Assembly (NCBI RefSeq): GCF_029267515.1
Contig: NZ_JAJUIS010000004.1
Location: 186,001 to 250,000, forward strand
Length of the DNA: 64,000 nucleotides
Reading direction: 5' to 3'
From: Seleniivibrio woodruffii
GTDB taxonomy: Bacteria; Chrysiogenota; Deferribacteres; Deferribacterales; Geovibrionaceae
Shown here one piece after another: positions 1 to 64,000 of this stretch. Numbering within the stretch: the first letter of the stretch is position 1; each line of letters opens with the position of its first letter. The notes beneath the pieces were generated by a model. The model did no database searches, was not told where the DNA came from, and was given only the letters and a program-made list of their open reading frames with translations. The position numbers were made by a program, and so were the translations under genes.

Positions 1-249
1 GAACCGGAAGGAGACAGTCTGGTTTTCACCTATACAGACAACGGGGTCGGCATGAACGAAGAACAGCTCTCCCGCATATATGAACCCTTTTACACCACAA
101 AACGCAATGCGGGCGGTTCGGGGCTCGGCATGAACATAGTTTACAATCTGATCAGCAGAAAGCTGAACGGCACCATAAAAACACAAAGCAAACCGGGACA
201 GGGAACAACATTCATTATAACCATGCCTGTTAATGGAGAAAAGAAATGA
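1..249 (+). CDS. Sensor histidine kinase, C-terminal fragment (ATPase domain)
   Basis: Partial gene, cut by the left edge of the window. Only the last part of the HATPase_c domain is present: the G1-type box (DNGVGM), the F box (YEPFYTTK) and the G2-type box (GSGLGM) are all intact, so the ATP site looks functional. The spacing between these boxes resembles the NtrB/HPK4 group. Its stop codon overlaps the start of the next gene (ATGA), so the two are translationally coupled. The neighbour is a receiver protein, so the kinase is probably its cognate phosphodonor. The sensory part lies outside the window and the stimulus is unknown. Confidence 0.93.
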   Translation, partial: EPEGDSLVFTYTDNGVGMNEEQLSRIYEPFYTTKRNAGGSGLGMNIVYNLISRKLNGTIKTQSKPGQGTTFIITMPVNGEKK

Positions 250-1811
250 CTAACAGCGGCGACAACCTTATTTTTGCACTTGAAGACGACCTTGACAGCC
301 CCATGGCTAGCCATGGAGAAGATTTCTGGAAAGTGCTTATCGTGGACGATGAACCGGATATCCACACCACCACAAAGATGGTTCTTGACGATTTTATCTT
401 CGAAGACAGAAAACTGAAATTTTACAGCGCATATTCCGCAAAGGAAGCGATTGATATAATGAACCAGATAAAGGACTTCGCCGTTATACTCCTTGACGTG
501 GTGATGGAGAGCAACATAGCTGGTCTTAACCTTGCGAAGATGATACGCGGCGAGATGGGCAACAGGTTCAGCAGGATAATCCTGCGCACGGGACAGCCCG
601 GCGAAGCGCCGGAAAAAAAGGTCATAGCAGAATATGACATCAACGATTATAAGAACAAAGCGGAACTCACCAGCCAGCAGCTTTACACCACCATGTTCTC
701 CGCTCTGCGCTCATACCGCGACCTGCGCATCATAAACCGCAACAGCGAGGGTCTGAAACAGATAATCAATTCCACAGCAAACCTTTTCCAGCGCCAGAAC
801 CTTGAACAGCTCGCGCAGGGCGTGCTCACTCAGGTGGTGTCAATACTCGGTCTGGAAAACTCATATTATGTCAGCACTTCCGGCTTTACAGCAGCGCGCA
901 CAGGCGAGAGCGATTTCAGGATAATCGCCGCCACAGGCAGATTCACTCAGTGCATAGGTGTGAATATTGACACATGCACACCGATCCCGACAGAAATTGT
1001 TCCTTATCTGAAAGAGGCTGTAATAAAAGAGAAAAGCGGCTTCATCGACAGTCACTACGTCGGCTATTTCCCCACTATGAAGGACAAGATACACCTGCTT
1101 TTCATTGAGGACTGCTCACAGGATCTCGGACCGGAGATTGAAAACCTGCTCACCATATTCAACCACAACGCAGGCATCGCTTTTGACAATGTCATACTTA
1201 ACAAAGAGATACAGGAAACCCAGATAGATATAATCCACCACCTCGGCGAGGTTGTGGAAAGCCGCTCGAAAGAAACCGCTTACCACGTTAAACGCGTTTC
1301 CGAATACACCTACACCATAGCAATTGAAATGGGATTCCACGAAGAACAGGCGCAGCTTTTTAAGATGGCATCTCCCATGCACGACATAGGAAAAATAGGC
1401 ATTTCGGACTCCATTCTGCTCAAACCCGACAGACTCAGCAGCGAAGAGATGAATATCATGCGCACCCACACTGAGATAGGATACAACATGCTTAAAAACT
1501 CATCCCGCCCCCTGCTCCAGACAAGCGCTGTCATAGCCCGCGACCACCACGAATACTGGGACGGAAGCGGATATCCGAGAGGGATATCGGGAGAGGAGAT
1601 ACACCCCTCCGCAAGAATAGTCTGCCTTGCAGACGTTTACGACGCGCTTGGAAGTAAACGGGTATACAAGGAAGCATGGGCGGAAGAGGACGTACTTCAG
1701 TTTATAGAGAACAACCGCGGAAAAATGTTCGACCCGAAAGCGGTGGACGCTCTTATCAGAGCATATGCAAAAATAGCACTCATTAAAGAGCGCTACAAAG
1801 ACCCGGAATGA
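246..1811 (+). CDS. Response regulator with receiver, DUF3369 and HD-GYP phosphodiesterase domains
   Basis: A 521-residue cytosolic response regulator. Residues about 28-150 form a receiver with acidic pair D34/D35 and phospho-acceptor D84 (LLDVVM). Residues about 160-340 match the DUF3369 linker found in such proteins. Residues about 340-510 form an HD-GYP domain with HDIGK at H379/D380, conserved downstream histidines (RTHTE, RDHHE) and an intact GSGYP motif. HD-GYP domains with these residues hydrolyse c-di-GMP, so the output is probably lowering c-di-GMP when phosphorylated. The first bases overlap the upstream kinase gene. HD and GYP motifs are about 63 residues apart, the usual spacing, unlike the second HD-GYP protein in this window. 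Confidence 0.93.
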   Translation: MTNSGDNLIFALEDDLDSPMASHGEDFWKVLIVDDEPDIHTTTKMVLDDFIFEDRKLKFYSAYSAKEAIDIMNQIKDFAVILLDVVMESNIAGLNLAKMIRGEMGNRFSRIILRTGQPGEAPEKKVIAEYDINDYKNKAELTSQQLYTTMFSALRSYRDLRIINRNSEGLKQIINSTANLFQRQNLEQLAQGVLTQVVSILGLENSYYVSTSGFTAARTGESDFRIIAATGRFTQCIGVNIDTCTPIPTEIVPYLKEAVIKEKSGFIDSHYVGYFPTMKDKIHLLFIEDCSQDLGPEIENLLTIFNHNAGIAFDNVILNKEIQETQIDIIHHLGEVVESRSKETAYHVKRVSEYTYTIAIEMGFHEEQAQLFKMASPMHDIGKIGISDSILLKPDRLSSEEMNIMRTHTEIGYNMLKNSSRPLLQTSAVIARDHHEYWDGSGYPRGISGEEIHPSARIVCLADVYDALGSKRVYKEAWAEEDVLQFIENNRGKMFDPKAVDALIRAYAKIALIKERYKDPE

Positions 1812-1931
1812 GCAAATGTTTACGGCTCTCCTGCACTATCGGGTAGGTAAATATCACATATAAAGAGAAAAATATTTTATTTTGCATAATTACCAGTTGA
1901 TTACAGTTTTTATGCAAAAATGTAAGAATAA

Positions 1932-1959
1932 TTGACACCTTGTGTCGATATTTGATAAA
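1932..1959 (+). promoter_or_regulatory. Candidate sigma-70 promoter and palindrome upstream of the sensor-hydrogenase operon
   Basis: A perfect -35 hexamer TTGACA (1932-1937), a 16-base spacer and a weak -10 GATAAA (1954-1959) lie about 70 bases before the hydrogenase small subunit. A palindrome with arms GACAC and GTGTC (1934-1946) overlaps the -35 and could be an operator. It is the only convincing promoter in the 219-base gap. Prediction from sequence only. Confidence 0.45.
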
Positions 1960-2030
1960 CTTTTTTTGAAAGTATGTGCACTTTGTAAGCATATTTTCAT
2001 GATTATTTAATTTTCTTATTGGAGAAACCT

Positions 2031-2966
2031 ATGAAAAACGTCTACTGGCTGCATTGCGGCGGCTGTGATGGCGACAGTGTCTCTCTGCTTAATCTCGATA
2101 AGCCCAATCTGGTTGATATTTTCGTTGATCTTGAAATCAACCCTCTTTATCACCCTTCCCTATCAATCAAAACCCACAAGGAACAGCACGAACTGCTGGA
2201 ATCTCTCCAAAACGGTTCAATCCCTCTGGACATACTCGTTGTCGAGGGAAATGTGCTGAAAGGTCCCGCCAGCACAGGCATGTTTGACCTGAAGTTCGGA
2301 GTTCCGAAAAAAAATATACTCATGTCCCTTGCTAAGAAAGCGCAGTACATCATTGCGCTGGGTACCTGCGCATCCTTCGGCGGGATAGGTGTCGGGTCTG
2401 AAACACAGGCGACAGGTATTCAGTTCACCCGAAAGGAAAAGGGCGGACTTCTCGGCGCTGACTATGTTTCAGGCGGCGGACTGCCTGTAATCAACCTTTC
2501 AGGCTGCCCCTGCCACCCCGAAATTTTCACCAGCATACTCGCCATGCTCAACAGCGGCATCGAGATAGAACTGGACGAATACAACCGCCCCCTCGCATGG
2601 TACGGAATGATGGTACATCAGGGGTGCACCCGCAACGAATACCATGAATACCGCGTTGAAGAGAACGATTTCGGTGAAAAGGGCTGCCTGTTCTTTCACC
2701 TCGGCTGCCACGGTCCGCTCACAGGCGGTTCATGCAACAAACTTCTCTGGAGCAAGCGCTCGTCAAAACCCAGAGTGGGCGTGCCCTGCTTCGGGTGCAA
2801 CAATCCGGACTTTCCGCAGGAATATCCGTTCTTCGATACAAAAAACATCGAGGGCATCCCAATCGCACTGCCGAACGGCATCAGCCGCGCACATTACATG
2901 GTATACAAAGGCATGGCTGCCGCGGCGGCACCTTTGCGGCTTAAAAAACGCCAGACAAGGATATAG
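2031..2966 (+). CDS. [NiFe] hydrogenase small subunit, cytosolic sensor type
   Basis: A 311-residue electron-transfer subunit of a group 2-like [NiFe] hydrogenase. Candidate Fe-S ligands are visible in order: C9 and C12 (CGGC), C113 (GTCASFGG), C159 (GCPC), H196/C199, C219, C226, C235, C253 and C256. There is no Tat signal peptide and no C-terminal membrane anchor, so it is cytosolic, like HupU/HoxB of H2-sensing hydrogenases and unlike uptake enzymes. The ATG at 2031 is preferred over an upstream TTG because a GGAGAA ribosome site sits just before it. The large subunit follows after 9 bases, and a soluble kinase, a receiver and an HD-GYP protein follow that. A respiratory or bidirectional role is unlikely because no cytochrome b, diaphorase or maturation genes are present. 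Confidence 0.9.
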   Translation: MKNVYWLHCGGCDGDSVSLLNLDKPNLVDIFVDLEINPLYHPSLSIKTHKEQHELLESLQNGSIPLDILVVEGNVLKGPASTGMFDLKFGVPKKNILMSLAKKAQYIIALGTCASFGGIGVGSETQATGIQFTRKEKGGLLGADYVSGGGLPVINLSGCPCHPEIFTSILAMLNSGIEIELDEYNRPLAWYGMMVHQGCTRNEYHEYRVEENDFGEKGCLFFHLGCHGPLTGGSCNKLLWSKRSSKPRVGVPCFGCNNPDFPQEYPFFDTKNIEGIPIALPNGISRAHYMVYKGMAAAAAPLRLKKRQTRI

Positions 2967-2975
2967 GAGTCTGCC

Positions 2976-4508
2976 ATGGCAAAAATATCATGCAGTTTCC
3001 CCGTCAACAGAGTTGAGGGAGACCTTACGCTGCAAATAGATTTTGAAAACAATACAGTAACAGAGGCGCGCAGCGTCGGCACCCTTTACAGGGGCTTCGA
3101 AAAAATAATGTGCGGACGCGGTGCTCTGGACGGACTCGTGATAACCCCCAGAATATGCGGGATATGCAGTCTTTCACACCTTACGGCTGCATCAGCAGCG
3201 CTGGACAGTCTATGCGGGACAACTCCGCCGGACAACGCGCTGCGCATAAAGAACATAACGGGCATGATGGAAATGATACAAAGCGACCTCCGTCAGTCGG
3301 TGCTCATGTTCATGCCGGATTTCGTTAACCCCGCATACGCATCAAATGAGTTATACACTGAGGCGGCAATGAGATACGCGCCACTCAGGGGCACTAGATG
3401 CGCTTCCGCCGTCAAAAGCTCGGCAACCATTGTCGAAATAATAGCCATCCTCGGCGGTCAGTGGCCGCACACCTCTTTCATGGTACCCGGCGGCGTTACG
3501 AACGTTCCCACAATCCACGACATTGTACAGTGCAGACACCTCATCGTTCAATGTATGAAAGCATACGAAAAACAGATACTCGGATGCAGCGTTGAGAGAT
3601 TTAACGATATCAGTACGAAACAGGAGCTTGACGAATGGCTCGCCGCATCCGCGGACCACAGCGAAAGCGACATGGGATTTCTCATCCGTTTCGGCAGGAG
3701 CATAGGACTTGACGCCATCGGCGGAAGCTATGACAACTTCCTTTCATACGGAGCTTTCGACATACCCACAGACTCGGACGTAAACCCCAGCCACGGAAGA
3801 GAAAAACTGATACGCTGCGGATACGCGGAAGGGGTAAACGTAACTGAGTTTGACCAGAGCCGTATTGCAGAAGCAATATCCCACTCATGGTTCAACGGAT
3901 ATGAAGGAGCGCGGCACCCGTTTGAAGGCATGACGGAACCGGAGGCGAGCGGAGAGGAAGGCAGGAAATACTCATGGGTTAAAGCACCGCGCTACAACGG
4001 AAAACCTGTGGAAACCGGACCTCTTGCTCAGATGATAATAAACGGCATACCGCTCTTTACTGAGCTGGTAAGAACCGAAGGCACATCGTCTCTCACAAGG
4101 CAGATGGCAAGGCTGGCGCGCCCGGCGAGACTCTTCCCCAGAGCCCTTGCATGGATAGACGAAATGGCAAAACTGCTTGGCAATTCACCGTTTTACACTC
4201 CATACGGAGAGATAAAAGACGGACGGGGAATAGGGCTGACCGATGCCGCAAGGGGCGCTCTCGGACACTGGATAATCGTTGAAGACAAAGCAATAAAAAA
4301 ATATCAGATAATAACCCCCACCGCATGGAACGGTTCGCCGCGGGACGACGCAGGACTTCCCGGCGCATGGGAAAAGGCACTTGAGGGCGTGAAAGTGGCG
4401 GATATCGATAACCCTATCGAAATAGGGCACATAATCAGGTCTTTCGACCCCTGCCTTGTCTGTGCTGTTCACAGGCTGGACAGCGGAAAAAAGATATTCA
4501 TATGCTAA
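2976..4508 (+). CDS. [NiFe] hydrogenase large (catalytic) subunit, sensor type
   Basis: A 510-residue nickel-iron subunit. The N-terminal RVEG motif is present. The L1 motif RICGIC supplies C61 and C64, and the C-terminal L2 motif DPCLVCAVH supplies C493, C496 and H499, so all four nickel cysteines are there. Only 11 residues follow H499, beginning with Arg. In uptake enzymes a tail of about 15 residues starting with a hydrophobic residue is cut off by an endopeptidase; regulatory hydrogenases (HupV/HoxC) lack such an extension, and this short basic tail is closer to that state. It shares an operon with the small subunit (AGGAG ribosome site, 9-base gap). The likely role is H2 detection rather than bulk oxidation. 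Whether the tail is processed cannot be told from sequence. Confidence 0.92.
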   Translation: MAKISCSFPVNRVEGDLTLQIDFENNTVTEARSVGTLYRGFEKIMCGRGALDGLVITPRICGICSLSHLTAASAALDSLCGTTPPDNALRIKNITGMMEMIQSDLRQSVLMFMPDFVNPAYASNELYTEAAMRYAPLRGTRCASAVKSSATIVEIIAILGGQWPHTSFMVPGGVTNVPTIHDIVQCRHLIVQCMKAYEKQILGCSVERFNDISTKQELDEWLAASADHSESDMGFLIRFGRSIGLDAIGGSYDNFLSYGAFDIPTDSDVNPSHGREKLIRCGYAEGVNVTEFDQSRIAEAISHSWFNGYEGARHPFEGMTEPEASGEEGRKYSWVKAPRYNGKPVETGPLAQMIINGIPLFTELVRTEGTSSLTRQMARLARPARLFPRALAWIDEMAKLLGNSPFYTPYGEIKDGRGIGLTDAARGALGHWIIVEDKAIKKYQIITPTAWNGSPRDDAGLPGAWEKALEGVKVADIDNPIEIGHIIRSFDPCLVCAVHRLDSGKKIFIC

Positions 4509-4545
4509 AGAGGACTGACAAAATCGTCAGCCGGGACGGCTCCTT

Positions 4546-6561
4546 ATGGAATATCAGTACATGGAGAGTATCAGAAACAGTATGATTGACGGCAGAATAG
4601 TCGAAAAACTTATGTCTGAAAATAACCTGCTGCGCTCGGAGATACGCGTTTCCCACGAGGCGGCGGAGATTACCACCAAACTTGTAATAGAGCAGTTTGA
4701 AAAAGCGGAATCTCTCATGCAGAAATTCGAGTCTGCAAGCGGTTTTCTGAAAGCTGTAATGGATGCTGCCATGCAGATGTCGATTATAGCCACCGACCTT
4801 GACGGTCAGATAATACTTTTCAACCGAGGGGCTGAGTTCATGCTTGGTTATACAGAAAAAGAAGCCCGGCAAATGAGCTTTTTCGATATTTTCGACAACA
4901 AAGATCTTCTGAACAACTGTGTGACCCTCATGGCGAACACCGACACACTGATGTCCGACAGAGACAAACATGCAGAGGTCATATCGCGGATATCATCACA
5001 GATAAACGAAGGGGTTTTCTGCCGCAGAAACGGAAGCCGTTTCCCCGTCAGCTTCGCCATAACCCCCATAAAGGAGAACGGACAAATAGTCGGCTGTCTG
5101 TCCGTCGCCATGGACATTTCAACACTGAAACAAGCCGAAAGCGAGCTTCATCAGGCTTATAAAGACATTTCCGAAGCCAACGAAAGGCTTCAGAAACTGG
5201 ATAAACTCAAATCTGATTTTCTCTCGTCCGTATCCCACGAACTAAGAACACCGCTGACATCCATCAGGGGTTTTTCTAAACTCATAGGAAAGGATTTCGA
5301 ACGGTTCTTTGTGCCTCTAACCGGAGACAACCCCGCTCTTGCAGCGAAATCGGAGAAGATAAAAGAGAACCTTTCGATAATTCTCAGCGAAACAGAAAGG
5401 CTTACAAGACTTATAAACGACGTGCTCGACCTTTCGAAAATAGAGTCGCAGAAAGCACAGTGGCGCGAGGAACCGGTTAACATGTCCGAAATGCTCCGCC
5501 ACGCGGTTAACGCCGCAAAAGGGCAGTTCGACGACAGACCGGAAATCGAACTTACGACAGATATCCCCGAAGCCCTGCCGTATGTCTTCGGTGACTACGA
5601 CCGCTTCGTTCAGGTCACGGTCAACCTTCTGAACAACGCGTCAAAATTCACAAAAGAGGGCAGAGTCACTGTCCGAGCATACGAAACCGGCAGCGGATTC
5701 GTTCAGGTGGACGTAGTGGACACGGGCTGCGGTTTCCCGCCGGAAGAAGCGGAAGCTGTCTTCGATAAATTCCGTCAGGTCTGCCACGGCGATACACTTG
5801 AGGAGAAACCGAAAGGAACCGGACTGGGACTTTCCATTTCACACGAAATAATCACCCGTTTCGGCGGAAAGATATGGGCGCGCTCCGCACTTAATCAGGG
5901 CAGCACGTTCAGCTTTACCCTGCCCGCAATGGTGCAGGAAACAGGTATTACGGAAGTGCAGGATGCGAACGGAAAACTGATCTTGGTCGTTGACGACGAA
6001 ATGGCCATACGCTCTCTGCTCACTCAGTTTTTCACATCATACGGCTTCCGTGTGGCAACTGCCGACAATGGCAGGACTGCCATCGATATGGCGAAAAAGT
6101 TCAGCCCTGACCTTATCACAATGGATATCGCAATGCCTGTTATGGACGGCAAGACCGCCATCGACAACATGAAACAGGACGAAAAGCTGAAAGATATCCC
6201 TATTGTAGTGCTCTCCGCATTCAACGACAGTTTCGCCGCCAACGGAGATGTTGTCTTTGACAAGCCCATAAACGAACAGCGACTGATTGACAGCGTTTTT
6301 ATGCTGATAAATAAAGAAAAACTGAAAGATTGCCATGCCTGCCTGATAATTTGCAGACAGGACTGCGGACGTAGCGTCGAAATTCCGTCCATCTCTCCGA
6401 AAAACGCCGAGATGTGCCAGCCGCATGATCTCGAAACGAAGCTGGAGAGCGGCTATAAGGGTCTGGTGGTGATTCCCGCCGATATGATGGAATATGTCGA
6501 TCTGCACAGGATAAGCTCATACGAAAGCATTCAACTGCTCATCCTGCCGCATAAACAGTGA
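4546..6561 (+). CDS. Soluble PAS hybrid histidine kinase paired with the sensor hydrogenase
   Basis: A 671-residue protein with no membrane segment. In order: a helical N-terminus (1-65), a PAS domain (about 66-190), a short coiled coil, HisKA with H231 in SHELRTPL, HATPase_c with NNASKF, DTGCGF and GTGLGL, a receiver (about 475-590) with D527 (TMDIAMP), and an 80-residue tail. In Ralstonia/Cupriavidus the sensor hydrogenase docks on the PAS region of the soluble kinase HoxJ. The same architecture immediately downstream of the large subunit (37-base gap) suggests the same mode of signal transfer. Unlike HoxJ it is a hybrid kinase, so phosphate probably passes H231 to D527 or on to the next gene's receiver. 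The tail resembles a decayed second receiver and has no clear function. Confidence 0.9.
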   Translation: MEYQYMESIRNSMIDGRIVEKLMSENNLLRSEIRVSHEAAEITTKLVIEQFEKAESLMQKFESASGFLKAVMDAAMQMSIIATDLDGQIILFNRGAEFMLGYTEKEARQMSFFDIFDNKDLLNNCVTLMANTDTLMSDRDKHAEVISRISSQINEGVFCRRNGSRFPVSFAITPIKENGQIVGCLSVAMDISTLKQAESELHQAYKDISEANERLQKLDKLKSDFLSSVSHELRTPLTSIRGFSKLIGKDFERFFVPLTGDNPALAAKSEKIKENLSIILSETERLTRLINDVLDLSKIESQKAQWREEPVNMSEMLRHAVNAAKGQFDDRPEIELTTDIPEALPYVFGDYDRFVQVTVNLLNNASKFTKEGRVTVRAYETGSGFVQVDVVDTGCGFPPEEAEAVFDKFRQVCHGDTLEEKPKGTGLGLSISHEIITRFGGKIWARSALNQGSTFSFTLPAMVQETGITEVQDANGKLILVVDDEMAIRSLLTQFFTSYGFRVATADNGRTAIDMAKKFSPDLITMDIAMPVMDGKTAIDNMKQDEKLKDIPIVVLSAFNDSFAANGDVVFDKPINEQRLIDSVFMLINKEKLKDCHACLIICRQDCGRSVEIPSISPKNAEMCQPHDLETKLESGYKGLVVIPADMMEYVDLHRISSYESIQLLILPHKQ

Positions 6562-6571
6562 GGTTTAGAAA

Positions 6572-6958
6572 ATGAAACGCATTCTGATTGTGGACGATGA
6601 AGTTCATATCCGCTCCCTCCTTGAACAAACGCTTGAAGACATCGAATTTCTGCACGGTACAGAAGTGGAGATTCATCAGGCGTCCGACGGAAAAAGCGGA
6701 CTGGACATGATCTCCTCTGTACGCCCGGATCTTGTTTTTCTCGATGTTATGATGCCGGAAATGAACGGATACGAGGTCTGTAAAGCTGTTAAATCCGATG
6801 GTGAGCTTCAGCGCACGCTGATTATCATGCTCACAGCCAAGGGACAGGAAACAGACAGGGAAAAGGGTGTCTGCAACGGCGCAGACTTCTTTATGACAAA
6901 ACCGTTCGACCCTGACGAAGTTCTTGAACTTGCGGGGAAACTCCTTGGACTCGCATGA
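6572..6958 (+). CDS. Stand-alone response regulator receiver
   Basis: A 128-residue CheY-like receiver with no output domain. The acidic pair D8/D9, phospho-acceptor D58 (FLDVMMPEMNG), the conserved Thr (MLTAKG) and Lys (TKPFDP) are all present. It starts 10 bases after the hybrid kinase and its end overlaps the start of the HD-GYP gene, so it is co-translated with both. The context suggests it carries phosphate from the hydrogenase-linked kinase and acts on the HD-GYP protein by contact, or feeds another target such as the flagellar motor. Which partner it binds is inference. Confidence 0.93.
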   Translation: MKRILIVDDEVHIRSLLEQTLEDIEFLHGTEVEIHQASDGKSGLDMISSVRPDLVFLDVMMPEMNGYEVCKAVKSDGELQRTLIIMLTAKGQETDREKGVCNGADFFMTKPFDPDEVLELAGKLLGLA

Positions 6959-8735
6959 TAATTTTAACCTGCTGAAGAAACATCTGCGCCCTCAGCAGGC
7001 AAAATCAATTCTCTGCTCCTTTGCTCAGGCAACGGGAAACGCTCTTGGGTTCCGCATAGGTTCCGGCGGTAACGTATTCTGCCAGTATCCTGAAAACCCG
7101 GAAAATGAGTTTTCTGCCGCACGCCCTTTGGGCATCAGCGGAGAACGCATGGGCGGTCTCTTTGTTTATTCCGGTCGCGACAATGAAGGACTCTGCTGCA
7201 ATATTGCGGACGCTCTCGCATGTTCCCTGAACTCCATGATAGAGTGCGAACACGCACGCCGCGCAGTCTCCGCGGAAACTCTTTCCGCATACAGAGAGCT
7301 TGCCCTTCTCCAGCGCACCGCAGACAGGCTTAACCGTGAACTGAAACCTTCCGGTATAGGTTCCATACTGCTCGACGAAACTGGACTTTCTTACGAAGGG
7401 GGAAAGGTCGGCGTCGTTCTTGAATTTGATAAAAACACAAAGACATACAGGCTGCTCGCGAACAGGGGCGAAGATTCCGACAGAATTTTCAGCTCTTTCG
7501 TTGATTCAGGTACATGTATGATATTCGCAAATATGGACAGAGTGCAGATAATCAACGATTTCGGTCTGTTCATATCCTCAGGCGGAAAAAATTATTATTA
7601 TAAATCTGTTATGATAGTGCCTCTCACTGACGGAACCTCATATATGGGATACATGCTCACAGCGGCTCCGGAGGGCGATTTCTATTCGTCATCCGACAAG
7701 AAGAGAATGGAAACAATCAGCTCCACAGCGGCAACCGCCCTGCACAATGCTATTATGTTCGACGAGCAGAAGGTACTCTTCGACTCTTTTCTTAACGCCA
7801 TTGCAACTGCAATCGATGCAAAGTCTCCTTACACAGCGGGACACTGTAAAAGGGTTCCATGGATTGCCCACGAACTTCTTAGCGCCGCCAATCAGATGCA
7901 GGAAGGTGTTTTCTCCGATTTCACAGTAACCGAGGACGAGATAAACGAGCTGAAGGTTGCGGCGCTTCTGCACGACTGCGGAAAGATAAGCACACCTGAA
8001 TGGATAATGGATAAATCCCTGAAACTGGAAGGAATTATAAACGGTATAGAGCTTATTCGGCTTAAAATGGAACTTTATAAACTGAATCTGACTCTTGGAG
8101 CATACAAAGAACGGAATGGTGAACTTCATGACGACGGAAAGCTGTCTGCTCAGATTGAAAAAGCCGGACAGCATATGAAAACCCTGGAAAGCCTTAACAA
8201 AGGCGGAGAGAATCTTGATTCCAGCGTAATTGAATGGCTGAAAGACCTCGGAAAGATTCAGATAGAAATGTCTGACGGCAGATTTCTGCCTCTGCTCAAT
8301 GACGACGAGGTTGAAAAACTTTCGATAGCAAGAGGAACACTCACAGCGGCGGAAAGACAGGTAATTGAAGACCACGTTGTTAAAACAGTTATGATGCTGA
8401 GTGAAATTAAATTTCCTGAAAACATGTGCAACGTAATAAACATAGCCGGACTGCACCACGAAAAGCTGAACGGAACCGGATACCCCTATCGCATGAAGGG
8501 GGAAGATATACCTATCAGGGCGAGGATAATAGCGATTGCAGATATCTTTGAGGCGCTCACTGCCGAGGACAGACCCTATAAAGGTCCAGGCACCCTGAGC
8601 CGTGCCATAGAGATAATGGGATACATGGTTCGCGACGGACACATCGACGAAAACCTATATCATCTTCTGCTGGAATCGGGCATACATGTGAAATACGCCA
8701 GACAGTTTCTGCCGCCGGCAGCTATGGATATATAG
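6945..8735 (+). CDS. GAF-HD-GYP protein, putative c-di-GMP phosphodiesterase, output of the hydrogenase operon
   Basis: About 596 residues. The N-terminal half has a GAF-like region (about 120-275). The C-terminal half is HD-GYP: GHCKRV, HDCGK at H343/D344, DHV, GLHHEKLNGTGYP with G512-Y513-P514, and a following DIFEALT. The metal and GYP residues are intact, so c-di-GMP hydrolysis is likely. HDCGK and GYP are about 169 residues apart, against about 63 in the other HD-GYP protein of this window, so some 105 helical residues are inserted. The start is unusual: no early ATG exists in frame, and TTG at 6945 has a GGGGAAA site just upstream, giving a 14-base overlap with the receiver gene. It ends the hydrogenase operon at a strong terminator. 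Confidence 0.88.
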   Translation: MDSHDNFNLLKKHLRPQQAKSILCSFAQATGNALGFRIGSGGNVFCQYPENPENEFSAARPLGISGERMGGLFVYSGRDNEGLCCNIADALACSLNSMIECEHARRAVSAETLSAYRELALLQRTADRLNRELKPSGIGSILLDETGLSYEGGKVGVVLEFDKNTKTYRLLANRGEDSDRIFSSFVDSGTCMIFANMDRVQIINDFGLFISSGGKNYYYKSVMIVPLTDGTSYMGYMLTAAPEGDFYSSSDKKRMETISSTAATALHNAIMFDEQKVLFDSFLNAIATAIDAKSPYTAGHCKRVPWIAHELLSAANQMQEGVFSDFTVTEDEINELKVAALLHDCGKISTPEWIMDKSLKLEGIINGIELIRLKMELYKLNLTLGAYKERNGELHDDGKLSAQIEKAGQHMKTLESLNKGGENLDSSVIEWLKDLGKIQIEMSDGRFLPLLNDDEVEKLSIARGTLTAAERQVIEDHVVKTVMMLSEIKFPENMCNVINIAGLHHEKLNGTGYPYRMKGEDIPIRARIIAIADIFEALTAEDRPYKGPGTLSRAIEIMGYMVRDGHIDENLYHLLLESGIHVKYARQFLPPAAMDI

Positions 8736-8739
8736 AAAC

Positions 8740-8761
8740 AGACGGCTCTTACGAGCCGTCT
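8740..8761. terminator. Bidirectional terminator between the H2-sensing operon and pirin
   Basis: A perfect 9-base-pair hairpin with arms AGACGGCTC and GAGCCGTCT and loop TTAC lies 4 bases after one stop codon and 4 bases before the convergent one. The T-rich flank is modest. Confidence 0.75.
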
Positions 8762-8765
8762 CAGG

Positions 8766-9476
8766 TTATTTATCAGGAACCTCTATCAGAAGCACGTCGG
8801 CATCCGTTTCAGCTCTGAATTTTATTGTATAGTGTGCTGTGAACGTAGCCTCATCGCGCCTGTTAAGCGTTTCACCGTTAACGGATATTTTTCCGTCAAC
8901 GGACATAATGAACACTCCGTTCCCATTTCTGCGCAGATTGTACTCGCACTCCTGCCCCTCGCTGAAAAGCCCTCTGTGCACCCATGCGTCCTGATGTATT
9001 ACCAGTCCGCCGTCGGAAGCGTCTCCTGAAACCAGCGTAACAAGCCCGCCGCGGGCACTCTCAAGATCAAACCTGCGCTGATCATACTCAGGCTTAATAT
9101 CCTTGTCGCGGGTGCGTATCCATATCTGGAACAATTTCAGCGTTTCACTGTCAGACGGATTATATTCCGAGTGCATAAGTCCTTTTCCTGCGCTCATCTT
9201 CTGCACTTCACCCGCTTTTATAACAGTTTTGTTGTTCATGGTATCCCCGTGAGCAACAGCACCCTCCGTCACGATGGTGATTATCTCCATGTTATTGTGC
9301 GGATGCAGCGGAAAACCTGCGGACGGCTCTATAATATCGTCGTTAACCACGCGCAGTACGCCGAAACCCATTCTCGACGAATCGAAATATTCAGCAAAAC
9401 TGTAGCTGAAAGCAGATTTCAGCCAGCCGTGGTCTGCACCCCCCCTGTCTTTCGCTCTGTGTATCTTCATTGACAT
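8766..9476 (-). CDS. Pirin family protein (bicupin, quercetinase-like)
   Basis: A 236-residue pirin/YhhW-type protein with two cupin folds. The N-terminal cupin has the metal motif region HPHNNMEI followed by an HSE motif (GKGLMHSE), the usual His/Glu ligand set. Some homologues have quercetin 2,3-dioxygenase activity and others act as redox-linked co-regulators; the natural substrate here is unknown. The first ATG is chosen because a GGAGGC site sits 5 bases upstream. It follows a MarR regulator gene with essentially no gap, so that regulator probably controls it. Confidence 0.88.
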   Translation of the reverse strand: MSMKIHRAKDRGGADHGWLKSAFSYSFAEYFDSSRMGFGVLRVVNDDIIEPSAGFPLHPHNNMEIITIVTEGAVAHGDTMNNKTVIKAGEVQKMSAGKGLMHSEYNPSDSETLKLFQIWIRTRDKDIKPEYDQRRFDLESARGGLVTLVSGDASDGGLVIHQDAWVHRGLFSEGQECEYNLRRNGNGVFIMSVDGKISVNGETLNRRDEATFTAHYTIKFRAETDADVLLIEVPDK

Positions 9477-9477
9477 A

Positions 9478-9936
9478 TCAGCCTCCTTTCCTGTTAGCCT
9501 TCCGCAGTTTTCTTATGATAGCGGAAAGCGTATCCTGCTCCTCGTCCGACAGACATTCGAAATACCCCTCCATGTTCTTCGCATGATCAGGGAATATCTC
9601 TGAAATTATTCCGCCGCCCTCTTCAGTTATTGATGCAACTGTTACCCGCCTGTCCGTTTCCGGATGTTTTGTCTCTATAAGTCCCTTCTCTTTAAGATTT
9701 TTAATAACAACAGTCATGTTTCCGGGTGTGCTTAGAACCAGCTTTGTCAGCTCGCCAACTGTAAGCCCGCCCATATGGTAAAGCGCCTCCATAACCCCGA
9801 ACTGCTGTATGGTCAGACCTTTGGACTCAATGAATTCGTTCTCCTTTGCGCGTATTGTTGAAAAAGCTCTGGCAATCTCTATCCATGTGCGCATCGCTCT
9901 GTCAGCCTTCTGTCCGTATGAGTATTTCGATTTCAT
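9478..9936 (-). CDS. MarR family transcriptional regulator
   Basis: A 152-residue winged-helix regulator. The recognition region reads LTVGELTKLVLSTPGNMTVVIKNLKEKGLIE, split in the usual MarR way, followed by the wing TKHPETDRRVTVASIT. The ATG at 9936 is preferred over an upstream TTG because AGGAG sits 6 bases before it. The gene ends 1 base before pirin begins, so the two form an operon. A perfect 16-base palindrome lies 25 bases upstream of the start, consistent with autoregulation. The ligand is unknown. Confidence 0.9.
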   Translation of the reverse strand: MKSKYSYGQKADRAMRTWIEIARAFSTIRAKENEFIESKGLTIQQFGVMEALYHMGGLTVGELTKLVLSTPGNMTVVIKNLKEKGLIETKHPETDRRVTVASITEEGGGIISEIFPDHAKNMEGYFECLSDEEQDTLSAIIRKLRKANRKGG

Positions 9937-9961
9937 TTTTTTCTCCTGTGACAATGAATAT

Positions 9962-9977
9962 ATTACTAATTAGTAAT
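9962..9977. promoter_or_regulatory. Palindrome, probable MarR operator
   Basis: ATTACTAA followed directly by TTAGTAAT is a perfect 16-base inverted repeat just upstream of the MarR-pirin operon. MarR dimers typically bind sites of this size over their own promoter. Assignment to this regulator is inference. Confidence 0.6.
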
Positions 9978-10017
9978 TTTGCAACGGATTTTTATATGCA
10001 CATGGAAACAGCTGATA

Positions 10018-10320
10018 TTAATGAATTTTAAGGATGATGCTGACTATGAGCACGAGTATGATGGCGATGGAATAGAAGGTCATGGCTCTGTTCTTTTCGC
10101 TTAGATAAAACAGAAAAGCGATGAAAACACCAGTGAACGGTGTGGCAATGAGAAGAAAAACGGTGAAAAGCGCCGTATACCTGTCTAAAGGGATATCGGT
10201 CTTAAAGATATATTTGACAACCAGCGACAGCATGATGACGGCAGACGCAAGGACAATGCTGACTCTTGTAGTAAACGAATATATCTTTGCTATACGTCTT
10301 TTAAGCACTTCGTCTATCAT
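10018..10320 (-). CDS. DUF1634 small membrane protein
   Basis: A 100-residue protein with three predicted membrane helices (about 15-35, 47-70 and 78-97). It matches the DUF1634 family, which is habitually encoded next to TauE/SafE exporters, as here: its start overlaps the end of the exporter gene by 4 bases. It is probably an accessory subunit of that transporter. No catalytic motif is visible. Confidence 0.82.
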   Translation of the reverse strand: MIDEVLKRRIAKIYSFTTRVSIVLASAVIMLSLVVKYIFKTDIPLDRYTALFTVFLLIATPFTGVFIAFLFYLSEKNRAMTFYSIAIILVLIVSIILKIH

Positions 10321-11135
10321 TGTATCCCCTTATAGAACATCTGCACCGCTATAACAGCCAGAACAACAGCAAACATAATCCGCAGTCTTTTGTCCGTTAC
10401 CTTCTGAAATTTTGAAGCACCAAGCCTTGAGCCGAAAATAACCCCCAGAACCATTGTAATAGATGTCACGGGAGAGGATTTACCGTAAATGAGATAAGGA
10501 ATACTTCCGGCTGCGGCGGTTAGCCCTATCATATAATTGCTGGTGGCAATTGAAACCTTTATGGGGATTCTGGAAACAAGGTTCATCACAGGAACTTTTA
10601 TAACCCCGCCGCCGATGCCCAGTGAACCGGATGCAAATCCGGCAAACGATGATACCAGCGCAACCATAGGCAGTTTGACAGGGGTATATTTTATCTTTTC
10701 GCCACGTTCAGTATCAAAATATTCATCGGAAAAACGGTTGGTATATGAATTTTCATAGGTATTTGCATCGGATTTTTTGAAACTTTCGCGCACATAGAGC
10801 AGCGCTATCAGAAACAGAATAAGCCCGAAACTTATCTCAAGAAGATGTTCCGGAGTATGGTTGCCCACCATTCCGCCTATGAAGGCGGCAAGCACCGTAA
10901 GAGTTTCAAGAAATATGCTGAAACGCAGGTTTACAAAACCCTTCATGATGTTCACAGGGACAACGGCAGTGCTTGTTGAAACTATTGTCATAAGTCCCAC
11001 CGCAACGGCATAGTGCATGGGTACGTCAAAAAAGAGCACAAGTATAGGCACAATTATTGAACCGCCGCCGATACCCAGAAGCGCCCCTATTATACCCGTA
11101 ACAAAACCGACGATGAGAAGCAAAATAACTGTCAT
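10317..11135 (-). CDS. TauE/SafE (TSUP) family anion exporter
   Basis: A 272-residue inner-membrane protein with about eight hydrophobic segments. It shows the internal duplication typical of the family: GIGGGSIIVPIL near the N-terminus and GIGGGVIKVPVM after the central loop. Family members move sulfite, sulfoacetate or related sulfur or organic anions. The substrate cannot be read from the sequence. It is coupled to a DUF1634 gene by a 4-base overlap. The ATG start has only a weak ribosome site. Confidence 0.87.
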   Translation of the reverse strand: MTVILLLIVGFVTGIIGALLGIGGGSIIVPILVLFFDVPMHYAVAVGLMTIVSTSTAVVPVNIMKGFVNLRFSIFLETLTVLAAFIGGMVGNHTPEHLLEISFGLILFLIALLYVRESFKKSDANTYENSYTNRFSDEYFDTERGEKIKYTPVKLPMVALVSSFAGFASGSLGIGGGVIKVPVMNLVSRIPIKVSIATSNYMIGLTAAAGSIPYLIYGKSSPVTSITMVLGVIFGSRLGASKFQKVTDKRLRIMFAVVLAVIAVQMFYKGIQ

Positions 11136-11175
11136 GATAGGATATAGTAGCCCTGAGGCATTACTAAGTCAATCT

Positions 11176-12105
11176 CTAATTATTTGGCAAAAGCCCGTTT
11201 ATTTTTATGGATTGTCTAAGAATATCAGTCAGATAATCTCTGAATCCGGCAGGTGAAACTATCCTTATATGCGGCAGCCATTCAAGGCAGAGTTTGACAC
11301 ATTCAAGCTCCGAACCCGCCGTAAAGCTAAACCTCACGCTCAGGTCGTCGTACTCCTCAAGTATCTGCTGGTTAGGAAAAAAACGTTTCCTCCGCAGGTA
11401 TTCAGCCATCGGGTGTGCCATGGTGCACTCGACAACAATCTTGCCGGATGCGTCGAAAAAAATGCTTTTCGCATCGTCGATGGCGCTGTCAAGCCCTTCC
11501 GGCACTTCATCGTAAAGCCTTCCGGTGGGCTTGATGTCAGTCATTAAGTCGAGGCTGAATTTACGCAGTTCCGCACCCTTTCCACCCGCCAGATACCAGA
11601 ACCCGTCGCTGTAAATTATTCTGTACGGCTTTATCGTGTAAATCCTGCCGTTCTTGCTGTACAGGAAGGAAATCTCCTGTCTGTTCATTATATAGCTCTC
11701 TGTTTCTGTGAAGACGTCGGCAATCTTGTCGAACTCGATTGAATCCTGCTTTAAAAACCGTACCACACGCTCCCTTTTCGACGCGGAGATCACCTTTTTC
11801 TTTATCTTGCGCAGGACAGGTGAAAAATCATTATTGAGAATGTTTTCTGCGTAATCGAAAAGACCGGACAGAACAGCCAGTTCGTCCTGTTTCAGATAAC
11901 TTTCCGACAGTCCGTATTTTTCCGTCATATACCAGCAGTGGCGGGCATCATCGTAACATACGCCAGGCAGGTGGCTCATCTCCATCAGATAGCGCTGTGC
12001 AGTGCGCAGGCTTATCCCCATATCCTCGGCGACTATCGCCGACGTAACGGTTCTGTTCTCGTTCAGAAGTCTTATCAGGTTGAGGGCTACGTAAAGTTTG
12101 TTCAT
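11176..12105 (-). CDS. WYL-domain transcriptional regulator
   Basis: About 309 residues. The N-terminus is a winged HTH (RTVTSAIVAEDMGISLRTAQRYL), the middle holds a WYL domain with the signature WYLAGG near residue 160, and the C-terminus is a WCX-like region. WYL domains bind ligands such as nucleotides or nucleic acids and often control stress or defence genes. An open frame continues upstream to 12246, but the ATG at 12105 is taken because the HTH begins there and the upstream stretch overlaps operators and the divergent gene. The divergent neighbour is a tiny membrane protein, and two matching palindromes lie between them, so it is probably autoregulated and controls that gene. Confidence 0.87.
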   Translation of the reverse strand: MNKLYVALNLIRLLNENRTVTSAIVAEDMGISLRTAQRYLMEMSHLPGVCYDDARHCWYMTEKYGLSESYLKQDELAVLSGLFDYAENILNNDFSPVLRKIKKKVISASKRERVVRFLKQDSIEFDKIADVFTETESYIMNRQEISFLYSKNGRIYTIKPYRIIYSDGFWYLAGGKGAELRKFSLDLMTDIKPTGRLYDEVPEGLDSAIDDAKSIFFDASGKIVVECTMAHPMAEYLRRKRFFPNQQILEEYDDLSVRFSFTAGSELECVKLCLEWLPHIRIVSPAGFRDYLTDILRQSIKINGLLPNN

Positions 12106-12121
12106 GACGGAGTATACCACA

Positions 12122-12138
12122 ACGACAGCGGTTGTCGT
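12122..12138. promoter_or_regulatory. Operator-like inverted repeat 1 (WYL regulator)
   Basis: Arms ACGACA and TGTCGT around spacer GCGGT. It sits about 20 bases upstream of the WYL gene start and shares arms and 5-base spacer length with a second copy 53 bases away centre to centre, about five helical turns. Confidence 0.6.
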
Positions 12139-12171
12139 CAGAGATGTCCCGCTGCCAAAAATTTCCGGAGA

Positions 12172-12194
12172 CAGACGACAGCAGTTGTCGTCTG
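12172..12194. promoter_or_regulatory. Operator-like inverted repeat 2 (WYL regulator / small membrane gene)
   Basis: Perfect 9-base arms CAGACGACA and TGTCGTCTG around spacer GCAGT. It covers the position expected for the -35 of the promoter whose -10 would be TATATT at 12202-12207, upstream of the small membrane protein gene. It is a stronger copy of the repeat at 12122. Confidence 0.65.
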
Positions 12195-12225
12195 ACCGCT
12201 TTATATTACTAAAAAGGAGGAAAAC

Positions 12226-12360
12226 ATGGACAGATATGCGATACACATAACGATGGTGATATTCTTAGGGTTTATGGTTCTTTTCGCCGTAAACGGCGGA
12301 CAGAAGAACGTTCATCCGCAGGAAAACGAACAGGTTGCTCTCGAAACACTTACAAGATAA
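12226..12360 (+). CDS. Small single-pass membrane protein (44 residues), unknown
   Basis: A short open frame of 44 codons with a near-ideal ribosome site AAGGAGG (12214-12220) 5 bases before the ATG. The protein begins MDRYAIHITM and has one hydrophobic helix (about residues 8-23, MVIFLGFMVLFAV). A polar, Gln/Glu/Asn-rich tail of about 20 residues follows. I do not recognise the family. Its stop codon directly abuts the convergent def gene. It is divergent from the WYL regulator, with two operator-like palindromes between them, so it is probably a regulated target. The strong ribosome site and palindromes argue it is real. Confidence 0.7.
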   Translation: MDRYAIHITMVIFLGFMVLFAVNGGQKNVHPQENEQVALETLTR

Positions 12361-12864
12361 TTACTTGAATTTCTTTCTGCGGAAAAGGTCGGTACGCTTT
12401 GAAATGACCCTGTCCAGAAACAGAGTGCCCTCAAGGTGATCGGTTTCGTGCTGGAGCAGAACAGCTTCGAAATCCTCCGCCTCGATAACTTTCTGCTCAA
12501 GGTTCTCGTCCTGATAGCGCAAAAGTATCTTTTTTGCGCGGTTAACGTTTCCTGTATAGTCAGGCACGCTCATACATCCCTCGCGGAACTGAATCATGCC
12601 CTCCCACTGGATTATCTCAGGGTTGATAAGAACCAGCCTGCCGTGGTTAACCTCGCATTTCGCGTTTTTTGAAGCATCCGCAACCACAATGCGCACGTTT
12701 TCGCCTATCTGTGTGGCGGCTATCCCTGTGGAATGTCCGGAGGCTTCCATTGTGTCTGTCAGGTCTGTTATAACCTGTTTTATATAATCGTTAATTTCAA
12801 CGACATCTTCCGCAATCTCCTTCAAACGGGGATCGGGATATTTCAATACTTCTCTGACTGCCAT
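12361..12864 (-). CDS. def: Peptide deformylase
   Basis: A 167-residue metalloenzyme that removes the formyl group from the initiator methionine of nascent proteins in the cytosol. The three family motifs are present: a variant motif 1 (STGIAATQIG, where GVGLAAPQ is usual), motif 2 EGCMSVPD with the metal-binding Cys, and motif 3 QHETDHLEG with the two metal His residues and catalytic Glu. The Pro-to-Thr and Gly-to-Ser changes in motif 1 are the only oddities. It lies 3 bases after the double-ACT gene, so the two form an operon. Confidence 0.95.
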   Translation of the reverse strand: MAVREVLKYPDPRLKEIAEDVVEINDYIKQVITDLTDTMEASGHSTGIAATQIGENVRIVVADASKNAKCEVNHGRLVLINPEIIQWEGMIQFREGCMSVPDYTGNVNRAKKILLRYQDENLEQKVIEAEDFEAVLLQHETDHLEGTLFLDRVISKRTDLFRRKKFK

Positions 12865-12867
12865 ATA

Positions 12868-13407
12868 TTAAAACTCGTATGTTTCTATCTGTCTGATATT
12901 TACGTCTGTACCCATTTCTCTGGATATTTTTTTCAGGTCGTCTTCCCAGCCTGTTCCCATCATTTTGGGATCGATGATAACCTCAAGCACCATCAGATAG
13001 ATGGGGCTTTTTTCCGAACCTGCCACTTTTGTTTGCAGATCAACTATGTTTATCTCCCTGTTGGCAAGATATTCGGCAACCCTGTTCACAATGCCCGGCT
13101 TGTCCGAACCGTAGACAGAGATTATGAAGTGTTCGCCTATTGGTTTAACGCCAGCTTCGCTCATAGCCTGCACGTTGAAATCTATGTTCATTGTCTTTTC
13201 CAGACCGGAGAATATTTTCTTAACATCATCCGCTGTCACACCCTCTTTGCTTACGATGAAAATAGCGGAAAAGAAGCCCTGTAGCAGGGTTGAGCTTGAA
13301 TCCTCTATGTTAAAGCTGTTTTCATAGAATATCTTAGACACTGCGGCGACGATACCGGGTCTGTCCGCCGCGATAAGCGTTACTGCGAAAAGATTTTTTT
13401 GAGTCAT
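12868..13407 (-). CDS. Double-ACT-domain regulatory protein (GcvR-like)
   Basis: A 179-residue protein of two ACT domains: residues about 5-85 (VTLIAADRPGIVAAVSKIF) and about 95-175 (ISVYGSDKPGIVNRVAEYL). This is the layout of GcvR, which in E. coli controls the glycine-cleavage activator GcvA by protein contact. No DNA-binding or catalytic domain is present and no gcv genes are nearby, so the target and amino-acid ligand are unknown. It sits upstream of def in the same transcription unit. Confidence 0.8.
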   Translation of the reverse strand: MTQKNLFAVTLIAADRPGIVAAVSKIFYENSFNIEDSSSTLLQGFFSAIFIVSKEGVTADDVKKIFSGLEKTMNIDFNVQAMSEAGVKPIGEHFIISVYGSDKPGIVNRVAEYLANREINIVDLQTKVAGSEKSPIYLMVLEVIIDPKMMGTGWEDDLKKISREMGTDVNIRQIETYEF

Positions 13408-13527
13408 AAAACACCCCGCTGCATTAAATACTTAAAATATTATTGTTATTACTCACCAATGTGTCAACTCAATTTTTATTGCGAGCGTTTCAGTCGGGTT
13501 ATATATTCATGGTAATTGAGATTGTCC

Positions 13528-13557
13528 TTGATAAACCATACCCGCACGCAATATAAT
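13528..13557 (+). promoter_or_regulatory. Sigma-70 promoter of clpC
   Basis: TTGATA (13528-13533), 18-base spacer, perfect -10 TATAAT (13552-13557). The start codon of clpC is 28 bases downstream, with an AGGGA ribosome site between. No CtsR- or HrcA-type operator is evident. Confidence 0.6.
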
Positions 13558-13584
13558 AGATTTAACTTATTTAGGGATATTAAC

Positions 13585-15990
13585 ATGTTTGAATTATTCA
13601 CCGACAGAGCCAGAAGAGTAATACTGTTCGCAAGAGAAGCATCCGAAAGGCTTATGCAGTCGTCTATCGACACAGAGCATATCCTTATGGGGCTTCTGCG
13701 TGAACGTTCCGGAATCGCCGCCGAAATTTTCACAAAAAGGGGCATAGACGTAACAATGCTCATGAACGATGTGAAAAGCGTAAGCGAGAAAGGGCATAAC
13801 CTCATGATAAAAGGCAGTCTGCCTTTCAGCCCGGCAGGAAAAAACGTTCTTGACTATGCTGTGGATGAGGCGAAGATCCTCAACACAAAATATGTCAACA
13901 CAGAACATATTCTTCTGGGACTTCTTAAAGAGAAAAAAGGCAAAGCATCCATGCTGCTTTCAAAGCTGGGCTTTGAACTTCTGCCCCTGCGCGACGAGAT
14001 AGCCGGACTTATCCGCACATACAGCAAGAAACAGGGACAGGCAGCTACGCCCACCATAGACGAATTCGGAAGAGATATGACCGCGCAGGCGAGGGAGGGC
14101 AAGCTCGATCCGGTCATAGGACGAGGCAAGGAGATTGAAAGGCTTATCCAGATTCTGGGCAGGCGCATCAAAAACAACGCCGTTATCATAGGCGAACCGG
14201 GCGTGGGTAAAACTGCAATAGTGGAGGGTCTCGCACTTCGCATGGTATCCGACGACATACCGGATTTCCTGCGCAACAAAAGACTCATCTCGCTTGAGCT
14301 TGGCAACGTTGTTGCCGGAACAAAATACCGCGGTCAGTTCGAGGAAAGGATGAAAAACCTCATCAAAGAGATTGAGGTTGACGGAAACATAATAATCTTT
14401 ATAGACGAGATACATACCATGGTCGGTGCCGGAGCTGCGGAAGGTTCCATTGACGCTTCGAACATGCTTAAACCCGCACTTGCAAGGGGTGTTTTCCAGT
14501 GTATCGGAGCAACAACACTTAACGAATTCCGCAAAAATTTCGAAAAAGACGGCGCATTGAACAGACGATTTCAGACAATACCCGTTGAGCAGCCCTCTGT
14601 GCCCGCAACGGTGGAGATACTTTCAGGAATCAAACGTTACTATGAAGATTTTCACAAGGTTTTGATAGGTCACGAGGTTCTGGAGGAGATAGCCAGACTC
14701 ACCGACAGATATATAACCGACAAGTTCCAGCCGGACAAGAGCATCGACGTGCTGGACGAAGCCTGCTCAAGACTGAAACTTGCAGTACGTCAGGTGCCGG
14801 AAGCACTCCTTAAACTCAAGGCGAAGCTGAACGAGGCGAGAACAACCCGCGACGCAAAGCTGAAAGCGTCGGATTACGACGATATCCATAAGTTTTCAAA
14901 GGATGTTGAGCGTCTTTCCAAAAAAGTTGCTGAAACTGAAAAGGAATGGGAAAAACAGCTTGAGGACAACTGGCCCACACTGCACATAGACAACATCAGC
15001 GAGGTTGTCGCCCACATGACTGGAATACCGGTGCAGAAGCTCCAGCAGGACGACCTTGCGCGGATATCCGTAATCGACAAAGAGATAAAAAAACATGTCA
15101 TAGGACAGGACGAAGCGGTGGAGGCACTGGCAAAAGCCGTTAAACGCAGCTTTGCAGGGCTTTCCAACCCCAACAGACCGCTGGGATCGTTTATCTTTAT
15201 GGGTCCCACAGGCGTGGGAAAAACAGAAGTGGCGAAGAAACTTGCGGAACTGGTTTTCGGTTCTGAATCAGCTCTTGTCCGCATAGACATGAGTGAATAT
15301 ATGGAGCGGTTCAACGCCTCCAAACTTATAGGCGCTCCTCCCGGATACGTCGGATACGAAGAGGGAGGAAAACTCACCGAGCTTGTGCGCAGGAAACCTT
15401 ACAGCGTGGTGCTTTTCGACGAGATTGAAAAAGCGCACCCTGAAGTGCTCAACGTACTCCTGCAAATCCTTGACGACGGACACATCTCCGACAGTTTAGG
15501 ACACAAGGTGAACTTTAAAAATACCATAGTGATAATGACTTCCAACCTCGGCACAAAACTGAGCCTTAACAAAAAGTCTCTGGGCTTCGAAACCGCGGAG
15601 AAGATTAATACCATCGACTACGGCGCATTCAGCTCAAACGCAAACCGCGAACTGAAAGACCGTTTTCCGCCGGAGTTCATAAACAGGGTGGACAACGTTA
15701 TCGTGTTTAAACCGCTTGGCAAACAGGAACTGTTCAAAATAATCGACCTGCAGGTAAACGAACTGAACAGAAGGCTTGCCGACATCGGCAAATCAATCGA
15801 AATCGATGAAGAGGTGAAGGAACACATACTCAGTTCCGAATACGATTTCACATACGGAGCAAGACCTATCAGGCGTATGCTGCAATCTCTCATTGAAGAT
15901 CCTTTGAGCGAACTTCTCTTAAACAGTAAACTCGGCAGACGCAAAAACCTGAAAGCGAAACTTTCAGAGACGGAAATAGTATTTAAGTGA
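13585..15990 (+). CDS. clpC: AAA+ protease ATPase ClpC/ClpA type
   Basis: About 801 residues. Two N-terminal Clp-N repeats (about 5-145) bind substrates or adaptors. The first AAA+ module has Walker A GEPGVGKT and Walker B FIDEIHTM. A short coiled middle segment follows, then the second AAA+ module with Walker A GPTGVGKT and Walker B VLFDEIEKAHP, and a ClpB-D2 small domain. An LGF tripeptide in the second module fits the loop that docks on ClpP. The short middle domain separates it from the disaggregase ClpB. It unfolds proteins for degradation by ClpP. The ATG at 13585 follows a good promoter and ribosome site; a longer upstream frame would overlap that promoter. Confidence 0.93.
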   Translation: MFELFTDRARRVILFAREASERLMQSSIDTEHILMGLLRERSGIAAEIFTKRGIDVTMLMNDVKSVSEKGHNLMIKGSLPFSPAGKNVLDYAVDEAKILNTKYVNTEHILLGLLKEKKGKASMLLSKLGFELLPLRDEIAGLIRTYSKKQGQAATPTIDEFGRDMTAQAREGKLDPVIGRGKEIERLIQILGRRIKNNAVIIGEPGVGKTAIVEGLALRMVSDDIPDFLRNKRLISLELGNVVAGTKYRGQFEERMKNLIKEIEVDGNIIIFIDEIHTMVGAGAAEGSIDASNMLKPALARGVFQCIGATTLNEFRKNFEKDGALNRRFQTIPVEQPSVPATVEILSGIKRYYEDFHKVLIGHEVLEEIARLTDRYITDKFQPDKSIDVLDEACSRLKLAVRQVPEALLKLKAKLNEARTTRDAKLKASDYDDIHKFSKDVERLSKKVAETEKEWEKQLEDNWPTLHIDNISEVVAHMTGIPVQKLQQDDLARISVIDKEIKKHVIGQDEAVEALAKAVKRSFAGLSNPNRPLGSFIFMGPTGVGKTEVAKKLAELVFGSESALVRIDMSEYMERFNASKLIGAPPGYVGYEEGGKLTELVRRKPYSVVLFDEIEKAHPEVLNVLLQILDDGHISDSLGHKVNFKNTIVIMTSNLGTKLSLNKKSLGFETAEKINTIDYGAFSSNANRELKDRFPPEFINRVDNVIVFKPLGKQELFKIIDLQVNELNRRLADIGKSIEIDEEVKEHILSSEYDFTYGARPIRRMLQSLIEDPLSELLLNSKLGRRKNLKAKLSETEIVFK

Positions 15991-16002
15991 CGGAGAATTA
16001 AA

Positions 16003-17316
16003 TTGCTTTCGAATAGAAGAATTCTCATAGCCGGAGCCGGAGCCATCGGCAGCTTTTACGGCGGTCTGATGTCAAAAGCCGGTTTTGACGTTGAACTTAT
16101 GGCACGCGGCAGACACCTTGCCGCCATGCAGGAAACAGGCGTACTCAGAATAAAAAGCTGGAAATACGGCGAGCCCGTGATTCCGGTGAGAGCTGTTGCC
16201 GGAGCCGAAGGTAAATACGGGCTTATCATCCTCTGCGTAAAATCACAGGATACCGATGATGTTTGTAAACAGCTTAAAGATAATCTGGCGGACGACGGCT
16301 GTATCATTTCCTTTCAGAACGGAGTGGAAAATCCGGAAGTGCTTGCAAAGCATTTCGGCGCTGACCGCACAATAGGTGCCAGCCTCTTCGTGGGACTCTG
16401 GATAGAGCCTGCGGGAACCGTAAACCACACCAGTACAGGCGAATGTATCTTCGGCGCGTGGAGCGAAGGTGCAAAACGTTTTGAACAGCCCATCAAGGAA
16501 ATTTTCGACAAGAGTGAAATAGTATCAACCATTTCACCGGACATAAAGCACACTCTGTGGAGCAAACTGGTCTGGAACGTCGCATACAATCCCCTTTCGG
16601 CGCTTCTTGAAAGCACCTGCGGACGAATGATGAAAAACCCGCTCATCTTCGAACTGATAGAGAAGATGGTTAAAGAAACTGTCGCCGCCGCAAAGCTGGA
16701 GGGCGTGACAATCACCGAAAAAGAGTGGCGCGAAAAAATACAATACCGCGACCAGCTCAACAATTATAAAACGAGTATGCTTCAGGACATAGAAAGACTC
16801 AAAAATCCTGAGATAGACGGAATACTCGGTCCCGTCATCAGAACGCTGGAAAAGCACGGCCTGTCCGCACCATACTGCGAGACCGTATTCAGAAGCGTTC
16901 AGTTCAAATACGGAGGACACTACCTTTACACTCCTAAACTCACAGCCGACGTGATAGTCAGAAACGGCGACAGCATCCTTCTCATAGAACGGATGAACGA
17001 ACCCTTCGGCTGGGCGATACCCGGCGGTTTTGTGGACTACGGCGAAAAAGTTGAAGACGCTGCTATGCGTGAGCTTTTTGAGGAGACAGGCATAAAAGCG
17101 GATACTATAGATCTGCTCGGCATATATTCCGACCCGAAAAGGGACAAACGCGGACACACGGCAACCGCAGTTTACTATACCGAATCTGCGCAGCAGCCGA
17201 AAGCCGGAGACGATGCGAAAAATGCAGTGTTCTTTCCTCTGGACAAACTGCCGGATGAAATAGCTTTCGACCACAGAATGATTATTTCGGATTATATGAA
17301 AAAACTTCATATATAA
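16003..17316 (+). CDS. Ketopantoate reductase (PanE/ApbA) fused to a NUDIX hydrolase domain
   Basis: A 437-residue fusion. Residues about 5-310 are PanE/ApbA-like: dinucleotide-binding GAGAIGSFYGG at the N-terminus, and the catalytic region WSKLVWNVAYNPLSALL with the conserved Lys and Asn. This family reduces 2-dehydropantoate with NADPH for pantothenate and CoA synthesis. Residues about 315-437 are a NUDIX domain with a canonical box running from GGFVDYGEK to REL and EETGI. NUDIX enzymes cleave nucleoside diphosphates linked to X. TTG start with GGAG 7 bases upstream. It follows clpC by 12 bases. The NUDIX substrate (NAD(P), CoA or oxidised nucleotides) is unknown. Confidence 0.88.
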   Translation: MLSNRRILIAGAGAIGSFYGGLMSKAGFDVELMARGRHLAAMQETGVLRIKSWKYGEPVIPVRAVAGAEGKYGLIILCVKSQDTDDVCKQLKDNLADDGCIISFQNGVENPEVLAKHFGADRTIGASLFVGLWIEPAGTVNHTSTGECIFGAWSEGAKRFEQPIKEIFDKSEIVSTISPDIKHTLWSKLVWNVAYNPLSALLESTCGRMMKNPLIFELIEKMVKETVAAAKLEGVTITEKEWREKIQYRDQLNNYKTSMLQDIERLKNPEIDGILGPVIRTLEKHGLSAPYCETVFRSVQFKYGGHYLYTPKLTADVIVRNGDSILLIERMNEPFGWAIPGGFVDYGEKVEDAAMRELFEETGIKADTIDLLGIYSDPKRDKRGHTATAVYYTESAQQPKAGDDAKNAVFFPLDKLPDEIAFDHRMIISDYMKKLHI

Positions 17317-17338
17317 TAACATTTTTCGTGTTATTTTT
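17315..17338 (+). terminator. Weak intrinsic terminator after panE-NUDIX
   Basis: An A/T-rich hairpin with arms AATAACA (17315-17321) and TGTTATT (17329-17335) followed by a T run. It ends the clpC-panE unit before the PilZ gene. Confidence 0.5.
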
Positions 17339-17387
17339 CCCTTGATTTATCATCAGAAATAACGATGATATAGACATAGGAGATAAC

Positions 17388-17837
17388 ATGGCATTCCTAC
17401 CAGAAAAAGTAGTTAACCGGCGTGAATTCATGAGGGTCAGGGTCAATATTGACCTCTGCATTACCAGTGTCATAAGACCCGGAGTACCCGAAACGGAAAC
17501 GGGAAACATCTGCTTCCGCACGAAATCACTTGATATCAGTGCCGGAGGGATCTGTTTCGGACAGAAAAACATTCTTCAGGTAGGAGATATGGTGGAACTG
17601 CGCACGAAAAGCTGTCTGACAAAACAGGCGTGCCTTAACTGCGAAGACGTATATTTCATGAGCGGCAAATATGAACTTCAACCCCTTGAGGGCGTTGTAA
17701 TGTGGGTAACAGACAGCATCGCAGGCGTTAAATTCCATAAACTGTCTCTGCGCAACGAAAACGTTATCAGCAAAATCGTATGGGACAGCCACCTCGAAGA
17801 GGTCAGGAACTCAAGACAGAAGCCTATCATCTTCTAA
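17388..17837 (+). CDS. PilZ domain c-di-GMP-binding protein
   Basis: A 149-residue protein with the PilZ ligand motifs: RREFMR at residues 11-16 and DISAGGI about 35 residues later. These bind c-di-GMP. No enzymatic or transmembrane segment is visible, so it is a soluble receptor that should act through a partner. Five Cys residues occur in the middle (CLTKQACLNCED among them), an unusual local density. A strong AGGAG precedes the start. An inverted repeat with arms ATCATC and GATGAT (17349-17369) lies in the upstream region where the promoter should be. It is the only obvious c-di-GMP reader in the window. Confidence 0.87.
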   Translation: MAFLPEKVVNRREFMRVRVNIDLCITSVIRPGVPETETGNICFRTKSLDISAGGICFGQKNILQVGDMVELRTKSCLTKQACLNCEDVYFMSGKYELQPLEGVVMWVTDSIAGVKFHKLSLRNENVISKIVWDSHLEEVRNSRQKPIIF

Positions 17838-17878
17838 TTTCCTTTTGACTTCCGCATAACTCAGGATATAATCAACCC

Positions 17879-18412
17879 ATGAAACATATTATTATGCTGA
17901 TGGCGATGATGTCTCTGCTGACAGGCTGCATAACCACCCTTGGTGCGGAAAGCACCATGCAGACAGGTGCATACGCAATTCCCGAAAAAGTGTTTGACGG
18001 CGTATACAAAGGCAGCGGTGTCCGCGTGGATATCTTCGGCAACGCAAAATACACTTTCGAATCCACTATGAAGGCGTACTCCGAAAACGGCGCTGTCTAT
18101 ATGCAGGAAACACTTGTGGACAACGCAGGAATAAAGACACAATACACTTACAGATTCATAAAACGCGACAACAAAAGCTACTCATGCGTTGATATCAGCG
18201 ACCTCGGAAGCTGTTCTCTCACCCGTTCCGGCGATTCCATAGTCCTGAAAAACTGGATTTGGGAAAAAGGGCGCAGCGACGCATACAATTACAATATTCA
18301 GTCGGTCTATCAGCTTCTGCCGGACGGCAAAATCATAAAACGTTCATCTCTAAACAGATTTATGTTCTTCTTCGATGAAGAGGAAATCACCGCATATCAG
18401 AAAGAACTATAA
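17879..18412 (+). CDS. Predicted lipoprotein of unknown function
   Basis: 177 residues. The N-terminus is a lipoprotein signal (hydrophobic MLMAMMSLLTGC, lipobox Cys at about residue 17), so the mature protein should be anchored in a membrane facing the periplasm. The rest is predicted beta-rich (alternating YKGSGVRVDIFGNAKYTFE-like strands) with a pair of Cys residues near the middle (SYSCVDISDLGSC) that could form a disulfide. I do not recognise a family. It begins 41 bases after the PilZ gene and may share its transcript. Confidence 0.75.
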   Translation: MKHIIMLMAMMSLLTGCITTLGAESTMQTGAYAIPEKVFDGVYKGSGVRVDIFGNAKYTFESTMKAYSENGAVYMQETLVDNAGIKTQYTYRFIKRDNKSYSCVDISDLGSCSLTRSGDSIVLKNWIWEKGRSDAYNYNIQSVYQLLPDGKIIKRSSLNRFMFFFDEEEITAYQKEL

Positions 18413-18453
18413 TTATCTGACATTAAAGAGACAATTTTAATCTCATTTTTATA

Positions 18454-18482
18454 TTGACAACTTCTAAAAAGAGGGATACTAT
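18454..18482 (+). promoter_or_regulatory. Strong sigma-70 promoter of the peroxiredoxin gene
   Basis: Perfect -35 TTGACA (18454-18459), 17-base spacer, -10 TACTAT (18477-18482). The gene starts 45 bases downstream behind a GGAGGT site. Confidence 0.75.
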
Positions 18483-18527
18483 TAATAAAAATTATTAGTA
18501 ACTCATACTACAACGGAGGTAACAACA

Positions 18528-19124
18528 ATGAGCCTTGTAACAAAACAAGCACCTGCTTTCTCAGAGGCGGCAGTCCTCAACAAACAATTTCAAAACGTCA
18601 GCCTTGAAGACTATAAAGGCAAATGGGTAGTTCTTTTCTTCTATCCTCTGGACTTCACATTTGTATGCCCCACAGAAATCACAGCGCTTTCTGACGCAAA
18701 CGAAGAGTTTGCAAAAAGAGACGCACAGATAATCGGCGTTTCCACAGACAGCAAATTCAGCCACCTTGCATGGGTTAACACTCCCAGAACAGAGGGCGGT
18801 CTCGGCGATATCGCATATCCGCTTGTCGCTGACTTCACAAAAACAATCGCAACAGACTACGGCGTTCTGCTTGACGGCGGAATGGCTCTTCGCGCAACTT
18901 TCATCATCGACCCCGAAGGCAAAGTTCAGTTCGAACTGATCCACGACCTCGGCATCGGCAGAAACGTAACAGAGATACTCAGAAACCTCGACGCGCTTCA
19001 GTTCGTACGTAAACACGGCGAAGTTTGCCCCGCAGGCTGGACACCCGGCAAAGACACCATGACTCCCGACCCCGAAAAGATGAAAAACTACTACAAAAAG
19101 AATCCGGAAGGATGGCAGAAATAA
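18528..19124 (+). CDS. 2-Cys peroxiredoxin (AhpC/Prx1 type)
   Basis: A 198-residue thiol peroxidase that reduces H2O2 and organic hydroperoxides in the cytosol. The peroxidatic Cys is C47 in DFTFVCPTE, and the resolving Cys sits in the C-terminal GEVCPAGW, as in typical 2-Cys enzymes. The C-terminal YF-type tail is replaced by [11 protein letters not shown], which may affect sensitivity to over-oxidation. It stands alone with a strong promoter, a strong ribosome site and an efficient terminator, so it is probably abundant. No OxyR- or PerR-type operator was recognised. Confidence 0.95.
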
Positions 19125-19133
19125 CAACAGAAG

Positions 19134-19156
19134 GGCGGTCGAAAGACCGCCTTTTT
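19134..19156. terminator. Strong intrinsic terminator after peroxiredoxin
   Basis: Arms GGCGGTC and GACCGCC around a GAAA tetraloop, followed by five T. It also covers the 3' end of the convergent GlrR-type gene. Confidence 0.9.
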
Positions 19157-20513
19157 ATCTGAAATCGGCTGGATTTATCGAATGTTTTTTCAGAAGATCG
19201 TAAAGATCGGCTCTGTATATGTCTGACAGCTTTGACGCCTTACTTATGTTCCCTTTGGTTTTGCCCATAAGCTGCCTTAAAAATATTTCCTCAAAACGCC
19301 TCTTAGCTTCTCTGTATATCTGTACCTGCCTATCCGTATCACCGGCAAAACGGATGCTGTCAGCCCTGATAAAGTCCTTCTGCGCAAGCACAACTGCGCA
19401 CTCGACAACATTTTCCAGCTCTCTGATATTTCCCGCCCATTCGTGTATCATAAGTCTGTCCATGGCTTCATCAGAGATGGAGGTGATGTTTTTTCCATAC
19501 CGCTGCGCATATTTACGGATGAAATGACCACAGAGAAGCGGGATATCCTCCATCCGTTCTCTCAGAGGCGGAAGCTCTATCTGAATAACATGAATTCTGT
19601 AAAACAGATCTGCACGAAACTCTTTTTTTTCTATCTTTTCAAGAAGGTTCTTGTTTGAAGCGGTGATTAGCCGGAAATCCAGTTTTGTAACTTTTTCCCC
19701 GCCAAGCGGTGAAATCTCGCGGTTTTCAAGCACCCTCAGCAGTTTTGTCTGCATAGCAAACGGCATCTCGGATATTTCGTCAAGGAATATCGTGCCATGG
19801 TGTGCCTGCTCAAAATAGCCTTTCTTTTTTCTGTCCGCCCCCGTGAAAGCACCCTTTTCATAACCGAACAACTCGCTTTCAATGAGGGTTTCAGGTATTG
19901 CGGAGGAGTTTACCGCGACAAACGGTGCATCCTTCCTTAAACCGGATTCATGAAGCATACGAGCTGTAAGCTCTTTTCCTGTGCCGCTTTCGCCATATAT
20001 AAAAACGCTCGCATCACTCTCTGCTGCGATGGCAATCCGCTCCCGCAGTATTTTGGTCTTCTCCGACACCCCGATGATTGTTCCCGCCATGGCGGAATCG
20101 TCCTCTCCGGCTCCTGCTCTGAGAATACGGCGGGACGATGCGCTCTGTGCTGCGGCTTTTTCAATCTTTAAAAGCAGGTCTTTATGGTCAAACGGTTTAG
20201 TAAGGTAGCTGAAGGCGCCCTCCTGCATAGCCTGAACCGCGTCTCCTATTGTTCCGTATGCTGTGAGAAAGATGACTGGCAGTCCGCTGTCTATGGTTTT
20301 AATTTCCCGCATGAGTTGAAGTCCCGTTCTGCCGTCTATGCGCATATCAAAAACAGCAGCGTCGAATATCTCCGTCTTTGCAAGAAGCAACGCTTCTGAA
20401 CTGCTTTCAGCAGCATAGGGCGTATATCCGCTGCTGCAAAGCCGCAGCCGCAGAATCTCAAGCAGACTTCTGTCGTCGTCAACGATGAGCACTTTTGCCG
20501 TTTTATTTCCCAA
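19155..20513 (-). CDS. glrR: Sigma-54-dependent response regulator, GlrR/QseF type
   Basis: A 452-residue NtrC-family activator. Receiver 1-120 with D13/D14 and the phospho-acceptor Asp in AVFDMRID. AAA+ domain about 145-380 with Walker A GESGTGKE, the sigma-54 contact loop GAFTGA, and Walker B TIFLDEIS. The C-terminal HTH resembles GlrR/QseF, with a conserved block like RRFEEIFLRQLMGKTKGNISKAS. The operon order kinase, small coiled-coil lipoprotein, activator matches glrK-qseG-glrR of enterobacteria. TTG start overlaps the end of the lipoprotein gene by 11 bases. A likely target promoter lies just upstream of the operon (sigma-54 site at 22714). Confidence 0.88.
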   Translation of the reverse strand: MGNKTAKVLIVDDDRSLLEILRLRLCSSGYTPYAAESSSEALLLAKTEIFDAAVFDMRIDGRTGLQLMREIKTIDSGLPVIFLTAYGTIGDAVQAMQEGAFSYLTKPFDHKDLLLKIEKAAAQSASSRRILRAGAGEDDSAMAGTIIGVSEKTKILRERIAIAAESDASVFIYGESGTGKELTARMLHESGLRKDAPFVAVNSSAIPETLIESELFGYEKGAFTGADRKKKGYFEQAHHGTIFLDEISEMPFAMQTKLLRVLENREISPLGGEKVTKLDFRLITASNKNLLEKIEKKEFRADLFYRIHVIQIELPPLRERMEDIPLLCGHFIRKYAQRYGKNITSISDEAMDRLMIHEWAGNIRELENVVECAVVLAQKDFIRADSIRFAGDTDRQVQIYREAKRRFEEIFLRQLMGKTKGNISKASKLSDIYRADLYDLLKKHSINPADFR

Positions 20514-21108
20514 TTACTTTCCTGCCTATCTTCATATCAACTTCTTTCATTTTTTCAAGCTGCTGCCTGATGTTCTCATTTTCTTTACTTAGAGCTTTTA
20601 TACGCTCGTTTAGTTCTCTGTTTTCATCGGAAATTTTATTATACGATTCCTCAGACTTTTTCAGAGCCTCGGAAAGAGCTGAGTTTTCGGCTTCCTTCTC
20701 CTGAATTTTCTTCTGAGCCAGCCTGAGTTTTCCTGTTGTTTCCGAGTTTAAGGCACCTGCCGTCCGCTCCCTTGCAAACTGTTCCATGACGTATCCGGCA
20801 TATGCAGTGTACCGGCTTTCAGGGTAGATGCTTTTCATCCTGCTGTAATAAGCCTGTGCAAGCGATTCATCATAAAAGCGGCAGTTACTGTCTGTAAAAA
20901 GTATCACATAACCGAACAAATCCCTGTCGTCCAGCGCTCTTTTCAGGTTTTCCAGACCGGCATACGCCTGTTCACAGTCGCCTCTGCCAAGATTCACTGC
21001 GAAGCCCCCATCGGAAGCCCCTGTAAACGCGCAGCCGCCGCAAAAAAACATCAGGCACGCAGTGTAAAGCAGAACCTGCTTCCGCAGCCCTTTTCGCTCT
21101 TCACCCAT
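20503..21108 (-). CDS. QseG-like coiled-coil lipoprotein
   Basis: About 201 residues. The ATG at 21108 is preferred because GGAGGC sits 5 bases upstream; it lies 58 bases inside the kinase gene. A lipoprotein signal ends at FFCGGC. The mature part starts with a Cys-containing segment and ends in a long charged coiled coil (about 110-195). In E. coli QseG is an outer-membrane lipoprotein between glrK and glrR that activates the kinase by contact. Sequence similarity is weak, so the assignment rests on position, lipobox and architecture. Confidence 0.72.
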   Translation of the reverse strand: MGEERKGLRKQVLLYTACLMFFCGGCAFTGASDGGFAVNLGRGDCEQAYAGLENLKRALDDRDLFGYVILFTDSNCRFYDESLAQAYYSRMKSIYPESRYTAYAGYVMEQFARERTAGALNSETTGKLRLAQKKIQEKEAENSALSEALKKSEESYNKISDENRELNERIKALSKENENIRQQLEKMKEVDMKIGRKVIGK

Positions 21109-22463
21109 ATACTGCCTCCGTGTTTTTCGATTATTTTTCTGCAAATGGCAAGTCCCAGACCGGAACCTTTATACTCAGACGAACGGTTGCTTCCCAGCCT
21201 GTAGCGCTCGAAGATAAGCGAAAGCTCAGCCTCATCCACACCAGCGCCGCTGTCTGCAACGCAAACGGTCACAACTCCGCCGGAACAAGTTGCCGAAATT
21301 TTAACCTGTGTACCAGCACCTGAATATTTCAGCGCATTTCCGATGAGATTGTCAAACACCAGAGACAGCTTCTCTGCATCAGCAAAAGCGGTCAGATCAG
21401 GTTCTATGGTGTTCACAACCGTAATTCCCCTGCGGGCGGCTATGGGAGCTGTTTTTTCGATGGACGAAACGACAATGCGGTTTATATCCGTTTTAATTAT
21501 TTCATATGTATCCTGTGCCAGGTCAAGGCGGGTGATTTCAAGTATATTATTGACAGAGTTAATCATTCTATTACTTTCCGTCTCTATGATATTCAAAAGA
21601 CGCAGAGAGCTTTCCCTGTCGTCATGAAAATATCCCTCTTTCAGCATTGCAGAGGCTTCGCGTATTGAGGTCAGCGGTGTGCGCAGTTCGTGGGACACGT
21701 TTCCGATGAACTCTGTGCGCAGTTCGTCGCTCTCTTTCAGCCTGCGCACCATAACACCGAAATCCTCAGACAACCGTCTGACCTCGGAGGGTCCTCCGTG
21801 GCAGACCATTTCTGGATAACTCCCGTCAGTAACCTTTCGGGTGCTTTCACTCAGCTTCCTGATAGGTACGGCTATGCTCTTTGTGTTCGTCAGAGCAAGA
21901 AGAACAATCAGAACACCGCCTGTGACGATGAAAGCGAATGCCTCGGTTCTCACCTGTTCAACAAGTTTTCCGGAAGTGCGCAGCCCCTTTTCCCTTTTCT
22001 GTGCAGCTATGCCCCGCAGATGTTCCAGTGCCGACGACACGCCGTTCACAGAGGGCATATGCTCCTCCTGTCCCCCGCCGAGCATATATGTACTCTCTTC
22101 TGCAGAAAATGAAGCATACGCCGTTTTCAGCCGCTCCAGAGCCTCTTTTTTGCTCCCCCCGCTGATTATCGCATCCAACTCCTTCAGCACAGAGCGGAAT
22201 GAACCTCCGTACTGCTCATACTGCCGCAGAAAATCCGTATCCATGGATATCAGATACTTCTCCCTGAACTCTATCTGCCGCAGAATTATCCCGCTAAGCC
22301 TGTCCGCCCTTTCTATAACAGGTATCTCAACAAGTGTGACGCGCTCCATGAGTCCGTTCAGCTTCTGGATCTTCATGAATATAACCGACATGAATATCGA
22401 AAGGAAAGCCAGCAGAATGAAATTCATAGCTATCAGCCGTGCGAATATTCCGTTAAGTTTCAT
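21051..22463 (-). CDS. glrK: Membrane sensor histidine kinase, GlrK/QseE type
   Basis: A 470-residue kinase. Membrane helix 1 at about 8-30, a periplasmic helical domain of about 140 residues, helix 2 at about 172-192, then HAMP (IAVPIRKLSESTRKV). HisKA follows with SHELRTPLTSIREA, then HATPase_c with NLIGNALKYS, DSGAGV and GSGLGL. The HisKA motif and gene order match GlrK/QseE. The autophosphorylation His and ATP site are intact. It probably reports cell-envelope state. It overlaps the following lipoprotein gene by 58 bases. Confidence 0.88.
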   Translation of the reverse strand: MKLNGIFARLIAMNFILLAFLSIFMSVIFMKIQKLNGLMERVTLVEIPVIERADRLSGIILRQIEFREKYLISMDTDFLRQYEQYGGSFRSVLKELDAIISGGSKKEALERLKTAYASFSAEESTYMLGGGQEEHMPSVNGVSSALEHLRGIAAQKREKGLRTSGKLVEQVRTEAFAFIVTGGVLIVLLALTNTKSIAVPIRKLSESTRKVTDGSYPEMVCHGGPSEVRRLSEDFGVMVRRLKESDELRTEFIGNVSHELRTPLTSIREASAMLKEGYFHDDRESSLRLLNIIETESNRMINSVNNILEITRLDLAQDTYEIIKTDINRIVVSSIEKTAPIAARRGITVVNTIEPDLTAFADAEKLSLVFDNLIGNALKYSGAGTQVKISATCSGGVVTVCVADSGAGVDEAELSLIFERYRLGSNRSSEYKGSGLGLAICRKIIEKHGGSIWVKSEKGCGSRFCFTLRA

Positions 22464-22592
22464 AGATGCAGTTTAGCACCTGCATTAACCACATTCAATA
22501 AACAACATGCAAAAAATAAGTATAACGTAAATAACATTATTTCATAATTTCACCACCATTTGAGATGAAGGAAAATTCATACATTTTAACTT

Positions 22593-22661
22593 ACTGATAA
22601 CTAACCGGACAGAAAAAACATGACTGATAATCCATACAAAAAGTGCTTTAAAAACTGATAA
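22593..22661. promoter_or_regulatory. Three phased ACTGATAA direct repeats upstream of a sigma-54 promoter (candidate enhancer)
   Basis: ACTGATAA occurs at 22593-22600, 22623-22630 and 22654-22661, spaced 30 and 31 bases, or three helical turns. The array ends 53 bases before the -24 element at 22714. This is the typical place for sites of a sigma-54 enhancer-binding protein, and a GlrR-type activator is encoded next door. The E. coli GlrR consensus (TGTC, ten bases, GACA) was not found, so specificity may differ. Confidence 0.5.
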
Positions 22662-22713
22662 AAAAAATATGATTTTATGTTTGTTATGAGCATCTTACCG
22701 ACAAATAACCACA

Positions 22714-22730
22714 TGGCACGCAATCTGCTT
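22714..22730 (+). promoter_or_regulatory. Sigma-54 (-24/-12) promoter
   Basis: TGGCACGCAATCTGCTT fits the sigma-54 consensus: GG at 22715-22716, ten bases, GC at 22727-22728. The predicted start near 22740 leaves a short leader with an AAGGAGA site before the small secreted protein. Confidence 0.82.
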
Positions 22731-22766
22731 TATAAATATCGGCAATTAATAACAAGGAGAATGATC

Positions 22767-22976
22767 ATGAAAAAACTTATCACCTTAGTATTCGCAGGAG
22801 CGCTCATGCTCGCTTCAGTATCCGCATTCGCTTCCGAAACAGACAAAGCTGCAGCAGCCGATTCAGCGGTTAAAAAAGAAACCGCGTCAGAAGTTAAAAC
22901 AGAGGTAAAAGCCGACACGGCTCAGACAGAAAAGACAGCAGAACAACCCGCCCAACAGGAAGTTAAACCCAACTAA
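22767..22976 (+). CDS. Small secreted, Lys/Glu/Ala-rich protein under a sigma-54 promoter
   Basis: A 69-residue precursor. The ATG at 22767 (MKKLITLV) is chosen because AGGAG lies 7 bases upstream; another ATG is 6 bases earlier. A signal peptide of about 21 residues ends at SAFA. The mature peptide is about 48 residues, made of Lys, Glu, Ala, Thr and Gln with no Cys or aromatic residue, so it is probably disordered in the periplasm. I do not recognise a family. It is divergent from the GlrK-QseG-GlrR operon and carries the best sigma-54 promoter seen here, so it is a probable envelope-stress target. Confidence 0.75.
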   Translation: MKKLITLVFAGALMLASVSAFASETDKAAAADSAVKKETASEVKTEVKADTAQTEKTAEQPAQQEVKPN

Positions 22977-22983
22977 CATCGTT

Positions 22984-23011
22984 AAAGGCAGAGGCAAAAA
23001 CCTCTGCCTTT
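22984..23011. terminator. Bidirectional intrinsic terminator
   Basis: Arms AAAGGCAGAGG (22984-22994) and CCTCTGCCTTT (23001-23011), loop CAAAAA. It separates the small secreted protein from the convergent hydrolase gene. Confidence 0.85.
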
Positions 23012-23019
23012 CCCACAAT

Positions 23020-23568
23020 CTATTTCACAAGTCCCGATATCTCTTTGAATCCGTCGCGCCCTGCGCCGCCCACAAGCTGGAAGAGAACCGTTTCAGTTAC
23101 TGTGATAACAGCACCGGCCTTTTCCATATATCCGAGAGCAATTTGCCAGTTGAATTTTGACCTTGAACAGACGGCATCCGCGGCGACGTGTACTTTATAT
23201 CCTGCCTGAAGCAGATCCAGAGCGGTCTGGAGCACGCAGACGTGGGTTTCCATGCCGCACAGCACAACTGTATCGATTCCGGCAGTTTTAAGCTGATTTA
23301 TGAAACTCAGTTCCCCGCAGCAGGAAAAGGAGGTTTTTTCTATGGCTTCACAGTTCAGATGTTCTGCAAGTTCGGGCACGGTCGCCCCCAGTCCCTTGGT
23401 ATACTGTTGAGTGACAAGTGTCTTTATGCCAAGTACGTTTGCGCCTTTAATAAGTCTCGCGGAATTATCGGTTATCTTTTTCAGGACTTCTGGATCCATG
23501 GCTTTGACAAGCCTCTCCTGAATATCGATAACAACAAAAGCGGTGGTCTCCTTATCCAGTCTGAACAT
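23020..23568 (-). CDS. Isochorismatase-family cysteine hydrolase (YcaC-like)
   Basis: A 182-residue cytosolic hydrolase. The family catalytic triad is visible: Asp in VIDIQERL, Lys in EKTSF, and nucleophilic Cys in GMETHVCV (preceded by the usual cis-peptide region). Relatives act on nicotinamide, isochorismate, N-carbamoyl compounds or unknown amides. The ET-H-VC arrangement resembles the YcaC group, whose substrate is not established. It is transcribed after a HAD-family gene, 11 bases apart. Confidence 0.85.
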   Translation of the reverse strand: MFRLDKETTAFVVIDIQERLVKAMDPEVLKKITDNSARLIKGANVLGIKTLVTQQYTKGLGATVPELAEHLNCEAIEKTSFSCCGELSFINQLKTAGIDTVVLCGMETHVCVLQTALDLLQAGYKVHVAADAVCSRSKFNWQIALGYMEKAGAVITVTETVLFQLVGGAGRDGFKEISGLVK

Positions 23569-23579
23569 GAATGATCCTC

Positions 23580-24179
23580 CTAAAGATTAATCATTTTTTC
23601 TATCTCTTTAATGCCTTCATCGACATCAATAAAATGAACAGTGTTTAGCCCGCACTCCTTCGCCCGTGCTATATGTCCCTCGTTGTCGTCAACAAAAAGA
23701 GCCTCCTGCGGTTCGATGCCCATCTCGCGACAGACAAGCGGAAAAACCTCCGGCATCTTTTTGCCGATGCCCAGTTCATAGGAATTGAACACACGGTCGA
23801 ACAGCTTAAAAAAGTCGTATCTGTCGTCGAACTCATCAAGCCAGTTCGTCTGATCGCTCAGTATCGCCGTGCGGTACCCTGCCGCATTGACGCGCTCTAT
23901 CAGTCCGATAACCCTGGGGCGCATGGTGAACCTGCCGAATATAACGTTACGCATCTCGTCCACAGACATCTTAAAATCGTAACGCTCGCCAAGTTTTTCC
24001 CAGAACGTCTCCTCATCCGCACGCCCGTACATGTATCCGGTGCTCCAGAGCACATCGCACGCATCGTCAAAAAATTTATGAGGTAAGAAGCCATGGTGAT
24101 GGGCAATGTCTGTTAAACCGTTTACCCAGCCCTCGTCAGCCATAACTCCGCCGAAATCGAAGAATACCGCTTTAATCAT
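23580..24179 (-). CDS. HAD-superfamily phosphatase (IA variant, YihX-like)
   Basis: A 199-residue HAD hydrolase. Motif 1 is FFDFGGV, with the nucleophile Asp but Gly where most phosphatases have the second, acid/base Asp. The same change is seen in the YihX group, which still dephosphorylates sugar phosphates. Motif 2 is ILSDQT, motif 3 is the Lys in GIGKKMPEVF, and motif 4 is FVDDNEGHI. The helical cap is inserted after motif 1. A small phosphorylated metabolite is the likely substrate. It forms an operon with the isochorismatase-like gene. Confidence 0.83.
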   Translation of the reverse strand: MIKAVFFDFGGVMADEGWVNGLTDIAHHHGFLPHKFFDDACDVLWSTGYMYGRADEETFWEKLGERYDFKMSVDEMRNVIFGRFTMRPRVIGLIERVNAAGYRTAILSDQTNWLDEFDDRYDFFKLFDRVFNSYELGIGKKMPEVFPLVCREMGIEPQEALFVDDNEGHIARAKECGLNTVHFIDVDEGIKEIEKMINL

Positions 24180-24239
24180 AAGTTTCTCTCCTGATTATAT
24201 TAACATACTATAAAACAGAAATAAGTCAAATATCCTCTG

Positions 24240-24268
24240 TTGAAAAAAGCCCTGTACTGAACTATGTT
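24240..24268 (+). promoter_or_regulatory. Candidate sigma-70 promoter of mnmA-larE
   Basis: TTGAAA (24240-24245), 17-base spacer, TATGTT (24263-24268). The start codon of mnmA is 24 bases downstream. Confidence 0.45.
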
Positions 24269-24291
24269 AGACCATACATCAGAAACGGAGC

Positions 24292-25332
24292 ATGATTTTG
24301 AAAACGAAAGTTCTGGTCGCCATGAGCGGCGGCGTTGACAGCACCCTCACAGCACACATCATGAAAGAACAGGGATACGACGTTCAGGGAGTTACCATAA
24401 AATTTTTTGAAGGGCAGGAACAGGCGCTTGCTGACGGCGAAAAAGCCGCACAGGAGCTTGGAATTCCCTGGTATGCCGCCGACTGCACCGACTTCTTTAA
24501 AGAAGATGTTATATCCTATTTCATAAGAACATATAAACTAGGCAAAACACCCAACCCCTGCGCATGGTGCAACAGGAACGCAAAACTGAACTATCTGTTC
24601 CGTGAAATGAAATCCACCTGCTCGGAAAAGGTAGTCACCGGACATTACGCCAGAAAAGTAATGTACGGCGAAAATTACCGCATTGCAAAGGGCACAGACC
24701 ACACAAAAGACCAGTCATACTACCTTTCACTTCTTCGTCAGTGCCAGATTGACGTGGTTGAATTTCCGCTGGGGGAAATGACCAAAGCCGATGTCAAAGC
24801 CAAAGCCGCAGAACTTGGTCTGTCCGTTGCCGAAAAAAAGGAGAGTCAGGACATCTGCTTCCTCATGGGCAGCGATTACGGTGATTTTCTCGAAAAACAC
24901 ATTGACCCATCGACGATACGCAGAGGCTGGTTTATTAAAGATGGCAAAAAACTTAAAGAACATAAAGGAATTATCTATTATACAGTCGGACAGAGGCGCG
25001 GGCTGGATATAGGATATCATGAACCGCTGTTTGTTAAATCAATAGACCCAAAAACCGGAGACATAGTGCTTTCGGACAAAGATGAGGTCACAGGCAGAGG
25101 CGTTAAGCTCACCGACGTTGAATACCCTTCCGACCACGACAGGATCTTCCGTGCAGAGGTTAAGGTGCGTTACCGCATGGCGCCCGCAGGATGTATGGTG
25201 GAGATTCAGCCTTCCAACACAGCGACAATTTTATTCGATACGCCGGAATTTGCCCCCACACCGGGGCAGGTGGCGTGCATTTACAAAGACGATATAGTCA
25301 TAGGCGGCGGATTCATTGGAAGCGTATTTTAA
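24292..25332 (+). CDS. mnmA: tRNA-specific 2-thiouridylase MnmA
   Basis: A 346-residue enzyme that makes 2-thiouridine at wobble U34 of tRNAs for Lys, Glu and Gln, using ATP and sulfur relayed by the cysteine desulfurase pathway. The PP-loop AMSGGVDS lies at residues 10-17. The nucleophilic Cys is in NPCAWCN and the persulfide-carrying Cys in SQDICFL, and the C-terminal beta barrel is present. The extra WC in the first Cys motif is common in this family. The start is preceded by CGGAG. It overlaps larE by 17 bases. Confidence 0.96.
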   Translation: MILKTKVLVAMSGGVDSTLTAHIMKEQGYDVQGVTIKFFEGQEQALADGEKAAQELGIPWYAADCTDFFKEDVISYFIRTYKLGKTPNPCAWCNRNAKLNYLFREMKSTCSEKVVTGHYARKVMYGENYRIAKGTDHTKDQSYYLSLLRQCQIDVVEFPLGEMTKADVKAKAAELGLSVAEKKESQDICFLMGSDYGDFLEKHIDPSTIRRGWFIKDGKKLKEHKGIIYYTVGQRRGLDIGYHEPLFVKSIDPKTGDIVLSDKDEVTGRGVKLTDVEYPSDHDRIFRAEVKVRYRMAPAGCMVEIQPSNTATILFDTPEFAPTPGQVACIYKDDIVIGGGFIGSVF

Positions 25333-25987
25333 ACGGTTTAAAACGGCATACGTCGCCCTCAGCGGGGGAGCGGACAGCGCTGCTGTACTGATGCTTGCCG
25401 CTGAATATATGGGTACGGAGAACGTTAAGGCGTTCACCTGCACAGGCGGACATGTTTTCGGATATGAAATAGAGAAAGCGGCGGAGATATCCGCAAAGGT
25501 CGGCGTTGTGCACATTACAGCACCGGCGGACATGCCTGCCGTATTTTTTGAGAACACTCCGGACAGATGCTACCACTGCAAAAGGGCGGTACTGTCTAAG
25601 ATAGCCGAATATGCAGGAACTGAAGTTATATTTGACGGCACGAACACCGACGACGATCCTGCCAGCAGACCTGGTTTCCGTGCACTCGCCGAAACAGGCG
25701 TGGTTTCGCCGCTGCGCGACCTGGGACTCGGCAAAAGTTTTACGCTGGAAAAAGTTAAATCCCTTGAGATAGATTTTCACGATGAATCGTGCAAAGCCAC
25801 AAGGCTGACACTGCCAATCGACAGCGAAAGAATGGATCGGGTCGAGCGGGCTGAAAACCTCCTGCGCGACAGATACAGAGGCATCCGATACAAAATAGAC
25901 GAAAACAGGATAGAGTTTAAAAAAACTCTGACACTTTCTGCGGATGATTTCGGCAATATTGTGAATACTGTCAGACTAACTCGCTGA
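25316..25987 (+). CDS. larE: LarE-family ATP-dependent sulfur transferase
   Basis: A 223-residue member of the LarE/PP-loop family. It has an adenylating loop ALSGGADSAA near the N-terminus, the RCYHCK motif, and a Cys in ESCKATR at the position of the sacrificial Cys of LarE (CLASR in well-studied members). LarE donates its own Cys sulfur to build the nickel-pincer cofactor of lactate racemase. No larA, larB or larC is visible here, so it may serve a distant lar locus or another sulfur-insertion step. TTG start inside the mnmA 3' end; its own 3' end overlaps the convergent kinase-like gene by 17 bases. Confidence 0.82.
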   Translation: MEAYFKRFKTAYVALSGGADSAAVLMLAAEYMGTENVKAFTCTGGHVFGYEIEKAAEISAKVGVVHITAPADMPAVFFENTPDRCYHCKRAVLSKIAEYAGTEVIFDGTNTDDDPASRPGFRALAETGVVSPLRDLGLGKSFTLEKVKSLEIDFHDESCKATRLTLPIDSERMDRVERAENLLRDRYRGIRYKIDENRIEFKKTLTLSADDFGNIVNTVRLTR

Positions 25988-27206
25988 CCTCGCAGGGGAT
26001 CATAATACGAAACTTAGCTCCGCCCTCTTCGCCGTGCGTGGCTGTTATCTCCGCAGACATCGCCTCAGCAATTGCTGCACATACCGCAAGCCCCAAACCT
26101 GAACCGTCATCCTTTGTTGTGTAGTAAGGCAGAAAGAGTTTATCCATATCCGCTTCGCCGAACCCGGCACCATCGTCCTCATATATGATTTCCATTCCCT
26201 TTTTAACAACGTTAAGATGAAGCACAGCGTTCTTAGCCCCCGCCTCAAGTGAATTACTGAGAAGCACGGTTATTATCTTTCCTATCTTCGCCCTGTCCAC
26301 GCGGACGCGTACATCATCGGTATAATGTACTGCTGTTATAAGATTCTTCTGCACGTATCTGGCGGACTTACGCCTTATGTCGTCGCCCAGTTCCGCAAGA
26401 GTTATGTTTGCGGTCGTTATTCTTACAGGAAGAGAGTATTCAACGAACTCACCTATTCTCTCCCCTAGACGGAAGGTTTCGCCGCGGATAGACATTATCT
26501 CCCCGTGGCGCACACCCTGTCTCTCAAGGCTGTCCACAATACGGTTTATCTCCTCTATCGGCTCGGCGAGTTCCTGCGCCAGACCGAAAGAAAGGTTCTC
26601 CATGCGCGTTTCGTGCTTCTGCCTGTTTTCCTCGTGAAGTTTTGAAAAGTCACTGATGGGTTTTGTCATTCTCTGGCTGAGGTAAAGTCCCGTCAAAAGA
26701 CCTGAAACTATGATAAGCAGGTTTAGCAGAACCAATCCGCTTATGTTTGTCACAATTCCTTTAACTATCGATGTCCTGCTGATGAAAAACTCCATCGTAC
26801 CTATTCGGGTGCCGACCTTGTCGGTTAGGGACAAACGGAAAACTATATTATCGGCATCGGGGGTAATACTGTCTCTGTCCACTTTGCCGTCTGCCATATA
26901 AAGACCTTCGGCGTTATAGACCGCAATGTTGTCAAGATGGGGTACTGCGTCTGTGAGGCGCGTTATGAGGGTAAAAATACCAAATGCGTTGTCTTCCGCG
27001 AGGTATTTTTCAAGATCAGAGGAAACAATCTTTCCTTGCGCTTCGATGAAATGTTTTGCGGAGCGAACTTCCGCGATGTACTGGATGTAGACGAAGAGGA
27101 CGATGTTCACCATTACGGCTGTCAGCGCCAGAAACCCAATGAGCAGAATGGGTCTGCGCTTTAACCGCTTTACAAGCCTTTCCGCTTTTTCACTTGGTGA
27201 GTTCAT
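25971..27206 (-). CDS. Membrane histidine-kinase-like protein lacking the phospho-acceptor histidine
   Basis: About 411 residues (ATG at 27206 preceded by GGAGG). Membrane helix at about 20-42, an extracytoplasmic sensor region, a second helix near 155-178, then a cytoplasmic part. The ATP-binding domain looks intact (SNSLEAGA, DDGAGF, GSGLGL). The helix that should carry the H box reads GLAQELAEPI, where active kinases have a form like AHELRNPL. Gln replaces His and Ala replaces Arg, so autophosphorylation at the normal site is unlikely. It may be a phosphatase, an allosteric partner of another kinase, or use a different acceptor. No receiver gene adjoins it. Confidence 0.82.
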   Translation of the reverse strand: MNSPSEKAERLVKRLKRRPILLIGFLALTAVMVNIVLFVYIQYIAEVRSAKHFIEAQGKIVSSDLEKYLAEDNAFGIFTLITRLTDAVPHLDNIAVYNAEGLYMADGKVDRDSITPDADNIVFRLSLTDKVGTRIGTMEFFISRTSIVKGIVTNISGLVLLNLLIIVSGLLTGLYLSQRMTKPISDFSKLHEENRQKHETRMENLSFGLAQELAEPIEEINRIVDSLERQGVRHGEIMSIRGETFRLGERIGEFVEYSLPVRITTANITLAELGDDIRRKSARYVQKNLITAVHYTDDVRVRVDRAKIGKIITVLLSNSLEAGAKNAVLHLNVVKKGMEIIYEDDGAGFGEADMDKLFLPYYTTKDDGSGLGLAVCAAIAEAMSAEITATHGEEGGAKFRIMIPCEVSELV

Positions 27207-27306
27207 TTCGCCTCCAGACATATTATACCTCATGATTGGATTTCATCAACAAAGCACTGTTTATTTTTAGTATTTGCATATTCCGGCGGAATCCCGTCTG
27301 GAAAGG

Positions 27307-27627
27307 TTATAATGAAATGATGAATTCTTTGACTGAGCGCAGAGCGTCCATATCCGGTTCGACAATTATCCTGTTGCCCGATTTATACATCCTTATCAGA
27401 CCGGAATCCCTCAGCTCTTTGAGATGTCTTGATATTGTCGGCAGACTGTAGTTGAATTCCGACGCTATGGTTCCCACACATGTTGCCTGACTGATGATGT
27501 CGGTGTTTTCAGGAGACATATCAGCACTGCACACATACGGCGTTTTAAGTATTTTAAGAATTATTGCAAGCCTTGTCTTATTTCCCAGCGCCTTGAAAAT
27601 TCTGGCGAACTTTACGGAATCGCTCAT
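27307..27627 (-). CDS. ArsR-family transcriptional repressor
   Basis: A 106-residue winged-helix protein: FKALGNKTRLAIILKIL at the N-terminus, recognition helix YSLPTISRHLKELRDSGLI and a wing after it. Two Cys residues (YVCSAD, ATCVG) lie in an insertion between the first helices and could sense metal, sulfur or redox state. It is divergent from a DsrE-family gene with a 76-base gap that holds a good inverted repeat, so it probably represses that gene and itself. Confidence 0.87.
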   Translation of the reverse strand: MSDSVKFARIFKALGNKTRLAIILKILKTPYVCSADMSPENTDIISQATCVGTIASEFNYSLPTISRHLKELRDSGLIRMYKSGNRIIVEPDMDALRSVKEFIISL

Positions 27628-27665
27628 AACTCCCCTTGCCTAAACTATGATAGTAAGTTAACATT

Positions 27666-27685
27666 ATTTAGCAATTTAGCTAAAT
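27666..27685. promoter_or_regulatory. Inverted repeat, probable ArsR-family operator
   Basis: Arms ATTTAGC (27666-27672) and GCTAAAT (27679-27685) around a 6-base AT spacer, in the divergent gap between the ArsR and DsrE genes. Size and AT content fit ArsR-family sites. Confidence 0.6.
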
Positions 27686-27703
27686 ATGCAACAGAGGTAA
27701 AAC

Positions 27704-28060
27704 ATGGACTTACTTATTATCCTCAACAATACCCCTTATGACGGAAGCGACAAAACATGGAACGCGCTTCGCCTGGCATCTACTTTATTACAGAAAGAGC
27801 GTAAAGTCTGCATATTTTTAATGAACGATTCCGTTGACCTCGCAAGGGATAAGACGGTTAAGCCGGACTATTACGACACAGACCTTGTGGTCATGCTGAA
27901 AGAACTTATGGAGAAAGGTCTTGTTCTGAAAGTCTGCGGAACCTGTCAGGCTCGCTGCGGCATACACAAGAACGAACCCTATTTCTCGCCGGAGGTTAAA
28001 AGCACAATGAACGAACTTGCGGAGCTTGTTATCAGCAGCGGGAAGGTGCTTACGTTCTGA
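27704..28060 (+). CDS. DsrE/TusD-like small sulfur-carrier protein
   Basis: A 118-residue DsrE-fold protein. The N-terminal strand-loop LLIILNNTPYDGSDKTWNALR and the central VCIFLMNDSVDLA are typical. Conserved Cys residues occur in VCGTCQARCG, the position of the sulfur-carrying Cys of DsrE relatives. Such proteins carry persulfide sulfur between enzymes or act as thiol sensors. It is paired with a divergent ArsR regulator that also has Cys residues. mnmA and larE, two sulfur-transfer genes, lie within 4 kb, but a link is only suggestive. Confidence 0.82.
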   Translation: MDLLIILNNTPYDGSDKTWNALRLASTLLQKERKVCIFLMNDSVDLARDKTVKPDYYDTDLVVMLKELMEKGLVLKVCGTCQARCGIHKNEPYFSPEVKSTMNELAELVISSGKVLTF

Positions 28061-28114
28061 GGCATGAGACTGCTTCGGGCTGACACCCTTGCAGAGACAG
28101 GGCTTGCTTTAAAC

Positions 28115-28235
28115 TTGGCTTTTTGATGCAAGCACTACAAGGAAGATTTTTTGAGCGGGCTGCGAGCGTACATAAAAGTACGTGAGCAGTTCCGAAAAGA
28201 AGCTGACGCAGTAATGCGCCGCATATAAAAGCCAA
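28115..28235. repeat. Structured intergenic repeat, copy A
   Basis: A 121-base element closed by complementary ends TTGGCTTTT (28115-28123) and AAAAGCCAA (28227-28235), then ATGC with GCAT inside. The core hairpin is CTGC, GAG, CGTAC, loop ATAAAA, GTACG, TGA, GCAG (28160-28189). Copies at 54413 and 62709 keep this architecture with different but complementary stem sequences. It sits between the DsrE gene and the rpsI terminator. Confidence 0.72.
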
Positions 28236-28267
28236 TAAAAAAAAAGCCCGGCGATGAAGCCGGGCTT
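28236..28267 (-). terminator. Strong intrinsic terminator of rplM-rpsI
   Basis: Arms AAGCCCGGC and GCCGGGCTT with a 6-base loop. On the minus strand the hairpin is followed by a run of eight T. It lies 6 bases after the rpsI stop codon. Confidence 0.92.
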
Positions 28268-28273
28268 GTTGCA

Positions 28274-28663
28274 TTAACGTTTGGAGAACTGAGAAGACTT
28301 TCTCGCCTTCGGTTTACCGGGTTTCTTACGCTCGACTGCTCTGGAGTCTCTGGTAAGGAATCCTTCTTTTTTCAGTGCGGGACGGTTTGCTGCATCGAAT
28401 TCGCAAAGTGCTCTTGCGAGACCGTGACGAACTGCGCCTGCCTGTCCGCTTTTGCCGCCGCCCTTAACAGTGATGTAAAGGTCGAACTTGCCCTCAGCGC
28501 TGATAGTTGAAAGGGGCTGGAGGCTGATCATTGTGAGAGTAGGTCTCTCAAAATAAGCCTCAGGCTCTTTGCCGTTGATAGTGACAACACCTTTGCCGGG
28601 TTTGATGAAAACTCTGGCACAGGATGTTTTTCTTCTGCCTGTTCCGTATGTATAGTCAGCCAT
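28274..28663 (-). CDS. rpsI: 30S ribosomal protein S9
   Basis: A 129-residue ribosomal protein with typical N-terminal [14 protein letters not shown] and the basic C-terminal tail ending SSQFSKR, which reaches the P-site tRNA. The ATG at 28663 is chosen over an adjacent TTG because AGGAG is 7 bases upstream. It follows rplM in the same operon, the universal pairing. The only Cys-containing variation, TSCARV, is common. Confidence 0.97.
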
Positions 28664-28674
28664 CAATAGTCTCC

Positions 28675-29103
28675 TTATATCTCAAAAACTTCGGGGTTCT
28701 GAGCAGCATGAGGATGCTCTGATCCGGTGTAGATTTTAAGTTTGCTGATCATTGCTCTGCCCATTTTTGTTTTGGGAAGCATGTTTTTAACAGCCATTCT
28801 GATAACGTCTTCGGGTTTCTTCTCAAGCTGCTCTTTAAGGGTTCTTTCTTTAAGACCGCCGAGATAGCCGGAGTGTCTGTAGTACATTTTGTCGTCCATC
28901 TTAGCGCCGGTGACGATGAATTTGTCAGCGTTGATAACGATAACAAAGTCGCCTGTGTCGATGGAGGGGGTGTAGATCGGTTTCTTTTTGCCCATAAGGG
29001 TCATTGCGATCTCAGTAGCCATACGTCCGAGAACCTTGCCTTTAGCGTCGAGAACGTACCATTTTTTTTCTATTTCGTCGGGTTTTGCCCAATAGCTTTT
29101 CAT
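28675..29103 (-). CDS. rplM: 50S ribosomal protein L13
   Basis: A 142-residue L13 with the usual N-terminal [20 protein letters not shown] and the conserved HSGYLGGLK and MLPKTKMGR segments. It binds 23S rRNA early in large-subunit assembly. It is followed after 11 bases by rpsI and preceded by a clear sigma-70 promoter. Confidence 0.97.
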
Positions 29104-29134
29104 GTGTAAACCTCGTCAAAAATGTGAGCCTTTT

Positions 29135-29163
29135 AATTTATTTAATCTGTGACGTTGTGTCAA
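29135..29163 (-). promoter_or_regulatory. Sigma-70 promoter of rplM-rpsI
   Basis: On the minus strand: TTGACA (29158-29163), 17-base spacer, TAAATT (29135-29140). The rplM start lies about 30 bases downstream. Confidence 0.7.
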
Positions 29164-29175
29164 GCAGATTTTAAA

Positions 29176-29535
29176 TTAAAGACCTTTCCTTCTTTCTTTA
29201 ATTCTCGCAGCTTTACCGCGCAGGTCTCTCATGTAGAACAGTCTTGCCTGACGGACTTTACCTGTTCTGATAAGTTCAACCTTGTCGATACGGGGTGAGC
29301 AATAGGGGAAAGTTCTTTCCACGCCTATGTCGCCAACCATCTTTCTCACTGTAAAAGTTGAGTTTGTGCTGTTTCTGTGGATCTTGATAACAAGACCTTC
29401 GTACGCCTGTATACGCTCTTTGTTACCCTCGATGATACGGAAGTAAACTCTTACTGTATCGCCGGAGCGGAAAGCAGGCATTTCTTTTTCAGTTTTAAAC
29501 ATCGCCTCAACAGAAGCGATAAGTTTATTTTTCAT
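29176..29535 (-). CDS. rplS: 50S ribosomal protein L19
   Basis: A 119-residue L19 with the conserved [17 protein letters not shown] and the C-terminal [11 protein letters not shown]-like region. It lies at the interface between the two ribosomal subunits. An AGGAGG site overlaps the stop of trmD, so it is translated from the ffh-rpsP-khpA-rimM-trmD transcript. Confidence 0.97.
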
Positions 29536-29546
29536 GGATGAGCCTC

Positions 29547-30824
29547 CTAAAAACTATGTATCCTGTCAAGTATTATGGCCACGGCGCTTCTGACCGAAAG
29601 GTGGTTGAAAGGTCCGACCCCCTTTATGGGTTTAAGCACCCTGTCCGACATTTTGAAAACGTCTTCGGTGAAGCCCCAGCCAGTGCCGAAAATTATCAGG
29701 CATGGTTTTTCCTCTGCAAGCCTCGCCGTCTCTTCGAAACCGATGTTCGCCCTGGAATCCCGCGCCGTGGTGGCTATAACCACCGGACGCTCGCCTTCGA
29801 GCTTTTCGATTTCTGATATAACATCAAGAAGTCCCTCTGCGAGCTTTGTCCGCTCAAAGGCCTCCTTGCGGTTGACATTGTATGTTGCACCGTATCCTTT
29901 CAGCCAGTGGTCGATAACCCGCGAGGCTATCTCTCTCTGTGCCTGAAGAGGTGTCACAACGAAATACTTTTTAACGTCAAACGTTGTGCATGTTCTGGAG
30001 ATGTCGTGCAGATCCATGTTGGTAATGGACGTTGCAACGTTTGTCTTCTCCTTGTCCTTCATCGGATAGTGCAGAAGTGCGACGTATATTTTCTTTTTTA
30101 ATGCGATTGTGTCAAGATATTTTTTGTCCTCGGCACTTAAATCTGCATTTTTGAGCATGTCAGGTCTGTTCTTCGCGGTTATTTCGATGGATTTCTGTCT
30201 TCTCCATTTTTCAATCTCCGCGTGGTGCCCGGATAGAAGAATTTCAGGCACCGACTGACCTTCGAACTCATAGGGTCTTGTGTAATGAGGGTACTCCAGC
30301 ATTCCGGAGGTGTGAGAGTCCTCCAGAGGCGAGTTTTCATCACCCAAAACGCCCGGCAGAAGCCTAGCTATGGAATCTATCATAACCATCGAGGCAAATT
30401 CGCCGCCTGTCAGAACAAAATCGCCCAGTGAGAGCGACTCGTCAACGCAAAGACCGACAACCCGTTCATCCACGCCTTCATAGCGTCCGCAGATGAATGT
30501 GAGGCTATCATATTCACGGAGCCTTTCGGCGTCCTTCTGGGTGAATTTCTTCCCCCTCGGGTCCATGAGTATGACGTGGGTATCGCCATCCTTTTGTTTC
30601 AGGTCTCTGACAGCAGTCACGATAGGTTCAGGCTTCATAACAAGTCCCTGTCCGCCGCCGTACTGGTAATCGTCGGTGATTCTGTGTTTGTCCGTGGTGT
30701 AGCTTCTTATGTCAACGGGGTTTAAGGTAAAGAAGCCGGCGTCCGCAGCCTTAGACAGAACACCCTGCGAAAAGGGCGAAGTGAACATCTCCGGAAATAT
30801 CGTAAGGATATTAAACGTTTTCAC
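29547..30824 (-). CDS. trmD: tRNA (guanine-37-N1) methyltransferase TrmD fused to a second RNA methyltransferase domain
   Basis: A 425-residue fusion. Residues about 1-235 are TrmD: the trefoil-knot SAM site includes [10 protein letters not shown] and [11 protein letters not shown], and the [10 protein letters not shown] segment is present. It methylates G37 of tRNAs to prevent frameshifting. Residues about 240-425 match the SAM-dependent RNA methyltransferase family seen as Thermotoga TM1570 (PF09936 in memory), with FGTGWGF and the C-terminal [15 protein letters not shown]. In several lineages that gene is a separate neighbour of trmD. GTG start; it overlaps rimM by 14 bases. The target of the second domain is unknown. 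Confidence 0.93.
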
Positions 30825-31320
30825 TTATAAGCCCCTCTCGGTTGATAACCAGTTTTTTCTCTTTCACGTTAATCTCTGTAACGTGATCCTTATTGTTGGA
30901 AATCAGGTAAGTCCCATTTTCACCCTGAATACGGAACACCTCTGCGGCGCCCGCCTCCATATAGTCGATGAGAGTCCCCACCATATTTCCGTCAGTGTCT
31001 AACACCCGACACCCCTCAAGCTCGTGCCAGTAAATCTCGCCTTCAAGCTCAGGGAGCATCTCTTCAGGGAGAACAACGTCCATCCCCTTGTATTTCAGGG
31101 CGGATTCAATATCCTCCACCCCTTTGAAGCCCACAAGGAGCATTCCCTTGTAGTCCTTCATATACTCTACTTCAAGAGACGCCTTCACTTTGCCTTCTTT
31201 AGAAAGCATCATATACTGCATCTCTTCCAGAACTTCCGGGCTTTCCGTGGTCACCTGCATCAGCAGAAGTCCGTCAAGCCCGTGTGTGTTAACAAGTTTC
31301 CCGATCTTTATAAATTTCAT
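30811..31320 (-). CDS. rimM: Ribosome maturation factor RimM
   Basis: A 169-residue protein with an N-terminal RimM barrel (IGKLVNTHGLDGLLLMQ) and a C-terminal PRC barrel (AGAAEVFRI...ISNNKDHVTEINV). It binds S19 and helps mature the 30S head. The gene order khpA-rimM-trmD-rplS is the classic one. It overlaps trmD by 14 bases. Confidence 0.95.
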   Translation of the reverse strand: MKFIKIGKLVNTHGLDGLLLMQVTTESPEVLEEMQYMMLSKEGKVKASLEVEYMKDYKGMLLVGFKGVEDIESALKYKGMDVVLPEEMLPELEGEIYWHELEGCRVLDTDGNMVGTLIDYMEAGAAEVFRIQGENGTYLISNNKDHVTEINVKEKKLVINREGLISENV

Positions 31321-31364
31321 GAACCACGCCGCAGGGAATCTTTATCTCCTCTGCAATGGGAAAA

Positions 31365-31595
31365 TCAGTCCAGAATTTCCAGAACGACTTTCTTTCCGTT
31401 TTTAACGCCGGAGGCATTGATTATCGTTCTGATAGCCTTTGCCGTGCGTCCCTGCTTGCCGATAACTTTGCCGAGGTCGGCAGAGTCCACACGAAGCTCA
31501 AGAACTGCGGATTTCTCACCCTCAACCTCTTTAAGCTCCACAGCCTCGGGTTTATCAACCAGAGACTTAACGATAAATTCAACAAGCTCTTTCAT
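31365..31595 (-). CDS. khpA: KH-domain RNA-binding protein KhpA
   Basis: A 76-residue single KH domain. The RNA-binding GxxG loop reads [13 protein letters not shown]. In other bacteria KhpA pairs with KhpB and binds many transcripts, affecting cell-wall growth and division. It lies between rpsP and rimM, its usual place. Confidence 0.95.
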
Positions 31596-31620
31596 GGTTC
31601 ACCTCTGTATTCAACAGTGC

Positions 31621-31884
31621 TTATTTAGATGCTGCAAGCTGAGCTATAACGCCTTGTTTGGACAGCAGATTTTTAACTGTGTCGGAAGGCTGTGCGCCTT
31701 TTTTCAGCCAGTCAAGAGCTTTTTCGGTGTCTATTTTCACTTCTGCCTCAGCGGGGATAGGGTTGTAATAGCCGAGGATCTCGATGAAATTACCGTTGCG
31801 TCTTTCCTGTGCATCGCAAACAACGATTCTGTAGAAGGGTCTTTTTTTACGTCCGAGTCTTACAAGTCTGATTCTGGTAGCCAC
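31621..31884 (-). CDS. rpsP: 30S ribosomal protein S16
   Basis: An 87-residue S16 with the conserved start [21 protein letters not shown] and GYYNP motif. It stabilises the 5' domain of 16S rRNA during assembly. It follows ffh in the same operon after a 38-base gap. Confidence 0.97.
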
Positions 31885-31922
31885 TTAAATGTACCTCACT
31901 TATTATTGTACTGTTATTATTG

Positions 31923-33275
31923 TCATCTCATTTTGAGAAAATCTCTCATCATGGCAGGGTTCAGCTTATTGGAGCCGCCCAGTTTCTTTTTCATCTGCTT
32001 CATCATCTTGTTCATCTGATTGAGCTGATTGACAAGTCTATTAACATCGGCGACGGATGTTCCGCTGCCTCTTGCTATTCTTTTTCTTCTTCCGGAATTG
32101 AGTATCTTGGCGTTTTTACGTTCATGGCGTGTCATGGAGAAGATGATAGCCTCAATCTTTTTGAACTGCTTCTCGTCCATATCGCCCATAGAGACGTTGC
32201 CAAGTCCCGGAATCATGCGCATAATGCTCTCAAGGGAGCCCATTTTCTTTATCATTTTGAACTGTTTGAGCATATCGTCAAAGTCGAGACCGTGTTTAGC
32301 CATCTTTTCGGCCATGTCTTCGGCATCGCCGTCCTCAATGGATTCCTGAGCTCTTTCAACCAGAGTGACGATATCGCCCATGCCGAGGATACGGGATGCC
32401 ATCCTGTCGGGATAGAAAGCCTCGAACTCGGTCATTTTTTCGCCTGTACCGATGAATTTGAGGGGTTTGCCTGTCACTTCCTTGATAGAAAGCGCAGCTC
32501 CGCCTCGTGCATCACCGTCCATTTTGGTAAGGATTATACCTGTCGCCTCAAGGCTTTCGTTAAAGCTCTTGGCAACGTTAACGGCATCCTGACCTGTCAT
32601 CGCATCCGCAACGAAAAGGATTTCGTCAGGCGTAACAGCCTCTTTTGTGCGGACAAGTTCCGCCATAAGCTCCTCATCAATGTGGAGTCGTCCGGCGGTA
32701 TCTATGATAACCACGTCTTTCGCGGTCTTTTTAGCATATGCAAGAGCGTCTGCGGCAATTTTAACCGCGTCTCTGCTCTGTCTGTCGGAGTAAACGTCAC
32801 AGTTGAGCTGTTTACCCAGAGTTTCAAGCTGGTCTATCGCAGCGGGACGGTATATATCGCCCGCAACGAGCAGAACATTCCTCTTCTGCTTCATCAGCAG
32901 ACCCGCGAGTTTGCCCGCGGAAGTTGTTTTACCGGAACCCTGGAGACCCGCCATCATGATAACGGTGGGAGGCTGCGAGTTCAGCCTTATCTTGCCCTCG
33001 TCGTAGTCCTTTCCGCCGAGAATTTCAACAAGCTCATCATGCACTATCTTAATGAAGACCTGATCGGGTGTGAGGCTCTTTAAAACCTCTTCGCCCATAG
33101 CCTTTGCCTGAACGCTTCCTATAAAGTTCTTAACGACCTTATAGTTGACATCCGCCTCCAGCAGAGCCATCCTCACCATTTTAAGTGCTTCTGTTATATT
33201 GTTTTCATCAAGACGTACCTGCTTTTTCAGCTTCTTAAATACGCCGTTGAGCTTATCATTCAGAGTAGCAAACAT
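31923..33275 (-). CDS. ffh: Signal recognition particle protein Ffh
   Basis: A 450-residue SRP54 GTPase. The N domain is followed by the G domain with P-loop GLQGSGKTTSAGKL, DTAGRL and TKMDGDARGG. The C-terminal M domain is Met-rich (about 300-450) with the RNA- and signal-binding RRKRIARGSG. It delivers inner-membrane proteins to FtsY and the translocon. The ATG at 33275 gives the usual N-terminus MFATLNDKL. It leads the ribosomal/tRNA-modification operon. Confidence 0.97.
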   Translation of the reverse strand: MFATLNDKLNGVFKKLKKQVRLDENNITEALKMVRMALLEADVNYKVVKNFIGSVQAKAMGEEVLKSLTPDQVFIKIVHDELVEILGGKDYDEGKIRLNSQPPTVIMMAGLQGSGKTTSAGKLAGLLMKQKRNVLLVAGDIYRPAAIDQLETLGKQLNCDVYSDRQSRDAVKIAADALAYAKKTAKDVVIIDTAGRLHIDEELMAELVRTKEAVTPDEILFVADAMTGQDAVNVAKSFNESLEATGIILTKMDGDARGGAALSIKEVTGKPLKFIGTGEKMTEFEAFYPDRMASRILGMGDIVTLVERAQESIEDGDAEDMAEKMAKHGLDFDDMLKQFKMIKKMGSLESIMRMIPGLGNVSMGDMDEKQFKKIEAIIFSMTRHERKNAKILNSGRRKRIARGSGTSVADVNRLVNQLNQMNKMMKQMKKKLGGSNKLNPAMMRDFLKMR

Positions 33276-33399
33276 TTTTAAACGCACCTCTAGGACGTTA
33301 TAAGGGTGAACTAAAGTTTATAGGTGAAACGGGTAGGTCTGTCAATAAATATTTCGAAAAGACTTTCTGACTTTTCTGAACAGACTGAGAGCCGGCACA

Positions 33400-34674
33400 C
33401 TACTCCTCTCCCGTGCTCAGCCTGCTTAAAGCGGCATCGGTTTTGCGCAGTCTCCCGCAGAGAGCGGTCATTATACGGCGCGACAAAACGTAGCTGTCTT
33501 TCATTATCTCGTCGAACTCATAGGGGGAAAGCACCAGCACCCGCGTTTCGCTGTCCGCCTGCAAGGTTGCTGTTCTTGTTTCGCCTGTGATATGCGCCAT
33601 CTCGCCGAATATCTCCCCTGCCCCGACAACACCGACCTGCCTGCCGTCGATGATGATGCGCATACTGCCGTCCTCTATATAATATACGTCAAAGCTGGAA
33701 TCGCCCTGTCTGAAGAGTATCTCTCCCTCTTTCAGAGTTCTGGTGAACTTCGAAAGGAGATGACTGTTCATCCGCATGAAAAGCGGCGATGGTTTTTCCA
33801 GTGAAAACAGCTTGTTAAGTATAAGGATATCCGCGCGGTAGCATACGAAAACAAACTGGGCACAGAAAAGATATATCATAAAAACGAAATATGCCCACAC
33901 AAGAATTACGATAACAGACCCGACAATACCGTATGCCGTGCTGACGCTGAACAGATGAAACATACCGAAAGCCGCGAATTTTACTGCACCGTAAAGCACA
34001 AGAAACAGAACCGCACCCTTTGCAGCGCTTTTGTTATCCGGCTTTTTCACAGGTATATATTTAAAACTGGCGAATACCAGCAAAAAACTGAGAAATGCAG
34101 CAACTACGCTGGAAACAACCGAAATGGTATGAATAACCATTACCCCTGTGATATTAAAGAACGTAAGATACTCTATTATAAGCCCTTTCAGACCACTGAA
34201 AACCGACAGAAGAAGAACCAGCGCAAAAACTACGGGGAGTATAACAAACGCGATAACGTTCTCCATCAGGAAATTACGTTTATTCTCCGATGGAAAAATG
34301 ACGAAAAACGCGCGCTGAATGGCAACCAGTATCAGTCTGCTCGACCACACAAGGTTAAGAAGACCGACTATCCCTAACGCGCTTCCTGCACTGCCTGATA
34401 TCCCAAGGTCTTTAAACATCTGAGGCGAAATATTTTCATTGAAGGTATAAAGCAGATAGAACAGCTCTTCCGAAAAATTAGGATACTTAGAAAGGAATGT
34501 GTCAAATATATAAAACAGAAACAGCACCAGAGGGATGAGTGAAAGCAGCATATAATAAGCCGCAGCCGCCGCGTGATTGCGCAGTTCGTTACTGATAAAA
34601 TAACTGTAGCTGAGTGTCAGCCTTTGAAAAAACGACAGGACGTGCCGTTCTATAACAGAATAAACTCCCGTCAT
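33400..34674 (-). CDS. YihY/BrkB-family membrane protein fused to a cyclic-nucleotide-binding domain
   Basis: About 424 residues. Residues about 20-300 are a BrkB/YihY inner-membrane region with six predicted helices and the family motif HAAAAAYYMLLSLIPLVLFL. Residues about 305-415 are a Crp/cNMP-binding domain with a phosphate-binding cassette FGEMAHITGETRTAT that keeps the key Glu and Arg. BrkB proteins are poorly understood; a nucleotide-binding regulatory tail suggests ligand-gated activity. The start overlaps the stop of the VanY-like gene (TGATG), so the two are coupled. Confidence 0.85.
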   Translation of the reverse strand: MTGVYSVIERHVLSFFQRLTLSYSYFISNELRNHAAAAAYYMLLSLIPLVLFLFYIFDTFLSKYPNFSEELFYLLYTFNENISPQMFKDLGISGSAGSALGIVGLLNLVWSSRLILVAIQRAFFVIFPSENKRNFLMENVIAFVILPVVFALVLLLSVFSGLKGLIIEYLTFFNITGVMVIHTISVVSSVVAAFLSFLLVFASFKYIPVKKPDNKSAAKGAVLFLVLYGAVKFAAFGMFHLFSVSTAYGIVGSVIVILVWAYFVFMIYLFCAQFVFVCYRADILILNKLFSLEKPSPLFMRMNSHLLSKFTRTLKEGEILFRQGDSSFDVYYIEDGSMRIIIDGRQVGVVGAGEIFGEMAHITGETRTATLQADSETRVLVLSPYEFDEIMKDSYVLSRRIMTALCGRLRKTDAALSRLSTGEE

Positions 34675-35513
34675 CAGACCACTTTCACATGCCACGGTTC
34701 AAATCGCACGCCATATGGATTTTTTTCATCGTAGCGGATACGCATGTATCCCCCGTGGATAAGACTTGCATACTCTTTTGTGGTTGCGAAACGCTCTGTA
34801 AAATTGTCAGCACCCCAGTTGCGTATGCCAACGTCAAAATCACCCACCCCGTGGAATGAATAGCCAACCGGCGCAAGAGAACGGGAAGCCATAGAGAGGT
34901 TGCCTTTCGTCTGAACCGCTTTATTAAGAAACAGATAAAGCTGTTTTACGATACCCCTTATGCCGGATGTAAGCGTAAGGCTGCGCATGTCCTTCATTAT
35001 TTTGTTATGGGTTGCGACCGCCTCTTTATATATGAAGTGTCCTGTACCGGGCATTTTAACTATTTCGTTTCTGTCTATGCTGTCTGTGAGGGAGGTCATC
35101 ACTTTTTCACCGTAAAATCCGTAAACCGCCGCATCGCGGTTGAAAAGCTCCTCAACGTATTTCTGCTCACGGGCGTTAAGCCCCTGAAGTTTCGCTATAC
35201 GCCCCATCAGCTTCAGCATATCGTCATAATTCAGTATGTTGAAGTTGGCGAAACCGACGTAGTTCATCACCGCCCGTATCTTCATATGGCATGAACGGAT
35301 CATCGCATATTCCTGCGGCGACGCCATGAAATCGTCGGCAAAACTGCGGTCGAAATCCTTTATTTTATTAAAATAGTCTTTACTGAAAAATACACTGTCC
35401 TTAACCTCCGGTTCCGCGTTGAATTTATGCAGAATCTCCCCGAAAGCAGCAGCAGGAGATGCCGAGACGGCAGCTATGCAGGATATCCTTAAAAAATCCC
35501 TTCTTGACAGCAT
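34674..35513 (-). CDS. Tat-exported VanY-like D,D-carboxypeptidase (peptidase M15)
   Basis: A 279-residue protein. The N-terminus SRRDFLRIS followed by a hydrophobic stretch is a twin-arginine signal. The C-terminal half carries the M15 zinc-peptidase motifs: SFHGVGDFDVG (S-x-H, then Asp) and EPWHVKVV (Glu-x-Trp-His). Such enzymes trim the last D-Ala of peptidoglycan stem peptides in the periplasm. The region between (about 60-190) is helical and without recognised homology. It is translationally coupled to the BrkB-cNMP gene, hinting at a joint role in envelope control. Confidence 0.82.
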   Translation of the reverse strand: MLSRRDFLRISCIAAVSASPAAAFGEILHKFNAEPEVKDSVFFSKDYFNKIKDFDRSFADDFMASPQEYAMIRSCHMKIRAVMNYVGFANFNILNYDDMLKLMGRIAKLQGLNAREQKYVEELFNRDAAVYGFYGEKVMTSLTDSIDRNEIVKMPGTGHFIYKEAVATHNKIMKDMRSLTLTSGIRGIVKQLYLFLNKAVQTKGNLSMASRSLAPVGYSFHGVGDFDVGIRNWGADNFTERFATTKEYASLIHGGYMRIRYDEKNPYGVRFEPWHVKVV

Positions 35514-35588
35514 GGCGGGTCAGTCTCCGTTGTTCATTTTTATGTGTATGATACTGGATTTGATTGCCAAAGAAAAGAGAAAAGGAAA

Positions 35589-35611
35589 GGGCGCAGCGTC
35601 AATCTGCGCCC
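35589..35611 (-). terminator. Intrinsic terminator of the FadL-like gene
   Basis: Arms GGGCGCAG and CTGCGCCC, loop of 7, with a T-rich stretch on the minus strand, 8 bases after the stop codon. Confidence 0.8.
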
Positions 35612-35618
35612 TGTGATA

Positions 35619-37055
35619 TCAGAACTTATAGGAAGCAGTTACACCGAAACTCCAGATATGTCCGCCAGCAACAGCGGAAACATCCGCATCGTGCAGACCG
35701 GGTCTGGAATAGCTGTCGTCAAGGTTGTGGCTTGAGCCTGAATCTATTGTGACCTCGCTTATCAGTATGTACTGAACAACGGTATCAACTGTAACTTTTC
35801 CGAAATTAAGACCAACGCCGCCTGAGAAGACGTGTTTGTCAGAGTCCGGCCAGAGAACGTCGAAGGTGTCTTCGGGGACAACTGTAGGGTCATAGTAGTA
35901 ACCGGCTCTGAGAGCTACTTTGTCGTTAAGCAGATACTCTGCACCGACTCTGTACTGCCATGTGTCCTTCCAGTTCCTTTCGAAATACTCCTCATTCGCA
36001 CCGGGAATAAATGTTGGATCAAGCTCTGACTGGAGCAGATAATCGTCCATATACACTGTGTAGGAACCGATGCGGCTCCAGAATGTGCGCACAATATCCG
36101 CCTCAACTTTGAACTTGGGAGTGACCTTGTATTCAAGCCCGAACTGAATTGAATCAGGGGTATCCACAGCCGTATCGGAGCCCAGATTCTCGTTTTTCCA
36201 GTATGCCATTTCCGGAGTTACTTCCGCATCGCCCTCAAGGTCGATGTTTGAATAACTGCGATAGGTTATACCGCCGGTAAGTTTGTCGGTGAATTTATAA
36301 AGAACGCCGAGGTTATAAGACCAGTTGAAGTTGTCCTCATATTCCATATCAATGTCAGCGCCGTCAAGCTCTGTGTATGCTGCCGCAAGAGCCGCGCCGA
36401 CAGCGGGAGCCTGAGCAGAGGGAACCCCGTTCGCCTGTGCTACGCCTGCCATATATGTTGAGTTCTTCATCTTTTCGGGAACGTATCTTTTTCTTTCGTT
36501 GCCTGCCTTCGCCTTGCCGATGGAGATGCCTGCTCCGATAGAGAGTTTATCGTTCACTTTATAGGACAGAGAGGGTGTAACAACCTCTCTCATATACCAT
36601 GAGTGGTATGTGTTGTACGCTGCCGGGTTTTCATTCGGATCCGCGTTCCATTTCAGGTCGAGACCGTAAGGAACATAGAAAGCAACGCCGAAAGTAAGTT
36701 TGTCGGTAATAGGGTGAACATAGCCCATGTGGGGCACGATGAGCAGATCGGCTTCGTCTTTGATGCCGTCCGCGCCGAATGAATCATCCGCAAGAGCACC
36801 GGATGTGTTTACCCTGTATTGTTTAATGGTAAGGTGCGGATCCACAAGGTGGGTACCAACAGAGAGCATTGGCTGTTGGATGTTTGACATAGCCGCGGGG
36901 TTGTAATACACGGCGAAGGGATCGTCGATCCCTGCTACCACCGCACCGCCCATCGACGTAGCCTTGGAGCCGATACCATATGTATCGACGTGTCCTGCAA
37001 AGGCGGAAAATGCCGATGAAAGAAGCAGTGCGGAAAATAATAAAATTTTTTTCAT
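35619..37055 (-). CDS. OmpP1/FadL/TodX-family outer-membrane transporter
   Basis: A 478-residue beta-barrel precursor. A signal peptide ends at AFAG. The mature N-terminus has the hatch motif GIGSKATSMGGAVVAGIDDPFAVYYNPAAM, split here as read, which plugs the barrel, and the C-terminus ends in Phe (VTASYKF) for barrel assembly. FadL relatives let hydrophobic compounds, such as long-chain fatty acids or aromatics, cross the outer membrane. It is a single-gene unit with its own promoter and terminator. The substrate is not evident. Confidence 0.92.
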   Translation of the reverse strand: MKKILLFSALLLSSAFSAFAGHVDTYGIGSKATSMGGAVVAGIDDPFAVYYNPAAMSNIQQPMLSVGTHLVDPHLTIKQYRVNTSGALADDSFGADGIKDEADLLIVPHMGYVHPITDKLTFGVAFYVPYGLDLKWNADPNENPAAYNTYHSWYMREVVTPSLSYKVNDKLSIGAGISIGKAKAGNERKRYVPEKMKNSTYMAGVAQANGVPSAQAPAVGAALAAAYTELDGADIDMEYEDNFNWSYNLGVLYKFTDKLTGGITYRSYSNIDLEGDAEVTPEMAYWKNENLGSDTAVDTPDSIQFGLEYKVTPKFKVEADIVRTFWSRIGSYTVYMDDYLLQSELDPTFIPGANEEYFERNWKDTWQYRVGAEYLLNDKVALRAGYYYDPTVVPEDTFDVLWPDSDKHVFSGGVGLNFGKVTVDTVVQYILISEVTIDSGSSHNLDDSYSRPGLHDADVSAVAGGHIWSFGVTASYKF

Positions 37056-37086
37056 AAATCCTCCACAATAACGGTCAGAAGAGACT

Positions 37087-37116
37087 ATTATATCGCAAAG
37101 GATTTATCAACAACAA
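37087..37116 (-). promoter_or_regulatory. Sigma-70 promoter of the FadL-like gene
   Basis: On the minus strand: TTGTTG, 18-base spacer, perfect -10 TATAAT (complement of 37087-37092). A GGAGGA site precedes the ATG. The rest of the gap to 37200 is AT-rich with nothing further recognised. Confidence 0.55.
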
Positions 37117-37200
37117 AGTTTATAGATTAATTAAACAGAATAATTACTTAATATGCTAATAATTTAAGATGACTATGTTAAGTTTATGACATAAATATGT

Positions 37201-39961
<2,761 letters not shown>

Positions 39962-41167
39962 CTATTGTTTCTCGTATCGTCTTATTATGCTTCCTGCGGG
40001 GAGTGTCAGCCCTTTCAGGATACATTTTATACCTGGTTTGGTGAACTCCACAGGACTTCCGTTAGGTTCGGTTATTTTTCCTGTAAGAATATCCGTCTCC
40101 TCCATGTCCGGCGTGAGGACGCTGACTGCCTCATTCGGCGCAAATTTCGCTTTCGCCTCAATAAGCGTGCCGCCCTCCACAGGTTCAAGCACCTGCCCCA
40201 GATATTCACATCCGCGGATATAGTTTGAAGTGCCGTAGTTCATGGTATTATGGTCTGCATCTCCGTCATAAAAGGCTTCGGTATATTCCCTGTGGCTGAC
40301 GCTTTGAAGCATACGAAACCATTCCTTGTCCGCGGTGTGGTCGCCTTCTGCGGCTCTGTCGATAGCCTTTCTGTACACCCCCGTCACAACGGAAACGTAC
40401 ATGACGCTCTTCATGCGCCCCTCTATTTTAAGGCTCTTAACGCCCGCATCCGCAAGTTCGCCTATACGGTCTATAAGGCACAAGTCCTTACTGTTATAGA
40501 AATAAGTGCCTCGCTCGTCCTCTTCAACGGGATAATACTGACCATCGCGGTTCTGCTCCACAAGGGCATAGTTCCATCGGCAGGACTGGGCGCAGTCCCC
40601 TGCGTTGGCATCCCTGCCTGTCATATAGTTGCTTATGAGACATCTGCCTGACATTGAGATGCACATTGCGCCGTGAACGAACGCCTCCACTTCGCAGGAG
40701 GTGTTTTTGCAGATATATTTTATCTCTTCGCCTGACAGTTCCCGCGCGAGTATAACCCGTTCCGCTCCCAGTTCATGCCAGAACTCAACGGCGGAAAGAT
40801 TGGTCACGTTCGCCTGCGTACTTATGTGTATAGGGATGTTCGGCGCGTATTTTTTCGCATAGCGGAACACGCCGGGGTCGGAAACTATCACCGAATCCGG
40901 TTTAAGCTCCGAAAGCCGACCGAAATATTCTTTCAGACCGTCGAACTCGTTATTTTTCAGATACGCGTTGACGGTTACGTATCCTTTTTTTCCGCTCGAA
41001 TGGAGAAACCTGAGAGCTTTCTCCATCTCTTCCGTATCAAAGTTGCCCGCCCGTGCGCGAAGCCCGAAGCCGTTTCCGGCGAAATAGACAGCATCCGCGC
41101 CGTACTGAACAGCCGCCTGTAGTTTTTCAAAACTTCCTGCCGGAGCGAGCAGTTCCGGTTTTTTCAT
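39962..41167 (-). CDS. trhP: Peptidase U32-family tRNA uridine-34 hydroxylase TrhP (YegQ-like)
   Basis: About 401 residues with the U32 signatures ELLAPAGSFEKLQAAVQYGADAVY and EAFVHGAMCISMSGRC. Several conserved Cys residues (GDCAQSCRW) hold an Fe-S cluster in the family. TrhP hydroxylates wobble U34 to 5-hydroxyuridine using prephenate as oxygen source. The adjacent upstream gene is a TrmR-like methyltransferase that would complete 5-methoxyuridine, which strengthens the call. ATG ATG start (41170 or 41167); 41167 has the better spacing from GAGG. Confidence 0.86.
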   Translation of the reverse strand: MKKPELLAPAGSFEKLQAAVQYGADAVYFAGNGFGLRARAGNFDTEEMEKALRFLHSSGKKGYVTVNAYLKNNEFDGLKEYFGRLSELKPDSVIVSDPGVFRYAKKYAPNIPIHISTQANVTNLSAVEFWHELGAERVILARELSGEEIKYICKNTSCEVEAFVHGAMCISMSGRCLISNYMTGRDANAGDCAQSCRWNYALVEQNRDGQYYPVEEDERGTYFYNSKDLCLIDRIGELADAGVKSLKIEGRMKSVMYVSVVTGVYRKAIDRAAEGDHTADKEWFRMLQSVSHREYTEAFYDGDADHNTMNYGTSNYIRGCEYLGQVLEPVEGGTLIEAKAKFAPNEAVSVLTPDMEETDILTGKITEPNGSPVEFTKPGIKCILKGLTLPAGSIIRRYEKQ

Positions 41168-41733
41168 CATTTCCTCTTCGCTGCGACGACAACACCGCCC
41201 GTAAGGGGCAGAACGCTGCACGCCGTCGTATTCTTTATATGTGCTATGAGTTCGCGCAGGGCAACGGTAGCCCCGGCGTAGCGCTTGGGTATCTCGCAGT
41301 CGGCATCAAAAACGTGCCCGTACATGAACATGTCGTCAAGCACGATAAAGCCGCCGTCGTTAAGCAGTTTTTCGGCATAATAGTAAGCAATCGGGTACTG
41401 CCGCTTCATGGAGTCTATGAATATCATGTCGAAACTCTCTTTGCAGTCACGCATATATTCAACCCCGTCGGCATTTATGAATTTTGTATCGGGAAATTCC
41501 TCGCAGATGCGCCGCGCCTGCTCCAGCCGCATTTCATTACGGTCTATGCAGGTCATTTCCGCACCGCCGGATCCTTTTGCCATATAATAGCTTGAAACGC
41601 CGATTCCGCAGCCTATTTCAAGTATCTTTGCGGGTCTCAGTGCCATCGTGAAGGTTTCCAGAAACTCGCCCACGTCCGGTTCAACGGAGGGTGTCTGGAA
41701 CTTCACAGCCTCTTCGTGCAGAAACGGATACAT
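41167..41733 (-). CDS. trmR: O-methyltransferase, TrmR-like (tRNA 5-hydroxyuridine methyltransferase)
   Basis: A 188-residue class I SAM methyltransferase of the AdoMet_MTase/COMT-like type: EIGCGIGVSSYY binds SAM, and MIFIDSMKRQY and VLDDMFMYG carry metal-binding Asp residues. In Bacillus, trmR (yrrM) sits beside the two U32 genes and methylates ho5U34 to mo5U34. The same pairing here supports that role over a small-molecule O-methyltransferase. It overlaps the MotE-like gene by one base and trhP at its end. Confidence 0.8.
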   Translation of the reverse strand: MYPFLHEEAVKFQTPSVEPDVGEFLETFTMALRPAKILEIGCGIGVSSYYMAKGSGGAEMTCIDRNEMRLEQARRICEEFPDTKFINADGVEYMRDCKESFDMIFIDSMKRQYPIAYYYAEKLLNDGGFIVLDDMFMYGHVFDADCEIPKRYAGATVALRELIAHIKNTTACSVLPLTGGVVVAAKRK

Positions 41734-42218
41734 TACTTCTGAACACCCTGAATCTTGTCCGGTGTAAGTCTTTCAGATATCTTCGCCGCATATTCCGCAT
41801 CGATGGTTCCCATAGCTGAAATTATTTTTCCCGCTGTCATGGAGGGGAGCCTCTGGAAAAGCTGAACAGCCTTGTCCAGATCCATTTTAACTATGACCTG
41901 CGCGGCGTTTTTCGCTTTTGCGGAGCTGTAATCCTTTGCAAGTTTGTCGAGGTTTTTATCCTCCTGAACCTTTATCTCCTTCAGCCGCGACGTAACGGCA
42001 TCCTGCATCTTGCGTATCTCTATCTCTTTCTGGATAAGGTTTTCTTCAAGCGCCTTAACCCTCTCCTCTTTAATTCTTATGTTTTTTTCACGCGTATCAA
42101 GATCTTTTTTTCTGGCATCAAGCTGCTTTGAAATAGCCTGAAGATCCGCCAGATTTTCCGCGTGTACCGATGCGAATGACAGCGCCGCAAAAAGCACGGC
42201 AGCAAACAGTTTATTCAT
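41733..42218 (-). CDS. MotE-like periplasmic coiled-coil protein
   Basis: About 161 residues. A signal peptide (MNKLFAAVLFAALSFASVHA) is followed by a coiled coil (about 25-110) and a MgtE-N-like helical domain (VIVKMDLDKAVQLFQRLPSM). Proteins of this layout beside fliJ are called MotE and support motor function in the periplasm. The ATG at 42218 overlaps the end of fliJ by 8 bases. Its precise role in this organism is inferred from position. Confidence 0.78.
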   Translation of the reverse strand: MNKLFAAVLFAALSFASVHAENLADLQAISKQLDARKKDLDTREKNIRIKEERVKALEENLIQKEIEIRKMQDAVTSRLKEIKVQEDKNLDKLAKDYSSAKAKNAAQVIVKMDLDKAVQLFQRLPSMTAGKIISAMGTIDAEYAAKISERLTPDKIQGVQK

Positions 42219-42639
42219 CTCCTCTTCCGCTCCTTGAGACTGCAAGCTCGTCTATCAGCTTCATCTCTTCTTTGTTCAGGTACGACCTGAAATTTTCTAT
42301 ATGTTTCTCTTTCAGCTTTTCCATAACCTTGTGACGTTCGATTGAGTCCAGAACTTTTTTCTTCTGGATCTCCACCGCGGTTTCAAGCTGCTTTCTTGTT
42401 TTGATAAGGACAGACTTCTGATCGTTCAGTTTTTTTATATATTTATCGTAAAGAAGCATCATTGCGGCGGGCGCCGAATCGCTCTCCTCAACTTTCGAAT
42501 CTATCTCTTTCTGAATCGCCATAATGGCGTTTCTGTTTTCCAGCAGTTTAGTATTCAGCGCGGACAGTTTTCCCTTTTCAATCTCTACAATGCGTTCCCT
42601 GTATTCAAGAACTTTTTGCAGTCTGAACTGTTTTTTCAT
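42211..42639 (-). CDS. fliJ: Flagellar export protein FliJ
   Basis: A 142-residue, almost wholly coiled-coil protein (FRLQKVLEYRERIVEIEKGKL). FliJ sits in the centre of the FliI ring and couples proton flow to type III export. It lies directly after fliI with a 4-base overlap, the usual arrangement. Confidence 0.88.
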   Translation of the reverse strand: MKKQFRLQKVLEYRERIVEIEKGKLSALNTKLLENRNAIMAIQKEIDSKVEESDSAPAAMMLLYDKYIKKLNDQKSVLIKTRKQLETAVEIQKKKVLDSIERHKVMEKLKEKHIENFRSYLNKEEMKLIDELAVSRSGRGDE

Positions 42640-43946
42640 GCGGTGCCGACTATTTTATTGATCATTTCCGCACTCTGCTCAAGGGAGAATGATTCGTTTA
42701 TCCTCTGTTTAAGAAATCCGTTCATGTCGTTTATTTTCGCCAGCGATTCGTCGATTCTCGGGTTGCTGCCCTTAACGTATGCGCCGATATTGATAAGGTC
42801 TTCCGCTTCATTGTATGTAGCCAGAAGGTCCCGGAAACGTCCAGCGTTTTCATACTGATTTTCGGAGACTATCTCTTTCATAAGCCTGCTTGCGCTGTTG
42901 AGTACGTCTATGGCGGGATAGTGGTTCTTACCCGCCAGTGCACGGGAAAGCACTATGTGCCCGTCGATGATGGAGCGCACAGTGTCGCCTATGGGGTCGT
43001 TCATGTCGTCCGCCTCCACCAGAACGGTGTAAAGCCCTGTTATCGAACCGGGTCCTTTGCGGGTACCTGCACGTTCAAGCAGCTTAGGCAGCAGACCGAA
43101 AACTGAGGGGGTGTAACCTTTCGTGGTGGGAGGCTCGCCTACAGTAAGCCCTATTTCCCTCTGCGCCATGGCAAAACGGGTGACAGAGTCCATCATAAGC
43201 ATAACGTTCAGTCCCTTGTCCCTGAAATATTCAGCTATTGCCGTCCCGACAAACGCGCCCAGTTTACGCACAAGTGCAGACTGGTCGGATGTCGCCACAA
43301 CCACAACGCTGCGCTTGAGTCCCTCTTCGCCGAGGTCTCGCTCTATGAACTCCCGCACCTCCCGTCCACGCTCACCTATAAGGGCGATAACGTTAACGTC
43401 GGCGCTGGTATTTCTGGCTATCATACCGAGGGTTACGGATTTACCTACGCCGGAACCGGCGAAGATGCCCACCCTCTGCCCCATGCCCACTGTAATGAGA
43501 TTGTCTATCGCTTTTATACCCGTTGCGATCGGATCTCTGATTATTTCACGCTCAAGCGCCTGCGGAGGGCTGTTATAGACGTTCACCAGTTCGAAATCCC
43601 TTATGGGACCTTTACCGTCAAGCGGATTGCCCAGACCGTCGAGCACTCTGCCCAGAAGTCCGTCGCACACTTTCACCGTGTTTCCGTAAGATTCGTTTGT
43701 GACGGGCGCTCCGGGTGCGATACCCTCGCTCTCCCCGTATGGCATAAGCACTATCCTGTCGTCTTTGAAGCCGACGATTTCAGCAAGTATCTCGTTGCCG
43801 CCGTATCCCTCAATCTTGCATCTAGTACCGATACCAAGAAGAGGTCCGTCCGCCTCGATAGTGAGACCGACAATCTTCGTAACCTTACCCTTTATCTGTA
43901 TGGACGGTTTATGATCAACTGCCTTCAGGCGCGCTAAATTCTTCAT
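42636..43946 (-). CDS. fliI: Flagellum-specific ATP synthase FliI
   Basis: About 436 residues, F1-beta-like ATPase of the flagellar type III export apparatus. It has Walker A GSGVGKS (after GIFAGSG), Walker B VMLMMDSVTR and the conserved GERGREV. The ATG at 43946 follows a GGA-rich site and overlaps fliH by 32 bases. Confidence 0.95.
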   Translation of the reverse strand: MKNLARLKAVDHKPSIQIKGKVTKIVGLTIEADGPLLGIGTRCKIEGYGGNEILAEIVGFKDDRIVLMPYGESEGIAPGAPVTNESYGNTVKVCDGLLGRVLDGLGNPLDGKGPIRDFELVNVYNSPPQALEREIIRDPIATGIKAIDNLITVGMGQRVGIFAGSGVGKSVTLGMIARNTSADVNVIALIGERGREVREFIERDLGEEGLKRSVVVVATSDQSALVRKLGAFVGTAIAEYFRDKGLNVMLMMDSVTRFAMAQREIGLTVGEPPTTKGYTPSVFGLLPKLLERAGTRKGPGSITGLYTVLVEADDMNDPIGDTVRSIIDGHIVLSRALAGKNHYPAIDVLNSASRLMKEIVSENQYENAGRFRDLLATYNEAEDLINIGAYVKGSNPRIDESLAKINDMNGFLKQRINESFSLEQSAEMINKIVGTA

Positions 43947-44787
43947 GTATCCTTTCCACAAATTCGGCAAGCATCCGCTCAATGCAGAAGTTCAGCTCGC
44001 CGACATTGGTTTGAACTTTCAGACTGCCCTTAATGACGTTTCTGTCGGGCAAGGTTTCATAGTCGGGAAAAACGCTGTTCATAGCGTCCACATCGTCGGG
44101 ATTTACCATAAAAATAACCTTTTCCATCTCTTTGAGCGCTTCAATGCTCCTTTTTGTGACGGAAATGACTATTTTATCATTTATTTTGCGTTCGGTACCT
44201 ATAATATCCGCAACCATGGATGAAACTATGTCTGGAAGCTGTGCGTCGAGCTGACCCACGGCGTCCTTATAGATGCTGACCTGCTTGATGACATCGTTAT
44301 AGGTAGCCTGCAATTTTGCCAGATAGTCCGCCTGCTGGGCTTCATATGCCTTTCTTGCCTTCTGCTCACCGTCAGCCTGACCTCGGACAAGTCCGTCTGT
44401 CATGCCTTTCTGATAAGCGTCGCGGCGCACCGCCTCAAGCTGTTCCTCGGTTATTGCCGGCTTCTCCGGTTCCGGTTCGGGCAAAGGTTCGACAACCTCT
44501 TCCGGTTCTTTATGAACGACCATCTCTTTCGGTTGATTATCGAATGATTCAGGCACGAATTTTTTTGACTGGACAACAGCATCCTGAACGACAACAGCCC
44601 TGTGCAGTTCCACGTCTTCATCGAAACTGCGGACGGTCAGTCCGACCTCGCCGGGGGTATATTCCATCTCCCCGATTTTATTATAGTCGTAATTTTTCTG
44701 CCCGCGCTCCACCTCTTCATAAACGGTGAAGTCATAGCTTCGCAGTCTTTTCGGGTTCAGGTTCTGGTCTTTGATTATTCTGGACAT
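43915..44787 (-). CDS. fliH: Flagellar assembly protein FliH
   Basis: A 290-residue FliH: variable N-terminus, a Pro/Glu-rich linker (about 95-112), a helical GxxxG-like stretch (GMTDGLVRGQADGEQKARKAY, here interrupted) and a C-terminal domain (about 190-290) resembling the V-ATPase E stalk. It anchors and restrains FliI. It lies 20 bases after fliG and overlaps fliI. Confidence 0.88.
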   Translation of the reverse strand: MSRIIKDQNLNPKRLRSYDFTVYEEVERGQKNYDYNKIGEMEYTPGEVGLTVRSFDEDVELHRAVVVQDAVVQSKKFVPESFDNQPKEMVVHKEPEEVVEPLPEPEPEKPAITEEQLEAVRRDAYQKGMTDGLVRGQADGEQKARKAYEAQQADYLAKLQATYNDVIKQVSIYKDAVGQLDAQLPDIVSSMVADIIGTERKINDKIVISVTKRSIEALKEMEKVIFMVNPDDVDAMNSVFPDYETLPDRNVIKGSLKVQTNVGELNFCIERMLAEFVERIHEEFSAPEGS

Positions 44788-44807
44788 ACGCTACCCCACA
44801 CCCGCTG

Positions 44808-45806
44808 TTAAACGTACTGCTCTTCGTCGCCTCCGCCGATGCTGACGATTCCCTCTTCCTCAAGCTCGCGGACGATGGAAACAATCTCGTGCTGAGCCTT
44901 TTCCACCTCTTTCAGCTTAACGGGTCCCATGTATTCCATCTCCTCTTTCATGGTCTCAACTGCACGCTTGGACATATTCCGGAAGAAACGCTCCTGCATC
45001 TCCTCGTCGGTTCCTTTGAGAGCCATGGTGAGGGCTTTTTTGTCGGCTTTTTTCAGTATCTCCTGAAGGGCAACGTCGTTGAGAGCCTTGATGTCTTCGA
45101 AAACGAACATCATATCCCTGATTGCTGCGACAAGTTCGGGGCTTTCCTTCTCCAGTTTTTCCAGAGTGTTCTTGCTCGTGGTTCTGTCCATACGGTTGAA
45201 TATCTCCGCAACGGATTTGACACCGCCGACCTCAACGTTATAGGAGGACAGCGATTCGAACCTCTCCTCAAGAACACGCGCAAGTGTTTTAACGACCGAA
45301 GGCGAAATATCCTGCAAATTGGAGATACGCAGGGTTATGTCCGCTTTCATCTCTTCGGGAAGCTGTGCCAGAGACTCCGCAGCCTGTGAAGGGTCAAGGT
45401 GCGCAAGGATAAGCGCAATCGTCTGAGGGTGCTCTGTCTGTATGAATTTTGCAAGCTGTTTCGGGTCTATCTTCGCAAGGAAGTCGAATCCCGATGACTG
45501 CTCCAGCATTTTTGTAAGTCTGTCGATGATCTTTCTGGCGCGTTCAGGTCCCAGTGATTTTACAAGAACACTCTTCGCATATTCCAGACCACCTTTTGCA
45601 ATGAATTTTTTGGCGAGCATCATATTGTAGAAGTCTTCGATGTACTCGTCCATTTTTTCCGGAGAAACCACTCTTGTTGTGGCAATTTCCTTTGAAAGCT
45701 CGGCAACCTCATCTTCGTCCAGATGTGCCATAACGGGCGCAATAACTTCTTCGCCGAGTGCAATCATGATAGCGGCTGCCCGCTTGAGTCCTTCTTCAGA
45801 CAGCAT
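44808..45806 (-). CDS. fliG: Flagellar motor switch protein FliG
   Basis: A 332-residue rotor protein with the middle EHPQTIALILAHL motif and a C-terminal torque helix region (MKEEMEYMGPVKLKEVEKAQ, partly quoted) with charged residues for contact with MotA. An in-frame stop just upstream fixes the ATG at 45806. The gene is 6 bases downstream of fliF. Confidence 0.96.
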   Translation of the reverse strand: MLSEEGLKRAAAIMIALGEEVIAPVMAHLDEDEVAELSKEIATTRVVSPEKMDEYIEDFYNMMLAKKFIAKGGLEYAKSVLVKSLGPERARKIIDRLTKMLEQSSGFDFLAKIDPKQLAKFIQTEHPQTIALILAHLDPSQAAESLAQLPEEMKADITLRISNLQDISPSVVKTLARVLEERFESLSSYNVEVGGVKSVAEIFNRMDRTTSKNTLEKLEKESPELVAAIRDMMFVFEDIKALNDVALQEILKKADKKALTMALKGTDEEMQERFFRNMSKRAVETMKEEMEYMGPVKLKEVEKAQHEIVSIVRELEEEGIVSIGGGDEEQYV

Positions 45807-45812
45807 AAGCCG

Positions 45813-47480
45813 TTAGTCTCCTTTCAAAAGGGTTTTCACAAGGTTTGCCATTGCTTCGGGGTCTTCCGATGCAAATTCCTCTATCTTCTTGAGCATGACT
45901 TTGGACTTCACAGTCTCCACATCAAGCGGAGCGCCTTCGTTCAGCTCGTTTTCAATCTCTTTTTCAAGCTCTTCAAGCGACTTGGGGTATCTCTCGTTCA
46001 TATTGAGGTCAAGCCCGACGTCATCGCGTCCGAGATCACCGTATGTAATTGAACCGTCCTCGTGAACGGTGACAGGTTTGTCCATCTTTTTAAGTATCCT
46101 GCGGACAACAAGGAAATAAAACAGAAGCACAATGACCACCGCAAGGGCGTATTTTGAAAGCATGGTGACAAGTTCCATTGTTTTCTCCCTTTTAAGTTCG
46201 GTGTTCTCCTGATCTTTCGCTGTGGTGTCAAAAGAGATATTCGTCACCTCAACCTGATCCTTGCGGTCGGCGTTGAAACCGACAGCCATGGACACAAGAT
46301 TTTTGATCGATTGTATCTCCGCCTGCGTTCTCGGTTTACCAACAAGAATATCGTTTCCGTCCTTGTCTTTTCCCGGCTCTTTTTTGTCGTCAACAACAAC
46401 AGCAACAGTTATTCTTTTTATAGTTCCATAGGGCTTCTGCTCGACCGTTACAGTCTTGCCCACTTCAAAGTTCTGTGTCTCCTCGCTCTTGTTGTATTCC
46501 TGATTCTGTCCTGCCGGAGTTATGTCCGGCTCCGCAAGATTGCTTTGCACGCCTGGTACGCCTTCCGGTGTCTGCGGACTGTTTGTGCTGTTAATCTCAA
46601 GGGACTGCTGAGAGCGAAGCACGGGGTTAGGGTCATATTCCTCTTTGGTGACATCGCGCTTTGCGAAGTCTATGTCAGCCGTAACTTTTGCAACGGCGCT
46701 TCCCTGTCCGAGAGTGCTTCCGAGTATCTCGTTAACCTTGTTTTCAAGATCCTTTTCCACCTTGCGCTGGTACTCAAGCTGTGTCTGGGTGAGCATCAGA
46801 GGTTCCGCATCGTCTGTCAGAAACTCGCTTAAAAGCCTTCCCGACGTGTCGACAATCTGCACGTTCTCTTTTTTAAGCCCCTTAACAGCACCGGAAACCA
46901 GAGCGGCAATCGCCTTAACCTCTTCGCGTCCGATGTTTTCACCGTTTCTGAGACGCAAAACAACGGAGGCCTTTGCCTCCTCTTCGTCTGAAATAAACAG
47001 TCTGTCTTTTGGCAGGGTGAGATGCACCCTGGCCTCCGCAACCTCTTTAATGGATGAGATTGTCCTGGCAAGTTCCCCCTGAAGGGCACGCTGATAGTTT
47101 ATGTTCTGCATGAACTCAGTCATGCCGAATGAAGACTTGTCAAAAAGCTCAAGACCGGCGCCGCCTCCGGTAGGTATGCCCTCTTTTGCGAGATTAAGCC
47201 TCGTTTCATAGACATACTGCTCAGGAACGGTTATCTTTCCGCCGTTATCTTCCAGTTTATAAGGAATTTTTTCGCCTTTGAGTTTTTCGATTACAGACGC
47301 CGCGTCCTCCTGTGTGAGTCCGGCAAAAAGCATTTTGTAAACTGGACGGTTCGCCCAATAGACGATTACGATGACAGAAATAACAACGGCCGCAACAGCA
47401 GCGGCAACAGATACTTTCTGAAGAAGAGTAAGTTTTTTAAAAGTTTCCTGAAACTGGGAAACTATGTCCCCAAGAGCCAT
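45813..47480 (-). CDS. fliF: Flagellar MS-ring protein FliF
   Basis: A 555-residue membrane ring protein. Helix 1 at about 22-44, ring-building motifs 1-3 in the periplasmic part (NYQRALQGELARTI is typical), helix 2 at about 447-467, and a C-terminal FliG-binding tail. It follows fliE, from which it is separated by a 325-base structured repeat rather than the usual short gap. Confidence 0.96.
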   Translation of the reverse strand: MALGDIVSQFQETFKKLTLLQKVSVAAAVAAVVISVIVIVYWANRPVYKMLFAGLTQEDAASVIEKLKGEKIPYKLEDNGGKITVPEQYVYETRLNLAKEGIPTGGGAGLELFDKSSFGMTEFMQNINYQRALQGELARTISSIKEVAEARVHLTLPKDRLFISDEEEAKASVVLRLRNGENIGREEVKAIAALVSGAVKGLKKENVQIVDTSGRLLSEFLTDDAEPLMLTQTQLEYQRKVEKDLENKVNEILGSTLGQGSAVAKVTADIDFAKRDVTKEEYDPNPVLRSQQSLEINSTNSPQTPEGVPGVQSNLAEPDITPAGQNQEYNKSEETQNFEVGKTVTVEQKPYGTIKRITVAVVVDDKKEPGKDKDGNDILVGKPRTQAEIQSIKNLVSMAVGFNADRKDQVEVTNISFDTTAKDQENTELKREKTMELVTMLSKYALAVVIVLLFYFLVVRRILKKMDKPVTVHEDGSITYGDLGRDDVGLDLNMNERYPKSLEELEKEIENELNEGAPLDVETVKSKVMLKKIEEFASEDPEAMANLVKTLLKGD

Positions 47481-47495
47481 ACACCCTCACAATTA

Positions 47496-47783
47496 AGCTA
47501 TCCTTAAAATGACGTCCTGTCATTTTAAGGCAACGCTCCGCATCGGATAAACCGATTGCTGCGCTCACACTACACATAATTTTTGCCGTGAACAACAAAA
47601 ATTTATGATCCGTGAGGCGCTTCCTGCGCCTAGCTATCCTTAAAATGACGTCCTGTCATTTTAAGGTAACGCTCCGCATCGGATAAACCGATTGCTGCGC
47701 TCACACTACACATAATTTTTGCCGTGAACAACAAAAATTTATGATCCGTGAGGCGCTTCCTGCGCCTATAGCTATCCTTAAAA
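47496..47783. repeat. 136-base structured tandem repeat inside the flagellar operon
   Basis: Two full units (from 47496 and 47632) and a partial third (47770). Each unit holds a perfect 12-base-pair hairpin (CCTTAAAATGAC with GTCATTTTAAGG), a short one (ATCGG with CCGAT), an AT-rich one (CATAATTTTTG with CAAAAATTTATG) and a GC one (AGGCGC with GCGCCT). On the minus strand, parts such as TGTGAGCGCAGC resemble the repeat family at 28115, 54413 and 62709. No protein-coding frame or terminator T-run is visible. Confidence 0.82.
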
Positions 47784-47805
47784 CAACATCAGATAAAAGA
47801 AAAAA

Positions 47806-48111
47806 TCAGACCTGAGTCCTCATTATTTCCTGATATGCGTCCATTATCTTGTTACGCACTTCAAGCATCATTTTAAGAGAAACATCAGCCTTTTGCAGGG
47901 CTATCATGGTGGAATGTATGTCTTTATTCTCTCCGCTCAGCACTTTCTGAACGGCGTCGTCAGCCGTAAGCTGAGCGTCGTTAACGTCTTTAAGGGCATC
48001 TTTGAGCATAGCAGAGAAATCCACTTTGTCGTCAGTCTTGGCAGACTGAGAGGAGGTGGTTGTCTCCAGCTTGTTGGGCAGTAAAAAATTCATTTTATTT
48101 ATTTCGGACAT
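47806..48111 (-). CDS. fliE: Flagellar hook-basal body protein FliE
   Basis: A 101-residue FliE with the family C-terminus LQKADVSLKMMLEVRNKIMDAYQEIMRTQV (partial). It links the MS ring to the proximal rod and opens the path for rod export. It stands between flgC and fliF, the common order. Confidence 0.94.
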   Translation of the reverse strand: MSEINKMNFLLPNKLETTTSSQSAKTDDKVDFSAMLKDALKDVNDAQLTADDAVQKVLSGENKDIHSTMIALQKADVSLKMMLEVRNKIMDAYQEIMRTQV

Positions 48112-48207
48112 ACCTGACCCCTGCTCCTATAATATAATATACATGACCCTTGTTTTACAACCTTTTTATCAAATCAGGAAATAACTTCCTGCGATTTCAG
48201 ACGTATG

Positions 48208-48612
48208 TTAAGCCTTTCCTATTTCAAGCGCTCTCAGGGCAAGCTGTTTCGCCGTGTTAAGCACTGTTGTGTTCGCTTCATAGCTTCTGGACGCCTCCAG
48301 CATATTCACCATCTCCTCAATGGGGTTTATGTTGGGATATGCCACATATCCTTCCTCGTTGGCATCCGGGTGCTCCGGTTCATATTTCAGGAGGGGCGGC
48401 TTCTCATCGGGAACAACCCTGTCAACCTTGACACCGCCGCTGTTCTCCCCATCCATAATCGTCTGAAAGATAACATCCTTGCGTTTATATGGTCCGCCTT
48501 CCGCAGTTTTTGTTGTCTGCGCATTTGCGAGGTTAGACGAAATAGCGGAAATTCTTATCCGCTGTGCGCTCATTCCGGTGGCGGCTACGCCCATTATGTC
48601 AAAATAGCTCAT
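48208..48612 (-). CDS. flgC: Flagellar basal-body rod protein FlgC
   Basis: A 134-residue proximal rod protein. The N-terminal GMSAQRIRISAISSNLANAQTT and C-terminal MLEASRSYEANTTVLNTAK are the flagellar rod signatures. It follows flgB after 14 bases. Confidence 0.95.
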   Translation of the reverse strand: MSYFDIMGVAATGMSAQRIRISAISSNLANAQTTKTAEGGPYKRKDVIFQTIMDGENSGGVKVDRVVPDEKPPLLKYEPEHPDANEEGYVAYPNINPIEEMVNMLEASRSYEANTTVLNTAKQLALRALEIGKA

Positions 48613-48626
48613 GTCTGCCTCTTACC

Positions 48627-49034
48627 CTACTTGCTCTGGAGTATCTCTTTCAGTTTAGTGAACTTACCCGCTGTCAGCTGCGAAAGCATCTGATAACGAA
48701 TGCTGTTCTCGGCCATCTGGCTCATTTCGTAGTCCTCGTTAACATCGTTTCCGTCGTTGCGGACAGATGGGTTATTCTGGTCATAAACGAAAGATTGCGG
48801 ATCTGAAACCATTTCTGCCGGAGGAAGATGTTTCGCATCTGTTCTTGCGAGTGGTAATTTTTTCCCTTCGCCCAGATACTCGTTCATAACATCGTAAAAT
48901 TTCAGGTCTTTCGCCTTATATCCGGGAGTATCAACATTAGCAATGTTTTGAGAGATAACATCGTTGCGGACAGACGCCGTTGTAAGCGCGTATCCAAGTT
49001 TGTCGATTCCCATTCTGCTGAATAAACCGTCCAT
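48627..49034 (-). CDS. flgB: Flagellar basal-body rod protein FlgB
   Basis: A 135-residue proximal rod protein with the rod motif NDVISQNIANVDTPGYKAKD (about residues 24-43). The ATG at 49034 is chosen because AGGAGG is 6 bases upstream. A sigma-54 promoter lies directly upstream, so it heads the basal-body transcription unit. Confidence 0.95.
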   Translation of the reverse strand: MDGLFSRMGIDKLGYALTTASVRNDVISQNIANVDTPGYKAKDLKFYDVMNEYLGEGKKLPLARTDAKHLPPAEMVSDPQSFVYDQNNPSVRNDGNDVNEDYEMSQMAENSIRYQMLSQLTAGKFTKLKEILQSK

Positions 49035-49056
49035 TTTTTCCTCCTGCATCATAGCA

Positions 49057-49073
49057 AGCAATATTTGTGCCTG
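49057..49073 (-). promoter_or_regulatory. Sigma-54 promoter of the flgB operon
   Basis: On the minus strand AGGCACAAATATTGCTT: GG (49070-49071), ten bases, GC (49058-49059). Transcription would start near 49046 with a very short leader that holds the AGGAGG site. The adjacent FlrC-like activator is the likely driver. Confidence 0.72.
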
Positions 49074-49191
49074 AATTAATAAAAAATGCAGAAAATATGG
49101 ATTTTTATTAAAGATTTCATGAATTATGCCGAACGGTCAGCACGCAAAAAACCTGCGGACAAATTTATGTTTACACGATAAACATTTATTT

Positions 49192-50619
49192 TCAGTCGCC
49201 TGAAACGTCGATGCCCATTTCGCGGTATTCGTTCAGTTTGTTTCTCAGGGTGCGGACAGTGATGCCGAGCATCTCCGCCGCGCGTGTACGGTTACCGTCG
49301 GTTTGTTTAAGCGTATTCAGGATAAGCTCCCGCTCCATATCGGCAATGGTGCCGCCAAGCGTCATCCCTGTCACCCTTTCCTGAACTGCAACCGCCGCTG
49401 TTTCCTGCGGCTGCACATCGCCGGAAGCGACTGAAATCTCCTGCTTATCAAGCAGAAACTGATTTATGGTAATGCCATGCAGGAAAAGGTTTTTTTCGTT
49501 TATCATATCGTCGCGGCAGAGAACCACGGCACGTTCAATCGTGTGTTCCAGTTCGCGGACATTGCCAGGCCAGTCGTATGCAAGGAGAGCGTTTCTGGCG
49601 TCCTCCCCAAGTCTGCAAAGATTTTTTCCGTTTATCTGACAGTATTTTTCTATAAAAAATGAAACAAGCTCCAGAATATCGTCCTTGCGGTCGCGCAGGG
49701 GTGGAAGCTCTATGGATATGACGTTCAGACGGTAATACAGATCTTCGCGGAAATTCCCGCCCTCAACCTCTTTTTTCAGGTCGCGGTTGGTCGTGGCAAG
49801 TATCCGCACATTGATGCGAACGGGTTTCGTGCCGCCAAGCCTCTCAATCTCTTTTTCCTGTAATACGCGAAGAAGTTTAGCTTGCAGATGAAGCGGTATC
49901 TCGCCAAGTTCGTCAAGCAGGATTGTGCCGCCGTCGGCAAGCTCAAACTTGCCCGGCTTGCGGTTCACCGCTCCGGTGAACGCGCCCTTTTCATAACCGA
50001 AAAGCTCTGATTCTATGAGATTATCCGGCAGAGCAGCGCAGTTTACAGCGACAAACGCACCATTCTTCCTGTTTGAATTTTCGTGTATGTATCTGGCAAA
50101 AACTTCCTTACCTGTACCCGATTCCCCTGTGATAAGCACTGTCGCCTCGCTGGCGGCTACGTCGCGTGCAAGGGAAAAGAGCTGTGCCATGAAGGCACTG
50201 CGGAATATTGCCGTATTCTTTTTCCGTTTGGACGATGGAGCAACGTCTTCAAGCTCCAGCACCCTGCGCACCAGTTCCTCTATAACCTCCGGAGCGAACG
50301 GTTTCAGTATATAGTCAAATGCGCCCATTTTAAGGGCGTCCACCGCGTTGTTCACCGTTCCGAAGGCAGTCACGAAACATACGGGTGACGTTATCCCCGA
50401 ACTCATCATGAGATTCAGCATCCCCATCCCGTCAACAACTGGCATCCGCATGTCGCTGATTATAAGATCGTACGGCGTTCTTGAAGCCTTTTCAAAGCCC
50501 TCCTGACCGTCGCAGGCATGATCCACGGAAACACCCATACGCCGGACAGTCTCTATCATAGCCTCGCGCATGTTGTCGTCGTCGTCAACAATCAGTAATC
50601 TCTTAGATGAAAGATCCAT
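49192..50619 (-). CDS. flrC: Sigma-54-dependent flagellar response regulator (FlrC/FleR-like)
   Basis: A 475-residue NtrC-family activator: receiver with the phospho-acceptor in LIISDMRMP, AAA+ domain with GESGTGKE, the sigma-54 loop GAFTGA and TILLDELGE, then a Fis-type HTH (NRTRAAEMLGITVRTLRNKL). It sits between the FlrB-like kinase and a sigma-54 promoter of flgB, the position of FlrC/FleR class III activators. The name rests on context. Confidence 0.88.
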   Translation of the reverse strand: MDLSSKRLLIVDDDDNMREAMIETVRRMGVSVDHACDGQEGFEKASRTPYDLIISDMRMPVVDGMGMLNLMMSSGITSPVCFVTAFGTVNNAVDALKMGAFDYILKPFAPEVIEELVRRVLELEDVAPSSKRKKNTAIFRSAFMAQLFSLARDVAASEATVLITGESGTGKEVFARYIHENSNRKNGAFVAVNCAALPDNLIESELFGYEKGAFTGAVNRKPGKFELADGGTILLDELGEIPLHLQAKLLRVLQEKEIERLGGTKPVRINVRILATTNRDLKKEVEGGNFREDLYYRLNVISIELPPLRDRKDDILELVSFFIEKYCQINGKNLCRLGEDARNALLAYDWPGNVRELEHTIERAVVLCRDDMINEKNLFLHGITINQFLLDKQEISVASGDVQPQETAAVAVQERVTGMTLGGTIADMERELILNTLKQTDGNRTRAAEMLGITVRTLRNKLNEYREMGIDVSGD

Positions 50620-50634
50620 ACCAACCCCTTATCT

Positions 50635-51762
50635 TTAAACGGGAAATTCCACAATAAACTTGGTGTGGGTCGCTCCGTCGCTTTCAACGGAAATCTGTCC
50701 GCTGTGCGCCTTCAAAATTTTATAAACGATAGCCAGTCCAAGCCCTGTTCCTTTCGCCTTTGTGGTCTGGAACGGAATGAACAGTTTTTTACGCATTGAT
50801 TCGCTTATGCCGCTTCCGTTGTCCGTTACAGTGAAGCCGGACCTTTCTGGTTCACTGAACGATTCTATGACTATCATACCGCCTTCCGGCACAGCCTCAA
50901 TGGCATTATGAACAATGTTCATCACCACCTGTTTGCAAAGCTCGGTATCGCAGCGGACAACGTGTTCTTCATTTATCCTGTTTATAAATCTGATATTCTT
51001 TTCTTTCATAAGATGTTGCAGATATAGTACCACATCGTCCACGATATCGGCTACGAACCTGTTTTGCGGTTCCAGCTTTATTTCTTTGGTGAACAACAGG
51101 ATATTGGATATTATCGAGTTTATGGTCCGCACTCCTTTAACTATGGAGCGGGTGAGCTTGGTGCCGGATTCATCGTTTTTCAGATCACGCTCCAGAAGAG
51201 ATGCGAAAAGCTCTATGCTGCCCAGCGGATTGCGTATCTCATGGGCAATATTCGCTGCCATTTCCCCCATCAGAACAAGTTTTTCATCCCTCTGCCTCTC
51301 GGTTTCAAGCTGCTTAATATGTGTAACATCGTCTATAACGTATACATAGCCCTTCTGTTCAAGGTTTTCCAGCCGCCCCACAGAGATGCGGAAAGTTCTC
51401 CCATCCTCTTCGTGATCAAAAACTCCTGATTCCCTGTGCATATTCAGCATTGAAGTAAAAGCATCAGTTCCAAGTTCTGTTATAAAGCATTCTGCCACAG
51501 GGTTTTTCACAAGAATAACACCACTGTCGTCAGCAGCGAGCACACAACTGTTTGAGTTATTCAGCACAGACTCCAGCAGACTGCTGAGTTTTGAAAGCTG
51601 AAGGTTTTTCTCTTCAACCTCTTCCCGCAGCTTCTTTGCTTCCTCTTCTATTATGGAATATTTCTGCTCCAGTTTTGCCGAAGCCTCGCTGAAGGCGGCA
51701 AACGCCTGAGCGAGCATCTCCATTTCACCTGATTTATCTAGTTTTTCAGGGAGTTCCGCCAC
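50635..51762 (-). CDS. flrB: Soluble PAS histidine kinase (FlrB/FleS-like)
   Basis: A 375-residue cytosolic kinase with an N-terminal coiled coil (about 15-70), a PAS domain (about 65-160), HisKA with AHEIRNPLGSIELFA, and HATPase_c with NIVHNAIEAV, DNGSGI and GTGLGL. The NtrB-like H box fits a partner for the FlrC-like regulator 15 bases downstream. GTG start with GGAGG 8 bases upstream; an ATG at 51723 is a possible alternative. Confidence 0.88.
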   Translation of the reverse strand: MAELPEKLDKSGEMEMLAQAFAAFSEASAKLEQKYSIIEEEAKKLREEVEEKNLQLSKLSSLLESVLNNSNSCVLAADDSGVILVKNPVAECFITELGTDAFTSMLNMHRESGVFDHEEDGRTFRISVGRLENLEQKGYVYVIDDVTHIKQLETERQRDEKLVLMGEMAANIAHEIRNPLGSIELFASLLERDLKNDESGTKLTRSIVKGVRTINSIISNILLFTKEIKLEPQNRFVADIVDDVVLYLQHLMKEKNIRFINRINEEHVVRCDTELCKQVVMNIVHNAIEAVPEGGMIVIESFSEPERSGFTVTDNGSGISESMRKKLFIPFQTTKAKGTGLGLAIVYKILKAHSGQISVESDGATHTKFIVEFPV

Positions 51763-54353
51763 TTAGTGTCCTCCAGTTCTGACTTAGCCGCAGACGCATA
51801 AACGGATTTGGGCACAGTTTCCATCAGCTCCATATAAGCATTCCTGCTCTGATCCGCTTTGCCCATTTTCTGATAAGCCTTTCCAAGATAATACAATCCC
51901 TCGGCACGTTTGTCATCACGGGGTGTATGTATCAGCTTAAACTGCTCAAGAACCTTAACAGCGCTGTCAAAATTATTCCTCTTAAAGAACGATATTCCTG
52001 TATCAAGATATATTTCATCATAGCCTTTGAAACGTGCTTTCGGGTCGGAATCAACCTTCATATAGAGGTCAAAAAGCATCTTTTCACGTTTTATATCGTC
52101 AAAAACGCCCTTACTGATATCGTATGTCTCTTTCGCGGCATATGCAGGGTCTTTAGTATACTTTGACAGCAGGTGCAGCAGGAGGTCGGGATTTTTTTTC
52201 TCAAGCTCCTGAACAAGATAGTCCATCATACCTGTGGAAAATATATTCGGATTCGCATTCGGTACAGCACGTCCGAGCATGAGTGACGTCAGCACATAGT
52301 ACGGGTTTTTACCGTTTTTGTTACGGTCGAGTATCTTCTCCGCTTTCGCCGACATTCCAAGTTTATAAAGCGCAAATGCGGCATAACTGTTCATTCTGTC
52401 TCTAAAATCAGGATTGCGGCTCGTGAGTATCGTCGTCTGGTTTTTGTCATATGTGCCCACAAGCTGAATATATGCCTGTTTTCTGTAGCTGTCTGTTATA
52501 ACGGCTGAAATTGCGGATTCAAGCATTTTGCGCACACTATCTTTGTGCTTTCCGTTGGGGAATGACACAAGATATTCACCCGCGACGGTTATGGTTCCGT
52601 TATAGTTTTTTGCTGCGTATACCTGTTTCGTATAGTTGTATTTCGCCTCTTCCAGCATGGCAAGCCATTTGGAAGGGTTGACAAGATCCGGATTTTCCGC
52701 CAGATATTTGTTCAGCCTATCAACCGTATCTTTATATTTTCCGGCTTTGAACAGGTCTCTGATGTTTCCGAAGCTGATATCCTGCAATATCTCAAGAGCC
52801 TCTTTCTTATAAGGAGTATCTGGATATTCTTTAAGAATACCGTCGGTTATGGTTTTAGCCTGTGCATAATTCGATTTCTGATAAGCGTCCTTAGCCTTGG
52901 TAAGCAGGATGCGCTGACGGATATTGTATATCTCCTGAAGGTGGTCGGATGTGTAGTTGCGTTTTATGAACTCGGCAACCTTCCTGTCCGCAGCATCATA
53001 CTGTCCCTCTCTGAAAAGAGAACGTATGATAAGTATTTCCGCCTCGGAACGCAGGTCTATATCCTGCGAGGCAAGCGGAACTTTAAGGTAGTCCGCCCAC
53101 TGATCAGACGTTTTTTTAGCAAGGTGCCTTGCGGCATAGGCAACGGAACAGAGCATACCGCCTTTCTTCTTGCCGAATGTTTTAGAACAGTATTCAAGAC
53201 GCGCATCCATTATCTGCGGATTTGTGGTTTTCAGCAGCATTGCAGATCTGTATGCCGCCATATCCGCCTCGCGGCTTGATGGGAATCTTGAATAGACCTT
53301 TTCGTAAAGCCCCCGCGCCGTCTCCGGCTGGGATTTATTTTCAAATACTTCCGCCATGGTATAAAGAACTTCCGGTCCCAGCTTTTCAAGATCCGCTCCG
53401 CTGTTCATAACCGTGAGAAAAGAGGAGTATGCAAGATCATAATCCTTCATCTTTGCCTGCAGCATACCTATCTGCGCGCTCTGGCGTCCCGCCTCTGATT
53501 TGAAATTGCTGACCAGTTCCCTGCGGGTTTCGATGGCGTCCTTATACTTGCCCATTTCGGTGTATATATCCGCTATCCGCTCGTAGGCTGTCTTTATAAC
53601 ATCCGGTGCGCGCAGGGTTTTGATTACATTATTGTATGCAAAAATCGCTTCGTTGTACAACTGAGCCGATTCTTTCGCCTCGGCAGATTTTATCATGGCG
53701 TCCTTTTTGCGGAAAGAATCAGGATATTGTTTCAGAAAATTATCGAAAACCTGTGATGCGAATACATAATTATTATAATTTTCCTTGCCGGTATACAGAT
53801 AAATAAGTCCCTGACGGAAATAGGCTTCCTGTTTGTAATAGCCGTCCGGCTGCGATTTAACCACGCTTTCGGCAAGATTCATCGCCTCGGTATAGTTTTT
53901 GGATGCCATCAGTCCGTCTATTCTGGAAAGAACCGTATCCAGCTTGGTGTTTTCAATCTGAAGCATGTCTTTCGTTGCTATGGGTTTTTCTATCCCGTAT
54001 CCGGTCTTGATGGTTTCCGTCTGTTTTTTCTTGGCAACAACCAGCCTGAAATCCTTTCCTCTGGTGTTAACCGTATAATCGTTGCCGGGGAAAAGTGAAA
54101 TTGTGAGTATACGCCCGTTTACCGCTATGGAGCGGATGAAGGGGTCTTTTATACGTGTTCCGTCTATACCGGAAAGAACCACGGACGATTCAACGGCAAG
54201 CATGTCGCTGCCCTTGCTTACAGACATCACTTTGTCCGCAATACCGGTGATGACAAGCTCGCTGAAATGCCCTTTGCTGCGCAGATAAATCCCCGCAGCC
54301 CACGCATTTGCGCACAATAATGAAATAAGAAATATCCCGAACAGTTTTCGCAT
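51738..54353 (-). CDS. Large periplasmic TPR-repeat protein upstream of flrBC
   Basis: An 871-residue exported protein. A signal peptide ends at ANAWA. An N-terminal beta-rich region (about 20-115) is followed by many tetratricopeptide or Sel1-like helical repeats to the C-terminus (recurring pattern such as YKDAIETRRELVSNFKSE and KADQSRNAYMELMETVPKS). TPR arrays are scaffolds for protein contacts. The gene overlaps the FlrB-like kinase by 25 bases, so it belongs to the flagellar regulatory operon. The role is unknown; assembly of envelope-spanning flagellar parts is one possibility. Confidence 0.83.
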   Translation of the reverse strand: MRKLFGIFLISLLCANAWAAGIYLRSKGHFSELVITGIADKVMSVSKGSDMLAVESSVVLSGIDGTRIKDPFIRSIAVNGRILTISLFPGNDYTVNTRGKDFRLVVAKKKQTETIKTGYGIEKPIATKDMLQIENTKLDTVLSRIDGLMASKNYTEAMNLAESVVKSQPDGYYKQEAYFRQGLIYLYTGKENYNNYVFASQVFDNFLKQYPDSFRKKDAMIKSAEAKESAQLYNEAIFAYNNVIKTLRAPDVIKTAYERIADIYTEMGKYKDAIETRRELVSNFKSEAGRQSAQIGMLQAKMKDYDLAYSSFLTVMNSGADLEKLGPEVLYTMAEVFENKSQPETARGLYEKVYSRFPSSREADMAAYRSAMLLKTTNPQIMDARLEYCSKTFGKKKGGMLCSVAYAARHLAKKTSDQWADYLKVPLASQDIDLRSEAEILIIRSLFREGQYDAADRKVAEFIKRNYTSDHLQEIYNIRQRILLTKAKDAYQKSNYAQAKTITDGILKEYPDTPYKKEALEILQDISFGNIRDLFKAGKYKDTVDRLNKYLAENPDLVNPSKWLAMLEEAKYNYTKQVYAAKNYNGTITVAGEYLVSFPNGKHKDSVRKMLESAISAVITDSYRKQAYIQLVGTYDKNQTTILTSRNPDFRDRMNSYAAFALYKLGMSAKAEKILDRNKNGKNPYYVLTSLMLGRAVPNANPNIFSTGMMDYLVQELEKKNPDLLLHLLSKYTKDPAYAAKETYDISKGVFDDIKREKMLFDLYMKVDSDPKARFKGYDEIYLDTGISFFKRNNFDSAVKVLEQFKLIHTPRDDKRAEGLYYLGKAYQKMGKADQSRNAYMELMETVPKSVYASAAKSELEDTKWRNSLKN

Positions 54354-54412
54354 TTTTTAATACTACATCATAGAGCAAAAGAGGGCAAGTGCAAGAACGA
54401 TATCTGTGAGAT

Positions 54413-54751
54413 GAGCAGGATGAGGAAGGATTTACACAGGACTGCGGGCATAAGGAATGTATGTGAGCAGTTCTAAGGAAGAACTGACGACATCATGCGG
54501 CAAAAGATAGCTTTCGCTGCCGAGATGCGAGCAGGATGAGGAAGGATTTACACAGGACTGCGGGCGTAAGGAATGTATGTGAGCAGTTCTAAGGAAGAAC
54601 TGACGACATCATGCGACAAAAGATAGCTTTCGCTGCCGAGATGCGAGCAGGATAAGGAAGGGCTTACAAAGGAGCTGCGAGCATATAAAAAATATGTGAG
54701 CAGTTCTAAGGAAGAACTGACGACATCATGCGACGCATATCGGCAGCGAAA
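54413..54751. repeat. Structured intergenic repeat, three tandem 116-base copies (copy C1-C3)
   Basis: Units begin at 54413, 54529 and 54645, each 116 bases apart. Each has the core CTGC, three bases, short variable stem, TGA, GCAG, and then a hairpin AGTTCT/AGAACT. The variable stem changes in step: CATA with TATG, CGTA with TATG, CATAT with ATATG. The last unit is closed by TTTCGCTGCCGA (54628-54639) and TCGGCAGCGAAA (54740-54751), and the same left arm occurs before unit 2. The 460-base gap between the TPR gene and cheV holds nothing else recognised. Confidence 0.85.
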
Positions 54752-54813
54752 CAGTAAAAAGATTGAAAGTAATGAATAATCATGCTAGCATATTACAATA
54801 TGAGAGGTCGTAT

Positions 54814-55704
54814 ATGGCATTAGATCACGGCATACTTCTTGAAACGGGTACCAATGAGTTTGAAATCGTCGAATTTATCATACGCACGGACAACAAAGAG
54901 CACCATTTCTGCATAAACGTTGCAAAGGTCAGGGAAGTAATAAGATTTCCCCAGATAGTACGCGTTCCTGATGCACATCCGTCCGTTGTGGGAACCGCTA
55001 ATATCAGACAAAAGCTCATCCCTATCATCGATCTTGCCCAGTGGCTGGGACTCAAATATGAAAACGACTATGCCGACAAAAAAATAATCGTCACTTTCTT
55101 CAACCACGAATACAACGGTTTTGTTGTGGATGAAGTTGTACGCATACACAGAATTACATGGGCGGATATAAAAGACTATTCTTCCATGACGGATTTCAGC
55201 CTTGTGGAAACGGTTCTCGGCGTTATCGACATAGGCGGAAACCTTATACAGCTTCTTGACTTTGAAAAGATAGTTCTGGAACTGAACCCCGACACAGCCC
55301 TTAAAGACGTTAACATTGATTATTCAAAATCAGAACAGCGTCAGGGGAAAGTGGTGTTTCTTGCCGAGGATTCATCCGTTATAAGAAGATTCCTCGCTTC
55401 GCACCTTGAACAGGCCGGCTACACCGTTTTTGCTTTTGAAAACGGAAAGCTGCTGCTTGACCAGCTTATGAAACAAACACCTGATCTGGTGATAACCGAC
55501 CTTGAAATGCCCGTCACCGACGGCGCATTCGTTGTTAAGACCATCCGCGGGATGGAAGCGACAAAAACAATACCCGTAATCGTTTTCTCCTCTCTGGCTT
55601 CCGAAGAAAACGAAAGAAAGGTGCTGGGAGTCGGCGCAAATCTTTTTATTGGCAAGCCCGACACAGATATACTTGTACAGAAAGTAGACGCTTTCCTGTT
55701 ATAA
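54814..55704 (+). CDS. cheV: Chemotaxis coupling protein CheV
   Basis: A 296-residue protein: CheW-like domain (about 1-165) with RVPDAHPSVVGTANIRQKLIP and NGFVVDEVVRI, followed by a receiver (about 175-296) with the phospho-acceptor in VITDLEMP. CheV couples chemoreceptors to CheA, and phosphorylation of its receiver tunes adaptation. AGAGG lies 7 bases before the chosen ATG. It stands alone, without other chemotaxis genes in the window. Confidence 0.93.
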   Translation: MALDHGILLETGTNEFEIVEFIIRTDNKEHHFCINVAKVREVIRFPQIVRVPDAHPSVVGTANIRQKLIPIIDLAQWLGLKYENDYADKKIIVTFFNHEYNGFVVDEVVRIHRITWADIKDYSSMTDFSLVETVLGVIDIGGNLIQLLDFEKIVLELNPDTALKDVNIDYSKSEQRQGKVVFLAEDSSVIRRFLASHLEQAGYTVFAFENGKLLLDQLMKQTPDLVITDLEMPVTDGAFVVKTIRGMEATKTIPVIVFSSLASEENERKVLGVGANLFIGKPDTDILVQKVDAFLL

Positions 55705-55718
55705 TGAAAGGAGGAGTA

Positions 55719-56495
55719 ATGAAAAAGGCCGCCGTAGTTATTCTTGCCGGACTGGCGCTTTCCGCTTGCGGAAACGACGAACTGCTTATCCAGAAAAGCA
55801 TGAACAACATCAAGGATGAAATGCTCGGCATTCAGTCCACAATGGGCGACATGCAGATCAAAATTCAAGATCTTGACAAAAACATCAGGATAAACTCCGA
55901 AAACATCAATAAAAACTCAGACGCACTGGCACAGCTTCGTGAAGAGATGACTGTGATGAACACAGATATCATCGACCTGAAAGACCGTGTCACCGCACTT
56001 GAAAAAGGCACAACAACCACTGCCAAGGGCGCTCCCCTGCCCTCTCCGATGGACTCGGAGCCTTCCGTTGCGGCACCTGTCAAAAGTTCCTCCGATGTCA
56101 TCATTATCGAAGACAACATGCAGGACAAGATGAGCCTTTATACATACGCATATGAGCTGTACAGAAACGGGAAATACCCTGAAAGCGAAGCGAAATTCAA
56201 TGAATTCCTTAAAAAATATCCCGCAGATGAACGTTCCGACAACGCAATGTACTGGGTAGGTGAAATCCGCTACGGCATGAAGGATTTTAACGGCGCAGCC
56301 GCTAAATTTAAAGAGCTGCTGGACGAATACCCCAACGGAAACAAGGTGCCGGATGCCATGCTTAAACTGGCATACTGCTACGGAAGCCTTTCCGACAAGG
56401 ACAACAGCATATCCACACTGCAAAAACTCGTTGCGGACTATCCGGATTCGGATGCGGCAAGACTTGCAAAACAAAAACTTGCACAGTGGAAATAG
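55719..56495 (+). CDS. CpoB/YbgF-like periplasmic TPR lipoprotein
   Basis: About 258 residues. A lipoprotein signal ends at LALSACG. The N-terminal half is a coiled coil (about 25-95); the C-terminal half (about 140-258) has three TPR-like repeats (YRNGKYPESEAKFNEFLKKYP and two more). This is the CpoB/YbgF layout, a Tol-Pal-linked coordinator of cell-wall synthesis and outer-membrane constriction. CpoB is usually soluble in E. coli, so the lipid anchor is a difference. AGGAGG precedes the ATG. No tol or pal genes are nearby. Confidence 0.83.
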   Translation: MKKAAVVILAGLALSACGNDELLIQKSMNNIKDEMLGIQSTMGDMQIKIQDLDKNIRINSENINKNSDALAQLREEMTVMNTDIIDLKDRVTALEKGTTTTAKGAPLPSPMDSEPSVAAPVKSSSDVIIIEDNMQDKMSLYTYAYELYRNGKYPESEAKFNEFLKKYPADERSDNAMYWVGEIRYGMKDFNGAAAKFKELLDEYPNGNKVPDAMLKLAYCYGSLSDKDNSISTLQKLVADYPDSDAARLAKQKLAQWK

Positions 56496-56521
56496 AGCTT
56501 TAAAAAATCCATAAATCATTT

Positions 56522-56551
56522 AAGGCACTCTGAAAAGAGTGCCTTTTTTTT
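56522..56551 (+). terminator. Strong intrinsic terminator after the CpoB-like gene
   Basis: Arms AAGGCACTC and GAGTGCCTT, loop TGAAAA, followed by a run of T. Confidence 0.92.
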
Positions 56552-56614
56552 CGTCCTCATATAAAATACTGCACATTAAATAGTCATTAATGTGATTATT
56601 CCCTATTACTTTTG

Positions 56615-56643
56615 TTGATTATTTTTTCATCATGGTGTATAGT
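56615..56643 (+). promoter_or_regulatory. Sigma-70 promoter, possibly driving leaderless transcription
   Basis: TTGATT (56615-56620), 17-base spacer, TATAGT (56638-56643). The expected start, about 7 bases after the -10, falls on the ATG at 56650. Confidence 0.5.
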
Positions 56644-56649
56644 CACTCC

Positions 56650-58044
56650 ATGAGAAAGATACGTGTACTTGCCGTTGACGATGAAACGAACATCCTATGG
56701 CTCTTAAAAGAAGGACTTACAGACGAGAAAATTGATGTTCTGACCACAGAAGATCCCTATATGGCAGAGAATTACCTTTCTAAAGGTGTGGACATCTGCT
56801 TTGTGGATATTTTCCTCGGCGAGCACAACGGTATAAGACTGACCGAAAAATGGGCAGCCATATACAAAGACACTCATTTCATAATCATGACGGCGCAGGA
56901 CACAGGTTCAAACGTCATCGAATCCATAAAATCAGGCGCAAAAGATTTCTTTCCGAAACCTTTTGACCTTAATCAGCTTAAAAACAAGGTTATTGCACTC
57001 TGCGGAAAAATTGAGCAGCACCCGATAGCCGATATAAAAGAATACGACTTCGAAACGAAAAACAAAAAGATGCTTGAGATATACAAGCTCATAGGCAAGA
57101 TATCCAAGACGAACATAAACGTGCTTATCCTCGGAGAATCCGGAACGGGAAAAGAGGTTGTGGCAAGGATGATTCACCGTCAGTCCGCCCGTTTCGACAA
57201 ACCTTTTATCCCCATAAATATGGCGGCGATACCCAACGAACTCCTTGAAAGTGAGCTTTTCGGTCACGAAAAAGGTTCTTTCACAGGTGCTGTCACCGAT
57301 AAAAAGGGTAAATTTGAAGAAGCTCACACAGGAACCATCTTCCTCGACGAGATTTCCGAGATGGATATGGGGCTGCAATCGAAACTGCTCAGGGTCATTC
57401 AGGAGAAAGAGGTTACAAAGGTCGGCTCCAGCCGTACCCTTAAACTGGACACGAGAATAATTGCCGCATCCAACAGAAACCTTGAGGAACTGGTGGCGCA
57501 GGGCAAGTTCCGCGAAGACCTTTATTACAGATTGAACGTCGTTTCCATCGAGCTTCCGCCACTCTATGAACGCAAAGAAGACACCGCTTACCTCACAAAT
57601 CACTTTCTCCATAAACATAAAAACATCAAAGACCGCGTGCTCACCTGCTCCGAAGAGGCGCTTGAGGCACTGACGGCATACAGATGGCCCGGCAACATAC
57701 GCGAGTTGGAAAACACCATTCAATACGCGATAGTTAACGCCGAAACCGACATTATCATGCCGGAGAACCTGCCCGCAAAGATTTTTGAACATAATCCGGC
57801 GGCAGGATCCAAAAGCACATCCAACGACCTTTATAAGCTGGCGCTGGATATCATCGAGTCCGAAACACTTTCAGACGGCAACAACGCATATGAAGAATAT
57901 ATGAAAATAGTGGAATTCCCTCTCATGAAAGCGGTTCTTGACAAGACTGGAAATAATAAGTCGATTTCCGCAAAAATCTTAGGTATAAACAGAAATACCT
58001 TTAGAAAAAAAGTGAGGGAACACGACCTTGAGCAGGATTCTTAA
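56650..58044 (+). CDS. Sigma-54-dependent response regulator (NtrC family)
   Basis: About 464 residues. Receiver 1-120 with D10/D11 and the phospho-acceptor in CFVDIFLG. AAA+ domain with GESGTGKE, a GSFTGA loop in place of GAFTGA (still seen in active members), and TIFLDEISE. A Fis-like HTH lies at the C-terminus (NKSISAKILGINRNTFRKK). No kinase adjoins it. The ATG at 56650 begins the receiver directly; no ribosome site precedes it or the ATG at 56632, and a promoter places the transcript start at 56650. It overlaps rnr by 17 bases. Confidence 0.87.
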   Translation: MRKIRVLAVDDETNILWLLKEGLTDEKIDVLTTEDPYMAENYLSKGVDICFVDIFLGEHNGIRLTEKWAAIYKDTHFIIMTAQDTGSNVIESIKSGAKDFFPKPFDLNQLKNKVIALCGKIEQHPIADIKEYDFETKNKKMLEIYKLIGKISKTNINVLILGESGTGKEVVARMIHRQSARFDKPFIPINMAAIPNELLESELFGHEKGSFTGAVTDKKGKFEEAHTGTIFLDEISEMDMGLQSKLLRVIQEKEVTKVGSSRTLKLDTRIIAASNRNLEELVAQGKFREDLYYRLNVVSIELPPLYERKEDTAYLTNHFLHKHKNIKDRVLTCSEEALEALTAYRWPGNIRELENTIQYAIVNAETDIIMPENLPAKIFEHNPAAGSKSTSNDLYKLALDIIESETLSDGNNAYEEYMKIVEFPLMKAVLDKTGNNKSISAKILGINRNTFRKKVREHDLEQDS

Positions 58045-60091
58045 AACCATAAAAAGTGCGGGCAAGCCCCTCACATTCAAGCAGCTTCTTTCCATGACGC
58101 AGGAAGATCCCAAAATGCTCAAGGCTGAGCTGAAGGAACTTACCCGCAAGCACAAAGTTAAAGCCAACCGTAACGGTACATACAGCGCATCGAGCCAGAC
58201 GGAAAGAGAGGAACGTAAAACTCTTACCGGCAAGGTGGATCTGCATCCGGACGGGTACGGTTTTCTTACAGTTGACGGCGGCGGGAAAGACCTCTTCATC
58301 CCCAGAAACAAGATGGGCGGTGCTCTTCACGGCGACAGAGTGAAAGTGTCAGTTGAATCTTTCCGCGGCAAACCCGAAGGCAAGGTTCTGGAGATAACCG
58401 AGCGCTCGGTGCAGCAGATTATAGGCAGAGCGGAAAACCTTGCCGGAATACTGCGCGTTGTACCCATGACAAAAAAATTCAACTCCTACATATATGTTTC
58501 AGCAGCATCCGCCAAAGGCATTGAAAACGACGACGTTGTTATGGTCGAGCTGACCGCATACCCGGATGGTCAGAAAGCAGGCAGAGGCAAAATCACAAAG
58601 CGTCTGGGAAAGCTGGAAGACCCGCGCATTGAAGACCTCATCGTGCTCAACAGATACGGCATTGAGCGTGAATATCCGCAGGAGGTTGAAACCTATGTCG
58701 CCTCCATAGCTCAGAAACTGTTGAAAGAACAGGGAAAACGTACTGACTTCCGTGAGCTGACCACCGTAACCATAGACGGGGAAACGGCAAAAGACTTTGA
58801 CGATGCAATATCTGTTGAAGTCACCGACACCGGATACGTCCTTTACGTCCATATAGCCGACGTAAGTCACTTCGTGCATCCTGACACCCCAGTAGATAAA
58901 GAGGCTTTCACAAGGGGCACCAGCTTCTATTTCCCCGAATTTGCAGTGCCGATGCTGCCGGAGATGCTATCCAATAACCTTTGCAGTCTCCGCCCCAACG
59001 AAGAAAAGCTGACACTTACCGCCAAGATAACATATGACGAAAAAGGTCACAGGAAACGCGCAGACCTTTACCGATCAATAATAAAAAGCGACAGAAGGCT
59101 GACATACACCTACGTTCAGTCTGTGCTGGACGGAAAAGAGAAAGAGGACGACAAAAACGTTCTTGATCTAATCAAAGATTCCGAAAGACTGGCGCTGTTA
59201 ATCATGAAACGCAGAAAAAAGGACGGAATGCTGGATTTCGATTTCCCGGAAACCGAGTTTGACCTTGACGAAAACGGTGAGGTCACGGCGATACGTGCCG
59301 CAGAAAGACACCTTTCCCACCGCATCATCGAACACTTTATGATAGAAGCGAACGAAGTTGTTTCTGAATTTCTGGAAAAGAACGTCGATAAATCGGTTTA
59401 CAGGATACACGACAAACCGGATCCGCTTAAACTCAGGGATTTTGCTGAACTGGCAGAAACCTTCGGGCTGGCGGTATCCATAAAAGACATCACACCGAAA
59501 GAAGTTGCGAAGGTCAGCGATATCGTCGCCGCATCTCCCTACGGAGATATCCTTGGTCCGGCACTCGTGCGCACCATGGCAAAAGCGGAATACAACACCA
59601 ACAACATAGGTCACTTCGGTCTTGCTTCCGAGTCTTATACACACTTCACCAGCCCCATCCGCCGCTATCCCGACCTGATGGTGCACAGGCTCATATGCAA
59701 CAGACTATTCTCCGCACATTACAATACAACAACAGATATAGACACCGCCTGCCAGAAGTCCACAGAGAACGAACAGAGGGCGGAAAACGCGGAAAGGGAT
59801 ATCGAACGTTTCAAAAAGATAAAATACCTCATGAAACATATGGACGAACCATTCGCAGCCATAATAACCTCCGTCGGTCCATTCGGGCTGTCGGTATATC
59901 TGCCCACGCTCATGCTTAAAGGTACCGTGACACTGGAATCAATTCAGGGAGACGTTTATCAGTACATAAAAAAAGCCGAGCTTGTTAAGGGGAAACGTAC
60001 CGGAATAATGTACCGTGCGGCGGATCCCATAGAGGTTATGGCCGAGCGCATAGACTATGATATTCAGGAAGCGTATTTTTACCCAATTTAA
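58028..60091 (+). CDS. rnr: Ribonuclease R
   Basis: A 687-residue 3'-5' exoribonuclease that degrades structured RNA and defective ribosomal or transfer RNA. In order: a winged-helix-like N-terminus, two cold-shock domains (about 65-210), an RNB catalytic domain (about 235-565) with DGETAKDFDDAIS and the HFTSPIRRYPDL motif, and a C-terminal S1 domain. The long Lys-rich tail of E. coli RNase R is missing. TTG start inside the end of the sigma-54 regulator, so it is coupled to that gene. Confidence 0.95.
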   Translation: MSRILKTIKSAGKPLTFKQLLSMTQEDPKMLKAELKELTRKHKVKANRNGTYSASSQTEREERKTLTGKVDLHPDGYGFLTVDGGGKDLFIPRNKMGGALHGDRVKVSVESFRGKPEGKVLEITERSVQQIIGRAENLAGILRVVPMTKKFNSYIYVSAASAKGIENDDVVMVELTAYPDGQKAGRGKITKRLGKLEDPRIEDLIVLNRYGIEREYPQEVETYVASIAQKLLKEQGKRTDFRELTTVTIDGETAKDFDDAISVEVTDTGYVLYVHIADVSHFVHPDTPVDKEAFTRGTSFYFPEFAVPMLPEMLSNNLCSLRPNEEKLTLTAKITYDEKGHRKRADLYRSIIKSDRRLTYTYVQSVLDGKEKEDDKNVLDLIKDSERLALLIMKRRKKDGMLDFDFPETEFDLDENGEVTAIRAAERHLSHRIIEHFMIEANEVVSEFLEKNVDKSVYRIHDKPDPLKLRDFAELAETFGLAVSIKDITPKEVAKVSDIVAASPYGDILGPALVRTMAKAEYNTNNIGHFGLASESYTHFTSPIRRYPDLMVHRLICNRLFSAHYNTTTDIDTACQKSTENEQRAENAERDIERFKKIKYLMKHMDEPFAAIITSVGPFGLSVYLPTLMLKGTVTLESIQGDVYQYIKKAELVKGKRTGIMYRAADPIEVMAERIDYDIQEAYFYPI

Positions 60092-60158
60092 TAATATCAG
60101 TTGCTTATAACGTAGCTGATACGGTATTATTAAAAATAGTAGTTAATCAGGAAGTATC

Positions 60159-62576
60159 ATGCTCGGCAAATATCTCAATGAGAATAACATTGGTCGTATA
60201 AGTTTGATTAACATGGTAATTGTGATACTTATAATAACAGTTGCCATGATTGTTTTTATTGCAAATCAAACGAAAAACGAATATGAAGCCGAACGTTCAC
60301 AACTGGTCAAATCATTCATAGAAACAAAGAAAAACATTCTTTCAGGCGAACTGGACAGAATGTTTAACATGGTTGATTATTACGCTTCCAGAAACAAGCA
60401 GACCATGTGCGAAATCATAAAAGACCGAGTCGACCACGCCATTGACGTGGCACAGTTTCTGAAAGAAACCACACCTCTTAAACACGGCGCTTATACCGCT
60501 GCGTTTGAAAAATACATTTCACAGTATGACCGAGACACTTCGCCGGGAAACCTTTATATCATCGACAAACACGGAACGGTCATTTTCCACCCGCTGTTTC
60601 CCAAAGGCACTAACCTGTACAATCTGAAATCTCCTTACGGCATGTATCCTGTGCGAGATGAAATAGGCGCTGTCAGCGACAAGGGCGTTTATGTTGAAAA
60701 CACCATGCCAGCAGAAACCAATGGAACAAAATTCATACAGCAGACAGCTTATGTAAGAAGTATCCCCCACACAGACTGGTATCTCGGTTCAGCTTTTAAC
60801 CGTTCCGAACTGAAAGAGAGCGTTACAAAACAGCTTATAACCCGTGTTGACTCTGTGCGTTTCGACGAAAAAGGACACTATTTCATGCTCAATGCCGACG
60901 GAACCGGACTCTCAATACCCGGAAACTCCGGATTTTCAGGCAAAAACCTTATGGATATAAAAGACTCCAGCGGCGTCAAATATTTTAAAGATCTCATCGC
61001 AGGATCCATGCAGGAAAACAGCCAATACGTTTTTTATGAGCAGGAATACAAAGACTGGAACGAAAAAGCACAGGTAATAGCCCACTGCCGGATGATGGAA
61101 CAGTGGGGCTGGTTTATGTGCGCCGCGGTAAACATTGACGACCTCACAGACATAGTAGCGGAAAAGAACACCGCTGTTCAGGAGAAACTGAACAGGAACA
61201 CGCGGTACTCTCTTGTGCTCTTCTTCTTTTCCGCACTCTTTGCGGCGGGCATATCATGGTACTTCTCAAGACACGTCCAAAAGATATTTTCCAGATATAA
61301 AAAAGACATAGAGACCAGAAACAAAGATCTTGAAGAGCTGAACATAGAGCTTACCAATCAGCTTTACACAGACCACCTCACCGGACTTCCCAACCGCAAC
61401 AAACTCGTAAGCGACCTTAACAGCATAAAAAATCCTCTGCTGATACTGCTGAACATCGACTCTTTCAAGAAGATAAACGAGACCTACGGTTTCATCATCG
61501 GCGATTTCGTTCTTATAGATTTGGGCGAGCGCATAAGCTCATTCCAGTGCGACGTGAACTTCGAATGTTACAAATTCCACGGCAATGAATACGCCATGCT
61601 GGCAGATTCCGATATGAGCCGCGAAGATCTGGAAGCACTGATGGGCAAGCTGAGCGACCATCTTGAGTTTACAGTCAAATACGAAGAACTTGAAATTGAA
61701 ATTGACATATCAGTCACAGCCGGAGTTTCCGCAGAAAAAGGAAACGTATTTGAAAAAGCGGGCATGGCGATGCGCCTTGCAGAGAAGAAAAAACATCCCT
61801 ATGTCATATACGACACAACCATGGACATGGTTGACGAATATGAGAAAGATATACGCTGGACAAAAATTGTCAAACGCGCACTGAACGAAAATAACCTCCT
61901 GCCCTATTATCAGCCCATAGCAAATTCAAAAACCGGAATAGTGGAAAAATTTGAATGTCTGGTGCGTATAATCGACAACGATGAGGTGATAACACCCTTC
62001 CAGTTCCTTGACATCATCAAAAAAACCAAACTCTACCAGCATATTACAAAACGTATGATGACAAGATCATTCGAAACATTTGCGCATAATAACTTCATGT
62101 TCACCATAAACCTCTCCATAGAGGATATAATGGATGAATCCACATCCAAGTTTATCCTGGACACGCTGAAAACCAGCGGGATAGCCAACAGGGTCATTTT
62201 TGAGCTGTTGGAATCCGAAGGCATAGAGAGCTTCGCAGTGGTAAACGATTTCATAAAAGAGCTGAAAAAGACAGGCGCCATGGTAGCGATAGACGATTTC
62301 GGTTCCGGTTACTCAAACTTTGTATACCTGTCTGAGCTGAATGTAGATATCATAAAGATAGACGGCTCGCTGATAAAGAACATCGACCACGACAGACAGT
62401 CGCAGATAATCGTTGAAACCATAATCAAGTTTGCGAATCAACTTAACATCAAAACAGTTGCAGAGTTTGTCCACTCCGAAAGCGTCCGCAGAAAGGTTAT
62501 CGACATGGGCATTGACTATATTCAGGGCTACCACGTCGGCAAACCCACAGCAAACATCACAGACTATCTGAACTGA
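60159..62576 (+). CDS. Cache-domain membrane phosphodiesterase with degenerate GGDEF and intact EAL
   Basis: An 805-residue protein. Membrane helix at about 15-37, a double-Cache-like periplasmic sensor (about 60-345), a second helix near 350-372. Then a GGDEF domain whose signature is HGNEY instead of GGDEF, so cyclase activity is very unlikely. The EAL domain keeps its metal and catalytic residues: ECLVRI, NLS, FELLESE, DDFGSGYSN, KIDGS, AEFVHSE and IQGY. The likely output is c-di-GMP hydrolysis in response to a small external ligand, with the GGDEF perhaps binding GTP as a regulator. Confidence 0.9.
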   Translation: MLGKYLNENNIGRISLINMVIVILIITVAMIVFIANQTKNEYEAERSQLVKSFIETKKNILSGELDRMFNMVDYYASRNKQTMCEIIKDRVDHAIDVAQFLKETTPLKHGAYTAAFEKYISQYDRDTSPGNLYIIDKHGTVIFHPLFPKGTNLYNLKSPYGMYPVRDEIGAVSDKGVYVENTMPAETNGTKFIQQTAYVRSIPHTDWYLGSAFNRSELKESVTKQLITRVDSVRFDEKGHYFMLNADGTGLSIPGNSGFSGKNLMDIKDSSGVKYFKDLIAGSMQENSQYVFYEQEYKDWNEKAQVIAHCRMMEQWGWFMCAAVNIDDLTDIVAEKNTAVQEKLNRNTRYSLVLFFFSALFAAGISWYFSRHVQKIFSRYKKDIETRNKDLEELNIELTNQLYTDHLTGLPNRNKLVSDLNSIKNPLLILLNIDSFKKINETYGFIIGDFVLIDLGERISSFQCDVNFECYKFHGNEYAMLADSDMSREDLEALMGKLSDHLEFTVKYEELEIEIDISVTAGVSAEKGNVFEKAGMAMRLAEKKKHPYVIYDTTMDMVDEYEKDIRWTKIVKRALNENNLLPYYQPIANSKTGIVEKFECLVRIIDNDEVITPFQFLDIIKKTKLYQHITKRMMTRSFETFAHNNFMFTINLSIEDIMDESTSKFILDTLKTSGIANRVIFELLESEGIESFAVVNDFIKELKKTGAMVAIDDFGSGYSNFVYLSELNVDIIKIDGSLIKNIDHDRQSQIIVETIIKFANQLNIKTVAEFVHSESVRRKVIDMGIDYIQGYHVGKPTANITDYLN

Positions 62577-62708
62577 AAATAGAGGTCTGTACCTTTTTCA
62601 CCAGTCATACAGAACAGAGCCTATGCCCGGAGAAATCATTGCAAATATGCTCCGCGGAATTCTTCTAACAGCAGAAGGGCTGCGTGACGAGCAAATATGA
62701 AATCGGCA

Positions 62709-62828
62709 TGGCTGTCAGACGCAATCAATTCAAGGCTACACGCAAAAAATATGCGCAGTGTACATAGTCAGTACATGAGCAATATTTTTTGCAGCGGCAA
62801 CGCAGAAGTGCGCCGCATATCACAGCCA
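62709..62828. repeat. Structured intergenic repeat, copy D
   Basis: A 120-base element closed by TGGCTGT (62709-62715) and ACAGCCA (62822-62828). Inside, GCAAAAAATAT (62742-62752) pairs with ATATTTTTTGC (62782-62792), and TGTAC with GTACA across loop ATAGTCA. It ends GCGCCGCATAT, as in copy A. It fills the gap between the EAL gene and lolA; the bases from 62577 to 62708 hold no recognised feature. Confidence 0.72.
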
Positions 62829-62835
62829 AGCAACA

Positions 62836-63429
62836 TCAGTGGTTGAATATCTGGGTATCTTTAGGCACTGAAGGATTGAATACGCTGTCAGAAATTTCCG
62901 GATCTATCTTTATGTTGGTCAGCACGATACTTGTGTTATTTCCGTTCTGATCCCTTGTGGTAATACCGGTTATCACGCCGCTTTTTACAGTAAACGTTAT
63001 TGCACCGATTCCTGAATCCTTTTTAACAGGATTAAGGGTAAGCCTGTCTGTCGCGTCGTTGAAAGATGCAGTGAAATCCTTTCTCATGTCGGAAGGGTTA
63101 TACATCAGTCTCATGAAGGCGTTAGCAGTAGGATCGAGCTTCTGTTTAATCAGTTGCTTTGTCTCGCTGTCATAAAACTGCATCATTTTGGAGTCAAAAA
63201 GATAAAACTGTCTGTAGGGTTTCTGGTAATCCCACATGGCTCTGCTTCTGCTTTTGATATAAAGTCTGCCGGAATAGGTATCGGAGCCGAAACCTTCAAG
63301 CTCGGTTTTCTGTACAAAATCCGCAGAGTAGCTTTTTATCTTATCCAGCGATGCCAGAACGCTTTCAACCGTTTCGGCATAGGCAGTAACGGAGATCAGT
63401 ATCATTAACATAAGAATTATATTTCTCAT
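62836..63429 (-). CDS. lolA: Outer-membrane lipoprotein carrier LolA
   Basis: A 197-residue periplasmic chaperone that takes lipoproteins from LolCDE to the outer membrane. A signal peptide ends at TAYAE. Family landmarks are FVQKTEL, the aromatic MWDYQKPYRQFYLFD and the C-terminal FNPSVPKDTQIF. The gene has its own promoter upstream and an AGAGGTG site. Confidence 0.88.
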   Translation of the reverse strand: MRNIILMLMILISVTAYAETVESVLASLDKIKSYSADFVQKTELEGFGSDTYSGRLYIKSRSRAMWDYQKPYRQFYLFDSKMMQFYDSETKQLIKQKLDPTANAFMRLMYNPSDMRKDFTASFNDATDRLTLNPVKKDSGIGAITFTVKSGVITGITTRDQNGNNTSIVLTNIKIDPEISDSVFNPSVPKDTQIFNH

Positions 63430-63453
63430 CGGTCACCTCTTTCAACAGTATTG

Positions 63454-63482
63454 ACTATATAACCAAACTTTTGTTCTGTAAA
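63454..63482 (-). promoter_or_regulatory. Sigma-70 promoter of lolA
   Basis: On the minus strand: TTTACA (63477-63482), 17-base spacer, TATAGT (63454-63459), 25 bases before the lolA start. The remainder of the 337-base divergent gap to 63766 is AT-rich and holds only the opposing promoter at 63707. Confidence 0.6.
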
Positions 63483-63706
63483 GACAAATAGGTTTTTCAC
63501 CTATAGTCATATAAATAATTAGAAACAAAGGCGATTCAACTAATACTCACACTCATTATTATGAATTCAAATAGATAGTAAAAATTCTGCCTGTTTTGAA
63601 CTATAAAAAATAATTTTAATCCTGTTATCAAATAAAAAGCATATATATAACGCGGTTTAAAGAGCATATATGCCATAATGCTTGATTACCAAGGGATTTT
63701 AGACTA

Positions 63707-63735
63707 TTGACATTTTAGATATTGCGTTATATTAT
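63707..63735 (+). promoter_or_regulatory. Strong sigma-70 promoter of the pyruvate carboxylase gene
   Basis: Perfect -35 TTGACA (63707-63712), 17-base spacer, TATTAT (63730-63735), 31 bases before the ATG. Confidence 0.75.
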
Positions 63736-63766
63736 CCGAGCAGAAGTACAGAAACAGGGAGTAAAT

Positions 63767-64000
63767 ATGAGAATTAAAAAACTTATGTCTGCCAACAGAG
63801 GCGAAATAGCCATCCGTACATTCAGAGCCTGCACCGAGCTGGGTATCAGAACGGTTGCGGTCTATTCCGACGAAGACAAATACTCCCTCCACAGATACAA
63901 GGCGGACGAAGCGTATCTCATAGGCAAAGGTCTCGACCCTGTTGCCGCTTATCTCAATATGGATGAAATAATTCAGATCGCCATACATAAAAAGGTGGAT
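63767..64000 (+). CDS. pyc: Pyruvate carboxylase, N-terminal part of the biotin carboxylase domain (partial)
   Basis: The first 78 residues of a gene cut by the right edge. The start [20 protein letters not shown] is the biotin carboxylase N-terminus. The stretch [20 protein letters not shown] is characteristic of pyruvate carboxylase rather than acetyl-CoA carboxylase AccC. The enzyme would carboxylate pyruvate to oxaloacetate with ATP and biotin. AGGGAG lies 5 bases before the ATG. Whether the gene is full length or a separate biotin carboxylase subunit cannot be seen. Confidence 0.88.

Follow-up and report, generated by a model that had tools for sequence, protein, structure and literature searches.

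The window analysed here is a whole stretch of 64,000 nucleotides from Seleniivibrio woodruffii, and the question that it raises is what its short hairpin-forming elements are and how they came to their sites. A sequence-only reading of the window had proposed five copies at three intergenic sites, built on one plan, with stems that differ but stay complementary.

Hairpin elements of the window

Covariance models were built from Deferribacterota copies only (R1), from 119 Deferribacterota copies (R2) and from Bacteroidota copies (R3). The five copies at three sites are real; R2 matches all of them, on the + strand throughout. The elements and their parts are:

28115..28235, +: complete element, type A (GGGCTGC-GAG-CGTAC apex); R1 132, R2 127, Bacteroidota-only R3 96.7 bits
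28115..28124, +: 5' outer arm TTGGCTTTTT, from the inverted repeat and the fold
28226..28235, +: 3' outer arm TAAAAGCCAA, from the inverted repeat and the fold
28138..28145, +: conserved loop I, 5' strand CAAGGAAG; near-invariant columns, CAAGG[A/C] across phyla
28203..28211, +: conserved loop I, 3' strand CTGACGCAG; near-invariant columns, [A/G]ACGCAG across phyla
28153..28154, +: tandem GA, 5' strand (partner GA 28194-28195), from fold and alignment
28164..28166, +: apical internal loop, 5' strand GAG (partner TGA 28183-28185), conserved in Deferribacterota, Bacteroidota and ERIC
28167..28182, +: apical 5-bp hairpin CGTAC-ATAAAA-GTACG, with covarying pairs
28238..28270, -: rpsI intrinsic terminator (inverted repeat 28241-28252/28259-28270; terminator check), its T-tract abutting the 3' end of the 28115 element
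28274-28666: S9 gene (rpsI)
54398..54512, +: array unit 1, without 3' outer arm; R2 61 bits
54514..54629, +: array unit 2, without 3' outer arm; R2 55 bits
54630..54749, +: array unit 3, complete with both arms; R1 113.5 bits, fold z -11
62708..62829, +: element of a different inner type (GCGCAG-TGTAC apex); R2 72, R3 61 bits

The intergenic siting holds as well: the two lone copies (28115 and 62708) lie beside rpsI and lolA-like genes, and the tandem array (54398-54749) is placed between a TPR gene and a CheW gene. The three outer stems that had been quoted for the elements stand for three loci and not five, because array units 1 and 2 at 54 kb each lack an intact closing arm on the 3' side.

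Other repeats and remnants are found near the elements. Another short inverted repeat, likewise dispersed (GAGACTGCTTCGG...CTTGCAGAGAC), occupies window positions 28064-28101, just 5' of the 28115 element, and has at least 12 weak copies in congeners, often adjoining other copies of the hairpin element. Upstream of the 62708 element (62590-62700) there is a decayed remnant that resembles an AbiEi-like gene; at the same locus the congener G003 carries an AbiEi/AbiEii-like pair (AbiEii 8e-36; the AbiEi_4 match is weak and does not reach its cut-off), and an element copy comes after the pair. A further repeat (GAAGAATCTCTGC...GAGACTCTTCGC...CAGAGTGACGAA) flanks element copies at L047:836-990 and at the G004 orthologue of locus 62709.

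Fold, covariation and the strand that folds

In alignment A1 (54 copies), the family is a single rod of ~121 nt on the + strand. It consists, in order, of the outer stem P1 (TTGGyGkTTA/TAAmCrCCAA), a 1x1 G-A, P2 (ATGC/GCAT), P3 (GCA/TGC, switching to GTT/AAC), another 1x1 G-A and P4, followed by loop I (AAGGA/TGACGCA), the hypervariable P5, a tandem GA step and P6 (GGGCTGC/GCAGTTC, with a conserved G-U), above which stand the apical GAG/TGA and a 5-bp hairpin. The loops CAAGG[A/C]…[A/G]ACGCAG, the tandem-GA step and the apical GAG/TGA over the 5-bp hairpin are fixed, while the stems drift. RNA folding at 28115 (-48.8 kcal/mol, z -5.6) and at 54630 (-57.9 kcal/mol, z -11.0) returns the plan read earlier from the letters, with a closing stem, a GC core, the GAG/TGA internal loop and a short hairpin.

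The stems had been taken to covary, with the fold under selection. The window copies alone are thin evidence for such a family, and the genome-wide set settles the question. In A1, changes on both sides are seen in 33 of 43 pairs, double-changed cells number 265 against 61±9 in shuffles, and 90% of cells are paired, where sliding the partner leaves no more than 44%, so that double-sided changes stand far above both the shuffled and the slid controls. The finding named in advance as refuting the claim, no compensatory excess over a shuffled model, was looked for genome-wide and a clear excess was found instead. In a cross-phylum alignment of 74 sequences, 86% of cells are paired against 51% shuffled, but this alignment was fitted to the structure and A1 is the cleaner test of covariation.

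G-U outnumbers A-C on the + strand, by 36:4 in the outer arms (MAFFT alignment) and by 271:90 over all pairs; it follows that the folding belongs to one defined strand. From simple deamination on the other, G-rich strand one would expect the opposite sign. The consensus rod is the minimum-energy fold of both 28115 and 54630 under RNA parameters, whereas DNA parameters give other folds. Of the earlier phrase 'RNA or extruded DNA', the first half is thus favoured, without being proved.

Within this common fold the copies vary. Several inner types share the outer parts, sometimes adjacent in one tandem array with the same arms (L048, L052, L056). In one genome (G071) the bodies differ by 8% and the arms by about 29%, the arms still pairing. 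The termini vary by genome (TTGG...CCAA, AAGTTG...CAACTT, GGAGC...GCTCC). In G098 (L196-L213), a 3'-truncated copy lies immediately upstream of most copies, in head-to-tail arrays, and the type of truncation is the same as in the 54 kb array of the window. An origin of the arms from the target was considered and set aside, in view of the genome-specific arm consensus and the absence of the arms from the empty site at 62709.

Copy number and distribution

Searching the host genome (2.83 Mb, 99.97% complete) with a covariance model, as the first reading had suggested, bore out a dispersed family, with 48 copies; with the 28115 copy as query, DNA similarity alone gives 20 matches. Three of four Seleniivibrio congeners have 40, 51 and 51 copies and the fourth has 2, the genomes of one sister genus differ from one another (18, 4 and 0), and in the Deferribacterota the family was found in 14 of 46 genomes of the order. 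It also occurs in the Bacteroidota. The first set of matches there was an Alistipes MAG (37 matches); further copies turned up in 19 of 61 Alistipes-family genomes and, at E<=1e-4, in 31 of 198 across the phylum, with up to 39 copies in one. Most Bacteroidota genomes surveyed carry no copy, which is also the null. As to carriage by phages, two pattern matches were seen in viral contigs, one of them with a weak model score (19 bits).

At single loci the copies are present in some species and absent from others. At locus 62709, the element is present in three species and the site is empty in two; at locus 28115, the position and the outer arms are kept in four species and the inner part is exchanged. 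Many copies are common to orthologous sites of the two closest species, and movement is therefore not frequent. Neither a clean target-site duplication nor an empty site exact to the base could be recovered; the flanks were checked and gave no consistent duplication.

Orientation at gene ends and on the replication strand

The copies are polar with respect to genes. In Deferribacterota, 69 copies have their 3' end turned toward the 3' end of a gene on the opposite strand, no more than 60 nt away, and 6 show the mirror arrangement (p 1e-14; the polarity p-values overstate independence, as ORF calls were heuristic and related congeners were counted together). The same arrangement is found in Bacteroidota (20 against 6, and 27 against 8 in a further set). 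The gap from the element's 3' end to the stop codon is mostly 0-18 nt. Under a strict criterion, 26 of 113 Deferribacterota copies touch an intrinsic terminator with their 3' end, against 2 of 113 on the mirror side, and at 28115 the abutted terminator is that of rpsI.

They are polar with respect to replication, too. Copies on one contig share a strand in 103 of 112 cases in Deferribacterota and in 54 of 59 in Bacteroidota, and in both 0 of 5000 shuffles were as extreme. The + copies occur where the GC skew is negative, i.e., the strand that folds coincides nearly always with the C-rich replication strand; Bacteroidota show the same sign against skew (p 0.007, read with the same reserve as to independence). 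For example, a contig of 1.28 Mb (G004:C3) has + copies at 200-244 kb, and all 14 copies listed beyond that, starting at 343 kb, are -; the skew reverses between 240 and 280 kb, and the copy strand flips with it. Genes on this contig are only about 60% co-oriented with replication, and gene direction alone is therefore no explanation of the strand bias. This polarity to both replication and gene ends is new and unexpected.

Kinship with ERIC

The ERIC core, CCAG-GAG-CTTAC-ATAA-GTAAG-TGA-CTGG, has the same plan as the window elements. In 100 kb of E. coli K-12, R1 matched nothing at E<=10 except two ERIC elements (E 3e-6 and 4e-6; the calibration of the covariance models was short), both full length and on the strand that carries the plan. 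R2 scored these two elements at 35 bits and ERIC of Pantoea, Klebsiella and Citrobacter at 44, 42.5 and 39.6 bits; one Serratia ERIC was missed by it. R3, which is not fully independent since its alignment was selected with R2, matched the window copies at E 2e-23 and ERIC at 37.6-58.1 bits (Pantoea being the best at 58.1; E down to 1e-12), and gave no non-family match at E<=10 over 306 kb.

The published E. coli ERIC consensus, in element orientation, reads GCAAGGCGGC...CCAACGCAGC (PMC2759123), and G030, from another Deferribacterota family, reads GCAAGGCGGC...AACGCAGC. Like ERIC, with its single rod hairpin of ~127 nt, the family is a multicopy and intergenic single rod (121 positions, 48 host copies), and it has the core loops CAAGGC...AACGCAG and GAG/TGA with an N-TAC hairpin. 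The TA-containing termini of ERIC (TATAC...GTATA) are not found; the termini are TTGG...CCAA and others. By its termini the family is not ERIC in the strict sense, and it is a cross-phylum variant with the same fold and loop set. As for gene-end polarity in ERIC itself, one copy was for and two were against among the few seen.

In the literature consulted, ERIC is confined to Enterobacteriaceae and Vibrionaceae and no mobilising enzyme is known for it (PMC2229807, PMC10969869); our literature searches found no relatives of the family reported outside Gammaproteobacteria. Rfam, searched at strict and permissive settings, gave no family match for the window elements. Its family RF02818 V_AS5 (Vibrio RNA AS5) matches E. 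coli ERIC (L101, L102) at 46 and 40 bits, below its cut-off, and is for this reason probably the Vibrio form of ERIC under another name; it gave no match to the window, Deferribacterota or Bacteroidota copies.

Proposed mechanism and alternative explanations

We consider it probable that the copies are a non-autonomous mobile element of an ERIC structural superfamily, recognised by structure, spread across phyla and inserted in a replication-polar way. Insertion during replication is suggested by the patchy high copy number, the presence and absence at single loci, the tandem arrays and the fixed replication polarity, and recognition of the folded strand by the stems being free while the loops are fixed. 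What identifies the unit would be its three non-canonical internal loops, which are conserved, together with the way in which one defined strand folds, and the stems, outer arms included, could drift freely provided that pairing is kept. A protein, probably host-encoded, may recognise the folded single strand (RNA or ssDNA, RNA being more likely), and the copy would be joined to DNA during replication with a fixed polarity, which would place the folded strand on the C-rich replication strand and make the element meet, with its 3' end, the 3' end of a transcription unit (at a stop codon or a terminator T-tract). One process that would fit is that the leading strand, or a nick in the gene's sense strand, is extended onto the element's 3' end as template; we infer this extension from the meeting of the 3' ends of element and transcription unit. 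Several results speak against the reading as a mobile relative of ERIC: the searches for a mobilising gene (Y1 transposase and RVT_1, below) came back negative, neither a clean duplication nor an exact empty site was seen, many copies are common to the two closest species, and ERIC has TA termini that the family does not share and showed no such gene-end polarity in its few copies seen.

The main rival, which we hold to be unlikely although it is compatible with mobility, is a structured RNA or 3'-end element that benefits the host by regulating mRNA decay or insulating transcription, with its orientation selected. It is in favour of such a role that copies persist at orthologous sites (as at 28115, where position and arms outlast the inner part in four species), that they hug stop codons and terminators, and that ERIC in Yersinia destabilises the upstream mRNA (PMC2229807, PMC10969869). 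Yet the distribution is very patchy within genera and families, and the abutting gene is antisense to the strand that folds well, which leaves its mRNA with the poorer folder. The strand also tracks replication (92%) more strictly than genes do (about 60%), which would not be predicted from a role in the 3'-UTR. Convergence, i.e., unrelated hairpins that separately gained GA-rich internal loops and so came to look like ERIC, would be helped by the distance between the phyla, by the differing termini and insertion polarity and by stems without a common sequence; we regard it as improbable, given that the same loops stand in the same order (CAAGG[C/A], ACGCAG, tandem GA, GAG/TGA with N-TAC hairpin) and that the models match full length in both directions with no other match in the sequence searched.

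Another hypothesis is that the arms stay complementary by template-switch repair, which perfects quasi-palindromes, and not by selection. Within one genome the arms do vary widely yet pair, around bodies that are almost identical, but such repair would erase the mismatches GAG/TGA, G-A and AA/GCA, which are the most conserved positions, and would give no one-strand excess of G-U over A-C, and this makes it very improbable. A REP/REPIN-type element moved by a RAYT (Y1) transposase, the lookup for which the sequence-only reading had called, would account for palindromic, intergenic copies at which no target-site duplication is seen. Y1_Tnp is absent from the host at 99.97% completeness and from all copy-rich congeners, and was not found in the copy-rich Bacteroidota tested either, and a RAYT is thereby refuted in these hosts, unless they have a Y1 enzyme too diverged for Pfam to recognise. 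RVT_1 (reverse transcriptase) is absent in G000 (the host), G001, G003, G011, G061, G071, G075 and G098. With Y1 and RVT_1 both absent, the enzyme behind the mobile element that we favour would be neither a RAYT nor a reverse transcriptase of the host.

A wider reading, which we put forward tentatively and at somewhat less than even chances, is a cross-phylum superfamily of fold-recognised mobile RNAs or ssDNAs, of which ERIC would be only the enterobacterial branch. Its members would be copied with fixed polarity into replicating DNA where transcription units end, through an undiscovered enzyme, probably encoded by the host and distinct from both RAYT and reverse transcriptase. ERIC has served as a typing marker for more than thirty years (gut-bacteria fingerprinting). 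Should it be one branch of a family found in three phyla or more, the patchiness would become a natural experiment for seeking a co-occurring gene, with dozens of genomes of 10-50 copies beside near relatives with none. The polarity to replication and gene ends offers a concrete lead on how such elements insert and spread, and the conserved loops define a ligand for pull-down.

Comparison with known systems

Integron attC sites are recognised by their fold, with stems free to vary and one strand used, and are alike in principle. They differ in that the family has the boxes in inverted order (5' GTTAGAT, 3' ATATAAC) and that its copies are dispersed singly at gene ends, unlike cassette arrays; read from the sequence, the box order RYYYAAC...GTTRRRY is not present, and attC was rejected. 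Group IIC introns and other terminator-linked inserters go in beside intrinsic terminators with a replication-strand bias, as the family does, but the host has no reverse transcriptase, there are no intron domains and no Rfam match, and the orientation to the terminator is opposite. A likeness to group II domain V was set aside on account of a different pairing, and one to the hammerhead (CTGACGA) on account of a GA that is unconserved between copies. REP and REPIN elements with their RAYT are likewise short intergenic palindromes at gene ends; the family is three times longer, its stems have no conserved sequence and its copy-rich genomes have no Y1 transposase.

ERIC (IRU, RU-1) resembles the family in size, rod hairpin, dispersed intergenic copies and the strand that folds, and shares with it the loops CAAGGC...AACGCAG, the tandem GA and the GAG/TGA over an N-TAC hairpin. 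It differs by its TATAC...GTATA termini, TA duplications (PMC2759123) and a conserved stem sequence, whereas the family has genome-specific termini, drifting stems, tandem arrays and a strong polarity to gene ends and replication.
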